Notes under the pieces: model-generated | What the model saw: only the letters and a program-made list of their open reading frames with translations | Databases searched by the model: none | What the model was told of the DNA's origin: nothing | NCBI RefSeq assembly: GCF_013371465.1 | Contig: NZ_JABWDU010000008.1 | Coordinates: forward strand, 186,001 to 250,000 | DNA from: Ensifer oleiphilus | GTDB lineage: Bacteria > Pseudomonadota > Alphaproteobacteria > Rhizobiales > Rhizobiaceae | Direction: 5' to 3' | Length of the DNA: 64,000 nt | Translations under genes and position numbers: made by a program | In this document: positions 1-64,000 of the stretch, in pieces | Layout of the letters: the number at the start of each line of letters is the position of its first letter | How positions within the stretch are numbered: the first letter of the stretch is position 1

Positions 1-1
1 C

Positions 2-697
2 AGCGCGTTTTCGCCGGAGACGCCTGATGTGCATACGCTGGTCAACTGGAGCGGCTTTTCCGCGGCACCCGACTTCAGCTTCGTCGGCCAGATCGATCTT
101 GTCGGCGCCCTGAGCCTAATCTACGTGCCGTTCATCTTCGTCTTCCTGTTCACCAACTTCATCGAGGCGCTTTCGACCTTCCTCGGCCTGGCCGAAGCGG
201 CCGACCTCAAGGACGAACAGGGACTGCCGCGCAACATCAAGCAGTCCATGCATGTCGACGCCGTCGCCGCCTTGATCTCGGCACCGCTCGGCACCAGCCC
301 CGCCACCGTCTACCTGGAATCGGGCGCCGGCATCGCCCAGGGTGGTCGAACCGGGCTCGTCGCCCTCGTCGCCGGGCTGCTGTTCGTGCCGTTCCTGTTC
401 CTGTCGCCGCTCCTGTCGCTGGTGCCGGCCGTTGCCACCGCGCCGGTGCTGATCCTCACCGGCCTCTTCATGTCCGAGCCTATGAGCAAGATCCGTTGGA
501 CCGACCTAGACGAGGCGATCCCTGCCTTCCTCGCCATCGTGCTGATCCCGCTGACGTTCTCGATCACGCTCGGGCTGTCGCTGGCCATCATCGCCTATGT
601 GCTGATCAAGCTGGTCTGCGGCCGGGCGGGTGATGTAAAGCCGGTCATGTGGTTCGTCGCCCTGCTTGCGGCAGCGCTCGTCGCTCAGACCCAGTAA
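2..697 (+). CDS. NCS2/AzgA-type purine permease, C-terminal part (5' end outside window)
   Basis: This is the C-terminal part, about 231 residues, of a nucleobase:cation symporter of the NCS2 family, AzgA-like adenine/guanine/hypoxanthine branch. The frame is open from the window edge, so the true start lies upstream. Several hydrophobic segments alternate with short loops, and the stretch TNFIEALSTFLGLAEAADL followed by a loop holding SAPLGTSPATVYLESGAG is typical of the AzgA branch (the permease TS-S signature region). The protein should import purine bases across the inner membrane. The next gene is adenine deaminase in the same direction, so uptake of adenine and its conversion to hypoxanthine look linked. 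The exact purine specificity cannot be read from this fragment. Confidence 0.85.
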   Translation, partial: SAFSPETPDVHTLVNWSGFSAAPDFSFVGQIDLVGALSLIYVPFIFVFLFTNFIEALSTFLGLAEAADLKDEQGLPRNIKQSMHVDAVAALISAPLGTSPATVYLESGAGIAQGGRTGLVALVAGLLFVPFLFLSPLLSLVPAVATAPVLILTGLFMSEPMSKIRWTDLDEAIPAFLAIVLIPLTFSITLGLSLAIIAYVLIKLVCGRAGDVKPVMWFVALLAAALVAQTQ

Positions 698-704
698 CGC
701 CTCT

Positions 705-740
705 CGGCGCCCTTTTTCTCCAGACGGAAAAAGGGCGCCG
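705..740. terminator. Perfect 14-bp hairpin between permease and ade
   Basis: The arms 705-718 and 727-740 are perfect reverse complements with an 8-nt loop. Each arm contains a run of five T or A next to a GC block, so the hairpin could act in either direction. It lies between the permease stop at 697 and the adenine deaminase start at 769. It could terminate or attenuate transcription entering ade. Confidence 0.6.
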
Positions 741-768
741 GCATCGTCTCCATTCGAAGGAACCTGTC

Positions 769-2559
769 ATGCTTCAATCCTGGTCGAGGACCGCACCCGA
801 GCTTGTCGACGTCGCCATGGGCCGGACGCCTGCCGACCTCGTGATCCGCAACGGCAAATGGGTCAACGTCTATTCCGGCGAGATCATTCCGCACACCGAC
901 ATCGCCGTCAAAGCCGGTCGCTTCGCCTATGTCGGCGCCGACGCCAGCCATACGATCGGCGAAGGCACGAAGGTGGTCGATGCTGGCGGCCGCTATCTCG
1001 TGCCGGGGCTCTGCGACGCGCATATGCATGTCGAAAGCGGCCTCGTCACCGTCACCGAATTTGCCCGCGCCGTCATCCCGCACGGCACGACGACGATGTT
1101 CATCGACCCGCACGAGATCGCCAACGTGCTGGGCCTTGCCGGCGTCAAGCTGATGAACGACGAGGCGCAGAGCCTGCCGATCAACGTCTATGTCCAGGTG
1201 CCGAGTTGTGTGCCGAGCGCGCCCGGGCTCGAAACCGCCGGCGCCGAGCTTTCGGCCAAGGATGTGGCCGAAGCCCTGAGCTGGCCGAATATCATCGGCC
1301 TCGGCGAGATGATGAACTTCCCCGGTGTCGCCTTCAATGATGCGAAGATGGTGGCCGAGATCGCGGCCACCCAGGACGCGGGGCTGACTGTCGGCGGACA
1401 CTACGCCTCGCCGCATCTCGGTCGCGAGTTTCACGCTTACGCCGCCGGCGGCCCGGCCGACGACCATGAGGGAACGACCGTCGAGGATGCAATCGCCCGC
1501 GTCCGCCAAGGCATGCGCGCCATGCTTCGGCTCGGTTCCGCCTGGTTCGATGTTGCAGCCCAGGTCAAGGCGATCACCGAGGCTGGCGTCGATCCGCGCA
1601 ACTTCCTGCTCTGCACCGACGACAGCCACTCCGGCACGCTCGTGCATGACGGCCACATGAACCGTGTGGTGCGCCACGCCATCGCGCAAGGGCTGAAGCC
1701 GATCACCGCCATCCAGATGGCGACACTCAACACCGCCCAGCACTTCGGCGTCGAGCGCGAACTCGGCTCGATCGCGCCCGGAAGGCGCGCCGACTTGATC
1801 ATCACATCGGACCTTGCAGCCCTGCCGATCGAGATGGTGTTTGCGCGCGGTGAATTGCTGGCGGATTCCGGCGCTTTGGTGCGCGACATCCCGCCCTTCA
1901 TCTATCCCGCGAGTGCCCGCGATACGGTACATCTCGGCAAGACGCTGAAAACAGGCGACTTCGACATCGGCCTCAACTCCACCGAAAATCGCGCGCGCGT
2001 CCGGGTGATCGGCGTCGTCGAAAACCAGGCGCCGACGCGGGCGCTCGAGGCAGAGCTTTCGGCCGCAGGCGGCATCATCGAGATGGACCGTGCAAACGAT
2101 GTCTGCCAGATCGCATTGGTGGAGCGCCATCGCGGCACCGGCGACGTCGTCAACGCCTTTGTTTCGGGCTTCGGCTACGACAGCGACTGCGCCGTTGCCA
2201 GCACCGTTGCCCATGACAGCCACCACATGATCGTCGTCGGCACCAACAAGGCAGACATGGCCAAGGCCGCCAACCGCCTGCACGAAGTCGGTGGCGGCAT
2301 CGTCGTGATCAAGGACGGCGAGGAGCTTGCCCTGGTCGAGCTGCCGGTCGCAGGGTTGATGTCGGACCAGCGCGCCGAGATCGTGGCCGACAAGGCCGCG
2401 GCACTGGTCGAGGCGATGCGCGTCTGCGGCTGCCGCCTGAACAATGCCTACATGCAGCACTCGCTGCTGGCGCTCGTCGTCATCCCCGAACTGCGCATCT
2501 CCGACAAGGGCCTGATCGACGTCAGGACCTTCGAAAAGGTCGACGTCGTCATTTCGTAA
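769..2559 (+). CDS. ade: Adenine deaminase
   Basis: The predicted 596-residue protein is an adenine deaminase of the amidohydrolase superfamily, converting adenine to hypoxanthine and ammonia with a two-metal centre. The early metal-binding motif HMHVESG follows PGLCDA at about residues 80-90, and GLGEMMNFPGV, HYASPH and CTDDSHS follow in the expected order. The C-terminal half holds the family-specific domain with GGGIVV and the DQRAEIVADKAAAL region. The length matches the family. The start at 769 is chosen because GAAGG lies 8 bases upstream and the protein then begins with the usual MLQSWSRTAPELVDVA; the longer frame upstream runs through the hairpin. With the preceding permease it forms a purine salvage/catabolism pair. 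Confidence 0.93.
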   Translation: MLQSWSRTAPELVDVAMGRTPADLVIRNGKWVNVYSGEIIPHTDIAVKAGRFAYVGADASHTIGEGTKVVDAGGRYLVPGLCDAHMHVESGLVTVTEFARAVIPHGTTTMFIDPHEIANVLGLAGVKLMNDEAQSLPINVYVQVPSCVPSAPGLETAGAELSAKDVAEALSWPNIIGLGEMMNFPGVAFNDAKMVAEIAATQDAGLTVGGHYASPHLGREFHAYAAGGPADDHEGTTVEDAIARVRQGMRAMLRLGSAWFDVAAQVKAITEAGVDPRNFLLCTDDSHSGTLVHDGHMNRVVRHAIAQGLKPITAIQMATLNTAQHFGVERELGSIAPGRRADLIITSDLAALPIEMVFARGELLADSGALVRDIPPFIYPASARDTVHLGKTLKTGDFDIGLNSTENRARVRVIGVVENQAPTRALEAELSAAGGIIEMDRANDVCQIALVERHRGTGDVVNAFVSGFGYDSDCAVASTVAHDSHHMIVVGTNKADMAKAANRLHEVGGGIVVIKDGEELALVELPVAGLMSDQRAEIVADKAAALVEAMRVCGCRLNNAYMQHSLLALVVIPELRISDKGLIDVRTFEKVDVVIS

Positions 2560-2573
2560 ACCTGCCCAAAGCA

Positions 2574-2600
2574 ATCGACCGCCCTTATGGGGCGGTCGAT
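2574..2600. terminator. Hairpin terminator after ade
   Basis: The arms 2574-2584 and 2590-2600 form a perfect 11-bp stem with a 5-nt loop. The hairpin is 15 bases after the ade stop and just ahead of the convergent serine hydrolase gene, so it probably works for both strands. A short T-containing tail follows. Confidence 0.75.
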
Positions 2601-2636
2601 ATCTGATTTCGGCAGCGTCAGGGGATGTACGGCAGC

Positions 2637-3770
2637 CTAGCCGTCCAGGATGATGCCGATTGCCCGATCGAGCACCTGGTGCAGACCGCTCGCGTAGAAG
2701 GACATCCGGTAGCCCGAACCGACATTGCTGGTCATCGCGATCGTCAGGCCCGAATTCGGCTCGTGCTGCATGACGGTGACGTAGCCGGGAATGCTGCCCT
2801 GATGGCCATAGACGAGCCGATCCGCGTAGCTGCTCTGAAACAGCCCCGCCCCGGTCTCGCGCATCCGCGTGCCGGGAAAGCTGACGCTGACGCGGCTTTC
2901 GCTCATCTCCCGGAATATGTCGTCCGTCAACAATTGGCCGCCAAAGAGCGCGCGCATGAAGGCGACCATGTCGCTGGGCGTCGAAACCATGTCTCCACAG
3001 GCATAGGCGGCCGTGAACGGGAAGGAATCCGAGGAATCCTGCAGCGCGTCGGAATAGGGAAGCACGCCGTCCATGCGCCACATCTCGGCACCGGCCGCGA
3101 TACCCGCCCCTGCTGCCGCCACAGGCGGCGGCCGGTGGTAGTAGCCGCGCACCATGCGTTCCCCAGGGAAGCTTTCGGTCGCGGGCGACCAGGTGTTTTC
3201 GAGCCCGAGCGGCTCGAGCACCTGTTGACGGACATAGGCGCCGAGCGACTGACCGGTGACCGCTTCGATCAGCATGCCGGCCAGCACGTAGCCGGTGTTG
3301 TTATAGACGGCCGGGCCGCCGGGCGCAGTCTGTCCGCCGACCTGAAAGGCGAGATCCACGAGTTCCGCCGGCGTCCAGATGCGATCCGGCGTCATCGGGA
3401 TGTCGTACTCGAATTCCGGCAGCCCACCGCGATGGTTGACGAGTTGACGCACGGAAATCGTCGACGCCCCCGGCAGATCCGGAAACCAGCGCGAGATCGG
3501 GCTCCCAAGATCGACCGCACCGCTTTCGGCCAGCCGCATCAGGGCGGCAACGATGAACGTCTTCGTGCAACTGCCGATCTTGAACAGTTGTGTCGGCGAA
3601 ACCGAAATGCCCCGCGCCCGATCGGAAAGCCCCGACGTCAAGGTCACGGTTTCGCCATCGCTCTTCGAGAAGGCCAGGGAAACCCCGACTGCACCCTCGT
3701 TGGTGTAGCCTCCAAGCAGTCGGCTCAGGTCAGCAAGCCTGGCGCTGTCACTGACTGTCATCTCGTCCAT
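2637..3770 (-). CDS. Serine hydrolase, class C beta-lactamase/PBP-like fold
   Basis: This 377-residue protein belongs to the beta-lactamase superfamily (Pfam Beta-lactamase; EstB and D-aminopeptidase relatives). The nucleophile motif SxxK is seen as SCTK in KIGSCTKTF near residue 68. The second motif YxN is YNNTGY, and HQGSIPG near the C-terminus fits the HxG/KTG motif. No signal peptide is visible, so a cytoplasmic esterase or peptidase is more likely than a secreted antibiotic-resistance enzyme. The start at 3770 is preceded by GGAG within the tail of a short upstream reading frame; a second ATG at 3761 is possible. The substrate is unknown; the FAD amine oxidase upstream may share its transcript. 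Confidence 0.85.
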   Translation of the reverse strand: MDEMTVSDSARLADLSRLLGGYTNEGAVGVSLAFSKSDGETVTLTSGLSDRARGISVSPTQLFKIGSCTKTFIVAALMRLAESGAVDLGSPISRWFPDLPGASTISVRQLVNHRGGLPEFEYDIPMTPDRIWTPAELVDLAFQVGGQTAPGGPAVYNNTGYVLAGMLIEAVTGQSLGAYVRQQVLEPLGLENTWSPATESFPGERMVRGYYHRPPPVAAAGAGIAAGAEMWRMDGVLPYSDALQDSSDSFPFTAAYACGDMVSTPSDMVAFMRALFGGQLLTDDIFREMSESRVSVSFPGTRMRETGAGLFQSSYADRLVYGHQGSIPGYVTVMQHEPNSGLTIAMTSNVGSGYRMSFYASGLHQVLDRAIGIILDG

Positions 3771-3775
3771 TCTAC

Positions 3776-3925
3776 TTACTCCGTGATATCGACGTTGGCG
3801 AAATTCTGGCGGCCAAGGGCGTCGAGCGGGATTGCCGATGCGGCGCGGTGCGCGGCATCAGCCGGGCGGACGTCAGAGCAAACGCTCCTGCTCGCCCTGG
3901 TGTCGATGCCGCCGCGGGTGTCTCC
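3776..3925 (-). pseudogene. Short open frame, possible 3' remnant of a gene
   Basis: Between the serine hydrolase and the FAD oxidase the minus strand carries a 49-codon frame with no clear start that ends 5 bases before the hydrolase ATG. Its last residues are AIPLDALGRQNFANVDITE, which read like a natural protein C-terminus, and its stop region supplies the hydrolase ribosome-binding site. I do not recognise the family. It may be the tail of a deleted gene or chance coding. Confidence 0.25.
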
Positions 3926-3966
3926 TCACCGCATCGGCGACGTTTCTGGTCTCCTAATCTGCCTAG

Positions 3967-5142
3967 TCATTGCCCGACCGTGGAAAGCGTTGATGTGTGG
4001 GCCGCCTCGAGAAATCGACCGGGCGCCAGCGCGTCGAACACGACGCCGAGGGCAGCGATATCCTCAGGCATCGCGGCATCGCGAAGCAGCACAGAGGCGA
4101 TCCGCGCGAGCGTGAGCGAAACTTGAAAACCATAACCGCCCTGACCGCCGAGCCAGAAAAACCCGGGAAGGCGCGGGTCGAAGCCGACGACAGGGGTGCG
4201 GTCCGGCGCGAAAGTGCGCAATCCGGCCCACGGCCTTTGCGGGCGACCTATGTGAAGGTCCGTCGCCTGCTCGATCCGGTCGACGGCAGTCGCAACGTCG
4301 ATATCCTCAGGGTAGGCATCGCAGGGCGGCGTGTCCGTTTCGTCGGCCAGCGAGCCGATCAGCTTTCCGGCATCCGGCTTGAAGTAGAAACGCTCATGCA
4401 GGTCGACGGCCAAAGGCCATCGGCGCGCGTCGAGCCCCGGAGGCGGATCGAACATAAAGGCAGTGCGTCGCTTGGGCGCAAAGCCGAGCCCGGCCAGCCC
4501 CGCCCGCTCACCGATCACATCGACCCAGGCGCCGGCCGCGTTGACGACCATGTCGGCCTCATGGGAGCCAGCCGTGGTCACCACCTGAAAGCGGCCGGAC
4601 GTGCGGGAAATCTCCAGCACTTCCTCTCCGGAGAGGACAGTTCCGCCACGTGTCTTCAACGACGCGGCACAGGCATACACCATCTTGCCGGTGTCGATAT
4701 CGAGAGCACCGGGCTCATAGACGCCGCCGCAGGTCGTGTCGGTGCGGATGACCGGAATGAGGGCATTGACTTCCTCTCCCGAAATTCGGCGAACGCTCGG
4801 CACCAGCGCCCGGTACTTCTGCGCCAGTTCGTCGACGATCTCATCGTCATCGCGACCGCCGAAATGCACCGCGCCACGCACATGCTCGGCAAAGCCGCCA
4901 TCGACGATGGCTGGTCGGCTGGCAACAGACAGCGCCCGCACGATCGCGTTGCCGTAGGTCTCGGTAAACAAAGCCGCTGAGCGACCGCTCGAATGATAGC
5001 CGAGATGGGCCTCGCGCTCGATCAGCGTCACCGATGCCCATTGCTGGACGGCAGCGGCGACCGAAAGCCCGGCGATACCGCCGCCAATGACAATCACTTT
5101 GGGAGAAGAGGATCCTGAACGCATAGGTGTTGGTAAAATCAT
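3967..5142 (-). CDS. FAD-dependent D-amino acid/glycine oxidase-like oxidoreductase (DAO family)
   Basis: This protein of 391 residues has an N-terminal FAD-binding Rossmann motif, VIVIGGGIAGLSV, starting near residue 16, followed by the DAO-fold region and a C-terminal GG-rich motif (WLGGQGGYGFQ) typical of D-amino acid dehydrogenases, glycine oxidases and related soluble flavoenzymes. It should oxidise a secondary or primary amine or amino acid to the imino product. The start at 5142 gives a slightly extended N-terminus; an internal ATG at codon 7 would begin closer to the FAD motif. It reads toward the serine hydrolase gene with a 196-bp gap. The substrate cannot be deduced. Confidence 0.85.
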   Translation of the reverse strand: MILPTPMRSGSSSPKVIVIGGGIAGLSVAAAVQQWASVTLIEREAHLGYHSSGRSAALFTETYGNAIVRALSVASRPAIVDGGFAEHVRGAVHFGGRDDDEIVDELAQKYRALVPSVRRISGEEVNALIPVIRTDTTCGGVYEPGALDIDTGKMVYACAASLKTRGGTVLSGEEVLEISRTSGRFQVVTTAGSHEADMVVNAAGAWVDVIGERAGLAGLGFAPKRRTAFMFDPPPGLDARRWPLAVDLHERFYFKPDAGKLIGSLADETDTPPCDAYPEDIDVATAVDRIEQATDLHIGRPQRPWAGLRTFAPDRTPVVGFDPRLPGFFWLGGQGGYGFQVSLTLARIASVLLRDAAMPEDIAALGVVFDALAPGRFLEAAHTSTLSTVGQ

Positions 5143-5145
5143 TTT

Positions 5146-5173
5146 CTGATACGGTCAATATTTAGCGTATCGG
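5146..5173. promoter_or_regulatory. Inverted repeat upstream of FAD oxidase, possible operator
   Basis: CTGATACG at 5146-5153 and CGTATCGG at 5166-5173 form an inverted repeat with one mismatch and a 12-bp AT-rich spacer. It sits immediately upstream of the minus-strand gene starting at 5142, where a repressor would block initiation. No regulator gene for it is adjacent. Confidence 0.4.
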
Positions 5174-5395
5174 AAAATTATTCGCACTTGTTGCGGGACG
5201 GCCCGCGAGGGCGCGGCAGACGTGCTGCACACCTGCTCGGGCGTCGACCCCACATTGGAAAGACGCTGCTCAACATCACCGAGCGCCGGGGCGGACCGGC
5301 CAGTTGCGCTCGGCGCTTCCTCCCTTTCCGTGCAGACATTGGCCGGAGAGCCCCGCATTCAGTTCGTGGCCGATTTGATGCGCAATCCGTCCTAA
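5150..5395 (+). pseudogene. Degenerate plus-strand frame in the 5143-5474 intergenic region
   Basis: The 332-bp gap between the FAD oxidase and the TDT carrier contains a plus-strand frame without stop from 5150 to the TAA at 5393. It has no plausible start with a ribosome-binding site. The last residues, VQTLAGEPRIQFVADL then MRNPS, look protein-like, while the upstream part does not. It may be a decayed gene end. I see no recognisable domain, and chance coding in GC-rich DNA is possible. Confidence 0.2.
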
Positions 5396-5439
5396 ATCAT
5401 CCTATAAGCACTATTCATGCCAAAACAGGTTTCCCTTAT

Positions 5440-5471
5440 ATTCTCCGGTAACGACACCCGAAGCGGAGAAT
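5440..5471 (+). promoter_or_regulatory. Inverted repeat that could cover the ribosome-binding site of the TDT gene
   Basis: ATTCTCC at 5440-5446 pairs perfectly with GGAGAAT at 5465-5471, and the latter contains the GGAG ribosome-binding site 6 bases before the ATG at 5475. If transcription starts upstream of 5440 the RBS could be occluded. This is a simple observation; no ligand or factor is implied. Confidence 0.35.
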
Positions 5472-5474
5472 GTC

Positions 5475-6473
5475 ATGTCGAACACCGGAATACTCGACGA
5501 CGCCCCGGTCACGCCCGCACGCCGTCACACGATTGCCAACCTGCCGATCAATCTCTTTGCCTCGGTCATGGGACTAACGGGCCTCAGCCTGGCTTGGCGC
5601 GAAGCCGTGAAAGTCATCGCCATTCCCGCCATTCCCGGAGAACTCATCGGCTGGTTCGCCGCAGTCACCTTCATCATGCTCGCCATCGGCTACGCCACGA
5701 AATGGGCTCGCCACCCCGATGTGGTTGCCACGGAATTCCACCATCCCGTCCAAGGCAACTTTTTCGCCACCGTCGCCGTCGGACTGTTGCTTCTGTCGGC
5801 TTTCTTCGACCGCTATAGCGCGGCAGTCAGCCAGGCCGTCTGGATCATCGGGCTCATCCTGACCTTTGCGCTCGCCTATCTGGTTGCCACGCGGTTTCTG
5901 ATCTTACGTGAGAACGCCGAACACACGCTGCCACCACTGCTAATCCCGGGGGTTGCCACGCTCGACATCGCCGTAACCGGCAAGGCCATGCCCTTTGCCT
6001 GGGCCCATGAGATCAACCTGTTCGCCTTCGCCGTCGGCAGCGTCATCGCCGGCATCTTCGTCACTCTGATCTTTGCCCGGTTACGGCACCACGATCCCCT
6101 GCCGCTGGCTGCCCGGCCGTCGATGATGGTGCTCGTCGCTCCGTTTGCCGTCGGCTTCCTCGCCTATACCAATCTCACCGGCGCCGTGGACATGCTGGCC
6201 AGTGTGCTCTTCTATTTCGCCTTCTTCCTGATGCTGGTGTTGTCACCGATCGTGTTTCGTAGCCATGTTCCCTTCAGCGTCGCCTGGTGGGCTATCAGTT
6301 TTCCGCTCGCAGCCTTCTCGATCGCCTTTTTCCGCTATGCCGACGCCGCCGGAACGGAATTGCTTCGCGCCCTCGCCATCGCCATGTTCGCCTTTCTCAC
6401 GGGGGCTATCGGTGTTGTTTTCGCGAGGACAGTGATCGAGGTTTTGTCGGGGAAGCTGTTTCGGGTGCCATGA
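5475..6473 (+). CDS. TDT/TehA-SLAC1 family membrane carrier
   Basis: The 332-residue product is a membrane protein of the tellurite-resistance/dicarboxylate transporter (TDT) family. It begins with NLPINLFASVMGLTGLSLAW, the hallmark N-terminal segment of TehA/SLAC1 carriers, and shows about ten hydrophobic segments separated by short loops, with the expected family length. It probably moves an anion or a dicarboxylate, malate or sulfite, or helps with tellurite tolerance; the sequence does not decide between them. The following AraC-type gene overlaps its stop, so the two are co-transcribed. The RBS is GGAG within a possible hairpin. Confidence 0.85.
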   Translation: MSNTGILDDAPVTPARRHTIANLPINLFASVMGLTGLSLAWREAVKVIAIPAIPGELIGWFAAVTFIMLAIGYATKWARHPDVVATEFHHPVQGNFFATVAVGLLLLSAFFDRYSAAVSQAVWIIGLILTFALAYLVATRFLILRENAEHTLPPLLIPGVATLDIAVTGKAMPFAWAHEINLFAFAVGSVIAGIFVTLIFARLRHHDPLPLAARPSMMVLVAPFAVGFLAYTNLTGAVDMLASVLFYFAFFLMLVLSPIVFRSHVPFSVAWWAISFPLAAFSIAFFRYADAAGTELLRALAIAMFAFLTGAIGVVFARTVIEVLSGKLFRVP

Positions 6474-7441
6474 TGTCAAAGATCAATGTTGCGATTCTGG
6501 CGATGCCGGGCGTCCAGCTCTTGGATGTCGTCGGGCCATCGGATGTCTTTGCGGAGGCGAACCGCCAGAGCGGCACCGACTTCTATTCGGTGGCCGTCGT
6601 TGGGCTGGACGAACACCCGATCCGCGGTACGTCGGGCGTTCGGCTGTTGCCGGACCGCACGATCGACTGTTCACCCGATGATTTTCACACCCTGCTTGTC
6701 GCCGGTGATCCACTGATCCAGACACGCCCGATCCCCGAACGGGTACTCGCTTGGGTGAAGGCTGCATCGGAGGGGCCGGAGCGGCTTGGCTCCGTCTGCT
6801 CCGGTGCGTTTGTCCTCGGCGAAGCCGGACTGCTGAACGGGCGCCGGGCGACGACGCACTGGTCGCAGGCAGCCGAGTTTGCCCGGCGGTTTCCCGACGT
6901 GAAGCTGGAGCCCAACCGCATCTTTACCCGTGACGGCAACATCTGGACCTCAGCCGGAGTGACGGCTGGCATCGATCTCGCGCTTGCCATCGTCGAAAAG
7001 GATCTTGGCCCTGATATCGCACTGAAAGTGGCGCGCGAGCTCGTGGTCTTTCTCAAGAGGCCCGGCGGACAGTCGCAGTTCAGCACCCATTTGGCGACGC
7101 AGATCGCCCAGCGCACGCCGATCCGGTCCGCCCAGGAATACATCGCCGACAATCTGGCGGCCGACCTGTCGGTGGCATCGGTAGCAAGGCGGGCCGGCAT
7201 GAGCGCACGCAACTTTGCCCGGCAGTTCAAGCAGGAAGTGGGCATCACGCCCGGCGACTACGTGGAATCGATGCGACTGGAGGCGGGCCGGCGCCTGGCC
7301 GAGGAAACTGAAACGCCGATGAAGAAGATCGCCCGCGATCTTGGTTTCAACGACGACGTGGCGTTCCGCCGAGCGTTCGCCCGCAAGTACGGCGTGTCGC
7401 CCGTCGCCTACCGCAGATCCTTCGGCGGCGGTATGGGGTGA
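6470..7441 (+). CDS. GlxA-family transcriptional regulator (DJ-1/PfpI domain plus AraC HTH)
   Basis: The protein of about 323 residues has an N-terminal DJ-1/PfpI amidotransferase-like domain (residues about 5-170, with GSVCSGAFVLGEAGLL containing the nucleophile-elbow Cys) and a C-terminal AraC-type double helix-turn-helix (about 225-320, with MSARNFARQFKQEVGITPG). This architecture defines the GlxA/FtrA regulators, which usually control amine or amino acid catabolic genes or transport. The start at 6470 overlaps the carrier stop codon; the ATG at 6473 is an alternative. Likely targets are the co-transcribed TDT carrier or a metabolic gene elsewhere. Confidence 0.88.
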   Translation: MMSKINVAILAMPGVQLLDVVGPSDVFAEANRQSGTDFYSVAVVGLDEHPIRGTSGVRLLPDRTIDCSPDDFHTLLVAGDPLIQTRPIPERVLAWVKAASEGPERLGSVCSGAFVLGEAGLLNGRRATTHWSQAAEFARRFPDVKLEPNRIFTRDGNIWTSAGVTAGIDLALAIVEKDLGPDIALKVARELVVFLKRPGGQSQFSTHLATQIAQRTPIRSAQEYIADNLAADLSVASVARRAGMSARNFARQFKQEVGITPGDYVESMRLEAGRRLAEETETPMKKIARDLGFNDDVAFRRAFARKYGVSPVAYRRSFGGGMG

Positions 7442-7507
7442 GAAAAGCTGGCGCAATTGTGCAATACCGGGGGTGGTTGACGGCAGTGAATTACAAGCAT
7501 ATTGATC

Positions 7508-7524
7508 AAATCATCCGATGACTT
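7508..7524. promoter_or_regulatory. GntR/FCD-type palindrome upstream of the GntR gene
   Basis: TCATC-C-GATGA at 7511-7521 is a perfect palindrome, extended to 7508-7524 with one mismatch. It is 10 bases before the GntR start. The form, two 5-bp arms around one base, resembles sites of FadR/FCD-type GntR regulators, so autoregulation is likely. Confidence 0.5.
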
Positions 7525-7533
7525 GATGAGTTT

Positions 7534-8214
7534 ATGATGCAACCCGTCAACCGTACCAATCTTGCAGACAGCGCCGCCGAAAACCTGCGCGCCGAAATCG
7601 TCAGTGGCCGCTGGGGCGTGGGCGACCGCATCCCGAACGAAACGGTGCTGACGGAGCTGTTGTCCGTCAGCCGTGGCACCGTACGCGAAGCCGTGCGCGT
7701 TCTGGTGTCCCAGGGTCTGCTCGACACCCGCCAGGGCTCCGGCACCTATGTTCGCTCGACGGTCGATCCGGCAGGCGCGCTCGACCGCGTCAAACGCGCC
7801 GGATTGCGCGACCAATGGGAGGCGCGCGCCGCCCTTGATGTCGAGGCGGCAAGACTTGCGGCTATCCGCCATACGCCGGCCGACCTCAAGCGCATGACCT
7901 TGTTACTTCAGGCGCGCGGTACAGTTGCCGATGGCGGCTACGAGGCTTTCGGCCAACGCGACATCGCCTTCCACAAGTCGATCGTCGAAGCTTCGGGCAA
8001 CCGCGCCATTGTCGGCCTCTACGACTTTTTCACCGCGTCCATCCTCGAAACCATTCATTCGACGCTCCAGGGCGACGTGCCGGAGCCGGATGACGAGGCA
8101 CACGCGGCCATCGTCACCGCAATCGCCACCGGCGACCCGGACCGAGCCGCAGCCGCGGTCCGCGCCTTCATGGCGCCGGTGCTGCGCGAACTCGACAGGC
8201 TTCTTTCGCAATGA
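7534..8214 (+). CDS. GntR-family regulator, FadR/FCD subfamily
   Basis: The 226-residue protein has an N-terminal winged helix (residues about 5-75; NETVLTELLSVSRGTVREAV and the RQGSGTYV wing) and an all-alpha FCD ligand-binding domain with the conserved metal-binding FHKSIVEASGN. FCD regulators respond to carboxylic acids or small metabolites. The next gene, an MFS carrier, overlaps its stop by ATGA, so it is the likely target together with this gene itself. A palindrome sits just upstream. The start is the first of two adjacent ATG codons. Confidence 0.9.
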   Translation: MMQPVNRTNLADSAAENLRAEIVSGRWGVGDRIPNETVLTELLSVSRGTVREAVRVLVSQGLLDTRQGSGTYVRSTVDPAGALDRVKRAGLRDQWEARAALDVEAARLAAIRHTPADLKRMTLLLQARGTVADGGYEAFGQRDIAFHKSIVEASGNRAIVGLYDFFTASILETIHSTLQGDVPEPDDEAHAAIVTAIATGDPDRAAAAVRAFMAPVLRELDRLLSQ

Positions 8215-9521
8215 ACCAGACTTTCCGCGACCCTAATCCGCCTGCCCATCAGATCGCCGCCATCAATGCCCTCGAAGATCAGCTCATCGACGCTGAAGCC
8301 GATAGCGTTCCCGAGCCTCAGCCGCCAGTCATGCCTCGCGGTGTGGCGCGCTTCGTGCTCGGCGCCAGCCTCGTGCTGATCGCCTTCAACCTGCGCCCAT
8401 TGTTTTCCAGCTTGTCGGTGTTGCTGCCGGAGGTGATGCGCGACACCGACCTTTCGACATCCGGCGCCAGCCTGCTGACAACACTGCCCGTGCTCTGCCT
8501 CGGCCTGTTTGCACCGCTCGCCCCAAAGCTGGCCCAACGCTTCGGCGCCGAACGCACCCTGCTCGGCGCCCTGGCTTTGCTCGTGCTCGGGACAGCCTTG
8601 CGCGGTTTCGGAGCTGTGCCGCTGCTCTTCCTGTCGACTTTCGCCGCTGGCGCCGCCATCGCGATCGGCAACGTCCTGCTTCCCGGCCTCGTCAAACGCG
8701 ACTTTGCCGACAAGGCGGCGATCATGACCGGGCTTTACACCATGGCGCTTTGCGCAGGCGCTGCCGGTGCCGCCGGCCTGACCCTGCCGCTCGAACATGG
8801 GCTGACCGGCTCGTGGTCCGGTGCGCTCGCCATCTGGGCGCTTCCCGCCTTCATCGTCCTGTTGATCTGGACACCGCAGGCGCTCGGCAGCAAGGCGCAG
8901 GTCAGGCACACTGGCTTTCGTGTCACCGGCCTCTGGCGCGATCGTCTCGCCTGGCAGGTCACCCTTTTCATGGGTCTGCAGTCGGCGCTCGCCTATTGCA
9001 TCTTCGGCTGGCTCGCACCCATTCTGAGGGAACGCGGCTTTGACCCCGCGACGGCAGGCGCCATTGTCTCGGTCTCGATCATGACACAGGTCGTCACCTG
9101 CCTGCTGGTTCCGTCCTTCGCCATCAGACGCAAGGACCAGCGCGGCATCAACGTCGCGCTCGTCCTTGCCGCAGTCATCGCGCTGCTCGGCATCCTCTTC
9201 GCGCCGCCATCGACGGTGATCTTCTGGGCCATTCTGCAGGGCTTTGGCCAGGGCGGGCTGATTGCGGTGGCGATGACGCTGATCGTGTTGCGCTCGCCGG
9301 ATTCCCACGTCGCCGCCCATCTCTCGGGCATGGCGCAGGGGGTTGGGTATGTGCTCGCCGCCATCGGCCCGCTGCTCGTTGGGCTCATCCGCGACTGGAC
9401 CGGTAGTTTCGATGCCGCCGCCATCCTGTTCGTGGCGCTCGGCCTCGGCGCTGCGACCATGGGCCTTGGCGCCGGGCGCGCGCTGCATGTCGGCGCGCGA
9501 ACGATCAGGATCGACGGCTGA
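8211..9521 (+). CDS. MFS transporter, CynX/NimT-like
   Basis: The product of 436 residues is a 12-helix major facilitator. The motifs ASLVLIAFNLRPLFSSLSVL, RFGAERTLLGAL and the paired halves match the CynX/NimT cyanate/2-nitroimidazole family. A hydrophilic tail of about 45 residues precedes the first helix. It overlaps the GntR stop (ATGA), so expression is coupled. The cargo is unknown; in this family it ranges from cyanate to aromatic or amino-acid-like compounds. Confidence 0.85.
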   Translation: MNQTFRDPNPPAHQIAAINALEDQLIDAEADSVPEPQPPVMPRGVARFVLGASLVLIAFNLRPLFSSLSVLLPEVMRDTDLSTSGASLLTTLPVLCLGLFAPLAPKLAQRFGAERTLLGALALLVLGTALRGFGAVPLLFLSTFAAGAAIAIGNVLLPGLVKRDFADKAAIMTGLYTMALCAGAAGAAGLTLPLEHGLTGSWSGALAIWALPAFIVLLIWTPQALGSKAQVRHTGFRVTGLWRDRLAWQVTLFMGLQSALAYCIFGWLAPILRERGFDPATAGAIVSVSIMTQVVTCLLVPSFAIRRKDQRGINVALVLAAVIALLGILFAPPSTVIFWAILQGFGQGGLIAVAMTLIVLRSPDSHVAAHLSGMAQGVGYVLAAIGPLLVGLIRDWTGSFDAAAILFVALGLGAATMGLGAGRALHVGARTIRIDG

Positions 9522-9540
9522 ACCTCATCGTTCAGCCGTC
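9513..9540. terminator. Hairpin between convergent MFS and etfA genes
   Basis: Arms 9513-9523 and 9530-9540 form a perfect 11-bp stem with a 6-nt loop. The left arm overlaps the stop codon of the MFS gene at 9521. It lies between convergent genes and should serve both. Confidence 0.7.
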
Positions 9541-9555
9541 GCTTCTGAAGTCTGT

Positions 9556-10485
9556 TCAGGAAGCTCGCTCCATTTCCGGCAGGGCTTCGAAGAGGTCGGC
9601 AACGAGGCCGTAGTCGGCGACCTGGAAGATCGGTGCCTCCTCGTCCTTGTTGATGGCGACGATGACCTTCGAATCCTTCATGCCCGCCAGGTGCTGGATC
9701 GCACCGGAGATGCCGCAGGCGATGTAGAGATCGGGCGCGACCACCTTGCCGGTCTGGCCGACCTGCCAGTCGTTCGGGGCGTAGCCGGCGTCGACCGCAG
9801 CGCGCGATGCGCCGACGGCAGCACCGAGCTTGTCGGCAACCGGCAGGATAACTTCCTTGAACTTTTCCGCCGAACCGAGCGCCCGACCACCAGAGATGAT
9901 GATCTTGGCCGAGGTCAGTTCCGGGCGATCCGACGACGACAGCGCGTCGGCAACGAAGGTCGACAGACCCGGATTGGCAACAGCCGCAATCGTTTCGACC
10001 GAGGCAGAGCCGCCTTCGGAGGCCGAGGCGAACGAGGCGGTGCGCACGGTGATGACCTTCTTGGCTTCGCTCGTCTGCACCGTCTGGATGGCGTTGCCGG
10101 CATAGATCGGCCGTTTGAAGGTGTCGGAAGAGACAACTTCGGTGATTTCCGAGACCTGGACGACATCCAGAAGCGCTGCAACCCGCGGCAGCACGTTCTT
10201 GCCGACCGAGGTGGCGGCGGCAAGGATGGTGTCGTAGCTGCCGGCCAGCGAAACGATGAGGGCTGCCAAGGGCTCGGCCAGATTGTTGGCAAGGCTTGTG
10301 TCCTCGGCCACCAGCACCTTGGCAACGCCGGAAAGCTTGGCGGCCTGGTCGGCGGCCGCCTTGGCGCCGGCACCGGCGACCAGCACATGCACGTCGCCGC
10401 CAATCTTGGTGGCCGCCGTCAGCGTCTTTGCGGTCTGGTCGGAAAGGTGGCTGCCGTCGTGATCAGCCAGAAGCAGAATAGCCAT
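9556..10485 (-). CDS. etfA: Electron transfer flavoprotein alpha subunit
   Basis: The 309-residue protein is ETF alpha (FixB family). The C-terminal FAD-binding domain holds [13 protein letters not shown] and later [19 protein letters not shown], the classic ETF-alpha signature. With EtfB it accepts electrons from flavin dehydrogenases, such as the dimethylglycine/sarcosine-type dehydrogenase encoded upstream, and passes them to ETF-ubiquinone oxidoreductase. It follows etfB by 23 bp in the same operon and has an AGGGAG ribosome-binding site. It is probably the housekeeping ETF, or a dedicated copy for this cluster. Confidence 0.95.
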
Positions 10486-10508
10486 GATGAAATCTCCCTT
10501 TCCTGAAC

Positions 10509-11273
10509 TTACAATACGCCGGCTTCGACTTTGAGCTTCTCGACCAGCTCGGCCACCGACTTGACCTTGATGCCGGCCTTGCGGCCTTCCGGCTCCTCGG
10601 TCTTCAGCACCTTCAGCCGTGCCGTGGTGTCGACGCCGAAATCGGCCGGGCTCTTCTTGTCGAGCGGCTTCTTCTTCGCCTTCATGATGTTGGGCAGCGA
10701 GGCATAACGCGGCTCGTTGAGGCGCAGGTCGGTGGTGACCACGGCCGGCAGCTTGATGTCGATTGTCTGCAGGCCGCCATCGACCTCACGTGTCACCCTT
10801 GCTGTGCTTTCTGGCGCCTTGCCATCGCCGATCTCGACCTTGGAGGCAAAGGTGCCCTGGGCCCAGCCAAGCAAGGCCGACAACATCTGGCCGGTCTGGT
10901 TCGAATCGTCGTCGATCGCCTGCTTGCCGACGATGATCAGGCCGGGCTGTTCGACTTCTGCCACACCCTTGACGATCTTGGCGACAGCCAGCGGCTCGAC
11001 CTGGTCTTCGGTCTCGACCAGGATCGCCCGGTCGGCGCCCATGGCAAGTGCGGTGCGCAACGTCTCTTCGGCCTTGGCCGGACCCACCGATACGACCACG
11101 ACCTCGTCGGCCTTGCCGGCTTCCTTCAGCCGCAGCGCCTCTTCCACCGAGATCTCGTCGAACGGGTTCATCGACATCTTCACATTCGCCAGCTCGACGC
11201 CCGAGCCATCCGCCTTCACCCGGATCTTGACGTTGTAGTCAACCACCCGCTTAACCGTCACAAGTATTTTCAT
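10509..11273 (-). CDS. etfB: Electron transfer flavoprotein beta subunit
   Basis: The 254-residue protein is ETF beta (FixA family), binding AMP and forming a heterodimer with EtfA. It starts [19 protein letters not shown], contains [18 protein letters not shown] and the signature [20 protein letters not shown]. The start at 11273 is an ATG with AAGGG 7 bases upstream; a TTG at 11279 would add two residues but has no support. It precedes etfA and follows the DmgDH-like gene by about 40 bp, suggesting one transcript of the dehydrogenase and its electron acceptor. Confidence 0.95.
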
Positions 11274-11315
11274 GACCAACCCTTTCCGGCAATTTTCGTT
11301 GTCTGCTGATAACCG

Positions 11316-13757
11316 TTACATGCGACCGCGCTTGGCTTCGGGATCGTAAGGCGATTCCTCGATGACGCGGGCCTTGCGCCGCTCGCCGAGGATCGGGACT
11401 TCCAGTTCCGTGCCCGGCACCCCAAGCTCGACCGGCAGCAGGGCGAAGGCGACATCGTGGCCGAGCGTATAGGCATAACCGCCCGAGGTGATGCGCCCGA
11501 CCAACTTGCCCTGGTGATAGACGCCTTCATAAATCAGCGAGCTTGCGCCATCGGTGTCGATCGCAAGGGTGAAGGAGCGACGGGGAACGCCCTCCTCCTT
11601 TGCCTTGGCCAGCGCATCGCGGCCGATGAAATCGCCCTTGTCGAGACGCACGAAACGATCGAGGCTGCTCTCCCAGGCGTTCAGTTCCGGATTCATGTCG
11701 CGATACATCGCCCGGTAGGACTTTTCGAGACGCAGCGATTCCAGTGCCTGCAGACCGATCAATCGGAGGCCATGCGCCTCGCCGGCGGCAAGCAGCGCAT
11801 CGAGCAAGTGGCGCTGGTAGCAGAGCGGGTGATAAAGCTCCCAGCCAAGCTCGCCTTCGTAATTGACCCGCAGAAGCCGGACGTCGCTGGCGAGCCCCAC
11901 GGTGCCCGATTGCACGCCGAACCAGGGGAAAGCCTCGTTGGAGAGATCGATCTCGGTCAGCGATTGCAGCACGTCGCGCGCCTTCGGCCCGACGATAGTG
12001 AAGCAGCCGCGATCATTGGTGACGTTGCGAAGCTGCACGCTGCCGTCCTTTGGCAGAAGCTTCGATAGATCGTCGAAATTCCAGCGCTCCGCGCGCGGCG
12101 TCGAGATCAGGTAGAACAATCCGTCTTCCAGACGGGCGACGACATATTCGGCCTGCACGCCGCCCTTCTTCGTCAGATGATGGCTGAGGTTGACGCGGCC
12201 GGTCTTCGGCAAACGGTTGGCAAGGATGCCGTCGAGCCAAGCTTCCGCACCCGGGCCGCTCACTTCGAACTTGGTCATCGGCGTCATCTCGACGAGGCCG
12301 ACGGCGTTTCGGACGGCGTGGACTTCTTCGCCGACATATTTGCCCTTTTCGGTCCAGCGCCAGCTGTACTGGTCCTTCGCCTCCACGCCCTCGGGCGCAA
12401 ACCAATTAGGCATTTCCCAGCCGTTGAGAACGCTCCAGACGGCACCCTTCTGCGTCAGGCGGTCATAGGAGGGAGCCGTCTTCTGCGGCCGGGCGGCCGG
12501 CATGTCCTGGCCGGGATAGTGCTGCTCGGCATGGGTGCCCCAGGCCTCGAGCACCTTCTCACGCGTCCAGTTCTTGTTGGCGTAGTCTCCGAAGCGGCGC
12601 GGGTCGAGTTCGGAGGTGTCGAGGCTGTTGCCGCCTTCGACGATGCGTTCGGAAAGGTAGTAGCCGATGGCTCCGCCCCAGAGGATGCCGCCGGGCACGC
12701 CCTCGGCGATCCAGACATTGTCGAGCCCCCACGCCGGACCGACCAGCGGCAGCTCGTCCGCCGTCATCTGGAAAGGTCCGCGGACATTGGCCTTGATGCC
12801 GACGCGGCCGAGTGCCGGCACGAGATCCATCGCCCGCTCCCAGTTCCAGGAAACGGAATCGAAATCCTCTTCGAGCAGGTCGGCGCCGAACCATTCCGGC
12901 ACGCCGTTTTCGGCAAACAGCTTCAGGTGCTCGGTCTTCTCGTAAGGGCCGAACATCAGGCCGTCGCCCTCTTCGCGCAGATAGCCCTCGAAACCTTCGT
13001 CGCGCAGGATCGGCATCTCGGGCAGGCCCTGGCGCTTGCGCTCGATCACCTCGGGAACGGCATCGGTGATCCAGTATTGGTGGACGATCGGGATCGCCGG
13101 GATGTCGAGGCCGAGCATGGCGCCGGTCTGGCGGGCATAGTTGCCGGTCGCCGAAATGATGTGCTCGCAGATGATCTCGCCCTGATTGGTCTTGATCTTC
13201 CACTCGCCGCTCGGCATGCGCTCGAAACCGTGCACCTCGGTATTGAGATAGATCTTGGCGCCGCGATCGCGGGCACCCTTTGCCATGGCCTGCGTCACGT
13301 CGGCCGGCGCGATGTGGCCGTCGTCGGGATGATAGAGAGCGCCCAGCATCTCCTTGTTGTTTTCAAGCAGCGGCCAAAGTTGACGGGCCTCGGCCGGCGA
13401 TATCAGCTCGGCGCGGATGCCCTGAACCTCGGCGACGCTCATGTAGCTCTTGTACTCGTCGAAACGGTCGCGGGTATTGGCGATGCGCAGCTGGCCGCAT
13501 TTGTGCCAGCCGACATGCTGGCCGGTTTCGGCCTCAAGACCCTCGTAGATCTCGATGGTCTTGGCGATCATCCGGCCGATATTGATCGAGCGGGCGTAGG
13601 ACGGGATGAGGCCAGCGGCATGCCAGGTCGAGCCGGCCGTCAGTTGCGTACGCTCCAAGAGCGCGACGTCTATCCAGCCGCGCTTCGTCAGACCGTAGAG
13701 AATGGCTGCACCGACGCAACCGCCGCCGATGACAACGGCCCGAGCATGAGTTTGCAT
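11316..13757 (-). CDS. Dimethylglycine/sarcosine dehydrogenase-type flavoprotein with GcvT-like domain
   Basis: The protein of 813 residues combines an N-terminal FAD oxidoreductase (GGGCVGAAILYGL at residues 11-23) and a C-terminal aminomethyltransferase (GcvT) domain that binds folate, as in dimethylglycine and sarcosine dehydrogenases. The segment STWHAAGL puts His46 in the position of the covalent flavin His of that family. It should oxidise an N-methyl group and hand the C1 unit to tetrahydrofolate, passing electrons to ETF, whose genes follow immediately. Length and domain order match bacterial DmgDH. The exact N-methyl substrate is not fixed by the sequence. Confidence 0.88.
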   Translation of the reverse strand: MQTHARAVVIGGGCVGAAILYGLTKRGWIDVALLERTQLTAGSTWHAAGLIPSYARSINIGRMIAKTIEIYEGLEAETGQHVGWHKCGQLRIANTRDRFDEYKSYMSVAEVQGIRAELISPAEARQLWPLLENNKEMLGALYHPDDGHIAPADVTQAMAKGARDRGAKIYLNTEVHGFERMPSGEWKIKTNQGEIICEHIISATGNYARQTGAMLGLDIPAIPIVHQYWITDAVPEVIERKRQGLPEMPILRDEGFEGYLREEGDGLMFGPYEKTEHLKLFAENGVPEWFGADLLEEDFDSVSWNWERAMDLVPALGRVGIKANVRGPFQMTADELPLVGPAWGLDNVWIAEGVPGGILWGGAIGYYLSERIVEGGNSLDTSELDPRRFGDYANKNWTREKVLEAWGTHAEQHYPGQDMPAARPQKTAPSYDRLTQKGAVWSVLNGWEMPNWFAPEGVEAKDQYSWRWTEKGKYVGEEVHAVRNAVGLVEMTPMTKFEVSGPGAEAWLDGILANRLPKTGRVNLSHHLTKKGGVQAEYVVARLEDGLFYLISTPRAERWNFDDLSKLLPKDGSVQLRNVTNDRGCFTIVGPKARDVLQSLTEIDLSNEAFPWFGVQSGTVGLASDVRLLRVNYEGELGWELYHPLCYQRHLLDALLAAGEAHGLRLIGLQALESLRLEKSYRAMYRDMNPELNAWESSLDRFVRLDKGDFIGRDALAKAKEEGVPRRSFTLAIDTDGASSLIYEGVYHQGKLVGRITSGGYAYTLGHDVAFALLPVELGVPGTELEVPILGERRKARVIEESPYDPEAKRGRM

Positions 13758-13790
13758 GAAGAGGTTCCCTTATGTGGAATTTTCAGCAAC

Positions 13791-13815
13791 TTACAAACGG
13801 CCGGCGCGCTTGTAA
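13791..13815. promoter_or_regulatory. Inverted repeat TTACAA-N13-TTGTAA in divergent promoter region
   Basis: TTACAA at 13791-13796 and TTGTAA at 13810-13815 are exact reverse complements separated by 13 bp. They lie between the dehydrogenase start at 13757 and the LysR start at 13853. This could be a second regulator site or the extended LysR activation region. Confidence 0.35.
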
Positions 13816-13837
13816 TCTTGCTAAAAACTATCCGGGG

Positions 13838-13856
13838 GCATAACCTCAGTTTATGC
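13838..13856. promoter_or_regulatory. LysR-type operator CATAA-N7-TTATG at the LysR start codon
   Basis: CATAA at 13839-13843 and TTATG at 13851-13855 form an inverted repeat with 7-bp spacing, and the flanking G13838/C13856 also pair. The right arm contains the LysR ATG, as expected for autorepression. An identical half-site pair with the same spacing occurs at 22294-22310. Confidence 0.55.
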
Positions 13857-14788
13857 ATAGGCTCCGCTCGCTCGTCCCATCCGCCAACTATCTCTTCGTC
13901 TTCGAGGCCGCCGCCCGGCGGCAGAGCTTTACCGGCGCGGCGGAGGAACTGAATGTCAGCCAGCCGGCCGTCAGCAAGACGATCCGGCTGTTGGAAGAGG
14001 CGACCGGCCTCAAGCTCTTCCGCCGCGAGCATGCCCGGCTGGAACTGACAGCCGAGGGCAAGCGGCTCTACAAGGAAACCCAGGAAGCCTTCGATCACCT
14101 GCACATGGTGATATCGTCGCTCAGGCAAAAGCACTCGCGCGACATTGTGCGCGTATCGTTCTCCGCATCCTTCGTGCAATTGTGGCTGCTGCCGCGGCTG
14201 AAAGCCTTCAAGGCGCAGCATCCGGATATCGCCCTGCGCATTGCCGAAAGCAGCCGCGACGACCAGGACCTGCTGGAGGAGGACATCGATCTTTCCGCCC
14301 GGCTCGGGACCGGCAAATGGCCGGGTATCCACGCCTGGCATTTCGTCACCGAGGAGGTTTGGCCGGTCTGCAGCCCCGCCTATCTGAAAGAGCACGGGCC
14401 GATCGATACCCCGGCCGACCTGCTCAATCACACACTCCTGCATTTCGAGGAGCGACATCGCTCACGCGTCGGCTGGCGGGAATATCTCGAGCGCAACGAC
14501 GTCTCAGCCGCCAAGCTGACGCAGGATTTCGTCTTTACCGACGCGCTGAACTCGATCGAGGCGGCCGTGCTCGGCCAAGGGGTCGCGCTCGGCTGGAAGC
14601 ATCTGGTGCACGACCACCTGAAGGCCGGCAAACTCGTCTGCCCGATCCGGGCGAGTTATCTCACCGGACAGAGCATCCACATCGTCATGCCAGCGCAGCG
14701 CCCGCCGAAGCGCGGCACCGAGATCTTCCGCGACTGGCTGATGGAGCAGAACGCTGACGCCGATATCTTCGCGGGCGCGGCTGGTTAG
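13853..14788 (+). CDS. LysR-family transcriptional regulator, GcvA-like
   Basis: The 311-residue protein has an N-terminal winged HTH (residues about 8-65, with FTGAAEELNVSQPAVSKTIR) and a periplasmic-binding-like effector domain. The whole resembles GcvA-type LysR regulators. It is divergent from the dehydrogenase/etf operon and convergent with an FAD oxidase gene, overlapping the latter by 4 bases at the 3' ends. Its ATG lies inside an inverted repeat shared with the ABC-importer promoter, so it probably regulates both. Amino acid or methylamine sensing is plausible but not shown. Confidence 0.88.
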   Translation: MHRLRSLVPSANYLFVFEAAARRQSFTGAAEELNVSQPAVSKTIRLLEEATGLKLFRREHARLELTAEGKRLYKETQEAFDHLHMVISSLRQKHSRDIVRVSFSASFVQLWLLPRLKAFKAQHPDIALRIAESSRDDQDLLEEDIDLSARLGTGKWPGIHAWHFVTEEVWPVCSPAYLKEHGPIDTPADLLNHTLLHFEERHRSRVGWREYLERNDVSAAKLTQDFVFTDALNSIEAAVLGQGVALGWKHLVHDHLKAGKLVCPIRASYLTGQSIHIVMPAQRPPKRGTEIFRDWLMEQNADADIFAGAAG

Positions 14789-16068
14789 AAGCGCTCGCCG
14801 ACGAAGTGGGCAACCTGGGCTCCGGCCTCGTAGTAAGCCTCCTTCAAACGCCGCATCGGCGGATCGCTGGGGTCGCTGAGCGGCAACGGCAGCTCGACCT
14901 CGGCAATCTCTCCGAGGATATGCCGCGCCAGCACCCGGCCGAACACCGTTCCCGGCGCGATGCCGCGACCGTTATAGCCGGAGAAGCCGACGACATTCGG
15001 TGCAAACCGATGGAAGCGTGGCAGCGCATTGGTGGTCATGCCGATCTGGCCATACCACTCACACTCGAAATCGACCTTGCCCAGCTGCGGGAAGAGCCGG
15101 GCAAGCGAGCGCCGCGCCCAGGCCTTGTGGACGGAGGCACCGCCGTTGCGCAGAGCGCCGACGCTGCCAAACACCAGCCGGCCGGCCTTGTCCATGCGGA
15201 AGGAGGAAAGGATCTCCTTGGTGTCCCAGACGCCCTCGCGTTTGGGCAGAATGGTCGCGAGCAGTTCCGGTGCGAGCGGCCTGGTCGCCAGATTGAAATA
15301 GGGCAGATAGACCTGTTCGGTCCGCACCTGCTCCCATGGGCCGGTACTGTAAGCATCGGTCGCGACGATGATCCAGTCCGCCGTCACGGATGCCCTGTCC
15401 GTCGCCACCTTCCAGCGGCTGCCGATACGCTCGGTCGAAACGACCCGGCTCGATGTATGCACGGTAACGCCGGCACGTGTCGCCGCGTGGGCCAGGCCGC
15501 GAACATAGGCGAGCGGCTGCAGGGTCCCTGCCCGCCTGTCGAGCAGTGCGCCGGCATAGGCCGTCGTGCCGACCCGAGCGGCCGTCTGGGCAGCCGTCAG
15601 AAGCTCGACGGGTGCTCCGCGCTTTTGCCATTGCGACGCGCGATCCTCGATCTCCTTCAGGCCGCTTTCGCCGACGGCGCAGTGCAGCGTGCCGTTGCGT
15701 TCGAGTTCGCAGGCGATGGCGTGTTTGTCGATCAGCTCCATCACCACGCGCGGCCCGTTGCCGAGCAGATCGAGAAGTCGTTCGCCATGCACTTCGCCGA
15801 GTTCGCCCGGCAGGTCGTCCGGCATCACCCACATGCCGGCATTGATCAGCCCGACATTGCGACCCGCGCCGCCAAAGCCGATCTCCGTGCCCTCAAGCAG
15901 AATGACCCTGCGGCCGGCTTCCGCCAGATGCAGCGCCGCCGAAATACCGGTGAAACCACCACCCACGACGACCACATCGGCGGATGTGTCCGTTGCAAGC
16001 GGGCCGGTGACCGGCGGCTGCGGGGCGGTTTTTTCCCAAAGGCCATGGGAGCAGGGGTCGTTCAGCAT
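14785..16068 (-). CDS. FAD-dependent amine/amino-acid oxidoreductase (PuuB/DadA-like)
   Basis: The protein of 427 residues has an N-terminal dinucleotide-binding motif, VVVVGGGFTGISAALHLAEA, at about residue 33, and a DAO-family body with a C-terminal GFSGYNGRGIAPGTVFGR, which resembles gamma-glutamylputrescine oxidase (PuuB) and related amine oxidases. It is the last gene of the minus-strand series that begins with the amino-acid ABC importer. It probably oxidises the imported amine or the racemised amino acid, using oxygen or a membrane acceptor. The 3' end overlaps the LysR gene. Confidence 0.82.
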   Translation of the reverse strand: MLNDPCSHGLWEKTAPQPPVTGPLATDTSADVVVVGGGFTGISAALHLAEAGRRVILLEGTEIGFGGAGRNVGLINAGMWVMPDDLPGELGEVHGERLLDLLGNGPRVVMELIDKHAIACELERNGTLHCAVGESGLKEIEDRASQWQKRGAPVELLTAAQTAARVGTTAYAGALLDRRAGTLQPLAYVRGLAHAATRAGVTVHTSSRVVSTERIGSRWKVATDRASVTADWIIVATDAYSTGPWEQVRTEQVYLPYFNLATRPLAPELLATILPKREGVWDTKEILSSFRMDKAGRLVFGSVGALRNGGASVHKAWARRSLARLFPQLGKVDFECEWYGQIGMTTNALPRFHRFAPNVVGFSGYNGRGIAPGTVFGRVLARHILGEIAEVELPLPLSDPSDPPMRRLKEAYYEAGAQVAHFVGERF

Positions 16069-16144
16069 CGGTCCGGTCCTTCATGCGGGGTGTCGCTTCG
16101 TCTCTGCCCGCATTCTATCGTTCATGACAATGATAATGTCGCCG

Positions 16145-17035
16145 TCACTGTGTAAAGACCACCGTCCTGTGGCCGTTGAGCATGACGCGGTTTTCCAGAT
16201 GCATCTTCACCGCACGGGCGAGAACACGGCTCTCGATATCGCGGCCGGTGGCGACGAAATCGTCGGCGCTCATCGCGTGCGTCACCCGCTCGGTCTCCTG
16301 CTCGATGATCGGACCCTCGTCGAGATCAGGCGTCACGTAGTGAGCCGTGGCTCCGATCAGCTTGACGCCGCGCGCATGTGCCTGGTGGTAAGGTTTGGCG
16401 CCTTTGAACGACGGCAGGAAGGAGTGGTGGATATTGATGATCCGGCCGTAGAGCCGCTTCGACAGTGTGTCCGAAAGCACCTGCATATAGCGGGCAAGGA
16501 TGACGAGGTCGGCCCCAGTGTCGCGCACCAGATCGATCAGCCGCTGCTCCTGTTCGGCCTTGTTGTCCTTCATCACTTTCCAGTGGTGATAGTCAATACC
16601 TCCGAGTTCGGCGGTCCCCGCGCTGTCGTCGTGGTTGGAAACGATGGCGACCACCTCGGCATTCAGCCAGCCGACGCGGATCTGGTAGAGCAGATGCAAC
16701 AGCGCATGGTCGAACCTTGAGACCATGACGATGATTTTCGGCCGTCTCGCAGCATCCGCAATCGCAGCCCTCATGCCGAAGCGATCGATCGCCGGCTTCA
16801 GCGCCCGCTCGACGCCGTCTCGCGCCATGCCGGCGGGTCCGGTAAAGGCGATGCGCATGAAAAAGCAGTTGGTCTCCACATCGCGAAACTGATTGCTTTC
16901 GACGATGTTGCTGCCGATCGCAGCAAGCTCGGTCGTCACGGCGGCAACGATGCCGGGCTGGTCGTCGCAGGCAAGCGTCAGAACGAAGGCGGCGGCGGTG
17001 CCTGTGGATGTCAGGTTGGCGGGCATCACGGTCAT
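16145..17035 (-). CDS. purU: Formyltetrahydrofolate deformylase
   Basis: The 296-residue protein is PurU: an N-terminal ACT domain (FVLTLACDDQPGIVAAVTTE) and a C-terminal formyltransferase-like domain with the folate motif YMQVLSD, HHSFLPSFKGA at the catalytic His and GATAHYVTPDLDEGPII. It hydrolyses 10-formyl-THF to formate and THF and thus regenerates folate when C1 units accumulate. The start at 17035 has an AGGAAGAGG ribosome-binding site; upstream codons belong to intergenic DNA and the neighbouring gene. In this cluster it can discard C1 units made by the GcvT-type dehydrogenase. Confidence 0.94.
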   Translation of the reverse strand: MTVMPANLTSTGTAAAFVLTLACDDQPGIVAAVTTELAAIGSNIVESNQFRDVETNCFFMRIAFTGPAGMARDGVERALKPAIDRFGMRAAIADAARRPKIIVMVSRFDHALLHLLYQIRVGWLNAEVVAIVSNHDDSAGTAELGGIDYHHWKVMKDNKAEQEQRLIDLVRDTGADLVILARYMQVLSDTLSKRLYGRIINIHHSFLPSFKGAKPYHQAHARGVKLIGATAHYVTPDLDEGPIIEQETERVTHAMSADDFVATGRDIESRVLARAVKMHLENRVMLNGHRTVVFTQ

Positions 17036-17084
17036 GCCTCTTCCTTTCGTGATCGCGGTGGCCGGAATGGCGCGCTGTTGCGGG

Positions 17085-18224
17085 TCAGTTCTTGGATTTC
17101 GGCTGGCCGAAGACATAGTCGGTGACCTTGGGCAAAAAGGTCCCGCTATAGTAGCCCGGCGGCTTTTCGCCGACCGCGACCCCGGCATTAAGGATGCCGG
17201 CCTGATAATCGTCGGCAAACAGCGAGTAGGGGTAAACCGGCTCGACCGCGCTTGCCGCTTGCAATTGCTGCCGCAATTCGGAAGGCATCGAAAAATCCAA
17301 GGCGGCGAGGTTGTCGTCGAGCTGCTCGATCCGGCTGGCGCCGATGATGGCGGCGCCGACCCCGGGCTGCGTCACCACCCAGTTCAAGGCGACCTGCGCC
17401 ATGCTGCGGCCGGTCTCGGCGGCGACCGCCTCCAGTGCCGCTACAATGCGCATGTTGCGCTCGGTAAAGAGGCCGAGCCCGCTGCCGGATGTATCGAGCG
17501 AAAGCCGCCCCGAAGCCTGCTTGCCGGCGCGATACTTGCCGGAGAGCAACCCCATGGCGAGCGGGCTCCAGGCGGTGATGCCGAGACCAAGCGTCTGGGC
17601 GAGCGGCACGAATTCGTTCTCGATGCTGCGCTCGGCCAGCGAATAGGGAAGCTGCAGGCAGATCGGCGGCGTCAGGGCATGGGCTTCAGCCCACGTCTGG
17701 GCGCGTGCCGCATACCATCCCGGCACGTCGGAAAGTCCCGCATAGCGAATCTTGCCGGCGCGCACGAGATCGTCGAACGTCCGCATGACCTCCTCGACGG
17801 GTGTGATCCGATCCCAGGTGTGCAGCAGATAGAGGTCGATGTAGTCCGTCTTCAGCCGCCGCAGCGAGGCGTCGACGGCGCGCATCAGGTTCTTGCGGCC
17901 GTTGCCACCGGCATTCGGGTTGCCGGGCTCCAGGCTGTTGGAAAATTTGGTGGAGATCACCACTCGGTCACGGATGCCCGCCTCGGCGACGAATTTTCCG
18001 ATCAGCTCCTCGCTGACCCCGACCGCATAGGAATCGGCAGTATCGATGAAATTGCCGCCGACCTCGATGTAGCGATTGAAAATCGCACGCGCCGCATCCT
18101 CGTCCGATCCCCAGGAGCCGCCGATACCGCGAATGCCGCCATTGCCGAAGGTCATCGTGCCGAGCGCAAGCCGACTGACCCTGAGGCCCGAGCGGCCGAG
18201 AAGGTAGTAGTGGTCCATGGACAT
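17085..18224 (-). CDS. Aldo/keto reductase
   Basis: The protein of 379 residues is an NADPH-type aldo/keto reductase with a TIM barrel. Near the N-terminus it has LGTMTFGNGG, then FIDTADSYAVG with the catalytic Asp and Tyr, the Lys in ISTKF and the His in YLLHTWD. The C-terminal cofactor site has IIGASRIEQLDDNLAAL. It is longer than typical family members (about 330) owing to a 40-residue C-terminal extension containing PPGYYSGTFLPKVTDYVFG. It lies between the racemase and purU genes and may reduce an aldehyde produced by amine oxidation. Confidence 0.88.
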   Translation of the reverse strand: MSMDHYYLLGRSGLRVSRLALGTMTFGNGGIRGIGGSWGSDEDAARAIFNRYIEVGGNFIDTADSYAVGVSEELIGKFVAEAGIRDRVVISTKFSNSLEPGNPNAGGNGRKNLMRAVDASLRRLKTDYIDLYLLHTWDRITPVEEVMRTFDDLVRAGKIRYAGLSDVPGWYAARAQTWAEAHALTPPICLQLPYSLAERSIENEFVPLAQTLGLGITAWSPLAMGLLSGKYRAGKQASGRLSLDTSGSGLGLFTERNMRIVAALEAVAAETGRSMAQVALNWVVTQPGVGAAIIGASRIEQLDDNLAALDFSMPSELRQQLQAASAVEPVYPYSLFADDYQAGILNAGVAVGEKPPGYYSGTFLPKVTDYVFGQPKSKN

Positions 18225-18267
18225 GATTGGGTTCCTGTTTGCCGCCCGATTTAACCGTCGGCCGCCA

Positions 18268-19002
18268 TCACATGTGGCCGCGATAGCTTCTGCGGGCGAC
18301 GCTTTGCTGGACGTGGTTGATCATCGTGATGAAATCGAAGACCGGCCGGCCGGTCGCCGCCTGCACCGCGTGAGCATAAGGCGGCAGATCGCTGCATTCG
18401 AGCAGAATGGAGCGAACATCAGGGTTATCCTCGACGAGCTTGCGGGCGACCTCGGTAACCTCGCGCTCGATCTGAGCACTGTCCAGCGTGCCCTTTTCTT
18501 CCAGTATGGCCTCACGGAACTCCGTCTGCCCCTCCATGCCGGCGATGGCCAGCGGAATATGCCCCGGCACGTTGCTCGCCTCGAAGTGGCGCGGCGTCAG
18601 TCGGCTGGCATTGGCCGTGATGATGCCAACCGTGCCGCCGGCCGCCGCATGCATGAACGGGATCTGCATCAGGCTCGACAGGAACACCGGGATATCGACC
18701 GCGGCTGAAACCTCTTCCTGGAAATAGGCCATGAAACCACAGGCCCCGGTGATCGCCTTGACGCCACGGTTCTGCAGCTCGACCGCCGCTTCGATGAAGA
18801 CGTCGCGAAGGGCCGGATCGCGCTGGTTGAGCAGCCGGTCGATCGAGGCGCCGCGCACTTCCTGGAAACGGACGGGATAATCATAGGTGGTGGCATTTCC
18901 GACATTGCCGGGCACGCAAGGATATGCCGCATCGAGGATGAGGATGCCGATCTGCTCCCCGTACCACGACTGCGTCCTCCGCGTGACTGTGTGGACAGTC
19001 AT
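18268..19002 (-). CDS. Aspartate/glutamate racemase-family protein
   Basis: The 244-residue protein belongs to the Asp/Glu/hydantoin racemase superfamily. Two candidate catalytic cysteines are in ITGACGFMAYFQ (N-terminal half) and LLECSDLPPYAHAV (C-terminal half), as expected for a two-base racemase. The start at 19002 is preceded by GGAGAC; the frame continues upstream without coding signs. Located directly after the amino-acid importer genes, it may racemise or isomerise the imported compound before oxidation. Other family activities such as maleate isomerase or decarboxylase cannot be excluded. Confidence 0.78.
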   Translation of the reverse strand: MTVHTVTRRTQSWYGEQIGILILDAAYPCVPGNVGNATTYDYPVRFQEVRGASIDRLLNQRDPALRDVFIEAAVELQNRGVKAITGACGFMAYFQEEVSAAVDIPVFLSSLMQIPFMHAAAGGTVGIITANASRLTPRHFEASNVPGHIPLAIAGMEGQTEFREAILEEKGTLDSAQIEREVTEVARKLVEDNPDVRSILLECSDLPPYAHAVQAATGRPVFDFITMINHVQQSVARRSYRGHM

Positions 19003-19087
19003 CGTCTTGTCTCCGATATCAGATTGTTGGCAAACCGGCCTAACCGCCGAGGGAAACGGGAGCCTATAGCGGCTCCCGCAGGTGATG

Positions 19088-19927
19088 TTACTGAACCAGG
19101 CGCGGCGCGCCGGTTTCGGCCGCCGTCCCATCAAGGCCGTAAGACTTCAGGACGTTGACGATGGTGCCGTCGGCGTGCATCGCTTCGATCTGGGCATCCA
19201 GTGCGACACCGAGTTCCTTGGCATTGAACGAATAGGGGAACGCTGCCTGAGCGGCCTCCTTGGTCGCCCTCACCCGATCGTCGGAGGCTGCGACCTTGAC
19301 CTTGACGTCCTTGAGAGCGCCGCTCTTTTCAGCAACGACGCCCGTCGAATAGCCGTCCACCGCCACGTCGATACGGCCGGCGAAGAGGTCCTGCTGCATG
19401 TTGACCGAGTTCGGATAGAGCTTCAGCTTGGAACCGAGCATGGTCTTCAGGTCAGTCACCCAGAGATAGCCCTGAACCGTGCCGACCTGCTTGCCGTCGA
19501 GGTCGCCGACGGTGGCAAAACCATCCTTGGAATAGATCGCCATCTGGTCGGTGTAGAGCGGCGCCGAGAGGTTCATGACCTTGGCGCGCTCGGCCGTGCG
19601 GTACCAGTCGCCGGTCGCAATATCGGCCTGACCCGAAAGCACGTACTGGATGGCAGCGGCCGGATCGACGGCAACGGCCTTCACCTTCAGGCATTCGCGC
19701 TTGGCGAATTCAGCGGCGAGATCGCCGTCGATGCCTTTCATGTTGCCGGCGTCATCGAGATAGGAATGGGGGACGTAGGTTGTCACGGCAACCGTGAGCG
19801 TGCCCTCTTCGATGGTGGCGAAGGTGTGCTTCGGAGTGCAGTCCTGCGCGAACGCCAGCTGGCTCGATACGAGGACGCCGGCGATGCCGGTCAGCAGAAG
19901 GCGGGTTTTGGTCGCAAATGTGGTCAT
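19088..19927 (-). CDS. Polar amino-acid ABC transporter substrate-binding protein
   Basis: The protein of 279 residues has an N-terminal signal peptide (cut probably after LAFA, about residue 27) and a family-3 periplasmic binding fold, with GTLTVAVTTYVPHSYLDDAG near the N-terminus and GIDGDLAAEFAKRE typical of amino-acid binders. It delivers substrate to the two permeases and ATPase encoded just upstream. The neighbouring racemase, reductase and FAD oxidase hint that the ligand is an amino acid or derived amine; the sequence alone does not give the specificity. Confidence 0.9.
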   Translation of the reverse strand: MTTFATKTRLLLTGIAGVLVSSQLAFAQDCTPKHTFATIEEGTLTVAVTTYVPHSYLDDAGNMKGIDGDLAAEFAKRECLKVKAVAVDPAAAIQYVLSGQADIATGDWYRTAERAKVMNLSAPLYTDQMAIYSKDGFATVGDLDGKQVGTVQGYLWVTDLKTMLGSKLKLYPNSVNMQQDLFAGRIDVAVDGYSTGVVAEKSGALKDVKVKVAASDDRVRATKEAAQAAFPYSFNAKELGVALDAQIEAMHADGTIVNVLKSYGLDGTAAETGAPRLVQ

Positions 19928-19954
19928 GCCTGAATGCCCTTTCGTGGTGTTGGT

Positions 19955-20617
19955 TCAGCGTTGCGCATAGGATCCGGCGCGTTTTTCGACATGGCTGACG
20001 AGCAGCGCGGCGGGGATGGAGATCGAGGCGTAGAGAACGCCGGCAGCAAGCAGCGCCGGGAAGTAACGGAAGGTGTTCGAGCCGATTTCATAGGCGCGGC
20101 TGACAAGTTCCGGCAGCGCGATGGTGAAGCAGAGCGACGTGCCCTGGAAGATCAGGATCGAGAAGGCGAGCAGCGCCGGGAGAGCAACGCGCAACCCCTG
20201 CGGCAAGAGGACATAACGCAAAGCATCCAGCCGGTTGAGACCGATCGCAACCGCTGCCTCGCGCTGGCCATGCGGGATCGACTGCAGGCTGGCGCGAATG
20301 ATCTCGCTGGAATAGGCGCCGGTGTTCCAGGCGAGCGCGATGACGGCTGCCGTGAAAGACCCGAGCGTCAGGCCTGTGGTCGGCAGGCCGAAATAGATGA
20401 ACTGCAACAGCACCAGCGCCGGAGCGCCACGGCCAACCTCGACCAGGAACAAGGCAAGTATCTTCGTCAACCGGCTCTTGGCAAGGACGCCAAGGGCCAG
20501 CAACAGACCGAACGGAATGCCGATCAAGAGGCTGAGCGCCGTCACCTGCAAGCTGATCGAGAGACCCGACAGCAGATCGGGCAGCCAGGCGGAGAGTTCT
20601 TCGTAGCTCGGCAACAT
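19955..20617 (-). CDS. Polar amino-acid ABC transporter permease
   Basis: The 220-residue protein is an inner-membrane permease of the His/Glu/Gln family (HisM type), with the EAA loop seen as GQREAAVAIGLNRLDALRYVL (split here as GQREAAVAIGLNR then LDALRYVLLPQG). Its ATG at 20617 shares one base with the stop of the preceding permease gene, so translation is coupled. A longer open frame upstream is read-through into that gene and is not used. Pairs with the second permease to form a heterodimeric channel. Confidence 0.9.
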   Translation of the reverse strand: MLPSYEELSAWLPDLLSGLSISLQVTALSLLIGIPFGLLLALGVLAKSRLTKILALFLVEVGRGAPALVLLQFIYFGLPTTGLTLGSFTAAVIALAWNTGAYSSEIIRASLQSIPHGQREAAVAIGLNRLDALRYVLLPQGLRVALPALLAFSILIFQGTSLCFTIALPELVSRAYEIGSNTFRYFPALLAAGVLYASISIPAALLVSHVEKRAGSYAQR

Positions 20618-21261
20618 CAGCGCGCCACCTTTGCTTGCAGATAACTGTCGGCGACGCGCGACAGCCAGGCGACCGGCAGGCTGAGCAGGATGTAGAACAT
20701 GCCGACCAGTGCGAAGACTTCGAGACCGCGAAACGTCAACTGCGACAGCTGGTTTCCCTGGAAGGCGAGCTCGCTGACCCCGATGGTCGAGGCCACCGCC
20801 GTTTCCTTCATCAGGCCGATGAGGTAGCTCGCGGCCGATGGCAGAGCGACGCGAAACGCCTGCGGCGCGACAACGTCCGTCAGGGTGGACCAGCGGCCGA
20901 GGTTCAGCGCCAACGACGCCTCCCATTGCCCGAAGTGGATGGAGGCGAGTGCGCCGCGGTAGATTTCAGCCATGTTGGCTGCCGCGATCAGTCCCAGCCC
21001 GGCGATAGCCGCATTGAAGGGGCTGATCGGAAAGACGCTCATTCCAAGGCCGAAGAAGATGATGAACAGCCAGAGGATCGGCGGAATACCGCGTACGATC
21101 TGGATGAAGATCATGGCCACGAACCGCACCGGCAGGATGCGGCTTTGCCTGGCCGCCACCAGCGGCACCCCGAGCACGGCACCGGCGAGGAACGCGCCGA
21201 GCGTCAAGGCGACCGTCCAGGGGAGCCCGCGCAGGATGGCGAAGAGATCGGCTGTGCTCAT
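20617..21261 (-). CDS. Polar amino-acid ABC transporter permease
   Basis: The 214-residue protein is the partner permease with about five membrane segments and the EAA coupling loop [18 protein letters not shown]. It begins [19 protein letters not shown]. The start ATG overlaps the ATPase stop (ATGA at 21258-21261), showing tight operon organisation. Confidence 0.9.
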
Positions 21262-22106
21262 CGGTCGTGCACCGCGCGAAGGAAGCGTTTGGTGCGTTCC
21301 TGCTGCGGATTGCGCATGACGTCCTGCGATGGGCCTTTCTCGATAATCTTGCCATCGGCCATGATCATCACCGTGTCGGAGACATTCTCGGCAAAGCTCA
21401 TTTCATGGGTGACGACGATCATCGTCATGCCGGTTTCGGCCAGCTCCCGCATGACGGCGAGGACTTCGAGGCCGAGTTCCGGATCAAGGGCCGACGTGGG
21501 TTCGTCGAAGAGCATGACGTCAGGATCGAGCGCCAGCGCCCTGGCGATTGCGATGCGTTGCTGCTGGCCACCGGAACAGCGGCCGGGAAATTGCTCCGCC
21601 TTGTCGGCCAGGCCGACGCGGCTCAGCAGTTGCATCGACCGTTCGTCGGCATTTTTGCGGCTGCGGCCGAGGGCACGTTCCTGTGCCAGGCTGACATTGC
21701 GCAGCACCGTCATGTGCGGAAAGAGATTGAAGGACTGGAAGACCATGCCGACGCTGCGACGCAACGTCGAAAGCTCCGACCGGCCGGCGGCTGCGGCGGC
21801 ATTCAGCGAGATGTCGCCGATGGTGACATGGCCGCCATCCGGCGGCTCCAGATAGTTGATGCAGCGCAGCAGCGTGCTCTTGCCCGAGCCGCTCGGACCG
21901 ATGATCGCCAGCACCTCTCCCGGCATCACCTCCAGGTCGATACCGTCGAGCACCGTGTGGTTGCCGTAGTGTTTGCTCAGCTTGTCCAGCTTGATGAGGG
22001 GCTTTCGCGCCTGACCCTTTTCGGAAGGCGCTCCTTTGGCGGCCAGAGCATCGTCCTCAGTCATTGTCGGTTTGCCACTCCCCAAATGCAAGACAGCGCC
22101 ATCCAT
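21258..22106 (-). CDS. Polar amino-acid ABC transporter ATP-binding protein
   Basis: The ATPase has Walker [11 protein letters not shown]-loop [11 protein letters not shown], signature [15 protein letters not shown], Walker [13 protein letters not shown] and the switch His in VVTHEMSF, all intact. It energises the two downstream-encoded permeases. The start is uncertain: 22106 has GGAG 10 bases upstream and is used here, and an ATG at 22064 would remove 14 residues ahead of a 40-residue N-terminal extension that most family members lack. It is the first gene of the importer operon and is preceded by an operator-like repeat. Confidence 0.9.
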
Positions 22107-22808
22107 GACGATTTCGCTCCATTGCAGGCACGGCACGGCTCGGCTCCACGCCGGGCAAGCCGCGTCCTGTCGCTGAATTTGTTTGATGTATGCCGTGCGC
22201 CCCAAGGCGAACGACTGTCGTTCCCGTTGTTTTGTTGTGGATCACCATAACGATTCGATGCGGCCTCGGCAGACGACAAAAATTGCAGGGCAGCATAACT
22301 TGGAGTTATGATCTCGACGGGTGGGTCCCGCCAATTGCCACGGAAGCCGGACGAATGTGTGAGGTTTGAAACACCTGCCGAATGCCACGGGTGATAAAGG
22401 CAACCCGTTCATGCAACCAAAAAAGGTTAATGCCGGCGGTCGGCGCTGTTGGCAAGATAACACTATTTTAGCCATGACCGATGAGCAAAGCCATGAGATC
22501 GCTAGATATCGCTATGCTTACCGAGTCGCTCAAAAATTGCCTGCCTCGCCGGCAAGTGATAGAAAGAGCTATAAAATTGCAACCGAACAGAGAAGGTGCC
22601 TGTGCTCGTACACTCGGTTCGAACTGTCGGCTTTGATGGTCGGCCGCACCACCTGCGGGCAGTATTGACGGTAACACTTTGTCCGATAGCCATGCGTGAG
22701 AACAGACTGAAATAGAGGGCGGTGCCATGCTTGCAGTTCAAGCGGTTCGGGCACAGCAATGTTCGCAAGCGGTCCGAACCAAACCGCAACGGAAAGGGAA
22801 AGGCTAGG
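22107..22808. promoter_or_regulatory. Intergenic region with LysR-type operator CATAA-N7-TTATG
   Basis: This 700-bp region separates the importer operon (minus) from the GGDEF-EAL gene (plus). At 22294-22310 CATAACT-TGG-AGTTATG is a perfect 7-bp inverted repeat with the same CATAA-N7-TTATG core as the site at the LysR start codon. It is about 190 bp upstream of the ATPase start. No convincing gene or RNA structure is seen in the rest; the small open frames lack coding character. Confidence 0.5.
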
Positions 22809-24488
22809 ATGTCAAGCACTGACTCGACGTTGTCTGCTGCATCTCCCGTGGACGATACCGTCCTTGGCAATACTGAAGAGGTCATCTCGGTTTACGACGA
22901 GGCCCTGCATCTGGTCGCTTCCTCGGTCGCTCTTCAACGGGCCTACGAGGTGGCTGGGCTGGTCGATGCAACACTCTGGCATGTCTATCCCGAACTGCTA
23001 GAGCCGGCCTCGAAGGCGATGGCCGAGTCCGTTCTTGCCAATGGCGTTCCCCGCAGCATCGAAATCTTCGACGCGCCCAACCGGTCACGGCGAACACTGC
23101 TGGTCTTTCGCGCCGGCCAGGGCGTCGGCGTTATCGAGACCGATGGAGCATCGGTGAGGCGGGAAGTTGCAAGTCAGGGCGAGAACGAACGCGCACTGCT
23201 GCTTCATCAGGCGACCCACGATGCCCTGACCGGATTGCCCAATCGTCGGCAATTCAGCGACGACCTGCGAAACGTGCTGCCGGCCGTTCATGAGAAGAAG
23301 CCGGCGCTGATGCAGATCGACCTCGACGATTTCAAGCCGATCAATGACACGCTTGGTCACGGGGCCGGAGACGCGGTGCTTCGCATGGCGGCCGAACGCA
23401 TACGCGGCGTTTTGCAAGACGGCGAAGTTGCCTACCGGCTGGCGGGCGACGAATTCGCGATCATCCAGCGGGACGCCGAGCAGCCGGCCGAAGCCGAGCG
23501 GCTCGCCAATGCGGTGGTCAACGCCTTCAAGGAGCCGTTCACGGTCGATGGCATATCGGCATTCGTCGGCGCAAGCATCGGCATTGCCATCGCACCGCCG
23601 GACGGAAACGAGGGCGAGCAACTGATGAAGGCGGCCGACATCGCTCTTTATGCCGCCAAAAAAGAAGGCAGAGGCCGCGCCAAAACCTTCAGCCGATCTA
23701 TGCTGATCGTGCTGGAACAACGGGAAATGCTGCGCCGAAGCCTGCGAACCGCGCTCAGGGAGAACCAGTTTTCCATCGAGTATCAGCCGCTGGTGAAGCC
23801 CCCCTTCACCATTGTCGGCTTCGAGGCACTGGTGCGCTGGCGTCATCCGCTGGTTGGCATCATTCCGCCCAATGTCTTCGTGCCGATGGCAGAATCCGAT
23901 GGTCTGATGAGCGAGATCGGCCAATGGGTGCTGGAGCAGGCCTGCCGCCAGGCGACCACATGGCCCTCCCACTTCACCGTGGCCGTCAACCTGTCTCCGG
24001 CGCAGTTCCTTCACGACGGTTTCACCGACCGCGTATCACAGACGCTCGATATGGTCGGCTTGCGGGCAGACCGGCTCGAACTGGAAGTCACCGAATCGGT
24101 TCTGCTCGAGAAGACCACCAACAATCTCGACACGCTCAATACGCTGAACGTGCTCGGCATTCAGATCTCGCTCGACGATTTCGGCACCTACTATTCGTCG
24201 CTGAGTTATCTGAAGAACTTCCCGTTCGACACGATCAAGATCGACCGCTATTTCATCAAGGATCTCGAGAATGACGAGAAGAGCCAGGTGATCGTTCGCT
24301 CGATCATCGCGCTCGCGCACGGGCTGGGGATGGCGGTGACGGCGGAAGGCGTCGAGACGCGGGCCCAGGCCCTGTGGCTGGAACGCGAAGGCTGCGATCG
24401 CTTGCAGGGCTATTTCCTCGGCGTTCCGATGCCGCCCAACGCCATCGACGCCTATTTGCGTCAATCATCGTCAATGGAAGTTTCGTAA
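22809..24488 (+). CDS. GGDEF-EAL protein with PAS-like N-terminus
   Basis: The protein of 559 residues has an N-terminal PAS-like sensor region (about 20-140), a GGDEF domain (about 150-310) and an EAL domain (about 320-555). The GGDEF active site is AGDEF (residues 212-216), which can be active or act as a GTP sensor, and no RxxD inhibitory site is visible. The EAL side has FEALVRW (339-341), NLSPAQF, ELEVTES, IKIDRYF and AEGVET, so c-di-GMP hydrolysis is likely. One variation is DDFGTYYSS where DDFGTGYSS is usual. The start at 22809 has AAAGG upstream. It is the first gene of a same-strand series with PP2C and STAS-like genes and may be their output. Confidence 0.88.
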   Translation: MSSTDSTLSAASPVDDTVLGNTEEVISVYDEALHLVASSVALQRAYEVAGLVDATLWHVYPELLEPASKAMAESVLANGVPRSIEIFDAPNRSRRTLLVFRAGQGVGVIETDGASVRREVASQGENERALLLHQATHDALTGLPNRRQFSDDLRNVLPAVHEKKPALMQIDLDDFKPINDTLGHGAGDAVLRMAAERIRGVLQDGEVAYRLAGDEFAIIQRDAEQPAEAERLANAVVNAFKEPFTVDGISAFVGASIGIAIAPPDGNEGEQLMKAADIALYAAKKEGRGRAKTFSRSMLIVLEQREMLRRSLRTALRENQFSIEYQPLVKPPFTIVGFEALVRWRHPLVGIIPPNVFVPMAESDGLMSEIGQWVLEQACRQATTWPSHFTVAVNLSPAQFLHDGFTDRVSQTLDMVGLRADRLELEVTESVLLEKTTNNLDTLNTLNVLGIQISLDDFGTYYSSLSYLKNFPFDTIKIDRYFIKDLENDEKSQVIVRSIIALAHGLGMAVTAEGVETRAQALWLEREGCDRLQGYFLGVPMPPNAIDAYLRQSSSMEVS

Positions 24489-24626
24489 AAAAGCCGGAGT
24501 GAGGCTGTGGGGTCGGCCGCCGGGTCAAGGTGCGCCGGTCTCTGACCAGTTTGCGTGCCTGATAAATCAGCCTAGAAAGTGCCTGTGGGCCGTGGCAAAG
24601 TTCCACAGATGGAGGACGAAGCAAGT

Positions 24627-25145
24627 ATGGACGTCGGTAACAGTGTGCCAGCGGAAGCGGCCTTCGAGCCCTTGCTCCAATTTGAAATGGAGATGGGGAC
24701 GTTTCTTTCGGAGTGGCAGCATTGCGACCATGTCTCCACCTATCTCGCCCGCATGATCAGCCACAACAGGACTGATCCGGTCCGGCATTCGAATTTTTTC
24801 TCGTCGGCGCTCAACGAGCTGCTCGAAGTGTCCTTTCGCGGGGGAACCTCCAGCGGTCAAATCGGTCTTTCGATCTACCGCCATGGACCGATCGAGCGGG
24901 TTCAGATCACATTTCCATGCCCGGCCGAACAGGTACCGTTCTACCGCGAGGCCGTGCAGAAGATCGATCGCAGCGATGCGCATGCCCGCTATCTCGATTC
25001 CATCTCGACCGACATGGCACCCAGTCGCGAATCCGTCCTGCTCGACCTCGCCATCAATTTCGACGCGAGCATCCGTATCGAGGAAAGCACGTCGCCCGCG
25101 GTCACGCTGATCGTCGACTTGCCGCTGGAAGGGCTCGTGAGTTGA
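24627..25145 (+). CDS. GHKL-like ATPase/kinase-type protein, slr1658-like
   Basis: The product is about 172 residues. It has an N-box-like motif, NELLEVSFR, preceded by helix SNFFSSAL, which aligns in position with the [10 protein letters not shown] of the slr1658-type protein encoded downstream. No membrane segment is present. The ATP-lid glycine motifs are weak, so activity is uncertain. The start at 24627 has GGAGG 11 bases upstream; an ATG at 24609 is possible. Its stop overlaps the TTG start of the STAS-methyltransferase gene, so both are translated together. By analogy to SiaB and SpoIIAB it could phosphorylate the STAS domain of its neighbour; this is an inference. Confidence 0.6.
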   Translation: MDVGNSVPAEAAFEPLLQFEMEMGTFLSEWQHCDHVSTYLARMISHNRTDPVRHSNFFSSALNELLEVSFRGGTSSGQIGLSIYRHGPIERVQITFPCPAEQVPFYREAVQKIDRSDAHARYLDSISTDMAPSRESVLLDLAINFDASIRIEESTSPAVTLIVDLPLEGLVS

Positions 25146-26320
25146 GCGTCGCAGGACTTTCCCCCAACTTCAAGGTGGCGTTCGACGCCAACAGCCAGGT
25201 GTTTTCGCTCGCCGGCGTCATCCGGCCGCGGTCCGTTGACGAGATCGCCGACAGCATCGCCATGCTCAGGCAGGCGATCGACGACGTTCGCGGCGTGCTT
25301 TACGTCGACGTGAAACGCCTGATCCAGATGAACAACACCGCATTCCATGCCTTCGTGCGGGTAGCCCTCGACGCCTGCCGGGCGCGCGCGGACCTGCGCA
25401 TGGTGATCGTGACGTCGAGCGTCGTCGGCTGGACCACGCGGATGTTCGGACACCTCAACCAGATCGAACCGCAGATTACGGTCGAGGTCTACGATTCGAC
25501 CTTCTATCCCGGGCAGAGCTTCGTCGAGGACACAAGCTTCATCCCGATACTGAGAACGCAGACGAAGATGACCTGGCGCCACGAGCGTTCGATCCTGCCG
25601 CGACACGGGCTGCGCCCGGGCATCGCAATGGCCGACGTCTGTTGCGGAATCGGCGACTTTGCCGTTCTCGTCCAGAAGGAGTTTCAGCCGGCGCGAATCG
25701 TCGCTCTCGATCATTCCAAGGCGAGCCTCGCCTATGCTCGGGAGGTGGCGACCAATTTCGGCATCACCGATATCGAGTACACCTACGGCGATGCGTCGGA
25801 AATGCTTTTGGAGGACAACCAGTTCGACTTTGTCAGCTGCCGCCACTCGCTGCAGATCTTCAACGAACGCGAGCTTCTCCTGAAGGAACTTTACCGGATC
25901 TGCAAACCGGGCGGACGTGTCTACATCACCAATGAAAAGAACTCGCACTGCCTCGGTGAGCCGCGCGCCCAGAGCATCCAGTGGACCTATAACGAGGTCG
26001 CCAAGCTGTTCAGCCATTTCGACATGGACGTCGAACTCGGGCCAAAAAGCCGACGCTACCTCGCAGACGCGGGTTTCGACGACATCCTGGTGGAATCCTT
26101 CATGGTGACGAACCTCGACGGCGACCCGCAGGACTTCGCCGATGTGATCACCGCCTGGGAAAACGTCTATGCCGGCGAAATGGCGGTGCGGCGCGGCGAC
26201 ACGCCCGAGTTCATCGAACGTTTCCGACAGGGCTTCCGAGACCATATATTTGCCGCCCTTCATCCGAAGGGCTACGCGGGCTGGCCGATCTGGGTCGCAT
26301 CGGGGCGCAAGCCGACATGA
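25142..26320 (+). CDS. STAS-like (slr1659-type) domain fused to class I SAM methyltransferase
   Basis: The 392-residue protein starts at a TTG (25142) that overlaps the preceding stop and has GAAGGG 8 bases upstream; no ATG or GTG fits better. Residues 1 to about 125 resemble the STAS-like protein encoded at 29256, with VLYVDVKRLIQMNNTAF at the place of its [15 protein letters not shown]; the phosphoacceptor Ser is replaced by Asn-Asn-Thr. Residues about 160-380 form a SAM methyltransferase, with motif I VCCGIGDFA and the later CRHSLQIFNERELLLKELYR. NCBI-type names call similar proteins UbiE-like, but here the operon context is signalling. The methyl acceptor is unknown. Confidence 0.75.
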   Translation: MSVAGLSPNFKVAFDANSQVFSLAGVIRPRSVDEIADSIAMLRQAIDDVRGVLYVDVKRLIQMNNTAFHAFVRVALDACRARADLRMVIVTSSVVGWTTRMFGHLNQIEPQITVEVYDSTFYPGQSFVEDTSFIPILRTQTKMTWRHERSILPRHGLRPGIAMADVCCGIGDFAVLVQKEFQPARIVALDHSKASLAYAREVATNFGITDIEYTYGDASEMLLEDNQFDFVSCRHSLQIFNERELLLKELYRICKPGGRVYITNEKNSHCLGEPRAQSIQWTYNEVAKLFSHFDMDVELGPKSRRYLADAGFDDILVESFMVTNLDGDPQDFADVITAWENVYAGEMAVRRGDTPEFIERFRQGFRDHIFAALHPKGYAGWPIWVASGRKPT

Positions 26321-28677
26321 ATGAACCGAGTGCATCAAGCTCCCGTCTCGGGTTGAGGTCTTTCCGCGCCAAATTCGTGCTCGTTGTCGGCGGCGCCGTG
26401 CTGTTCGATCTGCTGGTCACAGGCGGCCTTGCGCTTTGGAATGTGCAAAGACTGTCGCGGGATGCCGCAACGGAAGTCGGCCAAGGCCTGCAGAAAGCCA
26501 ACCAGGACTATATGCAGTCCTACGCAGAATCGACCGCCGCACGGGTCAACCTGCTTCTTGGCCAGGTCCACACCGACGTCGGAACGCTCGCAGGCGTTTT
26601 GCAGTCGCAGATTGATCGGCCGGTGCGCAAGTTCCAGGTCGGCGAGGCTCTTGCCCGCGGCGCGCCAGGTTCTGTCACTGTCGTCTACGATGAGAAAGGC
26701 GGATGGGCGCAGAACCTGCCCGGCCCGCCTTCGGTCGTCAGCGTCTGGGGATATCTTCTCGGACCGGACCGTCGCCCGCTTCCCGACGTCCAGACCGAGA
26801 TCGAGAACAGCGCGGTGCTCGACCTCGTTGCCCCGAGCCTGCTGGAGAGTGGCCGGTCCAAGCTGCAGATGTATTACATCGGCCCCAAGGAGCGGCCGAT
26901 TTTCAGGACCGCACCCTATACCGATCAGGCCCAGACCTTCGATCGGCTTTATCCCGGCCATAACGAGGCGGAATTCTGGACGTTCTTCTTCCCTGGCATC
27001 TACGAATCCTGGGAGCAATGGGCCAAAGACCCGAGCCTCAGGCCGGTGCCGAACGATGTGACGCAGACGGCGCCCTACACCGATGCGATCACCGGCAAGC
27101 TCATTGTCAGCTTCTTCCAGCCGCTGTGGTCGCGCGACCGAAAGGCCGTGGCAGGGGCTGCCGGCGCCGATATCACGCTCGACCAGCTGGCGGAGGTGGT
27201 ACAGAACGTCAAGGTCGCCGAGAGCGGATTCGGTTTCCTGGCAATGTCCGATGGCAATGTGCTGGCCATCAACCCGGCCGGCGAAAAGACGATCGGTCTG
27301 CAGACATCAAGTGACACGAGCACGCAAGGCGTGACGGGTGCCGACCGTTCGCTGCGCAAGAGCGCCCAGGTCGCCATCGCGCAATTGCCGCTCGGGCAGG
27401 ACGGGGTGATCCAGCGCGTCATGCTCGACGAGGCCGGGGAGAAGGTTCCCTATCTCGTTCTTCTGAAGCAGCTGCAGCCGGAGAATTTCTGGATGTCTGG
27501 CCCGGTGCGCAAGGAAACGATGTCGCTTGGTATCGTGGTTCCGGAACGCGAAATCTATGCGTCGCTGTTTGCCGCGCAAGCCGGCATCTCACAGGCGACG
27601 AACCGCATCCTCGCCTACCAGATCCTGGCCCTGCTTGCGTCGTTGCTGTTTGTGACAGCGGCGGTGTTCGGCATCTCCAAGCGCGTGACCGCCGGCATCA
27701 GTGCGCTTGCCGGCGCCGCCAAGCGCATCCAGGCCAAGGACTATTCGGTCCGCGTGCCGATCTCAACGCGCGACGAAGTGGGCGAAGCCGGCACGGCCTT
27801 CAACCGCATGGCCGAGGAGATCAGCTTCCACACAGAAAACCTCGAGCACCTCGTCGAAGAGCGCACCAAGCAGATCGAGGAAGCCAACCAGCAGATCTCT
27901 GCCCTCAACACGCAGCTGCGCAGCGAAAACCTGCGGCTCGGCGCCGAGCTGGCGGTCGCCCGGCAGATCCAGATGATGGTATTGCCGAAGGCTGGCGAGC
28001 TCGACGAGATCGCAAACCTGGAGATCGCCGCCTATATGAGGCCCGCCGACGAAGTGGGCGGGGACTACTACGATGTGCTGAGTGACGGCACGCGGTTGAA
28101 GATCGGAATCGGCGACGTCACCGGGCACGGCCTTGAGAGCGGCGTCCTGATGCTGATGGTGCAATCGGTCGCGCGCGCCTTGCAGGAAGCCGGCGACATG
28201 GATCCCAATCAGTTCCTCAACCGCCTCAACCGTGCAATCTACAAAAATATCGTGCGTACCAATACCGACAAGCACCTTTCCCTGGCATTTCTCGACTATG
28301 ATGGCGGCCGCCTGACGCTTTCGGGGCAGCACGAGGAACTGATTGTCGTTCGCAACGCCCAAGAGGTGGAGCGCATCGACACGATGGATCTCGGTCTGCC
28401 GATCGGCCTGGAGCCCGATATCTCGCGGTTTGTCGCCACGCGCGAAGTCGCTTTTGCCCAGGGTGATATGATCATCCTACACACGGACGGGGTAACGGAA
28501 GCCGAGAACGCGGCTGGCGAACTGTTCGGCATCCAGCGGCTCTGCGACAGTGCGCGGCAGTTTTATGGACGCAGCGCCGAAGAAGCGAAATCAGGGATTC
28601 TCGAGGACCTGATGGCGCATATCGGCAAGCAGAAAATTCACGACGACATTACCCTCGTGGTCATGAGACACAGGTGA
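26317..28677 (+). CDS. Membrane dCache-HAMP-PP2C (SpoIIE-type) phosphatase
   Basis: The protein of 786 residues has an N-terminal transmembrane helix (about 20-43), a large periplasmic sensor of dCache type, a second helix (about 431-455), a HAMP domain (about 455-510), a coiled coil and a SpoIIE-type PP2C domain (about 550-785). Metal ligands sit in PADEVGGDYYDV (Asp near 583), GDVTGHG and HTDGVTEA. It is the SiaA/RsbU-like phosphatase of a partner switch and should dephosphorylate a STAS protein when a periplasmic ligand is sensed. Its ATG overlaps the preceding stop (ATGA), and the two slr1658/slr1659-type genes follow. Confidence 0.88.
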   Translation: MNEPSASSSRLGLRSFRAKFVLVVGGAVLFDLLVTGGLALWNVQRLSRDAATEVGQGLQKANQDYMQSYAESTAARVNLLLGQVHTDVGTLAGVLQSQIDRPVRKFQVGEALARGAPGSVTVVYDEKGGWAQNLPGPPSVVSVWGYLLGPDRRPLPDVQTEIENSAVLDLVAPSLLESGRSKLQMYYIGPKERPIFRTAPYTDQAQTFDRLYPGHNEAEFWTFFFPGIYESWEQWAKDPSLRPVPNDVTQTAPYTDAITGKLIVSFFQPLWSRDRKAVAGAAGADITLDQLAEVVQNVKVAESGFGFLAMSDGNVLAINPAGEKTIGLQTSSDTSTQGVTGADRSLRKSAQVAIAQLPLGQDGVIQRVMLDEAGEKVPYLVLLKQLQPENFWMSGPVRKETMSLGIVVPEREIYASLFAAQAGISQATNRILAYQILALLASLLFVTAAVFGISKRVTAGISALAGAAKRIQAKDYSVRVPISTRDEVGEAGTAFNRMAEEISFHTENLEHLVEERTKQIEEANQQISALNTQLRSENLRLGAELAVARQIQMMVLPKAGELDEIANLEIAAYMRPADEVGGDYYDVLSDGTRLKIGIGDVTGHGLESGVLMLMVQSVARALQEAGDMDPNQFLNRLNRAIYKNIVRTNTDKHLSLAFLDYDGGRLTLSGQHEELIVVRNAQEVERIDTMDLGLPIGLEPDISRFVATREVAFAQGDMIILHTDGVTEAENAAGELFGIQRLCDSARQFYGRSAEEAKSGILEDLMAHIGKQKIHDDITLVVMRHR

Positions 28678-28681
28678 GCAG

Positions 28682-29242
28682 ATGACGACTTTGTACGGAC
28701 CGGCGGACCTGACCAGGGGCGCCAATGAAAGCGTGACGAGGCTCCGTCTTTACGACGGCCAGCTCAACCTCAGCTGGAAACATTGCGCTATCGCCTCGGA
28801 CTTTGTCGCCGAGCTGATCGCCATGCGCTACCGCGGCTCGCGCAACGCCTACAAGGAAGTCCGGCACAATATCGGCTACCTGACCAACGAACTGGTCGAA
28901 AACGCGGTGAAGTTCCGCGCCGCCGGCGGCATCGTGGTCGAGGCTTCGATCGACGACAGCAATTTCCGTGCAAAGGTGTCGAACTTCGTCGATGGCGAGA
29001 CGGCGGCACGCTTCCAGAATCTGCTGTCCGAGATCACCACGAGTGACCCGGGCGACCTTCTGATCGAACGCATCGAAGCCAATGCAATCGGCACCGGCAA
29101 AAGCGGATCGGGACTTGGTCTTTTAACACTGATGAGCGATTATGGCGTCCGTTTCGCATGGGTTTTCGGACCCAACAGCGACAGCGGAGACGTCGCGCTT
29201 GAGACTTATGCCTCGATCCCCGTCCCCGATATCTCGAACTGA
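28682..29242 (+). CDS. slr1658-superfamily regulator (GHKL-like, SiaB-type)
   Basis: The 186-residue protein has an N-box [10 protein letters not shown] (about residues 67-76) and a late [19 protein letters not shown] region that matches a G-box and ATP-lid of the histidine-kinase-like fold. Families called slr1658 or DUF6272, and SiaB kinases, have this layout. It starts only 4 bp after the phosphatase stop. The partner is probably the STAS-like protein encoded next; it would phosphorylate it and the PP2C would remove the phosphate. Activity is not proven by the sequence. Confidence 0.75.
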
Positions 29243-29255
29243 TGAGCAGGTGAAT

Positions 29256-29594
29256 ATGGAAATCAAGGACGAGGACTACCGCGTTTGGTCAGAGGGCAAC
29301 GACATCCACTTTGAGGGAACCATGCGGCTTCCCGGCACGGAAGCCTATGCCCCGATCTTCACCCTGGCCATGGGCGTGCTTGAGGCCGAGCCCGACCGCA
29401 TGACGATCGACCTGGGGGAACTGCAGTTCCTGAACTCGTCGGGGATCAACTTGCTCGCCAAGCTGACGATCGAGGCCCGCAACCGACCGAACGTGCAATT
29501 GACGGTGCGTGGAACCTCCGAGATTCCGTGGCAGTCAAAGTCGTTGCCCAACCTCAAGAAGCTCCATCCCGGCATTGACCTCAGGCTGAACTGA
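29256..29594 (+). CDS. slr1659-superfamily STAS-like regulator
   Basis: The 112-residue protein has a STAS-type beta-alpha fold with [18 protein letters not shown], in which SS at about residues 62-63 is the expected phosphorylation site, as in SpoIIAA and SiaC-type antagonists. The start at 29256 is chosen because the region upstream overlaps the preceding gene and AGGTG precedes it. It is the last gene of the cassette and is followed by a hairpin. Its likely role is a phospho-switch between kinase-like protein and phosphatase. Confidence 0.75.
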
Positions 29595-29615
29595 GGCGAC
29601 ATCGGCGACTGCAGC

Positions 29616-29644
29616 CGCGCAAAAGTCTTCGCCGGTTTTGCGCG
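29616..29644. terminator. Hairpin after the signalling cassette
   Basis: The 9-bp arms 29616-29624 and 29636-29644 are perfect reverse complements with an 11-nt loop. The right arm starts with TTTT. It is 22 bases after the last stop of the cassette and is the best terminator candidate, although no long T-run follows. Confidence 0.55.
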
Positions 29645-30041
29645 CCATGCGCCAGACCGAGCGCTTGAAGCGCATCTGACAGATTGCGACACACCTTACA
29701 CGTTTCATGCCTCGCGCGGCGCTACAGCATATTGAAACGCTTGCAAGATTTCGTCCCTGGACCGGAACCGGTTCAAGGACGAAATTGTATGGCGGCGCGC
29801 CTTTCGCCCCTCTTGCTTCAAGTCATCCGGACGATCGGCTCGACGCTTTCCGAACCCAACCACCTTCCTGAACCAGGCTTTCCGCGTCAACCGCTGAAGC
29901 CGACAACGTCGGAAGGTTTCACGCCGAACCTGCGACCGATGGCGAACGCGGCTTACCCGCGGATCACAAGATTTCGATTTTACTCCTGTTCGGGCTGCCC
30001 CTAGGCTTCAGCCGGTTCAAACCATACCGGGAGGAAATGCC
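29645..30041. other. Intergenic region with a long imperfect inverted repeat
   Basis: The stretch holds no gene I can support. At 29748-29785, ATTTCGTCC and GGACGAAAT form a perfect 9-bp inverted repeat around a loop that itself contains the palindrome GAACCGGTTC at 29765-29774. The structure may be a repeat element or a regulatory site. A GGGAGG ribosome-binding site for the next gene is at the end. Confidence 0.35.
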
Positions 30042-30668
30042 ATGAAACGCAGGCTTTTACTTGTCGCGGCCGCTCTGGCCTGCTCTGCTGTCGGGGCCTA
30101 CGCCCAGGACACGTCGATGAGCTTCTTCGTCACCAGTGCAAATCCGGGCAAGGGCGGCGATCTTGGCGGCCTTGCTGGCGCCGACACCTACTGCACCACG
30201 CTGGCCTCGGCGAGCGGCTCCACGGGCAAGACCTGGAAGGCCTACCTCTCCACCGATACGGAAAACGCCAAGGACCGTATCGGGGCCGGCCCCTGGTACA
30301 ATGCCAAGGGCGAGAAGATCGCCGACGATGTCGCCTCGCTGCACAGCGACAAGAACAACCTGACGAAGCAGACGGCACTCAACGAGAGGGGTGAGGTCAT
30401 CAACGGCCGCGGCGATAAGCCGAACCGGCACGACATCCTCACCGGCTCCAAAGCCGACGGCACGGCCGCGCCGGAAACCTGCGGCAACTGGACGCTCAGC
30501 GGAACGGATGGTGCGGCGATCGTCGGCCACAGCGACCGAACCGGCCTCAACGACAGCGCCGAGGCCAAATCGTGGAACGCATCGCACGCGACACGCGGCG
30601 GCTGCACCCAGGAAGCCTTCAAGGGCACGGGTGGCGACGGGTTGTTTTATTGCTTCGCCGCGAATTGA
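30042..30668 (+). CDS. Secreted protein with Cys residues, C-type-lectin/endostatin-like
   Basis: The 208-residue protein has a signal peptide (MKRRLLLVAAALACSAVGAY then AQ, cut near residue 21) and a mature part with GGLAGADTYCTTLA, KTWKAYLST, PWYNAKGEKIA, NRHDILTGS and GGDGLFYCFA. These resemble a lectin-like or endostatin-like (collagen XVIII) fold seen in many bacterial exported proteins of unknown role. Cysteines at the two ends may form disulfides. A GGGAGG ribosome-binding site is present. The gene stands alone between the signalling cassette and a sugar-binding protein; no function can be assigned with confidence. Confidence 0.7.
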   Translation: MKRRLLLVAAALACSAVGAYAQDTSMSFFVTSANPGKGGDLGGLAGADTYCTTLASASGSTGKTWKAYLSTDTENAKDRIGAGPWYNAKGEKIADDVASLHSDKNNLTKQTALNERGEVINGRGDKPNRHDILTGSKADGTAAPETCGNWTLSGTDGAAIVGHSDRTGLNDSAEAKSWNASHATRGGCTQEAFKGTGGDGLFYCFAAN

Positions 30669-31033
30669 CGGCAACACCCAAAGCGAGCCGTCGCCTCTAG
30701 GTGGCCAGCGACAGTCTTGGCTGGCTCCGGGTGGGCCGCTCGCGCTTTCTCGCGAGCAGGAGCCGCAGGACATATAGCTGCTGCCCGGGCGGTCGTCAGG
30801 CCGGACGATCGCAGCATCTTGTGCGGCAGCCACATGGCCCCGTCCGCCGCGCCTGTTGGCTTGCCAAAGGCGGCAGCGCACGCCCGTTTGCTCGATCTCT
30901 CAAGCTTCAGCCATCCAGTGTCTCCCCCATCGGTTGAAACGTCTTGATAATGGAATGAATGTTTGATTAATTCCAAAATCAGAACATACGTTCTCCGAGC
31001 TGTACTGGGCTCGGATCATGGGAGAGGATTGAG
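30669..31033. promoter_or_regulatory. Intergenic region with two small inverted repeats upstream of the sugar-binding protein
   Basis: The 365-bp region contains no supported gene. AGAAC-ATAC-GTTCT at 30981-30994 is a palindromic site about 40 bp before the start codon at 31034. CCGAGC at 30995-31000 pairs with GCTCGG at 31009-31014. A GGAGAGG-type ribosome-binding site precedes the ATG. The first repeat could be a LacI-type or other regulator site. Confidence 0.3.
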
Positions 31034-31966
31034 ATGAAAAGATTTCTGATTTCCGCAGCTGTTTGCGCCTTGGCGGCAACGACAGCGCATGCCGAAAACA
31101 TCGGCATCGCGATTGCCCGTTCCGACAGCGCCTTTCTGACCATCCTGCGCAGCGGCATGGAGAGCCGCGCGGCCGAACTCGACAAGGTTACGGTGCAGGT
31201 CGAAGACGCCCAGAACGATCCGAGCCGGCAACTCGATCAGGTGCAGAACCTGATCTCCGCTGGCGTCGATGCCATCGTCGTCGTCGCGGTCGACGGCGAC
31301 GGCACGCCGGCCATCACCAAGCTGGCAACCGAGGCCAAGATCCCGGTCGTCTATGCGAACCACCCGCCCGCCGATGTCGACAGCCTGCCGGAAACCGCCG
31401 CCTTCGTCGGCTCGAACGAACTGGACTCCGGCACGATCCAGACCAAGGAGGTCTGCAAGCTGCTCGGCGGCAAGGGCGACCTCTTCGTGCTGATGGGCCC
31501 GTTGAACAACCACTCCTCGCTGACCCGCACCAAAGACATCCACGACGTCATCGCCAGCGACGATTGCAAGGGCATGAAGGTCATCGAAGAACAGAGCGCC
31601 AACTGGGACCGCCTCGAGGCTACCAACATCATGACGAACTGGCTCTCGGCGGGCACCAAGTTCGACGCCGTCATCGCCAACAACGACGAGATGGCTATCG
31701 GCGCCATCCAGGCAATGAAGTCCACGGGCGTCGACATGTCGAAGGTCGTCGTCGCCGGAATCGATGCGACGCCGGATGGCCTTGCCTCGATGGCGCAGGG
31801 CGATCTCGACGTGACGGTGTTTCAGAATGCCGTCGCTCAAGGCGCGGCCGCCATGGATGCGGCGGTGGCGTTGGCACGCGGCGAAAAGACCGAGCGCCAC
31901 ATCTGGGTGCCCTTCGAACTGGTGACGCCTGAGAACATGCAGGAGTACGCCAAGGCCAATCAGTAA
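31034..31966 (+). CDS. Orphan RbsB-type sugar-binding protein
   Basis: The 310-residue protein has a signal peptide (cut after TAHA, about residue 21) and the type-I periplasmic fold of the ribose/galactose/xylose binding family, with IGIAIARSDSAFLTILRSGM near the start, DQVQNLISAGVDAIVV and AIGAIQAMKSTGV. Binding-protein-dependent CUT2 importers need an ATPase (RbsA) and a permease (RbsC), but neither is adjacent. It may work with a transporter encoded elsewhere or as a chemoreceptor ligand. A terminator-like hairpin follows. Confidence 0.85.
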   Translation: MKRFLISAAVCALAATTAHAENIGIAIARSDSAFLTILRSGMESRAAELDKVTVQVEDAQNDPSRQLDQVQNLISAGVDAIVVVAVDGDGTPAITKLATEAKIPVVYANHPPADVDSLPETAAFVGSNELDSGTIQTKEVCKLLGGKGDLFVLMGPLNNHSSLTRTKDIHDVIASDDCKGMKVIEEQSANWDRLEATNIMTNWLSAGTKFDAVIANNDEMAIGAIQAMKSTGVDMSKVVVAGIDATPDGLASMAQGDLDVTVFQNAVAQGAAAMDAAVALARGEKTERHIWVPFELVTPENMQEYAKANQ

Positions 31967-32001
31967 GCCTGCCGGGTTCGCCTGACGCGTTGAAAAAATC
32001 G

Positions 32002-32031
32002 AGGGCCATGGATGGCAACGTCCGTGGCCCT
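32002..32031. terminator. Hairpin after the sugar-binding protein
   Basis: The arms 32002-32012 and 32021-32031 pair with one mismatch over 11 bp and have an 8-nt loop. It is 36 bases after the stop. Confidence 0.6.
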
Positions 32032-32111
32032 TCTGCGTTGGTCAATCCCGCAGCATCGTGCGCGCGGATCAGACTGCTTGTCCCGGCGCGGGGCGCCAAC
32101 CGTGAGCGATA

Positions 32112-32354
32112 TCAGCTTGGCGCGTCATCCTGTGCGTTCACCGCCACACGTCGCTCGTCACCGCCAAGCATCTGCATCAGCGCAAGCTCGCTGCGGACAC
32201 CGCGCTGATAAATCTGGATAAGCGAGGCACCGAGCGTATCCGCCTCGTCGCTCTCCAGCTCCAAGTCATTGCTGGAGCAGGCGTGTCGGAACACGCGCTG
32301 GAGCATTTTCAGTTGGTCTTCATCGATTGCAAGGTCTCGAAAATACCGATCCAT
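32112..32354 (-). CDS. Small conserved-looking protein, unknown function
   Basis: This 80-residue frame codes for an acidic, probably all-alpha protein (MDRYFRDLAIDEDQLKMLQR, then a second half with LGASLIQIYQRGVRSELALM). It has no membrane segment or known domain. GGAGG lies 11 bases before the ATG at 32354, which decides the start; the frame continues upstream with poor coding character. It is convergent with the sugar-binding protein and divergent from arsR. Similar small proteins occur in rhizobia, as I recall, but I cannot name the family. Confidence 0.55.
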   Translation of the reverse strand: MDRYFRDLAIDEDQLKMLQRVFRHACSSNDLELESDEADTLGASLIQIYQRGVRSELALMQMLGGDERRVAVNAQDDAPS

Positions 32355-32600
32355 CTGCCTCTGATCCTCCAACATCAAAGCAGGTTGAGATGATTTTTCT
32401 GATATTGGGAAAGATCGTGAATTTTTCCAGAGGCGGGTGCATTTCACCTTCGCAAATGCCGCGCGATGCGAGAAAAATGGCGCACTCCTGAGGGCTTGGT
32501 GACAGGACGAGCGCGCCAGTTTCAGGTGCAATTCGCAGCGCGCATCCCTGCCCGATGCAGGTCGTTGCCGATATCCTGACCGGCTCAGCCAACACACTCC

Positions 32601-32639
32601 TTGACACTGACGTAATGTCCATTAATCTGGATATATGGA
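32601..32639 (+). promoter_or_regulatory. arsR promoter with overlapping inverted repeat
   Basis: TTGACA at 32601-32606 and TAATCT at 32623-32628 are spaced by 16 bp and read as a sigma-70-type promoter. TCCAT at 32618-32622 and ATGGA at 32635-32639 form an inverted repeat around the -10 box and the start codon, a likely ArsR operator. Confidence 0.5.
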
Positions 32640-32985
32640 TAATATACAAGCGATAGCGGCGCTCGCCGCCCTGGCCCAGTCGACCCGCCTCGATGTCTTT
32701 AGACTGCTGGTCAAAAACGAACCCAACGGCTTGCCAGCCGGTGAACTCGCCCAGGCGATCGACGTGCCGCAGAACACGATGTCGGCGCACCTGGCAACGC
32801 TCTTTCGCGCCGGCCTGGTCACCAGCGAACGCCAGAGCAGATCGATCATCTACCGCGCCAATCTCGACACATTGCGGGAGCTTACGGTGTTCCTGGTCAA
32901 GGATTGTTGCGGCGGCAACGCCGATCTCTGCGCACCGCTGATCGCCGATCTCGCGCCATGCTGCAGCAGCGGAGCCGCCCGATGA
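32635..32985 (+). CDS. arsR: Arsenical repressor, ArsR/SmtB family
   Basis: The 116-residue winged-helix protein (HTH about residues 38-60, with PQNTMSAHLATLFRAGLV) represses the ars operon until arsenite binds. It lacks the ELCVCD motif of E. coli ArsR and instead has Cys91, Cys92 and Cys99 near the C-terminus, plus Cys109-Cys110, in a CC-x6-C arrangement similar to the alternative As(III) site of the Acidithiobacillus-type ArsR. The start follows from the promoter and the standard N-terminus. A 19-codon frame and acr3 follow. Confidence 0.9.
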   Translation: MDNIQAIAALAALAQSTRLDVFRLLVKNEPNGLPAGELAQAIDVPQNTMSAHLATLFRAGLVTSERQSRSIIYRANLDTLRELTVFLVKDCCGGNADLCAPLIADLAPCCSSGAAR

Positions 32986-33041
32986 TGCCGGCATTTTTCC
33001 TCGCCCGTCTCCAGGCGGATCTCAGCACCAGGGGCGCCTGA
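32982..33041 (+). CDS. 19-codon micro-ORF between arsR and acr3
   Basis: An ATG at 32982 overlaps the arsR stop codon (ATGA), and the frame ends at 33041, two bases before the acr3 ATG at 33044. It could encode MMPAFFLARLQADLSTRGA. The tight fit on both sides suggests translational coupling or the scar of a deleted gene (an arsenate reductase often stands here in related operons). Whether it is translated is unknown. Confidence 0.4.
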   Translation: MMPAFFLARLQADLSTRGA

Positions 33042-33043
33042 CC

Positions 33044-34102
33044 ATGTCCCTGTTCGAACGCACTCTGACCCTATGGGTCTTTGCCTGTATTGTCGTCGGC
33101 ATAGCGCTCGGCCATCTCCTGCCGGACGTCTTCCAGGCGATCGGCGCGATGGAAATTGCCAAGGTCAACATCCCTGTCGCCCTGCTCATCTGGCTGATGG
33201 TCATCCCGATGCTGCTGAAGATCGACTTCCGCTCGCTTGCGAAGGTCGGCACCTATTGGCGCGGCATCGGCATTACCCTGTTCATCAACTGGGCAGTGAA
33301 ACCATTTTCCATGGCGTTGCTCGGCTGGCTGTTCGTCGGATGGTGGTTCCGCCCGCTGCTCCCGGCCGATCAGATCGACGCCTATATTGCCGGCCTGATC
33401 ATCCTTGCCGCTGCGCCCTGCACGGCCATGGTCTTTGTCTGGTCCAACCTGACGAAAGGCGAACCACACTTCACGCTGAGCCAGGTGGCACTCAACGATG
33501 CGATCATGATCGTTGCCTTTGCGCCTGTTGTCGCGCTGTTGCTCGGGCTCTCGGCAATCACCGTGCCCTGGGACACCTTGATGATCTCCGTTGCCCTCTA
33601 TATCCTGATCCCTGTGGCCGTGGCCCAGATTCTGCGGCGGCGACTGACAGCCGGAGGAACGACAGAAAGACTCGACTGGCTGCAGAGCAAGCTCCAGCCG
33701 CTGTCACTGGTCGCGCTGCTTTCAACACTGGTCCTGCTGTTCGGCTTCCAGGGCGAACAGATCATTGCGCAACCTGCTATCATCGCGTTGCTGGCGGTAC
33801 CGATCCTCATCCAGGTCTACTTCAATTCGGGGCTTGCCTACCTTCTGAACCGAGCGGTGGGGGAAAAGCATTGTATTGCCGGCCCCTCGGCGCTGATCGG
33901 TGCCTCCAATTTCTTCGAACTGGCGGTTGCGGCGGCCATCTCGCTCTTCGGCTTCCACTCCGGAGCGGCGCTCGCAACAGTGGTCGGTGTCCTCATCGAG
34001 GTTCCCGTCATGCTGTCGGTCGTCTGGATCGTCAACCGCAGCAAGGACTGGTACGAGGCAAGCCCAGCCGTCGCCCGAAACACCAACCCTGAAAGGGCCT
34101 GA
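33044..34102 (+). CDS. acr3: Arsenite efflux permease, Acr3 family
   Basis: The 352-residue protein has about ten membrane helices and the Acr3 signature APCTAMVFVWSNLTKGEP, in which Cys126 is the essential arsenite-site residue. It extrudes As(III) (and maybe antimonite) using the proton gradient. Its length is typical. It is the central gene of the arsR-acr3-arsC-arsH operon, with 2 bp to the next gene. Confidence 0.95.
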   Translation: MSLFERTLTLWVFACIVVGIALGHLLPDVFQAIGAMEIAKVNIPVALLIWLMVIPMLLKIDFRSLAKVGTYWRGIGITLFINWAVKPFSMALLGWLFVGWWFRPLLPADQIDAYIAGLIILAAAPCTAMVFVWSNLTKGEPHFTLSQVALNDAIMIVAFAPVVALLLGLSAITVPWDTLMISVALYILIPVAVAQILRRRLTAGGTTERLDWLQSKLQPLSLVALLSTLVLLFGFQGEQIIAQPAIIALLAVPILIQVYFNSGLAYLLNRAVGEKHCIAGPSALIGASNFFELAVAAAISLFGFHSGAALATVVGVLIEVPVMLSVVWIVNRSKDWYEASPAVARNTNPERA

Positions 34103-34104
34103 TC

Positions 34105-34527
34105 ATGGATGTCACCATCTACCACAACCCCATGTGCGGCACGTCGCGCAATACACTGGCGATAATCCGCCACGCCGGCATCGAACCGACCGTCGTCGAC
34201 TATTTGCAGACACCTCCGTCCAGGGAAACGCTCGAGCGGCTGATCGCCGCCGCCGGTCTATCCGTGCGAGAAGCGGTCCGCGAGAAGGGCACACCCTATG
34301 GCGAACTCGGGCTCGGCGATCTCTCACTGTCGGACGAGCAACTGATCGACGCAATGATCGCGCATCCTATCCTGATCAATCGCCCATTCGTTGTCAGCCC
34401 GAAGGGTACCCGCCTCTGCCGCCCCTCCGAAGCCGTGCTCGACATTCTGCCCAACACGTTCACGAGCGCCTTTGCCAAGGAGGACGGAGAGAAGGTGCTG
34501 GATGCGGAGGGAAGGCGAGTTGTCTGA
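34105..34527 (+). CDS. arsC: Glutaredoxin-dependent arsenate reductase
   Basis: The 140-residue protein has the ArsC motif [11 protein letters not shown] with catalytic Cys11, and later [17 protein letters not shown] with the arginine used in arsenate binding. It reduces arsenate to arsenite with glutathione and glutaredoxin, feeding Acr3. It follows acr3 by 2 bp, and its 3' end overlaps the start of arsH. Confidence 0.94.
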
Positions 34528-35227
34528 TCTGCCGGCCGCAAACCTCGACCATCTCCGCATGCCCGATATCGCAGCGCTCCGCCCGTCCCTTTCGACGCAC
34601 AAGCCGCGCATCCTGATCCTCTACGGTTCACTGCGGCCGATCTCCTACAGCCGGCTGCTTGCGCACGAAGCCCGCCGCCTGCTCGAACATTTCGGCGCCG
34701 AGGTCCGCATCTTCGACCCAGAAGGACTTCCGCTTCCCGATGCCGCCCCGGTCAGCCACGAAAAGGTCCAGGAACTGCGCCGTCTGTCGGAATGGTCCGA
34801 AGGCCATGTCTGGGTCAGCCCGGAGCGGCATGGCGCCATGACCGGCATCCTGAAGGCACAGATCGATTGGATACCCCTGTCGCTCGGCTCGGTGCGGCCG
34901 ACACAGGGCAAGACCCTTGCCGTCATGGAAGTCTCCGGCGGCAGCCAGTCCTTCAATGCCGTCAACCAGATGCGCATTCTCGGACGATGGATGCGCATGG
35001 TCACCATCCCGAACCAGTCTTCGGTCGCAAAAGCCTGGCAGGAATTCGACGCCGACGGCCGAATGAAACCCTCCTCCTATTACGACCGGGTCGTCGATGT
35101 CTGCGAAGAGCTTGTCAAGTTCACGCTTTTGACCCGCGACGCTTCGGCCTATCTGACGGACCGGTACAGCGAACGCAAGGAAGACGCCGACAAGCTGGAG
35201 CAAAGGGTCTCGCTCAAGGCGATTTGA
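34502..35227 (+). CDS. arsH: ArsH NADPH-dependent FMN reductase
   Basis: The protein of about 241 residues is a flavodoxin-like ArsH: the FMN phosphate loop is [17 protein letters not shown], and [20 protein letters not shown] is typical of the family. ArsH oxidises methylarsenite or reduces quinones, protecting against organoarsenicals. The start is given as ATG 34502, overlapping arsC by 26 bases; a TTG at 34520 with GGAGG nearby would start [16 protein letters not shown], closer to homologues, and is also likely. Confidence 0.93.
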
Positions 35228-35323
35228 GATCAAGCGTGCCGGACGGCTGAGCAGCGCTCTGAGCGTCTTGCTGAGATGCAGGCGCATTCCCATATTTTTT
35301 GGACCAATCATTCTGTTTGGTAC

Positions 35324-35355
35324 AGGTGTTGGCCCTGATTGATCCGGGCCAACAC
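35324..35355. terminator. Hairpin after the ars operon
   Basis: Arms 35324-35334 and 35345-35355 form a perfect 11-bp stem with a 10-nt loop, and a short T-run follows. It is about 100 bases after arsH and 55 bases before the APH-type kinase start. Confidence 0.7.
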
Positions 35356-35409
35356 CACCATCTTTTCCCGGCCCGGCCCGGGCCACCAACCGAGCCACGG
35401 CGCCATCCC

Positions 35410-36312
35410 ATGACCAGCACGAGAACGACGACGCAACACGACAAGCCGGCCGACCCGACGGACGAGATCCGGGCTGCGCCACGACTGCTGGAGCGCTGGG
35501 GCCTTGCCGACCCGCAATTGCTGGCCGATACCTTTTCCAGCCGCTTATGGAAGGTTTGCCTGCCCGACGGCACGCCGGCGGTGATCAAGGACCTGAAGCC
35601 GATCGACGACATTGCCGACGAACTCAGAGGTGGCGATTACCTCGCCTGGCGGCAGGGTGTCGCGGCCGTTCGCCTGCTCGACCGGGATGGGTACAGCATG
35701 TTGCTCGAACACGCGGGGGAGCGGATGCTTGCGCACGAAGTTTCGGAAACCGGCGACGATCACGCGACACTGATCGCGGCCGAACTCATGGCAGAGCTCT
35801 ATTCGCCTTCGGCGACGCCCTTCCCGTCCGAACTCCAGCCGATCAGGCAGCGTTTCGCGGCCCTCTTCGAACGCGCCGACAGCGACCGAGCGACCGGCAT
35901 ATGCAGTGCTTACGTCGAGGCCGCCGTCCTTGCCGATCGCCTCTTTGACGACACCAGGCGCATACGGGGGCTGCACGGTGACCTGCATCACGAAAACATC
36001 ATGCTCTCGCCACGCGGCTGGCTCGTCATCGATCCTGTCGGAATTGTCGGCGATATCGGCTTCGGCGCGGCCAACATGTTCTACGACCCCGCAGACCGCG
36101 ACGATCTCTGCCTTGATCCCCGGCGCACCGCTTTCATGGCCGAAGCTTTCAGGAAAACGCTTCAGGAGGATCCACGCAGGCTGCTGGACCAAGCCTACGC
36201 CTATGGCTGCCTTTCGGCAGCCTGGAATGCCGGCGCCGACGATCGCGAGGGGGAAGAGCGCGACCTGGCGATAGCGGCTGTCATAGGGCAGGTGCGTGAC
36301 GACGACTTCTGA
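35410..36312 (+). CDS. APH(6)/hydroxyurea-type phosphotransferase
   Basis: The 300-residue protein belongs to the aminoglycoside/hydroxyurea antibiotic resistance kinase family (Pfam APH_6_hur). It shows the catalytic loop LHGDLHHENIM and, downstream, LVIDPVGIVGDIGFGAANM with the DPxG metal motif. It is preceded by a hairpin and has its ATG at 35410; the longer frame upstream crosses the hairpin. Resistance is possible, but many such chromosomal kinases have unrelated or unknown substrates. Confidence 0.8.
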   Translation: MTSTRTTTQHDKPADPTDEIRAAPRLLERWGLADPQLLADTFSSRLWKVCLPDGTPAVIKDLKPIDDIADELRGGDYLAWRQGVAAVRLLDRDGYSMLLEHAGERMLAHEVSETGDDHATLIAAELMAELYSPSATPFPSELQPIRQRFAALFERADSDRATGICSAYVEAAVLADRLFDDTRRIRGLHGDLHHENIMLSPRGWLVIDPVGIVGDIGFGAANMFYDPADRDDLCLDPRRTAFMAEAFRKTLQEDPRRLLDQAYAYGCLSAAWNAGADDREGEERDLAIAAVIGQVRDDDF

Positions 36313-36321
36313 GGTCGTCGT
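36299..36321. terminator. Hairpin at the end of the APH-type gene
   Basis: An 8-bp perfect stem (36299-36306 with 36314-36321, 7-nt loop) overlaps the stop codon. It may be a weak terminator and argues that the acetyltransferase frame really starts downstream of it. Confidence 0.4.
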
Positions 36322-36364
36322 TGCACGACGGTCTCCAGATGTGCACAGTCGCGTCATGTTGCCC

Positions 36365-37066
36365 ATGACCGACATCAGTCTTCGTCTTCTTGAAGACCGC
36401 ATCGATACGCTCTACCGCACCGACGGCAAAGGCAGGCTCGTTTCCACCAACGAATGGGATACCCGTCCGCCGCCTCGATTTCACCTCATGCGAACGCGCC
36501 AGGGAGCGATCTTTCGCTGGCGTGCCGATCTTCCGCAACAGATAGTCGAAGACCTCTCGCAGCTTGGCCGCGAGGAGAAGTGCGAGGCGTCATTCGACCG
36601 CTTGCCAGCGCTCGATGAGCTTTATCTGGAACTGCTGAGCCGGCACCAGCCGATCGAAAGGATCTGGTCCGGACCCGCCTACGCTGCCATTGACGTGGGC
36701 CCGCCGCCGGCAGAGTTGACGCCCATAACCGCGCGCAACGCCGAACTGCTTCATCCGCATTTTCAGGAGTGGGTACCCGACGTGCCGCACAGGCAACCGT
36801 TCTTCGCCAAGGTTCTGGACGGGGCGGCTGTTTCGGTCTGCTGCAGCGTTCGCAAATCAAAAACGGTGCATTGCGCTGGCGTCGAAACGCATCCGGATTT
36901 TCGTGGGCACGGCTACGCGCTTGAGGTCGTCCAGGGATGGGCGGCACACGTCCGGGCTCAGGGCGTCATGCCGTTCTACAGCACTCCATGGAGCAACATT
37001 GCATCCCAGGGGGTCGCCGCGCAGCTCGGATTTCGCTTGGTCGGAGCCGACTTTCACGTGACGTGA
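36365..37066 (+). CDS. GNAT-family N-acetyltransferase
   Basis: The product of about 233 residues has the acetyl-CoA loop ETHPDFRGHGYALEVVQGWA in its C-terminal half (about 170-190) and a late TPWSNIASQGVAAQLGFRLV, diagnostic for a GNAT fold. The N-terminal third, MTDISLRLLEDRIDTLYRTD, is not conserved among the superfamily. The start is uncertain: 36356 and 36365 are ATG codons, and a GTG at 36296 would cross the hairpin. Neighbours are an APH-type kinase and an MFS exporter, so a role in drug modification is possible but not supported by motifs. Confidence 0.75.
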   Translation: MTDISLRLLEDRIDTLYRTDGKGRLVSTNEWDTRPPPRFHLMRTRQGAIFRWRADLPQQIVEDLSQLGREEKCEASFDRLPALDELYLELLSRHQPIERIWSGPAYAAIDVGPPPAELTPITARNAELLHPHFQEWVPDVPHRQPFFAKVLDGAAVSVCCSVRKSKTVHCAGVETHPDFRGHGYALEVVQGWAAHVRAQGVMPFYSTPWSNIASQGVAAQLGFRLVGADFHVT

Positions 37067-37385
37067 ACGCGAAGCCCAGGCGTGTCGCGCTTTTTCGCAA
37101 AGGGCGACTTGCTGGCCATATCCGGAGCAAAACCTCGCAAATATCTCCGTCAATCGCCGCAAGTGAATCGACACAGGCCTGATTGAAGGCGCATACAGCA
37201 AATTGGTGACTGCCAGCAGGCCACCTTGTTTTCTCTCGCCGATGCGCACCGAAGGTGCGTGCCGGTGAAACCACGCCCCGTTTCGAAGCATCCGATGATT
37301 TCATACCCCATTGCAATCGAGCTTTCTTCTTTCCTTCCAGCTCACATCCGCGCTCCTGCCTGCAGGGGAGGCCGAGGGTGAGCGT
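37067..37385. other. Intergenic region without recognised gene
   Basis: I see no supported gene here. CGCACC-GAA-GGTGCG at 37245-37259 is a small palindrome. The GAGGGTGAG ribosome-binding site of the MFS gene is at the end. Confidence 0.3.
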
Positions 37386-38831
37386 ATGACAGCCATCCCA
37401 ACAGGTACACCGGCCGAAGACGCCTCTTCCACCCGCAATTCCCGTGTCGTCGCGCTGGTCGTTGCCATCGCCTTCTTCATGCAGATGCTCGACGGCACGA
37501 TCGTCATTACATCCTTGCCGCAGATGGCCGCGTCCTTCGGTGTGCAGCCGGTCGCCATGAGTATCGGCATCACTGTCTACATGCTGACGATGGCGGCCTT
37601 CATTCCGCTCTCCGGCTGGCTCGGCGATCGTTTTGGCGCGCGCAACGTCTTCCTGGTGGCAATCGGCATCTTCACACTCGCCTCGCTGTTTTGCGGACTG
37701 TCAGGCAGCCTCGGCGAGTTCATCGCGGCACGCGCCGTGCAGGGCATCGGCGGCGCGCTGATGACGCCGGTCGGCCGGATCATCGTCCTGAAGAATGCCC
37801 GCAAATCGGAACTTGTCGGTGCGGTCGCACTCATCACCTGGCCGGCGCTGATCGCCCCGGTCGTCGGCCCGATCCTCGGCAGCATGATCACAACGTGGTT
37901 CAGTTGGCACTGGAACTTTCTCATCAACATCCCGATCGGCCTCGTCGGCCTGGCGCTCGTGCTGCGCTTCGTGCCCGATCAGCGCGAGGAAGAAGCGCGC
38001 CGTCTCGACATCAAGGGCTTCGTCCTATCGTCAACCAGCCTCACTTTGGTGCTCGCCGGGCTCGAAGCCTTCGTGCACGGAACAGTCAATGCACCTGCAA
38101 TCGGCCTGTTGCTGGCAGCGGGCACGATCACCGGCATCATGGCCACGCATCACTTCAGGGTGACCGCCGATCCGCTTCTCGATCTCTCTGCTCTGAAAAT
38201 CCAGACCTTTGCGATGTCGACGCTGTCGGCCGGCACCGCCTGCCGCATTGCCATCAACGCGACGCCGTTTCTGATCCCCCTCATGTTCCAGGTCGGCTTC
38301 GGCCTCGATCCGATCGAGACCGGGATTTATGTGCTCGCCTATTTCGCCGGAAATCTGGCGATGAAAACAGCGACCACGCCGTTGCTGCGCCGCTTCGGCT
38401 TCCGCACCATCCTCGTCGGCAACGGCCTGCTCGCCTCGCTGGCGATTGGTGCCTGTGCAGCGGTATCAACAGATACGCCGCAGTTGCTGACGCTCCTGCT
38501 GCTGTTTGCCGCCGGGCTGTTCCGCTCGATGCAGTTTACGGCACTCAACACGCTCGGCTTTGCCGACATCAATGCAAGCCAGCGCAGTTCAGCATCGACG
38601 CTGTCGAGCATGTTGCAGCAGGTGGCGATGCTGATGGGCGTCGCCGTTGCCGCAGCCGTTCTCAATCTGTCGCAGGCGCTTCGCGGCGCCGAAACCGCGG
38701 CGCTCACGGACTTTCGCTGGGCGTTCCTCGCGGTCGCGACGATCGGCATCCTCTCGGCCTTGCGTTTTCTGAGCCTGCGACGCGACGCAGGCGTCGAAGT
38801 TTCAGGACACAAATTCGAGCCGCGGAAATAA
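37386..38831 (+). CDS. MFS multidrug exporter, DHA2 (14-TMS) family
   Basis: The 481-residue protein is a major facilitator of the DHA2 family. It has MLDGTIVITSLPQMAASFGV at the first helix, motif A-like WLGDRFGARN, and LAGLEAF in the central section, with about 14 hydrophobic segments. It probably exports drugs or metabolites with proton antiport. The start at 37386 has GAGGGTGAG upstream. It ends near a convergent gamma-glutamyltranspeptidase gene. The substrate is unknown. Confidence 0.87.
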   Translation: MTAIPTGTPAEDASSTRNSRVVALVVAIAFFMQMLDGTIVITSLPQMAASFGVQPVAMSIGITVYMLTMAAFIPLSGWLGDRFGARNVFLVAIGIFTLASLFCGLSGSLGEFIAARAVQGIGGALMTPVGRIIVLKNARKSELVGAVALITWPALIAPVVGPILGSMITTWFSWHWNFLINIPIGLVGLALVLRFVPDQREEEARRLDIKGFVLSSTSLTLVLAGLEAFVHGTVNAPAIGLLLAAGTITGIMATHHFRVTADPLLDLSALKIQTFAMSTLSAGTACRIAINATPFLIPLMFQVGFGLDPIETGIYVLAYFAGNLAMKTATTPLLRRFGFRTILVGNGLLASLAIGACAAVSTDTPQLLTLLLLFAAGLFRSMQFTALNTLGFADINASQRSSASTLSSMLQQVAMLMGVAVAAAVLNLSQALRGAETAALTDFRWAFLAVATIGILSALRFLSLRRDAGVEVSGHKFEPRK

Positions 38832-38964
38832 CCGTTTCCAAGCGGCATCGGCAGCCGCGGGGGATGACCCCGTCGATGATTTCGGCAACGTCAAGCCGGA
38901 CTGACGGGTGACGGCCCACTCGCCAGCCACCCAGCAATGCACCGCAAGCGTCGGCACGCCCGGA

Positions 38965-40710
38965 TCAGTAGCCTCTCGCCGCGCCAGCGCCGATGCGGCT
39001 GTCGACGGCGCCGTTGTAGCGGGCGCCACCGCCTTCAGAAATTTCGGCGAGGCTTTCACCGCCGACGAGAATGCCGGTCGCCTGGCCCCAGATGCTCCAG
39101 CTCTTGTCGATCTGCACGTCATGGCCCATCGCCGAGAGAAGCTTGCGCGTATCGGGCGACAGTGCGTAGGGCTCCATGAACACCTTGTCGGGCAGCCATT
39201 GGTGGTGGATGCGCGGCGCGTCGACCGCTTCCTGAATGTTCATGCCGTGATCGATGACATTGAGGATCGCTTCCAGCGTGATCGTAATGATGCGTGCACC
39301 GCCGGGGCTGCCGATCACCATGAAGGGCTTGCCGTCCTTGGAGACGATGGTCGGGCTCATCGATGACAGCGGCGTCTTGCCGGGCGCGATCGCGTTCGCC
39401 TCCCCCTGGACGAGCCCGTAGAGATTGGGCGCGCCCGGCTTGGCGGTGAAATCGTCCATCTCGTTGTTGAGCAGAATGCCGGTTCCGGGTGCCACGACAC
39501 CGGCACCGAAGGAGCCGTTCAGCGTATAGGTGACGGCGACCGCGTTGCCCTCGTCGTCGATGATCGAATAGTGGGTCGTCTCCTTGCTCTCGGCGAAACC
39601 CTCCGGCATCAGCGCCTGCGACACGCCGGCCTTGAACGGATCGATCTTGCCGCGGATTTCGGCCGCATAGGCCTTGTCGAGCAGCTTGGCGATCGGGTTC
39701 TCCACGAAGGAAGGATCGCCGAGCGTCGTGTTGCGGTCGACATAGGCATGGCGCATCGCCTCGATCATCGCATGCACGGTCTCGGCCGAGCCGTAACCGA
39801 GATAGGAGAGCGGATAGCCCTCGAGAACGTTGAGGATTTCGCAGATGATCACGCCGCCGGAAGACGGCGGCGGCGAGGAGACGATGTCATAGCCGCGATA
39901 GTTGCATTTGACCGGCTCCAGTTCGCGCACGGCGTACTTCTCGAAATCCGTCTTGGCGAGGATGCCGCCCTTGTCGGCGCTTGCCTTGACGATGGCGTCG
40001 GCAATCGGCCCCTTGTAGAAGGCATCCGTTCCCTTCTCGGAAATGCGCGAAAGCGAGGCGGCGAGATCCGCCTGCACCAGTGTCTCACCGACGGCGAAGG
40101 GTTTGCCGTCGGGCTTCAGGAAGATCGCGGCGGCTGCCGGGTCCTTGCCCAGCCTCTCGGTTTCGCCGTCGAAGGAATCGATATCGCCCTGTTCCAGCCG
40201 GAAACCGTCCTTGGCAAGCGCAATGGCCGGCGCGATCAGCTCTTGCAGCGGACGCGTGCCATAGCGGCTGCGCGCGACCTCGAAGCCGAGCACTGGGCCC
40301 GGCACGCCGACGGCAAGATAGCCCTCAGTGCTCAGGCCATCGACCAGTTGCCCCTTGTCGTCGAGATACATCGCCTTGGTCGCCGCAGCAGGCGCCCGCT
40401 CGCGAAAATCGAGGAAGGTGGTCTTGCCGTCCTTGAAGCGAATGGTCATGAAGCCGCCGCCGCCGATATTGCCGGCGGTCGGATAGACGACCGCAAGCGC
40501 ATAACCGACCGCAACGGCGGCATCCACGGCATTGCCGCCCTTTTTCAGGACCTCGACGCCGATATCCGACGCCAGATGCTGAGCGGTGACGACCATGCCG
40601 TTCTCGGCCTTGACCGGCTCCGGCGACGCGGCCCTGACGGCCGATGACGATACCGAACTGAGTGCGGCCACCAGGGTGAAGGTGAGGACATTCAGGCAGG
40701 ATGTGCGCAT
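38965..40710 (-). CDS. ggt: Gamma-glutamyltranspeptidase
   Basis: The 581-residue precursor has a signal peptide (cut near AVRAA, about residue 28) and the GGT domain. The autocatalytic Thr is Thr378 in ETTHYSIIDDEGNAVAVT, and the substrate loop GSPGGARIIT lies downstream. It cleaves glutathione and other gamma-glutamyl compounds in the periplasm, giving glutamate for uptake. The start at 40710 is preceded by GGGAG; the longer frame upstream is not used. Confidence 0.94.
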   Translation of the reverse strand: MRTSCLNVLTFTLVAALSSVSSSAVRAASPEPVKAENGMVVTAQHLASDIGVEVLKKGGNAVDAAVAVGYALAVVYPTAGNIGGGGFMTIRFKDGKTTFLDFRERAPAAATKAMYLDDKGQLVDGLSTEGYLAVGVPGPVLGFEVARSRYGTRPLQELIAPAIALAKDGFRLEQGDIDSFDGETERLGKDPAAAAIFLKPDGKPFAVGETLVQADLAASLSRISEKGTDAFYKGPIADAIVKASADKGGILAKTDFEKYAVRELEPVKCNYRGYDIVSSPPPSSGGVIICEILNVLEGYPLSYLGYGSAETVHAMIEAMRHAYVDRNTTLGDPSFVENPIAKLLDKAYAAEIRGKIDPFKAGVSQALMPEGFAESKETTHYSIIDDEGNAVAVTYTLNGSFGAGVVAPGTGILLNNEMDDFTAKPGAPNLYGLVQGEANAIAPGKTPLSSMSPTIVSKDGKPFMVIGSPGGARIITITLEAILNVIDHGMNIQEAVDAPRIHHQWLPDKVFMEPYALSPDTRKLLSAMGHDVQIDKSWSIWGQATGILVGGESLAEISEGGGARYNGAVDSRIGAGAARGY

Positions 40711-41129
40711 GCTTTTCTCCCGCGACAAGAGGTTTTGCTGGCAAACGACGCCCTCGGTCGACGACGGCGGCATCGGAGTTCGCGAAGGCACCTCGCACCA
40801 ACGGGCGGGTAAGGGTCCAGCCATCGGGCGGGCGCAGGCTCGCTTAGAAATTGAAGCCTTGGGCGAAGTATAGGCACGCGCGACCGGCACGGGCAACCGC
40901 CACCTGACACTCTTGGGCAGCGAACAAGCCGAATACGAATACGGTGGCCGGGAAGGTGGCAGCAATGGTCACTGATCTGTTGTCGCTCGGCACCGGATCG
41001 CAGCGCCCTCTCGCCCCGCGCGATTTTTGCCATTGCCACGACCGGCCATCGCTGTGACAGTTTCGTCCGGAGCGTGGCAACATCCACTGCCTGATGTCCA
41101 ACGCGGAATGCCAACGGGAGGAGTGGCGA
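40711..41129. other. Intergenic region, no clear gene
   Basis: This 419-bp stretch between ggt (minus) and the GFA gene (plus) holds the promoters of both. On the minus strand a short frame ends with AGRACLYFAQGFNF near 40850, but it lacks a start and recognisable domain. The GGGAGGAG ribosome-binding site of the next gene is at the right end. Confidence 0.3.
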
Positions 41130-41471
41130 ATGATCGAAGGCCATTGCCACTGCAAGTCGGTTCGTCTTTCCGTCCGCGTGCGGCCGGAAACGCTCGGTAG
41201 CTGCAACTGTTCTCTATGCGCAAGATTGGGCGCGCTCTGGGGATATTACAGCGCCGAGGAGGTGTCGATCAGCGACCCACAAGGCAGGCTGGTCGGCTAC
41301 GTACAAGGCGACGCCACCTTGACCACACACCATTGCAGCACCTGCGGCTGCACCACCCATTGGTCGCCGATCGCTGCCGACGCGACGCGCATGGCCGTGA
41401 ACATGCGGCTGTTCGATCGCACCGTCTGGCAAGACATTCCCCATCGACTGATTGATGGCGCCAGCTGGTAG
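41130..41471 (+). CDS. GFA/CENP-V-like zinc protein
   Basis: The 113-residue protein belongs to the glutathione-dependent formaldehyde-activating (GFA) family. Zinc-binding cysteines are seen in GHCHCKSV, CNCSLCARLG and HHCSTCGCTTHW. Such proteins bind formaldehyde-glutathione adducts or fold as CENP-V; functions differ. The start at 41130 has a strong GGGAGGAG site. Formaldehyde from demethylation in the neighbouring cluster could make it relevant, but there is no operon link. Confidence 0.85.
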   Translation: MIEGHCHCKSVRLSVRVRPETLGSCNCSLCARLGALWGYYSAEEVSISDPQGRLVGYVQGDATLTTHHCSTCGCTTHWSPIAADATRMAVNMRLFDRTVWQDIPHRLIDGASW

Positions 41472-41579
41472 GCCGGCAGACACAGCTTTCCCAGATGACG
41501 CCTTGTTGCCGACGTCCTTCGGAGACGCCGGCTGCGCTTTGCTGAGTACTTCGGGTCACGGGTGGTCCCTGAGGCCAGC

Positions 41580-41622
41580 TTGTCTCGTGACCTGAAAAAG
41601 GCTATATTGAATGAACGTTCAG
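41580..41622 (+). promoter_or_regulatory. Promoter with TGAA-N6-TTCA operator upstream of the Rieske gene
   Basis: TTGTCT at 41580-41585 and TATATT at 41603-41608 are 17 bp apart, a good sigma-70 promoter. TTGAA-TGAACG-TTCA at 41607-41621 overlaps the -10 box, and contains the palindrome TGAACGTTCA. The TGAA-N6-TTCA core also occurs at 44428-44445 and 50215-50228, which points to the TetR-type regulator of this block. Confidence 0.6.
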
Positions 41623-41640
41623 CAAAAATGGAGACATTGA

Positions 41641-42837
41641 ATGAACGAAATGATCCGCGACATATCCGTCCCCAATGATTGGGACCGCCGTGGATTGCCC
41701 GGCTGGTGCTACCATAGCGACGCGCTGCTCGAACTGGAGCGCGAACACATTTTCCGTCGTCACTGGCAGATCGCCTGTCATATCTCCGACGTGCCGGAAG
41801 CGGGCGACTACATAACCATGGATGTGGTCGGCGAGCGTGCGCTTATCCTGCGCGACCAGCAGGGGACGATCCGCGGCTTTCACAACATCTGCCGCCATCG
41901 CGGCTCAAGGGTGGTTGTCGACGACAAGGGCAAGTGCCGCAACGCGCTCGTCTGTCCGTTTCACGGTTGGGTCTACAATCTCGACGGCACGCTCCGTGGG
42001 GCGGCGCGTCCGCGCTCGTTTCCGCCGCTCGACAAGCAGGAGTTCGGGCTCGTGCCGCTCGAACTGGAAGTCTGGATGGGCTTCGTCTTCATCCGCTTCC
42101 GGCCAGGGCCACAGCCTTCGGTCGCCGAGCTGATGCAACCCTTCGCCGAAGAGTTCGGCCACTACGGTTCGGAGCGCATGCTGCCGACCGAAGGTGTGTG
42201 GACGCAGGAAAGTGCGGTCAACTGGAAATCGGTGCGCGACGTCGACAACGAAGGCTATCATGTGGCCATGGCCCATCCGGCGCTGCAGGATCTCTATGGC
42301 TCGACCTACTACGACGAGCCTTTCGTCAATGGCCTCTGCCGATCCTTCGCGACCTATAACCCGCATGCGGGCCGCCGTTGGAGCGTCCGGCAATATGTCG
42401 GCATTGCACCCGAGGCGACCCATCTGCCCGAGCGCCTGCGCAAGGCCTGGATCTATTTCGGGCTGTTCCCCAACGCCGTCATTGCGGTGACGCCGGAGAC
42501 TGTCCAGTTCTATCAGGAATTCCCGTTGTCGACCGGCAAGACGCTGTTGCGCGGTGCGATCTATCGCTACCCCGAGGAAACGCGCCAGCAACGGCTTGCC
42601 CGCTACCTCACCTTCCGCATCGACCGGGACACCCAGGCCGAGGATGTACAACTGACGATCTGGTCGAACGAATCCATGACATCAAAGGCATTTAACGGCT
42701 TCTATCTGTCGGATCTCGAATACGGTGTGCGCACGCATCACGATCACATTCGAGCCGTGCTGCCCGTCGTCACCCTCGACGTGGCCCCGCCGGAGGATCA
42801 GATGGCGGCAGTCAACGACGAACTCTCCAAACGATAG
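41641..42837 (+). CDS. Rieske-type oxygenase, alpha subunit (GbcA/stachydrine demethylase-like)
   Basis: The 398-residue protein has a Rieske [2Fe-2S] site with Cys84, His86, Cys105 and His108 and a mononuclear-iron domain with DNEGYHVAMAH, in which His207 and His212 are two ligands. It resembles glycine betaine and other quaternary-amine monooxygenases that remove a methyl group as formaldehyde. A reductase partner is not encoded nearby and must act from elsewhere. Its promoter carries the block's operator. Substrate is not known. Confidence 0.85.
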   Translation: MNEMIRDISVPNDWDRRGLPGWCYHSDALLELEREHIFRRHWQIACHISDVPEAGDYITMDVVGERALILRDQQGTIRGFHNICRHRGSRVVVDDKGKCRNALVCPFHGWVYNLDGTLRGAARPRSFPPLDKQEFGLVPLELEVWMGFVFIRFRPGPQPSVAELMQPFAEEFGHYGSERMLPTEGVWTQESAVNWKSVRDVDNEGYHVAMAHPALQDLYGSTYYDEPFVNGLCRSFATYNPHAGRRWSVRQYVGIAPEATHLPERLRKAWIYFGLFPNAVIAVTPETVQFYQEFPLSTGKTLLRGAIYRYPEETRQQRLARYLTFRIDRDTQAEDVQLTIWSNESMTSKAFNGFYLSDLEYGVRTHHDHIRAVLPVVTLDVAPPEDQMAAVNDELSKR

Positions 42838-42848
42838 GCGCAAAAAGA

Positions 42849-42908
42849 GGGGCCGGCGTAAAACCGGCCCCTTCGAAAACGGCCCCGCCGGGGAATGCTG
42901 GCGGGGCC
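42849..42908. terminator. Tandem hairpins between convergent Rieske and aminotransferase genes
   Basis: The first stem pairs 42849-42856 with 42864-42871 (8 bp, 7-nt loop). The second pairs 42881-42889 with 42900-42908 (9 bp, 10-nt loop). Both are perfect and lie between convergent genes, giving termination in both directions. Confidence 0.75.
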
Positions 42909-42940
42909 GAGGCGTTTTCAGGCTCGGTCACGTGATCAGG

Positions 42941-44353
42941 TCAGCCTTTCCACAGGCCCTCGCGCACGAGTTCGTCCATGGCGCGGCGGATGCTGGCGTC
43001 GAGAATTGCGACCATATCGCCGATCTGGGCGGTGCTGATCGTCAGCGGTGGCGACATCACGCACATGTTGATCAGCGGGCGCACGAGCAGGCCAAGCTCC
43101 TGGCAATGGCGGTCGATCCGCTTACCGACCTCCAGATCGAGCGTCAGCGGATTGTTGCTGACGCGGTCGGCGACGCATTCGATGCAGGCCATCAGGCCCA
43201 TACCGCGCACTTCGCCAACCAATGGCAAGCTCTCCAGGCTCTTCAGCCTTTTCTGGAAATAGCCCGAGATCGCCTTCACGTGATCGAGCAGCCCATCCTC
43301 GAGAATGTCGAGATTGCGCAAAGCGACGGCGCAGCCGATCGGATGGCTGGAATAGGTCAGCCCATGGGCGAACATCGCATCGGAATGGTTGGATTGCCGC
43401 AGGCTCTCCAGCAGGCGTGACGAGATCATCACGCCGCCGAGCGGGAAATAGCCCGACGTCACCCCCTTGGCGAAGGTGATCATGTCGGGCTCCAGCCCGA
43501 ACACCGCCTTCGATGCGAAGACCTCGCCGAGCCGCCCGAAGGCGGTTACCACCTCGTCGGCAATGAACAGGATGTCATGCTCGCTGCAGAGGGTCCGCAT
43601 GCGGCGCAGATAACCCTCCGGCGGCACGATGACGCCGCCCGAAGCCATGATCGGCTCGGCGATGAACGCACCGATGCGCTCCGGGCCCCTCTCCTCGATC
43701 AAGGCGCGGAACTCCTCGACCAGCCTATCGCAGAACTCGGCCTCGGATTGTCCCGCGGGCCGCCGGAAAGGGTTGGGACAGGCAAGCTTTGCCACCTGGT
43801 CGGTGGCGCTGTCCATCCAGTCGTGGTCGCGCGGACGGCCGTTCAAAGACGCCGAGAGATAGGTGGAGCCGTGGTAGCCGCCCTGGCGTGAGACGATCAG
43901 CTTCTTCTCCGGCCGACCGCGCACATTGTTGAGGAACTGCATGAAGCGCAGCGCCGTCTCGACCGCGGACGAGCCGCCGGTGGTGTAGAAGACATGGGAG
44001 AGGTCGCCGGGGGCATGGGCAGCGAGCCGCTCTGCCAGCGCCGCCGAGGGCTGATTGGTGGTGTACCATGGCGAATTGTAGGACAGCGCCATCGCCTGAT
44101 CGTGCAAGACCTCGGCGAGTTCGGCACGGCGATGGCCGACGTTGACGCACCACATGCCGGCTGGTCCGTCGATCAGCCGGCGCCCCTCGCCGTCGACAAC
44201 ATAGATACCGTCGCCGCTCTCGATGGCCCCACGCGCTTCAGCGCCGATACTGCCTGCCACGGGCCACGGCTGAACGAGATGTTTTTCAGCAAGCGCAGAC
44301 GTTTCACCAGCACCGTTTTGCGGCGCATTTGCAATATCGAGCTTAGCGGCCAT
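42941..44353 (-). CDS. Class III aminotransferase (omega-transaminase type)
   Basis: The 470-residue protein is a PLP enzyme of class III. The PLP Lys is Lys296 in ITFAKGVTSGYFPLG, and Asp266 sits in LFIADEVVTAFGR. GGYHGSTYLSAS and FYTTGGSSAVETALRF also match. It transfers an amino group from an amine or amino acid to pyruvate or 2-oxoglutarate. The start at 44353 has GGAGGG 7 bases upstream; the longer frame is ignored. It is divergent from the ABC importer with the shared operator in between. Confidence 0.9.
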   Translation of the reverse strand: MAAKLDIANAPQNGAGETSALAEKHLVQPWPVAGSIGAEARGAIESGDGIYVVDGEGRRLIDGPAGMWCVNVGHRRAELAEVLHDQAMALSYNSPWYTTNQPSAALAERLAAHAPGDLSHVFYTTGGSSAVETALRFMQFLNNVRGRPEKKLIVSRQGGYHGSTYLSASLNGRPRDHDWMDSATDQVAKLACPNPFRRPAGQSEAEFCDRLVEEFRALIEERGPERIGAFIAEPIMASGGVIVPPEGYLRRMRTLCSEHDILFIADEVVTAFGRLGEVFASKAVFGLEPDMITFAKGVTSGYFPLGGVMISSRLLESLRQSNHSDAMFAHGLTYSSHPIGCAVALRNLDILEDGLLDHVKAISGYFQKRLKSLESLPLVGEVRGMGLMACIECVADRVSNNPLTLDLEVGKRIDRHCQELGLLVRPLINMCVMSPPLTISTAQIGDMVAILDASIRRAMDELVREGLWKG

Positions 44354-44427
44354 GACAAATCCCTCCAACCGTATCAAACCGTAATTCACAACCAACCATC
44401 TGATAAAATTACGAAAGACATCATTTT

Positions 44428-44445
44428 ATTGAATGGCTGTTCAAT
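44428..44445. promoter_or_regulatory. Operator ATTGAA-N6-TTCAAT between aminotransferase and importer genes
   Basis: ATTGAA at 44428-44433 and TTCAAT at 44440-44445 are perfect reverse complements with a 6-bp spacer. It shares TGAA-N6-TTCA with two other promoters of the block. It lies in the divergent region of genes starting at 44353 and 44642. The rest of this 288-bp gap is AT-rich promoter DNA. Confidence 0.6.
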
Positions 44446-44641
44446 CAATATTACAGAAATAGCACTTGCGTTCAATGCCGAATTGAGTTTTGCTAATTCA
44501 AGGGAAGCAAACGGCGAAAAATCGCCATGGGATGGATCGAATGAAGCGTTCGCTGCATTTCCACTGTCGACGCAATCGACATGAGCCAGCGCATCATTGG
44601 CGCGAACCGGGGCATCCTTTGCATGAGCCGGGGTATCGCTG

Positions 44642-45565
44642 ATGGCGGTGCTGTCGGGCATCGAGGTGGAGCAAAGGCCCGCGCATCCACGAAAAAACCG
44701 GGTTCGCTGGACGGCCAGCGATGAAGCAAGCGGGCTGGCACTGATCTCTCCGACGCTGCTCTATGCCGTCGCCCTGCTGTTCCTGCCGATCCTGATTGTC
44801 GTCGCCTACAGCTTCTGGACCCAGGATTACCTGACGATCGACCGCACCTTCACGCTTCAGAACTACCAAACAGCGCTTGGCGAACCGATCTACCAGGACT
44901 TGCTTGTGCGCTCGCTTGTCATTTCCCTCGTTGTCAGCGTGGTCACCGTCACCGTTTCCTATCCGATCGCCTGGTTCATTTCCTTCCATGGCGGCGCTCA
45001 CAAGAACCTCTGGCTGTTCCTGATCACCGTGCCCTGCTGGACCAGCTATCTGCTGCGGGTGATGTCCTGGAAGGTGATCCTCGGCTATGGCGGCGTCATG
45101 AACACCGGCCTCTTGTCGATCGGTATCATCGACAAACCGCTGACGTCGCTGCTCTATAATTCGAACGCCGTCGTCATCACCCTTGTCCATAGCTGGGCGG
45201 CCTTCGCCATCCTGCCGATTTTTGTTTCCCTCGAAAAAGTCGACCGCTCGCTGATCGAGGCGGCGCACGATCTGGGCGACAACAAGCTGATGAGCTTCCT
45301 GCGCGTCACCCTGCCGCTCTCCCTTCCCGGGGTCATATCGGCCTTTCTCATTGTAATGATCCCGACGGTCGGCGACTACGTCACGCCCAAACTCGTCGGC
45401 GGCAAGGATGGTGTGATGATCGCCACCGCAATCCAGGCTCAGTTCGGCAAGGGCGCCAACTGGCCGCTCGGTGCCGCCCTGTCGGTGACGACGATGGTCA
45501 TCGTCTCGGCGGCGGCCGGCATCGCCGTCCTTGCGCTGAAACTGCTGGTGAGGATGGCGAAATGA
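44642..45565 (+). CDS. PotB-type ABC permease (polyamine/opine/betaine class)
   Basis: The 307-residue protein is an inner-membrane permease of the spermidine/putrescine PotB type. It starts near SGLALISPTLLYAVALLFLP and has the EAA loop SLIEAAHDLGDNKLMSFLRV. Its ATG at 44642 has a weak site upstream. It overlaps the next permease gene by ATGA. With the following permease, ATPase and the binding protein encoded convergently it forms one importer. Confidence 0.88.
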   Translation: MAVLSGIEVEQRPAHPRKNRVRWTASDEASGLALISPTLLYAVALLFLPILIVVAYSFWTQDYLTIDRTFTLQNYQTALGEPIYQDLLVRSLVISLVVSVVTVTVSYPIAWFISFHGGAHKNLWLFLITVPCWTSYLLRVMSWKVILGYGGVMNTGLLSIGIIDKPLTSLLYNSNAVVITLVHSWAAFAILPIFVSLEKVDRSLIEAAHDLGDNKLMSFLRVTLPLSLPGVISAFLIVMIPTVGDYVTPKLVGGKDGVMIATAIQAQFGKGANWPLGAALSVTTMVIVSAAAGIAVLALKLLVRMAK

Positions 45566-46386
45566 GCGGACGTCACGGCATTCCGAAGTCCCGCTGGCTG
45601 CCGGCCTATGTCACGGTGTATCTGGCTTTTCTCTATCTTCCGATCCTGCTTTTGCCGATATTCTCGTTCAACAACGCGGCGACGACGACCTTCCCGCTCG
45701 CCGGTTTCACCACCAAATGGTACGCGTCGCTCTGGCACAATACCGCGCTGCTCGAAGCGGCGCGCAACAGCATGATCGTCGGCATCTCCGTTGCCATTCT
45801 CTCCACCGTGCTCGGCATTTGTGCGGCCCGCGCCATCACCCGCTATCGCTTCCGCGGTCAGCGCGCGGCGACCGGGCTGATCATGGCGCCGTTGTTCTTG
45901 CCGGAAATCATCTTTGCCGTTTCGCTGCTGATGATCATCCTGCAGCTCGGGGTCGAGCTGTCGCTCGTGACCGTCATTCTCGGCCAGGTGATCTTCTGCC
46001 TGCCCTATGCCATGTCGGTGCTGATCTCCGGTTTTGGCGGTTTCGACCGGTCGCTGGAGGAGGCTTCGCTCGATCTCGGCGAAACCGCGATCGGCACGTT
46101 CCGGAGGGTGACGCTGCCCGTCGTCGCCCCCGCGCTCGTTTCCAGTCTGCTGGTCTCGTTCACCGTTTCGCTCGACGAGTTCATCCTCGCCTTCTTTCTC
46201 TCCGGCACCGAGCCGACCTTGCCGGTTTATATCTGGGGCCAGCTGCGCTTTGCCGCCAAGCTGCCCGGCGTCCTTGCGCTCGGCAGCGTGATGATCCTGA
46301 TATCGATCCTGCTTCTCACCCTTTCGGAAATCATTCGCCGTCGGGCCGAACACCGGCTGAGGGCGCAGGGAGCGCTCAATGCCTGA
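45562..46386 (+). CDS. PotC-type ABC permease
   Basis: The 274-residue partner permease has PLAGFTTKWYASLWHN, the typical PotC segment, and the EAA loop SLEEASLDLGETAIGTFRRV. It overlaps the upstream gene by 4 bp and the ATPase by 8 bp. The two permeases form the channel of the PotABCD-type importer. Confidence 0.88.
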   Translation: MSGRHGIPKSRWLPAYVTVYLAFLYLPILLLPIFSFNNAATTTFPLAGFTTKWYASLWHNTALLEAARNSMIVGISVAILSTVLGICAARAITRYRFRGQRAATGLIMAPLFLPEIIFAVSLLMIILQLGVELSLVTVILGQVIFCLPYAMSVLISGFGGFDRSLEEASLDLGETAIGTFRRVTLPVVAPALVSSLLVSFTVSLDEFILAFFLSGTEPTLPVYIWGQLRFAAKLPGVLALGSVMILISILLLTLSEIIRRRAEHRLRAQGALNA

Positions 46387-47467
46387 AACACCGATGATCA
46401 CGATCGAGGCGGTCAACAAGTTCTACGGCATCTACAAGGCGCTCGACGACGTCTCGCTCGACATTGCCGCCGGTGAATTCTTCTCACTGCTCGGACCATC
46501 CGGCTGCGGCAAGACCACGCTTCTGCGCTCGATTGCCGGCTTCGACACGCCGAGCACCGGCGATATCCGCATCGACGGGCAATCGGTGATCGGCACGCCG
46601 CCGAACCGCCGGCCGACCAACATGGTCTTCCAGAGCTACGCGATCTTCCCGCATCTCGATGTGGAGGAAAATGTCGCCTATGGTCTGAAACGCTTGAAGC
46701 TTGATGCGAGCGAAGAGCGCCGGCGCGTGGGCGCCGCCCTCGACCAGGTCCGGCTCGGCCATCTCGGCAAGCGCCGCGCGCACGAGCTTTCCGGCGGCCA
46801 GCGCCAGCGTGTCGCCCTTGCCCGCGCGCTGGTGATGCGGCCAAAAGTCCTGCTGCTCGACGAACCGCTTTCGGCGCTCGACAAGAAACTGCGGGAGGAA
46901 ATGCAGGTCGAGTTGCGCTCGCTGCAAAAGGCTGTCGGCATCACCTTCATTCTCGTCACGCACGATCAGTACGAGGCGCTCGCTTTGTCCGATCGGATCG
47001 CGGTGATGTTCGGCGGGCGCATCGCGCAGGTCGCAACGCCAAAAGAGATCTACCAACGCCCGACCACGCGACAGGTCGCCGACTTCCTCGGCGGCATGAA
47101 CTTCATGAAGGCGAGGATCACCGGCGAGACGGCGACGCGGCTATCCGTGGAGACACCGCGCTTCGGCGGCGTCACCCTCGACAAACCGCTCGGGTTCAGC
47201 GCCCGCAACGGCACGGCGACGATCGGCATCCGGCCGGAGCGGCTGCGCGTGCTTTGGGACGATGCAAGATCCGATTTCGAGGTCGCCGGTCGGGTCGTCG
47301 ACCGCCATTATTTCGGCGAGATCACCCATCTGATCGTCGATATCCCAGGGATGGAACAGCCGCTTTCCGTATCGGAAACCAACAATTTCGGCGCAGATGA
47401 CATTCCCGTCGGTGACGCGGTTCGCCTCGCCTATGACCCGGACGCGCTCGTAGCGCTTTCGGATTGA
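46379..47467 (+). CDS. PotA-type ABC ATP-binding protein
   Basis: The 362-residue ATPase has Walker A GPSGCGKTT, Q-loop MVFQSYAIFPH, signature LSGGQRQRVALARAL, Walker B VLLLDEPLSALD and the switch His in VTHDQYEA. The C-terminal TOBE-like domain (about 270-360) fits PotA. It energises the two permeases. The 8-bp overlap with the upstream gene indicates one operon. Confidence 0.92.
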   Translation: MPETPMITIEAVNKFYGIYKALDDVSLDIAAGEFFSLLGPSGCGKTTLLRSIAGFDTPSTGDIRIDGQSVIGTPPNRRPTNMVFQSYAIFPHLDVEENVAYGLKRLKLDASEERRRVGAALDQVRLGHLGKRRAHELSGGQRQRVALARALVMRPKVLLLDEPLSALDKKLREEMQVELRSLQKAVGITFILVTHDQYEALALSDRIAVMFGGRIAQVATPKEIYQRPTTRQVADFLGGMNFMKARITGETATRLSVETPRFGGVTLDKPLGFSARNGTATIGIRPERLRVLWDDARSDFEVAGRVVDRHYFGEITHLIVDIPGMEQPLSVSETNNFGADDIPVGDAVRLAYDPDALVALSD

Positions 47468-47475
47468 CGATCAGG

Positions 47476-47500
47476 GGGCAGCCGCAACAAGCGACTGCCC
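47476..47500. terminator. Hairpin between convergent importer ATPase and binding-protein genes
   Basis: Arms 47476-47485 and 47491-47500 pair over 10 bp with one mismatch and a 5-nt loop. It sits in the 43-bp gap between convergent genes. Confidence 0.65.
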
Positions 47501-47510
47501 GTGTTCCCGG

Positions 47511-48593
47511 TCAGTACCCAGCCTTGATCTTCTCGAATTCGGCAATCATCTTCTGGCGCAGCTCCATCGGCATCGGCGCCTGGAACAGCGTGTTGTCGAG
47601 GAATTTGCTGACGTCGGCATAGCCCTTGTCAGCCAGGATCTTCGGATCGACCTGCGCCATGCCGCGCGCATTGGCGTGGCCATAGCCCCAGGATTCCACC
47701 ATGTAGGACGTGATCGCCGGATCGGTGATCGCGTTCAGGAAATCATATTGCTGATCTTCCGATGCCGCAGCCCCCTTGAGCCGGACATAGCCGCACACCC
47801 AGGTCGACAGGCCCTCGACCGTGTCCTTCTTGATGGCCGCCGGCACACCGTCCGTCTGCAGCGTCGTCGCCGTTTCGTTCCACGCCCAGGCGAGATCGAC
47901 CTCGCCGCTGGCAATCGCCTGGCTGAGATCGGTGTTGTCGGTCCAGTAGAGACGGACGTTCTTGTGCACTTCGCGCAGGAAATCGGAGGCCTGCTTGAAC
48001 TGCTCGTCGGTCATCGTCGTCCAGTCCTTGACGCCGGTCGCAAGGCTTGCCAGCGCATAGGCGTCATCGACATTGTCGCCGATCGAGACCCGATCCTTGA
48101 ACTTCGGATCGGCGAAGGCTTTCAGCGAGGAAATCTCCTCGGGCTTCACCGTGTCGGTGCGATAGGTTAGCACCGTATTGCCCCATTCGAACGGCAACAG
48201 CCAGGCCTTGCCATCAGGCGTGGTCATCAGCCCCTTCATCGCAACGATGCCCGGATCGGTGTCGTTCCAGTAGGTCAGCTTCGATGTATCGAGCGGCTCG
48301 ATCAGGCCGGCCTCCCGCCATTTCGCCACGCTTTGCGAACAGGGATGGGCGAGATCGGCCTTGAAGCCGGAGCGCAGCTTCTGGAACGCTTCTTCCTCGT
48401 CGCCGAAGAAACTGAAGTCAGGCTCGGTTCCATGCTTGGCGGTATAGGCGGGGTGGAAGGCCGGATCCTCGTAGCCGGACCAGTCGAAGATCGTGAGATT
48501 GTCTGCGGCAAGCGCCGGCAGGGCGGTGCTCGAGACAAGCGAGGCAATGAAGACGCCCCCCAGGATTTGCCTGCACACGTTCACCAATATCAT
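47511..48593 (-). CDS. PotD-type periplasmic substrate-binding protein
   Basis: The 360-residue protein has a signal peptide (cut after ALPALA, about residue 29) and the PotD/PotF fold, with TIFDWSGYEDPAFHPAYTA near the start and WAWNETATTLQTDGVPAAI later. It belongs to the importer but is encoded convergently in the operon of the methyltransferase and TetR genes. A GAGGAGG ribosome-binding site precedes the ATG at 48593. The ligand may be a polyamine, betaine or opine-like compound; conserved PotD acidic residues were not checked by alignment. Confidence 0.88.
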   Translation of the reverse strand: MILVNVCRQILGGVFIASLVSSTALPALAADNLTIFDWSGYEDPAFHPAYTAKHGTEPDFSFFGDEEEAFQKLRSGFKADLAHPCSQSVAKWREAGLIEPLDTSKLTYWNDTDPGIVAMKGLMTTPDGKAWLLPFEWGNTVLTYRTDTVKPEEISSLKAFADPKFKDRVSIGDNVDDAYALASLATGVKDWTTMTDEQFKQASDFLREVHKNVRLYWTDNTDLSQAIASGEVDLAWAWNETATTLQTDGVPAAIKKDTVEGLSTWVCGYVRLKGAAASEDQQYDFLNAITDPAITSYMVESWGYGHANARGMAQVDPKILADKGYADVSKFLDNTLFQAPMPMELRQKMIAEFEKIKAGY

Positions 48594-48633
48594 GCCAACC
48601 TCCTCTATCCGGCCGTTCCGGCGTTGTTGTTCC

Positions 48634-49332
48634 CTATTTCGGCCCTTCCCGGGTGAAATGCCTGGGGAAGGCGACGAGCAGATATTCGACGGCCGCCGCA
48701 TGCGCCTTCTCGCGCGTCAGTCCGTCGCCCATCATCAGTCGCAGCCACAGCCCTTCCATCGACGCGCAGAGCGCCAGCGTCATGCCCTCGGGCTCGTACG
48801 CATAGCCGCCCTCGTCCTTCAGCTTCTGGCAAAGCGCCAGAAAGATCTCCTGGTACCGGACGTCGCGTGCGCCGCAGAGCGCCTGGTAGGTCGGTCGCGA
48901 CTTTGCCTCACCCCAGAAAGCGCACCAGGCGGCAAGCTTGCGCTTGGTGCAGATCTTTCGATCGAAATCGCAGGCAACAAGCGCCCAGAGCTGTGCCGCC
49001 GCCTTGTCGCCGGCCTTATCCAGCGCCGCACCCCAATTGGCAGCATATTCGTCCGCCATGTATTGCAGCGTGGCGATCAGCAGCTTTTCCTTGCTTTCGA
49101 AATGGAAGTTGACGATGCCGCGCGACAGGCCGGCGCCGTCGGCGACGTCGGCCAGCGTCGTCTCGGAGTAGCCGCGCTTGGCGAGCGAATCGATCGTCGC
49201 CTCGATCAGCTGCTGTCGCCTGGTTTCCTTGGACGCCTTGCGCCCGCGCTTCTCGGTGTCCGTTGCGTCCTGTGCCGCAGAGGTGAGTTTCATCCGTACC
49301 GCCGTGCTGTTCTTCTTGAGGCGCAGGTGCAT
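48634..49332 (-). CDS. TetR-family regulator, BetI-like
   Basis: The 232-residue protein has an N-terminal HTH with TLADVADGAGLSRGIVNFHF, which resembles BetI and other quaternary-amine repressors, and a C-terminal ligand-binding domain. It begins one base after the methyltransferase stop (TGA-T-ATG), so its translation is coupled. A basic linker with RGRKASKETRRQQLIEAT precedes the HTH. It is the best candidate to bind the TGAA-N6-TTCA sites at three promoters of this block. Confidence 0.85.
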   Translation of the reverse strand: MHLRLKKNSTAVRMKLTSAAQDATDTEKRGRKASKETRRQQLIEATIDSLAKRGYSETTLADVADGAGLSRGIVNFHFESKEKLLIATLQYMADEYAANWGAALDKAGDKAAAQLWALVACDFDRKICTKRKLAAWCAFWGEAKSRPTYQALCGARDVRYQEIFLALCQKLKDEGGYAYEPEGMTLALCASMEGLWLRLMMGDGLTREKAHAAAVEYLLVAFPRHFTREGPK

Positions 49333-49333
49333 A

Positions 49334-50143
49334 TCATGCTCCGCGCGGCATCGGCTTGATGCCACGCAGATGAGTGGGACAATGCTCACCACTGTCAAGC
49401 ACCTTCTGCATCGCAGTCCAGGTCCGGATATTCTTCACCACAAAGGCTTCGCCGACGGCGGCGACAGCATCGGCGCGCAACGATCCTTCAAGCCTTGAAA
49501 GCTCGATCCGGGCAACATCCCGGTACCACGCGTTCCGACTGACAGAACGTGCATCGACAAAGCCGGCCGCCGTCATGGCTGCAATATAGGTCTGCGCCGG
49601 CGCCATACCGAAGCTCAGACCTTCGGCGGCGAGATAGGCCTGCATGTCGGCGGAAGGCTCGCCATTATGGGAGATCAGCCAGTCGGAGTCGGCAAAGACG
49701 CCGCCTGGCGCAAGCACACGAAAGATCTCGCGGAAGATCGCGGCCTTGTCCGGCACATGCACCAGCGCATCCTTGGAAAAGACCATATCGAAACGGCCAT
49801 CTGGGAACGGCAGGCGACCGGGCGCCGACTGGATGAAGGAGACGTTGGCCAATCCCGAACGGGCGGCCGCAACCCGTGCGCGCTCGATCACCGGCACCTC
49901 GACATCGAAACCTGTCACCTGGGCCGGGCCATGGGCCTTGGCAATGTGCAGCGTCGCGCCGCCGGCCCCGCAGCCGAGATCGAGCACGCGCTTGCCGCCG
50001 AGATCCAGCCCTTCGAGAACGCGATCGACCTCCTCTGCTCCTCCAGGCGAAAGATAACCCTCCCCCCAGAGCACAGCGAGAAAGCGGATGGCCACATCGT
50101 CGTATTCCGCCAGCGGCCGCACCTCTCCATCGATCGACGACAT
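49334..50143 (-). CDS. SAM methyltransferase, phosphoethanolamine-methyltransferase-like
   Basis: The 269-residue protein is a class I methyltransferase with SAM motif [19 protein letters not shown], then [16 protein letters not shown] and a [12 protein letters not shown] segment. The N-terminal [19 protein letters not shown] matches phosphobase (PEAMT-type) methyltransferases. In a catabolic block it could methylate an amine or, in reverse logic, act on a substrate to be demethylated later. It is the first gene of the minus operon with TetR and the binding protein, divergent from the flavoprotein genes. Confidence 0.82.
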
Positions 50144-50214
50144 CGGACCTCCGATCCAGCCTTGAACCTCGACAGAAATCCTATCGCGTTATCAGAGGAT
50201 TGCAAGATATTTGC

Positions 50215-50228
50215 TGAACACTCATTCA
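50215..50228. promoter_or_regulatory. Operator TGAA-N6-TTCA in the divergent promoter of the flavoprotein operon
   Basis: TGAA at 50215-50218 and TTCA at 50225-50228 are spaced by 6 bp, between the methyltransferase start at 50143 and the first flavoprotein start at 50290. It is the least perfect of the three sites, with an extra AA on the right only. Confidence 0.45.
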
Positions 50229-50289
50229 AAATATCTGGACAACATTCTGCTTTCCATGTCATTTTTTGATCAACAACAAGGGGAGCCAC

Positions 50290-51909
50290 ATGAAAAAATA
50301 CGACGTGGTGATGATCGGAGGCGGCCATAACGGGCTGGTAACGGCCTGTTATCTCCAACGGGCAGGACTGGATGTCATCGTCCTTGAAAAGAACGCCTGG
50401 GTCGGCGGTGCCGCCACCAGCCGGGAGCTGACACCCGGCTTCCTCTACTCCAACTGTTCCTACGTCTGCTCGCTGTTCCGGCCCGAGATCATGCGCGACC
50501 TCGAGCTGCCGAAACACGGGCTTCAGGTCATCTCCTACGAGGGTGGCGCGGTCTTCACGCGGGATGGCGACTACCTCGCCTCCTACCGCGATCATGACTC
50601 CCACCGCCGCGAGTTCGCCCGCTTTTCCAAGCGCGACGCCGAAGCCTATGATCGCTACGCCCGCGACGTGACGCGGCAATGCCGGTTCATCCAGCCGCTA
50701 CTGATGCGAACGGCGCCCGATCCGTTCAGCTTCAAGCCGCGCGACCTTCAGGAGATGCTCTATCTCGCCCGGAAGTTCGGCGACTTCTCACCATCAGAGA
50801 TGGCCGCGACGTTGCGCTTCTGGACGATGTCGATTTCGGACTTCCTCGACGAGTATTTCGAGACCGACGTGGTCAAGGCCTATCTGGCGCTTTCGGGCAT
50901 CATCGGCACGGCGCTCGGGCCGATGTCACCGGGGACGGCCTATGTGCTGTTGCATCACTATATGGGCGAGGTCGACGGGTCGGTCGGCGCCTGGGGCTAC
51001 GCCCGCGGCGGCATGGGGGCCGTCACCTCGGCGCTTGCCTCCTCCTTCAAGGCATCGGGCGGCACGATCCGCACCGGCGCCGATGTCGCCAAGATCATGA
51101 CCCATCGCGGCAAGGCGACCGGGGCGGTGCTTGCCGATGGCGAAGAAGTTCTCGGCAAGCTCGTCGTCTCCAATGCCGACGTGAAGCGGACCTTCCTGAA
51201 GCTCGTCGACGAGAGCGCGCTGCCGGAGCGCTTCGTCCATCGCGTCCGCCACTTCAAGATGCGCGGCTCCTCCGGCAAGCTCAACATCGCCCTCGACAGC
51301 CTGCCGGAGTTCCCGGCGTTGCCATCGGGATCCTCCTGCATTCGCGGCGACCTGCACTTCACCGACACGATCGAGCGCATGGAAAAGGGCTACGACGACT
51401 GGAAGGCCGGACGCTGGTCAGCCGATCCCTTCGTCGACATGATGATCCCGACGACGCTCGACCCGACAATGGCGCCGCCGGGCAAGCATTTCGTCTCGTG
51501 CTTCGTGCAATACTGTCCGCCGAAGGTGGAAGGCAACGAATGGACCGATGCCGATCGCGACGCCTTCGCCGAGACCGTGATTAGGCAGATCTCCGACTAT
51601 TCCCCCGGCTTCCGCGAACGCATTCTGCACATGGAGGTGCGCACGCCGCGCGAGATCGAGCAGGAAGTCGGCCTCACCGAAGGCAACATCTTCCAGGGCG
51701 AACTGACCTTCGACCAGTTGCTGTTCAACCGCCCGGTGCCTGGCTACGCGCAATACCGCAGCCCGGTTCGCGGCCTCTACATCTGCGGCTCCTCGACCCA
51801 TCCTGGCGGAGGCGTCATGGGCGCACCCGGTCGCAACGCCGCCGCCGAGATCCTCCGCGATCTGCGGCACGCTCCCTCGCACATGAGTTCAGCCCATGAC
51901 GTCATTTGA
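50290..51909 (+). CDS. NAD(P)/FAD-dependent oxidoreductase, phytoene-dehydrogenase-like (first copy)
   Basis: The 539-residue protein has an N-terminal FAD motif, VVMIGGGHNGLVTACYL, and a C-terminal GLYICGSSTHPGGGVMGAPG typical of phytoene-dehydrogenase-like (CrtI/NAD(P)-FAD) oxidoreductases. GGGGAG lies before the ATG at 50290, 5 bases upstream. It overlaps the next gene by 14 bp. Such proteins are found next to amine and betaine catabolic genes, but their reaction is unknown. The second copy is a diverged paralogue, so the two may form a heteromer. Confidence 0.82.
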   Translation: MKKYDVVMIGGGHNGLVTACYLQRAGLDVIVLEKNAWVGGAATSRELTPGFLYSNCSYVCSLFRPEIMRDLELPKHGLQVISYEGGAVFTRDGDYLASYRDHDSHRREFARFSKRDAEAYDRYARDVTRQCRFIQPLLMRTAPDPFSFKPRDLQEMLYLARKFGDFSPSEMAATLRFWTMSISDFLDEYFETDVVKAYLALSGIIGTALGPMSPGTAYVLLHHYMGEVDGSVGAWGYARGGMGAVTSALASSFKASGGTIRTGADVAKIMTHRGKATGAVLADGEEVLGKLVVSNADVKRTFLKLVDESALPERFVHRVRHFKMRGSSGKLNIALDSLPEFPALPSGSSCIRGDLHFTDTIERMEKGYDDWKAGRWSADPFVDMMIPTTLDPTMAPPGKHFVSCFVQYCPPKVEGNEWTDADRDAFAETVIRQISDYSPGFRERILHMEVRTPREIEQEVGLTEGNIFQGELTFDQLLFNRPVPGYAQYRSPVRGLYICGSSTHPGGGVMGAPGRNAAAEILRDLRHAPSHMSSAHDVI

Positions 51910-53452
51910 TGCCATTGTCATCGGCGGCGGCCACAACGGCCTGACCGCCGCCACCCTTCTCGCCCGATCGGGGCGCAAGGTCGTGGTGATCGAAGCCGAC
52001 GACGCGCTCGGTGGGGCTGCCCGCAGCTTCGAATTCCACGCGGGATTTGTCAGCCCGGGCCTCGCCCACGTCATCAATCGCCTTGATCCCGACGTATTGT
52101 CTGCGCTTGCGATTGAACATGCGACGGCGCGCACCGCGGCCCCGACAGTCGCGCTTTCCCTGAGCGGTGCGCACGCGGTACTGCGCGGCGCTTACGGTGA
52201 AACGATCGACGGCGTCTCTCGCGACGAGGCGGCGCGTTTTAGGGAGTTGCGCAGCAAGCTCCTCTTCCAGGCCGGCATCTTCAAGCGTTTCCTCAAGCGG
52301 CGCCCGCCCGAGGTCGGTGAGATCGCGTTTACCGATCTCAAGTCGTTTGCAACCGCCGGCCTTCATCTCCTGAGCAAGGGGCGCGAGGAAGGTCGTGATT
52401 TCCTGCGCATGCTCCTGATGAACGTGGCCGATGTCGCCGACGAATATCTGACCGACGACCGCCTGAAGGGTGTTGCCGCCTTCGACGCAACGCTCGGCAT
52501 TCACCTCGGGCCGCGGTCGCCGACCTCGCTACTCGGCCTCTATTACCGCCTGACCGGCGAAGTTGCTGGCGCCACCGGCGCGCAGGTGGTGGCGAAGGGC
52601 AACGGCCACTCGATCGCCGCCCTGTTCGATGCCGCGGCGACGAAAGCCGGTGTCTCAATCCGCACCGGCACGCGCGTCGAGAAAATCATCGCTGATCGCG
52701 GTCGCGCTTCGGCTGTGGTGCTGTCGACGGGCGAAACGCTGGAAGCCGCGGCCATCATCTCCGCCATCCATCCGCAGGCGACGTTCATGGCCCTGACCGA
52801 TGCTGCCGAAATCGGCACCGGCTTTCGTCGCGCGGTTGGCAACATCCGCACCAAAGGCAATGTCGCCAAGCTCGATCTCGCGCTCGACGGCATCCCCGAT
52901 TTCCCGGGCGTGGCCCGTGACGATCTTGCCGGCAGGCTGGTTATCGCCCGATCGATCGACCACGTCGAGCAGGCCTTCAACCCCGCCAAATATGGACAGT
53001 TCTCGACCGACCCGGTGATGGAGATAACGCTTCCGAGCCTGACGGACCCGACACTTGCACCCGACGGCGCGTGCACGCTTTCCGCCCTCGTCGAGTTTGC
53101 GCCCTATGCGCTTGCGGATGGCTGGGAGAAGGGCAAACCCGCCTTCCTGAAGATCGTGCTCGAAACGCTCGAACGCTATTGCCCGGGGATTGGCGCCAGC
53201 ATCGTTGCTACGCATTTCCTGACGCCTGCCGATATGGAAGAGCGCTACAACCTGCCTGGCGGTCACTGGCACCACGGCGAACTCCAGGCCGACCAGCTCT
53301 TGATCAACCGCCCGGTCAGCGCAGCCTCCGGTTATACGACGCCGCTCGAAGGCCTTTATCTCGCCAGCGCCGGTTCACACCCGGGTGGCGGCATCTCTGG
53401 CCTGCCCGGCCTGCTGGCAGCCCGCCAGATCCTTTCGGAGAAACGCGCATGA
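51896..53452 (+). CDS. NAD(P)/FAD-dependent oxidoreductase, phytoene-dehydrogenase-like (second copy)
   Basis: The 518-residue protein has AIVIGGGHNGLTAATLLARS at the start and GLYLASAGSHPGGGISGLPG at the end, the same motifs as its upstream neighbour with lower similarity in between. The overlap of 14 bp and the paralogy suggest a two-subunit enzyme. Its stop overlaps the ATG of the GcvT-like gene (ATGA), so the three proteins are translated together. Confidence 0.82.
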   Translation: MTSFDAIVIGGGHNGLTAATLLARSGRKVVVIEADDALGGAARSFEFHAGFVSPGLAHVINRLDPDVLSALAIEHATARTAAPTVALSLSGAHAVLRGAYGETIDGVSRDEAARFRELRSKLLFQAGIFKRFLKRRPPEVGEIAFTDLKSFATAGLHLLSKGREEGRDFLRMLLMNVADVADEYLTDDRLKGVAAFDATLGIHLGPRSPTSLLGLYYRLTGEVAGATGAQVVAKGNGHSIAALFDAAATKAGVSIRTGTRVEKIIADRGRASAVVLSTGETLEAAAIISAIHPQATFMALTDAAEIGTGFRRAVGNIRTKGNVAKLDLALDGIPDFPGVARDDLAGRLVIARSIDHVEQAFNPAKYGQFSTDPVMEITLPSLTDPTLAPDGACTLSALVEFAPYALADGWEKGKPAFLKIVLETLERYCPGIGASIVATHFLTPADMEERYNLPGGHWHHGELQADQLLINRPVSAASGYTTPLEGLYLASAGSHPGGGISGLPGLLAARQILSEKRA

Positions 53453-54669
53453 AGCACCTCACCGCCTTCAACCGCGCTGAACAAGGGCACATCCTGACGC
53501 CGCGCCTCGAAACGCCTTTCCATGACAGGCTGGCAGCACTCAGCGAAACCAACGACTGGTATAGCTGGGCGGGCTACAAGGCGCCGCATTCCATCTTCGA
53601 CACCGAACTTGAATATTTCGCCATCCGCTCGACATCAGCCCTCTTCGACATCTCCCCGATGGTAAAGTATCGCATTCGCGGCACGGACGCCGCGCGCTAT
53701 CTGAATCGCTTGACTGTGCGTGATGTCGTCAAGCTCGGCGTCAACAGGGTTCACTACACCGCCTGGTGCGATGACCACGGCCATGTGCTTGACGACGGCA
53801 CGCTCTTTCGGTTGGGTGAAGAAGACTTTCGCCTCTGTTGCCAGGAACGACATCTGCCCTGGCTGCTCGACAGCGCCGGCGGGTTCTCCGTCGAAATCGA
53901 CGAGGAAACTGCCGAGATTGCCGCCGTCGCGTTGCAGGGACCGACCGCCTTTGCCGTGCTCGAAGCCGCCGGCTTTGCCGGTATCGAGCCCCTGAAGCCG
54001 TTTCAGCTGGCGGAGTTCCCGCATGCCGACGGCAGTGTGATGATTTCGCGCACCGGTTTTACCGGAGACCTCGGTTACGAGCTTTTTGCCCCCGCAAATG
54101 CGGCGCTTGGCCTCTGGGATCGGCTCTGGACGGCCGGCAGCGGCTTCGGGTTGAAGGCGATCGGCTACGACGCGCTCAACCGCGCCCGCATCGAGGCGGG
54201 CTTCATCGTCGCCAATGCCGATTTCATCACGGCCGAGACTGCCCTTCGGGCGGACCGCGAACGGTTGCCCGACGAGATCGGCCTCGACTGGCTCGTCGAT
54301 CCTGAGAAGCCGTATTTCAACGGGCGCGACGCGATCCTGCGGGCACGGGCCAAGGGCACGCTCAAGCATGTGCTCGTTGGCCTTGAAATCGAGGGAAACA
54401 TTCCAGCCGAAGGCGCGATCGTCTATCACCGCGGCAAGAAGGAAGTGGGACTGGTGACCGCCGCGATCTGGTCTCCGCTCGCCAAGCGCAACATCGCGAT
54501 CGCCACGCTTTCCCGGCCCTTTGGGGCGAGCGTCACCGACAATCTCTGGGTGGAAATCTATGCCATGCGAGAGCTGCGATACCAGAAGCTGATGAAGCGC
54601 GCCCGCGTGGTGCCGCGGCCGTTCGTCAAGCTCGACCGCCGCGCGGCCACTCCACCGGGGCGTTTCTAG
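53449..54669 (+). CDS. GcvT-like aminomethyltransferase
   Basis: The 406-residue protein is a folate-dependent T-protein relative (GcvT/DmdA-like). It contains IRSTSALFDISPMVKYRIRG, then LTVRDVVKLGVNRVHYTAWC and RTGFTGDLGYELF. It probably moves a methyl or methylene group from a substrate to tetrahydrofolate. The ATG at 53449 overlaps the preceding stop. In combination with the flavoproteins and Rieske oxygenase it suggests stepwise demethylation of an N- or S-methyl compound. Substrate is not fixed. Confidence 0.85.
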   Translation: MKHLTAFNRAEQGHILTPRLETPFHDRLAALSETNDWYSWAGYKAPHSIFDTELEYFAIRSTSALFDISPMVKYRIRGTDAARYLNRLTVRDVVKLGVNRVHYTAWCDDHGHVLDDGTLFRLGEEDFRLCCQERHLPWLLDSAGGFSVEIDEETAEIAAVALQGPTAFAVLEAAGFAGIEPLKPFQLAEFPHADGSVMISRTGFTGDLGYELFAPANAALGLWDRLWTAGSGFGLKAIGYDALNRARIEAGFIVANADFITAETALRADRERLPDEIGLDWLVDPEKPYFNGRDAILRARAKGTLKHVLVGLEIEGNIPAEGAIVYHRGKKEVGLVTAAIWSPLAKRNIAIATLSRPFGASVTDNLWVEIYAMRELRYQKLMKRARVVPRPFVKLDRRAATPPGRF

Positions 54670-54678
54670 GGTGTCGCG

Positions 54679-54924
54679 ATGGACGACGAAACGAAACGAC
54701 ACTGGGCGCTGATCCGGACCCCGCCGGGGATAGAATGGTCCGGCCGCACGCGCTACGCGGCTGCGATGTTCTTCTACCAGCGCGGCGAGATGAATGCGGA
54801 AACGCTGGAGATCTACCGTATCTGTTCGCGGCTGGACGCGGAGGATCCGCTCTCCGTGCTCAGAAGCCACCATCTCGGATCCGAGTGGATCTCCAGGATG
54901 GAGGCGATACCGGACCGGCCCTAA
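54679..54924 (+). CDS. Small conserved-looking protein in the flavoprotein-GcvT operon
   Basis: The 81-residue frame starts 9 bp after the GcvT-like stop. It reads MDDETKRHWALIRTPPGIEW and ends with SEWISRMEAIPDRP, with an internal YRICSRLDAEDPLSVLRS. It has no membrane segment or metal site that I recognise. Position and codon use suggest a real gene, perhaps a subunit or chaperone of the flavoprotein complex. Confidence 0.6.
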   Translation: MDDETKRHWALIRTPPGIEWSGRTRYAAAMFFYQRGEMNAETLEIYRICSRLDAEDPLSVLRSHHLGSEWISRMEAIPDRP

Positions 54925-55241
54925 CGCGGCGGTTCGCTCAGTCCATCAAGTATCGCGCAATCGCCTCATAGGCGGGTAGCGAAATCGGATCATTGACCGT
55001 GTTGCGTCGAAAGGGGGCCCGCAAGCGTGCTCGCCAGGATCATCGCGCCGAGGATCGTAGATCCTCCAACGCGAGATCCGGGTACCGCATCGGCTTCAGA
55101 AATTGAACGACATTGCCAAACGCTCCTGTCCAATTGCGACGGCTCCCTTCACCGCCCCGATCAGGCAATGGGGTCTGCGCGATGGAGCGTCTTTTCGTGC
55201 AGAACCGCGCCCGGATCCGCCAACGGATCTGGGTCCTGATC
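54925..55241. other. Intergenic region with a minus-strand coding remnant
   Basis: The 317-bp gap contains no intact gene. On the minus strand 55039-54938 reads as a natural-looking C-terminus, NTVNDPISLPAYEAIARYL then MD. Just upstream, in another frame, STILGAMILASTLAG appears, so a frameshifted remnant of a membrane or enzyme gene is possible. GAGGATC-GTA-GATCCTC at 55050-55066 is a perfect 7-bp palindrome. Conclusions are weak. Confidence 0.3.
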
Positions 55242-56732
55242 CTAGGCCGCCGATGCGGCGCTGCCACGACCTTCGACGACCTTGCCGCCCTGGGCGTCAC
55301 GGCTCTCCTGTGCGGCGTAACGCGCCCGCTTCTGTTCGTACATGCTGAGGTCCGCGCGCTTGACCAGCGCCTCCATCGTTTCGCCGGCTTCACTGGTCGA
55401 AACGCCCAGCGATATGCTGAGCGGCGCATTGGAGTAGAACTGATTGTTTATCTTCAACAGTTCGTTGATCGTCTCAACCATCGTGGCCGCCGCTTGCCGG
55501 TCGGCGCCGGGCATCAGGATGGCAAACTCGTCGCCGCCGATGCGGGCGGCGTGGTTGGGCTGCGACACCGCCCCGTTCAGCACTTCGCCGAGCCGGCGCA
55601 GTAGCGCATCGCCGGCATCATGGCCGAGCTGGTCGTTGGCGGCTTTGAGGCCATCCAGGTCGAGAACAATGGCCGAAACCGGTCGAAGCGACTTGCGCTC
55701 CAGCCTGTTCAACTCGTCCATGTAAAAGGCACGGTTGTGCAGCTTGGTCAGCACGTCGTGCTTGCCGAGATATTCGAGATAGGCCTCGGCTTTCTTGCGC
55801 GCGGTGATATCGGTCAGCGCCACCTGCACCAACGACCAGTCGCCTTCGTGGCCGGGAAGCACTGAGAACTGCAGCAGCACGTGGCGCTCCGACCCATCGA
55901 GCGCATAGTTCACCACCTCACGGTGGTGCAGAAGGTTGCCGTTCCAAAGCTCGATCAGCTGCTCGCGGAAGTGCTTCTCCATTTCGTTGCGAAAGATATC
56001 GCCGAGATGCTGGAGCAGCGTGTTCCGGTCCGGCGCACAGAACAGGTCGAGCGTCGCCTGGTTGATGTCGATAACCCGGATTTCGCTCATGCATTGGCGC
56101 ACGAACTCCGGATGCACGTCGGTGAAGACGCGAAAATCGACGATCCCGCGTTCACGGACGTCCTCGAGCAGCAGCTTGATGCGGCTGAAGTCCTCCACCC
56201 ACAGCGACACGGGCGAATGTTCGAAGATGCCTTCGGCATACTGCCGGTTGGCGCGCTCGTTGCGCCGCGCCTCTTCCCGCGCCGTGACGTCTTCCGTCGT
56301 CAGCAGCAGCCGCCCCAGCGTGTTCTCGTATCCTGGCAGCACAGAGCCGCGCAGCTGGATATCGAGCCGGCGGCCCGATAGCGTGTAGTTGACAGCGCTG
56401 CTGCTGAACTCGGTCTTGCCGTCCCACAATTCGGCAAGCTCATTGACATGGCTTTCGAGCATTTCGTCGCGAAAGACTTTCGACAGGTTCGCCGACAGAT
56501 GATCGAGATCGCGCGCTTCGAACAGCTCCAGTGTCCGGCGGTTGACCTGCAGGACACGAATTTGGCTGGAGCACGCGGCGACACGCGTCAGATCCTCCCT
56601 AAGATAGGCGCGGATATCCGTGACACCCCCGGCCCGCCAGCGATCGAACTGCGCCTTGACCCCACTGAAATCCTCGATCCACATCGCGATCGGCGCCAGA
56701 TCAAAAATGTTGGTGTCGGAAGAACCTGTCAT
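55242..56732 (-). CDS. Diguanylate cyclase with two PAS-like domains
   Basis: The protein of about 496 residues has two related PAS-like domains in tandem (about residues 5-130 and 135-290, each with a W(I/V)EDFS motif) and a GGDEF domain at about 320-470. The active site GGDEF is intact at residues 399-403; no RxxD inhibitory site is evident. It should make c-di-GMP in response to a cytoplasmic signal. The start is ATG 56732 with GGAACAGG upstream; a more distal ATG at 56795 is possible. It lacks membrane segments. Confidence 0.88.
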   Translation of the reverse strand: MTGSSDTNIFDLAPIAMWIEDFSGVKAQFDRWRAGGVTDIRAYLREDLTRVAACSSQIRVLQVNRRTLELFEARDLDHLSANLSKVFRDEMLESHVNELAELWDGKTEFSSSAVNYTLSGRRLDIQLRGSVLPGYENTLGRLLLTTEDVTAREEARRNERANRQYAEGIFEHSPVSLWVEDFSRIKLLLEDVRERGIVDFRVFTDVHPEFVRQCMSEIRVIDINQATLDLFCAPDRNTLLQHLGDIFRNEMEKHFREQLIELWNGNLLHHREVVNYALDGSERHVLLQFSVLPGHEGDWSLVQVALTDITARKKAEAYLEYLGKHDVLTKLHNRAFYMDELNRLERKSLRPVSAIVLDLDGLKAANDQLGHDAGDALLRRLGEVLNGAVSQPNHAARIGGDEFAILMPGADRQAAATMVETINELLKINNQFYSNAPLSISLGVSTSEAGETMEALVKRADLSMYEQKRARYAAQESRDAQGGKVVEGRGSAASAA

Positions 56733-57148
56733 ACCTGTTCCATCTCGGTTGGCGGGGAGAGGGGTGCGTGCAAGGCGCGTCGCCTTTAGAGGCAACCTAG
56801 CGCTTTTTAAGTAAAGATACGTAAATCCTCAACAGCGGATCACCGTTGAGCGGAACGATCCGTGCAACATCTGAAGCGGACGATGATCCGACATCTGCGT
56901 GCTGCGCGACGAAACCTGGGCCGGGCCGCTGACATCGCTGCGTCTCCCACGATCAGGACTGCCGGTGCGCGTTCGCCTCAAGGACATACACAGCCACAGG
57001 CGCAACCCGCGCGCCGATGGCGCCGAGGTTTTGCCTGCCGTCGCCATCGACCCATTTGGCCGGCATCGGAATGGCGAAACACGCCCCTTGCGGCAATCGC
57101 GGCGGCCGCTATCTCATTGCGCTCATCGGGTTCGGAAAAGGAAGTGCT
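56733..57148. other. Intergenic region without recognised gene
   Basis: The 416-bp region separates the cyclase (minus) from an alpha/beta hydrolase (plus) and carries both promoters. Open frames of 70 to 100 codons on both strands lack domains and good ribosome-binding sites. I see nothing else in it. Confidence 0.3.
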
Positions 57149-57955
57149 ATGCTGTTTCGCGACGATGATCTGACCCACCTCGAAAGCCACGGCATCCCGC
57201 CGCTTCCGGAACCTGCCGAACAGGGCTTCGTCGAAACCCAGGGCGTCCGCATCTGGTATGCAAGCCATGGCTCGGGGCCGGCAGTGATCCTCTTGCATGG
57301 CGGCATGGGAAACAGCGGCAACTGGGGCTATCAGGTGCCGGCGATCATCGATGCCGGCTATCGCGCCGTGGTTATCGACAGCCGAGGCCATGGCCGCAGC
57401 ACACGGGATGCACGTGACTACAGCTATCAACTGATGGCAGCAGACACCCGCGCCGTCATGGATCGGCTGCAGATCCACAAGGCTGCGATCATCGGTTGGA
57501 GCGACGGTGCCGATACTGGCCTCATCCTTGCGCAGGAAACGCCTGAGCGTGTCGCGGGCCTCTTCTTCTTCGCCTGCAACGTCGACAGTTCTGGCACCAG
57601 GCCATTCGAGTTCACGCCCGTGATCGGCCGCATCTGGCAGCAGCATCAGAACGACTATGCAACGCTCTCGGCGACACCAGAAGACTTCGATGCGCTCTCG
57701 CAAGCCATCGAAATCATGCAGGAAGAGCAGCCTAACCTGTCAGCTGCCGAGCTTGCGGCAATCTCCGTGCCCGTGACCGTCGTCCTCGGTGAACACGATG
57801 AATTCATCAGGCCGGAGCACATGGCCTATCTCGCCGCCACCCTGCCCGACGCGACTCATCAGGTGCTTCCCGGTCTCAGCCACTTCGCGCCGCTGCAAGC
57901 TCCCCATCTATTCAACGACGCCGTTCTCACCTTCTTGAGACGGGTCTTGGCCTAG
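57149..57955 (+). CDS. Alpha/beta hydrolase
   Basis: The 268-residue protein has the oxyanion region LLHGGMGNSGNW and the nucleophile elbow IIGWSDGAD, with Ser near residue 118. Asp and His follow in VVLGEHDEF and GLSHFAP. It is a cytoplasmic esterase or lactonase-type hydrolase. The start at 57149 has AAGGAAG upstream; the upstream part of the frame does not look coding. The substrate is unknown. Confidence 0.85.
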   Translation: MLFRDDDLTHLESHGIPPLPEPAEQGFVETQGVRIWYASHGSGPAVILLHGGMGNSGNWGYQVPAIIDAGYRAVVIDSRGHGRSTRDARDYSYQLMAADTRAVMDRLQIHKAAIIGWSDGADTGLILAQETPERVAGLFFFACNVDSSGTRPFEFTPVIGRIWQQHQNDYATLSATPEDFDALSQAIEIMQEEQPNLSAAELAAISVPVTVVLGEHDEFIRPEHMAYLAATLPDATHQVLPGLSHFAPLQAPHLFNDAVLTFLRRVLA

Positions 57956-58096
57956 CGCCGGCTGCCAGATTGCTCCGATCGGCGAGGGAAAATTGCCCTC
58001 CCATGTCGGTTTCCGGAAAGCGAACAGCAGATCGGCGAAAACGGTGGTTTGTGTCTATCGCGAGCGATACAACCGGGGAGCGATCAGGAGGAAAGC

Positions 58097-59104
58097 ATGC
58101 AGAAGTTTGATTACCCAAGGGGCACGGTTTCCCGTCTCAGCATCGACAGCGATGTTCTGAAAAGCAATCGGCTCGGGGACCCGACCCGCCGCGACGTCGA
58201 TGTCTATGTCCCCGCAAACCACGAGGGTGCCGGCCTGCCGCTGCTCGTCGACCTCGTCGGCTTTACCGCTGGCGGACCGCTGCATACCGCGTGGAAACCC
58301 TTCTTCGAGAACGTGCCGGAACGCCTGGACAGGCTGATCGCGACCGGGCAGATGCCGCCGGTGGCCGTCGCCTTTCCCGATTGCTTCACGTCGCTCGGCG
58401 GCAACCAATATGTCAACAGTTCGGTCGTCGGCCGCTGGGAGGATTTCCTCATCGACGAGATGCTTCCGGCAGTCGAGGCCCGCTTCGGCTGCGGTGGCAC
58501 CGGGCGGCGCGGCGTTTTCGGCAAAAGTTCAGGCGGTTACGGCGCCTTCTCCCATGCCTTCCGGCGGCCGGATATCTGGGCTGCGGCCGCAAGCCATTCG
58601 GGTGACGCCGGCTTCGACCTGATGGCAGCCGATTTCCCGATGATCCTACGCGTCCTTGCGCGGCATGATCTCTCGATCGAAAGCTGGTTTCGATCCTATG
58701 AAGCGCGGGAGAAACATAAAGATGAGGACATACCGGTCCTACTCGTTCTCGCCCAGGCCGCAAGCTACGACCCAGATCCCAGCCTCGACGTGTTCAAGGG
58801 TCTGCGGCTTCCGGTCGACCTGGAAACCTGCGAGTTCATCGAGGACCGCTGGAAGAACTGGATGGCCTGCGATCCCGTCGAGCTGGCGAAGGCCCATGGA
58901 CACAACATCGGCAAGCTCAAGGCCTTCTACATGGATTGCGGCACGGTGGATCAGTACAATCTGCTCTACGGCAATCGCCGGATCCACCGGACGCTGAAGG
59001 AACTCGGTATCACCCATACCTATGAGGAGTTCGAGGACAACCACAATTCGGTCGATTACCGCATGGATGTCAGCCTGCCCTTCCTCGCCAAGGCGCTGCA
59101 ATAA
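58097..59104 (+). CDS. Esterase of the putative-esterase/enterochelin-esterase-like (Esterase D) fold
   Basis: The 335-residue protein contains the nucleophile elbow GKSSGGYGAFSHAFRRPDIW, the family hallmark, and DNHNSVDYRMDVSLPFLA near the end with the catalytic His. It belongs to the large putative-esterase group (Pfam Esterase). GGAGG lies 5-6 bases before the ATG at 58097. Substrate is unknown. A terminator-like hairpin follows. Confidence 0.85.
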   Translation: MQKFDYPRGTVSRLSIDSDVLKSNRLGDPTRRDVDVYVPANHEGAGLPLLVDLVGFTAGGPLHTAWKPFFENVPERLDRLIATGQMPPVAVAFPDCFTSLGGNQYVNSSVVGRWEDFLIDEMLPAVEARFGCGGTGRRGVFGKSSGGYGAFSHAFRRPDIWAAAASHSGDAGFDLMAADFPMILRVLARHDLSIESWFRSYEAREKHKDEDIPVLLVLAQAASYDPDPSLDVFKGLRLPVDLETCEFIEDRWKNWMACDPVELAKAHGHNIGKLKAFYMDCGTVDQYNLLYGNRRIHRTLKELGITHTYEEFEDNHNSVDYRMDVSLPFLAKALQ

Positions 59105-59121
59105 TCTCCATCAACCGCGCC

Positions 59122-59147
59122 CGGCCGGCCGAAGTTTCGACCGGCCG
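59122..59147. terminator. Hairpin between convergent esterase and PfpI genes
   Basis: 12-bp arms 59122-59133 and 59136-59147 pair with one mismatch, with a very short loop. It is 17 bases after the esterase stop. Confidence 0.55.
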
Positions 59148-59205
59148 CAGTGTGTTAGTAGCTGCGATCAGAGATGCGTGACGCGGTTGCCACAGCCTCC
59201 CGGCC

Positions 59206-59766
59206 TCAAGCGGCACGCCGGTCGTGGCGTCCCTCTTCGATCTCCTCGACGATCTTGGCAACGAAGGCGTCGAGATCGTCGGGGGAGCGGGAGGTGATGA
59301 TGCCGTGGTCGTTGACGACCTTGGCATCGACCCACTGCGCGCCGGCATTTTCGACATCCTTGCGGATCGAGGCATAGGATGTTGCCTTGCGCCCCTTCAA
59401 AGCGTCGGCCTCTACCAGCAGCCAGGGCGCGTGGCAGATAGCCGCCACCACCTTGCCCGATTGCACGAAATCGCTGACGACCCGCATGGCGTCAGCATCT
59501 TTCCGCAAGAGATCAGGATTGATCTGGCCACCGGGCAGCACAAGCGCATCGAAGTCGCGAACGAACACGTCCTTCGCCGTGAGGTCGACTTCGACTGTAT
59601 CGCCCCAATCTCCCTTGTCCCAACTCTTGATCGCGCGTTTTTCGGGCGACGCGATGGTCACTTTGGCACCGCGCTTCGACAGTTCGTCGCGCGGCACACG
59701 CAACTCCGAACGCTCATAGCCGTCGGTTGCAAGAATGAGAATTCTGGCGGTGTCGATCGATGGCAT
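59206..59766 (-). CDS. DJ-1/PfpI-family protein, type 1 glutamine amidotransferase-like
   Basis: The 186-residue protein has the nucleophile-elbow AICHAPWLLVEADALKG with Cys near residue 110 and the Glu in DGYERSELRV, the standard PfpI/YhbO layout. It may act as a deglycase, chaperone or protease-like stress protein. The start at 59766 has AAAGGA upstream. It lies near a small membrane protein gene in the same direction. Confidence 0.9.
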   Translation of the reverse strand: MPSIDTARILILATDGYERSELRVPRDELSKRGAKVTIASPEKRAIKSWDKGDWGDTVEVDLTAKDVFVRDFDALVLPGGQINPDLLRKDADAMRVVSDFVQSGKVVAAICHAPWLLVEADALKGRKATSYASIRKDVENAGAQWVDAKVVNDHGIITSRSPDDLDAFVAKIVEEIEEGRHDRRAA

Positions 59767-59914
59767 AACCAAGTCCTTTCCCGGTTTGTGAACCAACTGG
59801 AAGAACCGGCTGCAGGCGGAATGGTTCCCTCGTAACGCTTGCGCCGCCGTAAAGCGCATCATGCGCCGGTAACCAGCAACGCCGTCTTGAAGGTCCAACC
59901 TTCGATAAACGCCT

Positions 59915-60352
59915 TCATGGCGTTAGCAACCAGAACACCGATCCGGCAAGAAGGATGAATAGGGCAACAAGCTTGCCGAAGCGCTGCATGCCGTGAGATG
60001 TGTCGTCTCCCAGAATGGAGTTCCAAAACGCTCCGCCGGTGGCATCGACGTCGGCGGTTGCCGCCAACGCGGTCGGCGGGTTCGCGGATGTCGCCGCACT
60101 GTAATCATGAGGGCGCGGCTGCCGGTTCGCCTTGGCGGTTTCGTCGTCATAGATGCTGGCGCTGACAACCCTGCCATCGCCCGCATCGGCTACCTGAGCT
60201 TCGCGCGACACGCGATCTTCCGGCTCCGGTCGCCCCATGAGCACATCCAGCCACGCGCGGCGCGCCTGCGCCGCGGCCGCATGTCGGGGCCATTGCGCGG
60301 ATGCTGAAAGGATCGCCGAAGAGCGGCTGGTTTTGGGATGACGGAGTGACAT
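59915..60352 (-). CDS. Small protein with C-terminal membrane anchor, unknown
   Basis: The 145-residue protein is Ala-rich with a charged middle and ends in a hydrophobic helix, LVALFILLAGSVFWLLTP, so it is probably tail-anchored. AAAGGAGG stands 6 bases before the ATG at 60352, which strongly supports translation. No domain is recognised. A strong terminator-like hairpin at 60423 lies upstream of it. Confidence 0.6.
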   Translation of the reverse strand: MSLRHPKTSRSSAILSASAQWPRHAAAAQARRAWLDVLMGRPEPEDRVSREAQVADAGDGRVVSASIYDDETAKANRQPRPHDYSAATSANPPTALAATADVDATGGAFWNSILGDDTSHGMQRFGKLVALFILLAGSVFWLLTP

Positions 60353-60422
60353 CGCGGGCCTCCTTTAACTCGGAATGCCGCTGAAGCGCGTTTGTTCCAT
60401 CACCTTCATCGAACGCGCAAAT

Positions 60423-60461
60423 AAAAAGGGCGCTCAACCCTTGACGAGGAGCGCCCTTTTT
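60423..60461. terminator. Strong 12-bp hairpin with A and T tracts
   Basis: AAAAAGGGCGCT at 60423-60434 and AGCGCCCTTTTT at 60450-60461 are perfect reverse complements with a 15-nt loop. The T-run at the right side makes it a good rho-independent terminator in plus direction and the A-run makes it one in minus direction. It divides the small membrane protein gene from the pseudogene region. Confidence 0.75.
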
Positions 60462-60583
60462 GACCCGGACAGCTTCGAACGCGCGGCTGTAGCCGCTGCA
60501 GGAAGCCATCGATACGGGTAGTGATGCCTAAATAGTTGAGCCCGTCCGGATTTCAAGGCCTCTTTCCACGTCTCCTGTTGATT

Positions 60584-61056
60584 GTTCTGAGAACCGGCAC
60601 GGCCTTCGTCTGCGCGCGCGAATCCCTTCCGCATCTGATCGAGAGCAAAGGCAATATCGTCGTTCTCGCGTCGATTGCCGGATTGTTCGCAGGACCGGAT
60701 GCCGCCGGCTACGTCACGATGAAACACGGCTGCATCGGCCTGGCGAAGTCGCTGGCGCGCGACTACGGGCGCCGCGGCGTCCGCACCAACACGGTCTGCC
60801 CCGGCTGGGTCACGACCGCGATGGCCGACGAGCAGATGGAATTCATCGTCGATAAGTTCAAGCTGAAGAGCATCGAGGAAGCCTACGCGCTTATCACCAA
60901 GGACGTGCCGCTCGGCCGACCGGCAATGGCCGATGACGTCGCCAATGCCGTCTGCTTCCTGGCGTCCGCCGAAGCCTCGATGATCAATGGCGCTGTCCTG
61001 ACGGTGATGGCGGTGCCGGCACCGTCGATCTGCCTACACTTGCATTTGCCGAATAG
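60584..61056 (+). pseudogene. Truncated and frameshifted short-chain dehydrogenase
   Basis: The frame shows SDR-type sequence from TGTAFVCARESLPHLIE to PLGRPAMADDVANAVCFLAS, with the YxxxK motif in GYVTMKHG, so the C-terminal two-thirds of an SDR are present. The N-terminal Rossmann part with TGxxxGIG is missing; upstream is unrelated DNA. A one-base shift near 61003-61007 (ACGGTGATGG instead of the expected ACGGTGGATGG) breaks the frame; if corrected, the protein ends DGGAGTVDLPTLAFAE at the TAG 61054-61056. It precedes the fused gene and belongs to a decayed aromatic pathway. Confidence 0.8.
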
Positions 61057-61070
61057 GAGGAGGAAACGAC

Positions 61071-61676
61071 GTGAATCCGAATCCGAAAGACTGGAAAACC
61101 TACGATCAGTTTGCCTATGGCATCGACACAAACCGGCTGCCGGCGAGCGATGCCCTTGCCGGATCGACCCAGACGCTCGCCTTTGACGACGGCCGGAGGG
61201 TGGAACTGACTTTTGCCAAAGGCAGCGTCGATTGGTCTGATGGGAAGGATAGCGGCACCGACAAGGCCGAAGTTGTCGAGGTCGCCGCAAGCACCTACTT
61301 CGTCGAAATCATCTTCAAGAACCTTCCCAAGGAAGCCGAAACGACGCCGCTCAACATCATCGACCTGCTCGACCTGATGTCGACCTCCGGCTGGCTCGCC
61401 AACATCGAGCGCGGGCCCGGTCGCCACGGCATCTCTAATGCCTTCTTCCTTTATGTCCGCGTCCCGGATGGTCATCGCATCGAGATCTATTGCTCGGATT
61501 ACCAGACGGTCGATCCGGATCTGGAGCCAATCAAATGGGATCTCAAGGACCCACAGCGCCAGACGCTTTGGGGGGGGGCGCCTGCTCCGCGCTCCTGGTT
61601 CGAGGAAGGCAGCCAGTTTGCCGGCGCCGAGACGGTGGAATCGGCATTGAAGGCGCAACCTATCATCCCCCCGTAA
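61071..61676 (+). CDS. Chimeric gene: MoaF-like N-terminus fused to C-terminus of homoprotocatechuate 2,3-dioxygenase (HpaD)
   Basis: A GTG start at 61071 with GGAGGAGG upstream opens a 201-residue frame. Residues 1 to about 82 resemble MoaF-type proteins of the monoamine regulon (TYDQFAYGIDTNRLPASDAL and FAKGSVDWSDG). From about residue 95 the frame matches HpaD: NIIDLLDLM, ERGPGRHGISNAFFLYVR, PDGHRIEIYCSDY and PAPRSWFEEG. The HpaD iron Glu (IEIY, Glu138) remains but the two iron His of the missing N-terminal part do not, so dioxygenase activity is not expected. A deletion probably fused two neighbouring genes in frame. Confidence 0.7.
   Translation: MNPNPKDWKTYDQFAYGIDTNRLPASDALAGSTQTLAFDDGRRVELTFAKGSVDWSDGKDSGTDKAEVVEVAASTYFVEIIFKNLPKEAETTPLNIIDLLDLMSTSGWLANIERGPGRHGISNAFFLYVRVPDGHRIEIYCSDYQTVDPDLEPIKWDLKDPQRQTLWGGAPAPRSWFEEGSQFAGAETVESALKAQPIIPP
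61570..61578 (+). repeat. Run of nine G residues in the fused gene
   Basis: Nine consecutive G residues stand in the codons for LWGGAPA, where HpaD relatives have a shorter LWG-(A/T)PAP. The three-base difference keeps the frame. Such a tract is prone to slippage in replication or in sequencing. Confidence 0.6.
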
Positions 61677-61745
61677 TTCGGGGCATGAAAGACTCGCGGC
61701 CGGCACAAGACGACTGGCAGCTATCGGCGCAAGGGGAGGAACGGA

Positions 61746-63158
61746 ATGGACGAGAAGACTTTCGGTGAGTGGTCGCAGAAGGCTGCGGAGTGGGGATCGG
61801 CCTATAGGGCGTCGTTGCGCGACCGTCCCGTTCGTGCTCAAACGGCACCGGGCGCAATCGCCGCCCAGATCCCGACGAAGCCACCGCAGACCGGCGAGGA
61901 CATGCAGGCGATCTTCGAGGATTTCGAGAAGATCATCCTGCCCGGAATGACCCACTGGCAGCACCCGCGTTTCTTCGCCTATTTCCCCGCCAACGCTGCA
62001 CCCGTCTCCGTCATCGCCGAGTATCTGGTGACGGCGATGGCCGCCCAATGCATGCTGTGGCAGACCTCCCCTGCGGCAACAGAGCTTGAAACCAGGGTTC
62101 TCGACTGGCTGCGCCAGGCAATCGGCCTGCCCGACGGCTTTTCCGGTGTCATCCAGGACTCCGCCTCCTCCGCCACGCTGTCCGCCGTGCTCGTCATGCG
62201 CGAGCGCGCCCTGAACTGGAAGGGCAACAAGCAGGGGCTCAGCGCGCACGCTCCCTTGCGCATCTACTCCTCGGATCAGGTCCATACTTCGATCGACAGG
62301 GCCATCTGGGTTTCCGGCATCGGCGAGGAAAACCTCGTGCGCATCCCGGTGACCGGACCTCTGCAGAGCATGGACATCGAAGCACTCGAAGCGGCAATTC
62401 TGCGGGACAAGGCGGCAGGGTTTCTGCCGGCCGGGGTCATCGCCTGTACCGGCGGCACCAGCACCGGCGCCTGCGACGATATCGCCGAAGTCGTGCGTGT
62501 CGCCCACAGACACGGCCTCTATGTCCATGTCGATGCGGCATGGGCAGGCTCCGCGATGATCTGCGAGGAATTCCGGTCGCTCTGGGCCGGTGTCGAAGAG
62601 GCGGATTCGGTCGTCTTCAACCCGCACAAATGGCTGGGTGCCCAGTTCGACTGCTCCGCGCACTTCATCCGCAATCCGGATGACCTCGTCCGTACGCTGG
62701 CGATCCAGCCGGAATATTTGAAGACACACGGTCGCGACGGCATCATCAACTATTCCGAATGGACGATCCCGCTCGGCCGGCGCTTCCGCGCGTTGAAACT
62801 GTGGTTCCTGCTGCGCTTCCACGGGCTGGACGGCTTGAAGGCGATGATCCGCAACCATGTCGCCTGGGCGAGCCGCTTTGCAGAGCGTCTTGGAGCGATT
62901 GACGACTTCGAAATCGTCACTGCACCGCGTTTCTCGCTGTTCTCGTTCCGCCATCGCGGTGGCGACGACAGCGACGCCCACAACATCGCCCTCGTCAACG
63001 CCATCAACGACGATGGCCGCATCTACCTTACCCAGACGCGGGTCGACGGCCGCGTCGCCATCCGCTTCCAGGCCGGCCAGTTCGACATGACCGAGGCGGA
63101 TGCCGATGTCGCGTTTGATGTCATCACCGAGATCGCGGCAAGGATGGCGAACCAATAA
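61746..63158 (+). CDS. Aromatic-L-amino-acid decarboxylase-type PLP enzyme
   Basis: The 470-residue protein is a group II PLP decarboxylase (tyrosine/DOPA/tryptophan type). The PLP Lys is Lys295 in NPHKWLGAQFD, with HVDAAWAGSAMIC upstream and the substrate region THWQHPRFFAYFPANAAPVS near the start. The AAGGGGAGG ribosome-binding site precedes the ATG at 61746. The gene is intact in an otherwise decayed cluster. It could produce tyramine or dopamine, or remove an amino acid; its substrate is not given by these motifs. Confidence 0.88.
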   Translation: MDEKTFGEWSQKAAEWGSAYRASLRDRPVRAQTAPGAIAAQIPTKPPQTGEDMQAIFEDFEKIILPGMTHWQHPRFFAYFPANAAPVSVIAEYLVTAMAAQCMLWQTSPAATELETRVLDWLRQAIGLPDGFSGVIQDSASSATLSAVLVMRERALNWKGNKQGLSAHAPLRIYSSDQVHTSIDRAIWVSGIGEENLVRIPVTGPLQSMDIEALEAAILRDKAAGFLPAGVIACTGGTSTGACDDIAEVVRVAHRHGLYVHVDAAWAGSAMICEEFRSLWAGVEEADSVVFNPHKWLGAQFDCSAHFIRNPDDLVRTLAIQPEYLKTHGRDGIINYSEWTIPLGRRFRALKLWFLLRFHGLDGLKAMIRNHVAWASRFAERLGAIDDFEIVTAPRFSLFSFRHRGGDDSDAHNIALVNAINDDGRIYLTQTRVDGRVAIRFQAGQFDMTEADADVAFDVITEIAARMANQ

Positions 63159-63216
63159 TCTCAGAGATCGAACATGCCTGCCCGTCGGCACCGCCTGACC
63201 AGGCCGGAGGATTGAA

Positions 63217-63864
63217 ATGACCATTGCGAAATTCGCCACCTTCGCCGCCGCTGGCGGCCAGGGATACGGCCTTGTCACCCAAGACGGCATCATCGATCTA
63301 TCCCGGCGCTACGGCTCGAAGTGGCCGACGCTGCGAGAAGTCATAGCCGACGGCGCCCTGACGAAACTGGCGGACGAGGCCTCCGCCCTCGCCCCCTAGT
63401 TTGTCGCTCGCCGATATTCGCTTCGAAATCCCGTCCCTGCGCCCGAAAAGATCATTTGCGTCGGCGTCAATTTTCCCGACCGCAACGAAGAGTATCGGGA
63501 AGGGCAGGCAGCTCCCTCCAATCCGTCGCTGTTCATTCGCTTCCCGCGCTCGTTCACCGGGCATGAGCAGCCGCGGATCCGTCCGCCCGAAAGCCTGCAG
63601 CTCGACTACGAGGGCGAGATCGTCATTGTCATCGGCAAGGGCGGCCGGCGTATTCCCGAGGCCTCTGCGCTCGATCACATCACCGCACTCTCGCTCTGCA
63701 ACGAAGGCACGATCCGCGACTGGGTGCGGCACGCCAAATTCAACGTGACGCAGGGCAAGAACTTCGACCGCACCGGGTCGATCGGGCCCTGGATGGTGCC
63801 CTTCATCCGGGAGGAGCAGATCGCCGACATCAAGCTGGAAACCCGCGTCAACGGCGAGGTCTGA
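63217..63864 (+). pseudogene. Interrupted fumarylacetoacetate hydrolase-family gene (HpaG-like)
   Basis: The frame starts MTIAKFATFAAAGGQGYGLV, the usual N-terminus, but a TAG at 63397-63399 stops it after SALAP. The sequence continues with NPVPAPEKIICVGVNFPDRN and LDYEGEIVIVIGKGGRRIPE, so the catalytic domain follows in the same frame. A segment LADIRFEIP in between reads in another frame, so two compensating small indels accompany the stop. The frame ends at TRVNGEV-stop, although homologues continue for about 90 residues. It is therefore broken at two places, the second a deletion that joins it to the next gene. Confidence 0.8.
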
Positions 63865-63867
63865 TCC

Positions 63868-64000
63868 ATGCTGAAGACGACCGAAATCGCCGATGCCGCG
63901 AAAGCGCTCGATGACGCCGAGACGAACCGCATCCAGACCGGCATTCTCTCCCTGAAGCATCCCGAAATGACCATGGACGACGCCTACGCCGTGCAAGCGG
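63868..64000 (+). CDS. hpaH: 2-oxo-hept-4-ene-1,7-dioate hydratase-like protein, N-terminal part
   Basis: The frame starts MLKTTEIADAAKALDDAET and continues with SLKHPEMTMDDAYAVQ up to the window edge. This resembles the N-terminus of HpaH/MhpD hydratases, which act on 2-oxo-hept-4-ene-1,7-dioate in homoprotocatechuate breakdown. It starts 3 bp after the broken hydrolase frame with GAGG upstream. Only 44 residues are in the window, so the gene may be intact or decayed. Confidence 0.65.
   Translation, partial: MLKTTEIADAAKALDDAETNRIQTGILSLKHPEMTMDDAYAVQA

Follow-up and report, generated by a model that had tools for sequence, protein, structure and literature searches.

Positions 22809-29594 of the window (the whole 64,000-nucleotide stretch of DNA analysed) carry six genes, all on the forward strand, that combine a likely phosphorylation switch with a second, degenerate kinase/STAS pair and an apparently intact methyltransferase. 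We tentatively interpret this locus as a partner switch in two tiers, in which the methyltransferase would be the conserved output, a reading to which we assign somewhat less than an even chance. Gene content, pair homology, residue loss and retention, co-inheritance, and intact methyltransferase motifs were computed. Taken as a whole, the locus suggests an overlooked gene set in nitrogen-fixing soil bacteria, in which a signal controls a methylating enzyme.

The six same-direction genes proposed in an earlier sequence-only reading were confirmed, and their domains and families were recovered by Pfam and NCBIfam. The first encodes a GGDEF-EAL protein of 559 aa with an unannotated N-terminal region (gene 1, 22809..24488), followed by a putative pseudokinase of 172 aa, a degenerate GHKL protein of the slr1658/SiaB fold (gene 2, 24627..25145; an alternative in-frame ATG is present at 24609), and a STAS-methyltransferase fusion (gene 3, 25142..26320) composed of a STAS domain (residues ~9-116) and a class I SAM methyltransferase domain (~137-392). 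Downstream are genes encoding a membrane sensor phosphatase of 786 aa with a dCache-like periplasmic region, HAMP, and PP2C/SpoIIE (gene 4, 26317..28677), an slr1658-superfamily GHKL kinase of 186 aa with an intact N-box and an SGLGL glycine motif (gene 5, 28682..29242), and an slr1659-superfamily free STAS protein of 112 aa with N-S-S-G at the usual phospho-site (gene 6, 29256..29594). The spacing previously described for most of the genes, ATGA overlaps or 4-13 bp, applies within genes 2-6 but not to the GGDEF-EAL gene, which lies 138 bp from the pseudokinase gene. The junction between genes 2 and 3 is moreover a TTGA overlap, the STAS-methyltransferase gene starting with TTG over the preceding stop, and is followed by an ATGA overlap with the sensor phosphatase gene and gaps of 4 bp and 13 bp. 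A promoter scan of the locus returned no promoter-like site, and five terminator-like sites were counted against a mean of 6.4 in shuffles, a scan that says nothing on operon limits. In two annotated records, the pseudokinase is labelled "ubiquinone biosynthesis methyltransferase UbiE" and the STAS "hypothetical protein"; the annotation hides the module.

The core composed of the pseudokinase, STAS-methyltransferase, sensor-phosphatase, kinase, and STAS genes was present in 80/80 loci from genome contigs (best 80 of 249) and in every locus with a STAS-methyltransferase that was read, a range extending from Sinorhizobium meliloti pSymB to likely Rhodospirillales. Because the core recurs in this way, its grouping is not a matter of chance, and the genes are co-inherited, one of the points on which the sequence-only reading had staked its proposal. 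Residue and gene counts given out of 90 were taken over 90 distinct loci. Pairwise identities between core genes correlate (r 0.79-0.96), a measure rejected as a test of partnership since every core gene pair correlates; the correlation reflects shared ancestry and shows no contact. A search of the genome of origin found no slr1658/slr1659-type pairs beyond those of this locus; a search with DUF6272 (PF19788) gave no match there, but as it gave none in 14 controls either, it carries no information. All six genes were read in S. meliloti 1021, where the locus occupies about 458.8-465.6 kb of pSymB, and in strain 2011 the methyltransferase match only; since these are laboratory organisms, the module is directly testable. 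A literature search under SMb20447-SMb20452, the names assumed for the genes of the S. meliloti locus, yielded no paper on it.

Genes 4-6 likely constitute a working protein-phosphorylation switch. Gene 5 belongs to the slr1658 superfamily (NF047703, 171.6 bits, cut-off 100) and gene 6 to the slr1659 superfamily (NF047705, 137.2 bits, cut-off 100) according to NCBIfam, while their Pfam scores for HATPase_c (gene 5, 16.9 bits, cut-off 26.4) and STAS_2 (gene 6, 19.5 bits, cut-off 29.2) fell under threshold. In GHKL proteins, the N-box Asn is Mg-binding and the glycine-rich motif forms the ATP lid. Gene 5 bears both of these hallmarks of a partner-switch kinase, with E70 and N74 found in 90/90 distinct loci and G144 and G146 in 89/90, and the free STAS retains N60, S61, S62, and G63 in all 90. 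Gene 4 scored above the Pfam cut-offs for SpoIIE/PP2C (140 bits) and HAMP (48 bits) and under that for dCache_1 (32.6 bits, cut-off 45); its sequence matches included solved dCache sensor chains and the PP2C-type chain 6k4e.

This arrangement bears out the likeness to SiaABCD that had been drawn from the sequence. The Pseudomonas aeruginosa system (PMC7647112, PMC7278518, PMC8457831) likewise comprises a membrane HAMP-PP2C phosphatase, a SiaB-fold kinase, a STAS-like target whose site reads L-N-(T/S)-S, and a nearby GGDEF enzyme. The individual scores stayed far below the cut-offs of the Sia models: 134.9 bits for gene 4 against the SiaA equivalog NF038263 (over the HAMP-PP2C part; cut-off 700), 18.8 bits for gene 5 against SiaB NF038262 (cut-off 85), and 99.4 bits for the GGDEF part of gene 1 against the SiaD equivalog NF038266 (cut-off 290), and no SiaC model appeared among the gene 6 matches up to E 1 in Pfam or NCBIfam. 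As the earlier reading had also recognized, the second kinase/STAS pair, apparently inert here, and the methyltransferase fusion are absent from SiaABCD.

The slr1658/slr1659 families are represented a second time, in diverged form, by gene 2 together with the N-terminal part of gene 3. Unlike genes 5 and 6, which lie above the family cut-offs, gene 2 reached 38.6 bits against NF047703 (E 7e-10) and residues 9-113 of the STAS-methyltransferase 33.2 bits against NF047705 (E 5e-8), both below the NCBIfam cut-off of 100. Because profile and fold comparison back this sub-threshold match, the latter showing a SiaB/SpoIIAB-like fold, gene 2 can be regarded as a diverged slr1658 relative. It lacks the N-box Asn and glycine-rich lid of a GHKL partner-switch kinase: the Asn, replaced by Val in the window, occurs in 0/90 distinct loci, the first ATP-lid glycine in 1/90, and the second in 8/90. 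The previous view of two N-box proteins acting as two kinases is therefore not sustained, and gene 2 is better described as a putative, catalytically degenerate pseudokinase. Nucleotide binding may nevertheless not be lost, because the N-box Glu (E64, aligned with E70 of the kinase) is kept in 90/90 loci, catalysis by SiaB is predicted to rely on a Glu (E61; PMC7647112), and the eight deep-branching members keep one lid glycine.

These residues also bear on the model first proposed for the locus, in which two active kinases phospho-switch both STAS modules, one leading to c-di-GMP and the other to the methyltransferase. The invariant N-box Glu of the second kinase-like protein and the Ser or Thr found at an aligned pair of positions of the fused STAS in 56/90 loci, including T66 in the window, are consistent with it. 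However, neither Ser nor Thr is found at those positions in 34/90 loci and the N-box Asn is missing throughout, which makes this model very improbable and argues against phosphorylation of both modules as a conserved mechanism, although in the window, where T66 is kept, the live kinase might still act on the STAS-methyltransferase as a phosphorylation target. A different possibility, which we consider rather unlikely, is that the pseudokinase is an obligate structural subunit in a fixed heterodimer with the STAS-methyltransferase, the live switch acting elsewhere and the genes lying together only for co-expression. In agreement with such a subunit, genes 2 and 3 are overlapping or adjacent wherever the loci were read, and phospho-chemistry residues are missing from both; but co-expression would not require the live phosphatase/kinase/STAS trio, from the same two families, that occurs in 90/90 loci.

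No part of the module is better conserved than the methyltransferase, which looks intact. It matches Methyltransf_11 (PF08241) with 67.4 bits (Pfam cut-off 21.2), as expected for a class I SAM methyltransferase, and the SAM-site residues D165, G169, G171, and D190 are present in 90/90 loci. The matches of a fold search were filled by methyltransferases; UbiE/BioC-type and other small-molecule class I enzymes (3mgg, UbiG, TmtA, OxaG) share the fold and the SAM-site residues, and the N-terminal STAS domain sets gene 3 apart from them. From the fold, the methyl acceptor is probably a small molecule. The protein was not filed as UbiE because the listed UbiE and MenG models (NCBIfam equivalog/subfamily) all scored below cut-off, with at most 68.5 bits against 158-420. 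A role in anti-phage defence was dropped, the only matches being of methyltransferase type, namely mad2 (residues 151-295) and a weak MTase_II. A review on STAS domains (PMC8256260) contains no mention of methyltransferase, SiaC, fusion, slr, or multi-domain.

In the two-tier partner switch that we favour, we infer the activities, interactions, direction of control, signal, and methyl acceptor. The first tier would be a live cycle resembling SiaA/SiaB/SiaC, in which the membrane PP2C responds to a signal in the periplasm by dephosphorylating the free STAS, and the kinase at 28682-29242 phosphorylates it on S61 or S62. In the second tier, formed by the inert pair, the pseudokinase would act as an ATP-independent clamp on the STAS domain of the STAS-methyltransferase. 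With the sensor active, unphosphorylated free STAS would compete for the pseudokinase (or titrate the kinase), thereby changing how active the methyltransferase is or where it is located. The broader proposition is that a duplicated kinase/STAS pair became an ATP-independent clamp after losing its phospho-chemistry and so placed a metabolic enzyme under a phospho-switch. Conserved across Alphaproteobacteria, this partner switch would regulate a small-molecule methyltransferase where others have a sigma factor, a cyclase, or a regulator of secretion or biofilm as target. We consider this conceivable but distinctly short of an even chance. If true, partner switching would be wired to a metabolic enzyme via a pseudokinase, widening the range of controlled targets, and the locus would exemplify the reuse of a duplicated signalling pair once catalysis is lost.

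When compared to SpoIIAB/SpoIIAA and RsbW/RsbV, the module has in common the kinase-like fold (shown for gene 2) and a Ser-bearing STAS, whereas the output is a sigma factor there and would be a methyltransferase here, with a degenerate pair added. In Synechocystis, disruption of slr1658 resulted in poorer recovery from iron limitation and higher pgr5 expression (PMC7555055, citing Zer et al. 2018); the passages of that source give no biochemical mechanism for slr1658. Clusters in Campylobacterota (PMC9239204) place a periplasmic-sensor PP2C, a stas_STYK kinase, and STAS beside a c-di-GMP enzyme, as here; the passages on them name neither a methyltransferase nor a second pair that is inert.

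Gene 1 scored above the Pfam cut-offs for EAL (241.5 bits) and GGDEF (152.4 bits) and carries, by eye, the cyclase motif D-x7-N-x8-D-x21-R-x-AGDEF as well as the EAL phosphodiesterase motif residues, in motif columns that are largely conserved. We do not equate it with the assayed S. fredii protein of PMC8546604, as the available text offers no mapping. It lies directly upstream of the core in 81/90 distinct loci, which fits a c-di-GMP output in Rhizobiaceae and Phyllobacteriaceae. No GGDEF-EAL gene was found in the eight deep-branching stretches read, which keep the other five genes, methyltransferase included, and in the ninth exception (L035) one is located on the opposite strand at a distance of ~1 kb. 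Since the gene is upstream in 81/90 loci and missing in deep lineages, it is probably accessory, the core output is probably something other than c-di-GMP, and the c-di-GMP arm of the earlier model looks peripheral; within the two-tier switch, the GGDEF-EAL protein would be a lineage-specific second output, a dispensable enzyme in the place where SiaABCD has a cyclase.

The opposite weighting, in which c-di-GMP is the main output as in SiaABCD, the free STAS controls the GGDEF-EAL protein, and the arm leading to the methyltransferase is auxiliary, appears improbable. It agrees with the upstream position and largely conserved motifs of gene 1, and with a genome of another class (L139) where a SiaD-like GGDEF gene (145.7 bits against a cut-off of 290) is next to the canonical genes for kinase and STAS and a PP2C gene lies close by; the sole methyltransferase found in that vicinity, encoded on the other strand, is of the FkbM type and unrelated. 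Against it stand the nine loci that keep the other five genes with no GGDEF-EAL gene directly upstream, and the 138 bp that separate this gene from the others in the window. Among loci devoid of GGDEF-EAL, L097, L098, L099, and L136 have an additional PP2C gene in opposite orientation, but it was rejected as a recurring neighbour, since none was seen among the scanned neighbours in L100 and L101.

The six genes of the cluster lie on the forward strand and encode, in order, a GGDEF-EAL protein (22809-24488), a GHKL-fold protein termed here the pseudokinase (24627-25145), a STAS-methyltransferase (25142-26320), a sensor PP2C phosphatase (26317-28677), a GHKL protein termed the kinase (28682-29242), and a free STAS protein (29256-29594). 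The last five genes, which form the core, are closely packed, their successive junctions being a TTGA overlap, an ATGA overlap, 4 bp, and 13 bp, and a gap of 138 bp separates them from the upstream GGDEF-EAL gene. Further upstream, in the opposite orientation (19088-22205, minus strand), are genes that resemble polar amino-acid ABC transporter genes by sequence.

The sequence-only reading had pointed to the slr1658 and slr1659 families, and comparison with NCBIfam bore this out. The kinase scored 171.6 bits against the slr1658 superfamily model and the free STAS protein 137.2 bits against that of slr1659, both above the cut-off of 100, and the pseudokinase and residues 9-113 of the STAS-methyltransferase matched the same respective superfamilies below the cut-off (38.6 and 33.2 bits). 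In our own Ensifer/Sinorhizobium-like genome (6.76 Mb, 32 contigs, 99.94% complete), each family gave two matches at an E value of 0.01, every one inside this cluster, which therefore holds two kinase/STAS pairs. In profile comparison, the pseudokinase aligned with the kinase over 137 columns (E 2e-8), and the STAS segment of the STAS-methyltransferase aligned with the free STAS protein over 96 columns (E 2.4e-8).

Orthologues were drawn from 94 loci, comprising 80 genome_contigs loci and 14 further genome regions. The pseudokinase and the STAS-methyltransferase were present in 92 of them, being absent from L139 and L140; once two duplicates were set aside, 90 distinct loci remained for residue counts. 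The asparagine of the N-box binds Mg-ATP. In the kinase, E70, N74, and S143 were found in all 90 loci, and G144 and G146 in 89. At the position of N74, the pseudokinase carried Val (73 loci), Thr (8), Ile (6), Leu (2), or Met (1) and never Asn (0/90), with a two-residue deletion immediately past this position in the alignment with the kinase. The site is nevertheless partly preserved, since the N-box glutamate of the pseudokinase, E64, was kept in 90/90 loci. At the equivalents of G144 and G146, the pseudokinase had glycine in 1/90 (L100) and 8/90 loci, respectively; the eight proteins with the second glycine were exactly those of the deep-branching loci L097-L101 and L136-L138, a sequence pattern that looks as if the site had eroded stepwise.

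Regarding the STAS partners, N60, S61, S62, and G63 of the free STAS protein were found in all 90 distinct loci; S61 aligns by eye with T68 of SiaC, the residue phosphorylated within the LNTSS motif according to PMC7647112. The aligned phospho-site pair of the STAS-methyltransferase included Ser or Thr in 56/90 loci and neither in 34/90. Read locus by locus, position 66 was Thr in the window and most Rhizobiaceae; most Mesorhizobium had Ala there, and the eight deep loci had Val. Judged from these residues, the kinase/free STAS pair looks live and the pseudokinase/STAS-methyltransferase pair does not.

A W-x-H-C element was retained in both groups, the live and the degenerate. The simplest reading would be that the degenerate copy has retained its binding surface, including this element, and lost its chemistry; the unphosphorylated free STAS protein could then compete with the STAS-methyltransferase for the pseudokinase. 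Alternatively, the pseudokinase and the methyltransferase may form a fixed complex. Identity correlations between the core genes ranged from 0.79 to 0.96, with no partner pair standing out. The dN/dS values of the pseudokinase (0.09-0.14 in four comparisons; 0.03-0.14 for the other five genes) indicate that the gene is maintained. Averaged over 93 rows (the window plus 92 loci), pairwise identity ran from 83% in the methyltransferase part down to 56% in the pseudokinase, the PP2C domain (76%), the free STAS protein (69%), the STAS part of the fusion (66%), and the kinase (65%) lying in between.

Co-inheritance of the genes, implied by the earlier proposal of a single signaling cassette, held for the five-gene core, which was complete and in order in 80/80 genome_contigs loci (the best 80 of 249 relatives). 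In 79 of these best 80 of 249, the GGDEF-EAL gene immediately preceded the core in the same orientation, with the GGDEF-EAL match in L093 and the PP2C match in L075 split across two frames. The lone exception, L035, is one of two copies in Ensifer aridi LMR001, the other being L022; a second two-copy genome is S. meliloti GR4, with STAS-methyltransferase matches on two plasmids (NC_019848.2 and NC_019849.2). The automatic order-and-gap rule was passed by 89 of the 90 distinct loci and failed by L097 because its STAS-methyltransferase match over-extended into the neighboring frame; coordinates from the separate order-sample search showed no such overlap. Across the distinct loci, GGDEF-EAL was directly upstream in 81/90, the others being L035 and the deep-branching L097-L101 and L136-L138, and its mean identity over 84 rows was 68%, compared to 85% for the methyltransferase part over those rows. 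As a rival to an output through the STAS-methyltransferase, the module may have a c-di-GMP output through GGDEF-EAL.

The STAS-methyltransferase was detected in 12/297 sampled genomes of the order and 4/385 of the class (own genome counted in both), and its distribution is thus patchy. All five core genes were found in each of the 15 distinct genomes from these samples, although in each of G023, G187, and G281 they were seen on two distinct parts of a single contig, and those of our genome were taken from the window itself. Locus L136 is probably from Rhodospirillales, judging by a named protein that shares 98% identity with its own, and L137 and L138 belong to the same genus as L136. A metagenome-assembled genome labeled Gammaproteobacteria bears a relative 76% identical to the L136 protein, so the family may extend outside Alphaproteobacteria.

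In SiaABCD of Pseudomonas aeruginosa, SiaD is activated by dephosphorylated SiaC, whose phospho-state is set by SiaB and SiaA (PMC7278518). Our PP2C, kinase, and free STAS protein are the same kinds of parts; in contrast to SiaABCD, their constant companion is a degenerate kinase/STAS copy joined to a methyltransferase instead of a cyclase. Locus L139, from another class of the same phylum, bears a SiaABCD-like cluster (L139:4488-9353) in which canonical slr1658 and slr1659 genes adjoin a SiaD-like GGDEF gene, with PP2C and periplasmic binding-protein-like genes nearby; its slr1658 gene scores above the cyanobacterial equivalog cut-off, and a STAS-methyltransferase match was not found on the 16-kb contig. 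An FkbM-type methyltransferase gene follows this cluster on the other strand (L139:9790-10692). In Synechocystis, slr1658 disruption led to poorer recovery from iron limitation and increased pgr5 expression, as summarized in PMC7555055, citing Zer et al. 2018. Literature searches on slr1658/slr1659, STAS with methyltransferase and PP2C, pseudokinase with STAS, and S. meliloti gene names, which covered mostly non-subscription papers and those in part, found no description of the module, and the STAS review PMC8256260 likewise contained none. We file it as a variant of partner switching, previously undescribed in the literature covered, and not as a SiaABCD member.

By tblastn, 120 plasmid records matched the STAS-methyltransferase at an E limit of 1e-60, and 119 matched the kinase at an E limit of 1e-3; they were distributed, respectively, among Sinorhizobium (80 and 78), Rhizobium (24 and 24), Ensifer (9 and 9), Aminobacter (6 and 6), and Phyllobacterium (1 and 1); the kinase search also matched one cyanobacterial Kovacikia record. 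The two Sinorhizobium records in excess for the STAS-methyltransferase may lack the kinase. All six genes are located on pSymB of S. meliloti 1021. Two annotated records, L150 and L151, differ in the flanks of the six genes, which are labeled, in order, EAL protein, 'ubiquinone biosynthesis methyltransferase UbiE', methyltransferase, SpoIIE phosphatase, ATP-binding protein, and hypothetical protein. The UbiE label, carried by the pseudokinase relatives at L150:2946-3464 and L151:2928-3443 and by many public proteins, is a propagated misannotation; the fold of the window pseudokinase is of the GHKL type, and the protein matched no methyltransferase domain.

Among six deep-branching loci scanned, four had a second SpoIIE-domain gene near the core and opposite to it (L097:10649-11785, L098:3236-4447, L099:6314-7207, and L136:5616-6593); none was found among the neighbors scanned in L100 and L101, and L137 and L138 gave weak phmmer matches at the equivalent place. 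The L097 gene is similar to a portion of RssB (66 bits, under the cut-off). In two genomes of one genus, the second PP2C gene is separated from the core by a GPP34 (Golgi phosphoprotein 3-like) gene (L097:9266-10534 and L098:4757-5758), and a type VI secretion TssA/VasJ-like gene is situated near the module at the deep locus L099 (L099:8290-10065).
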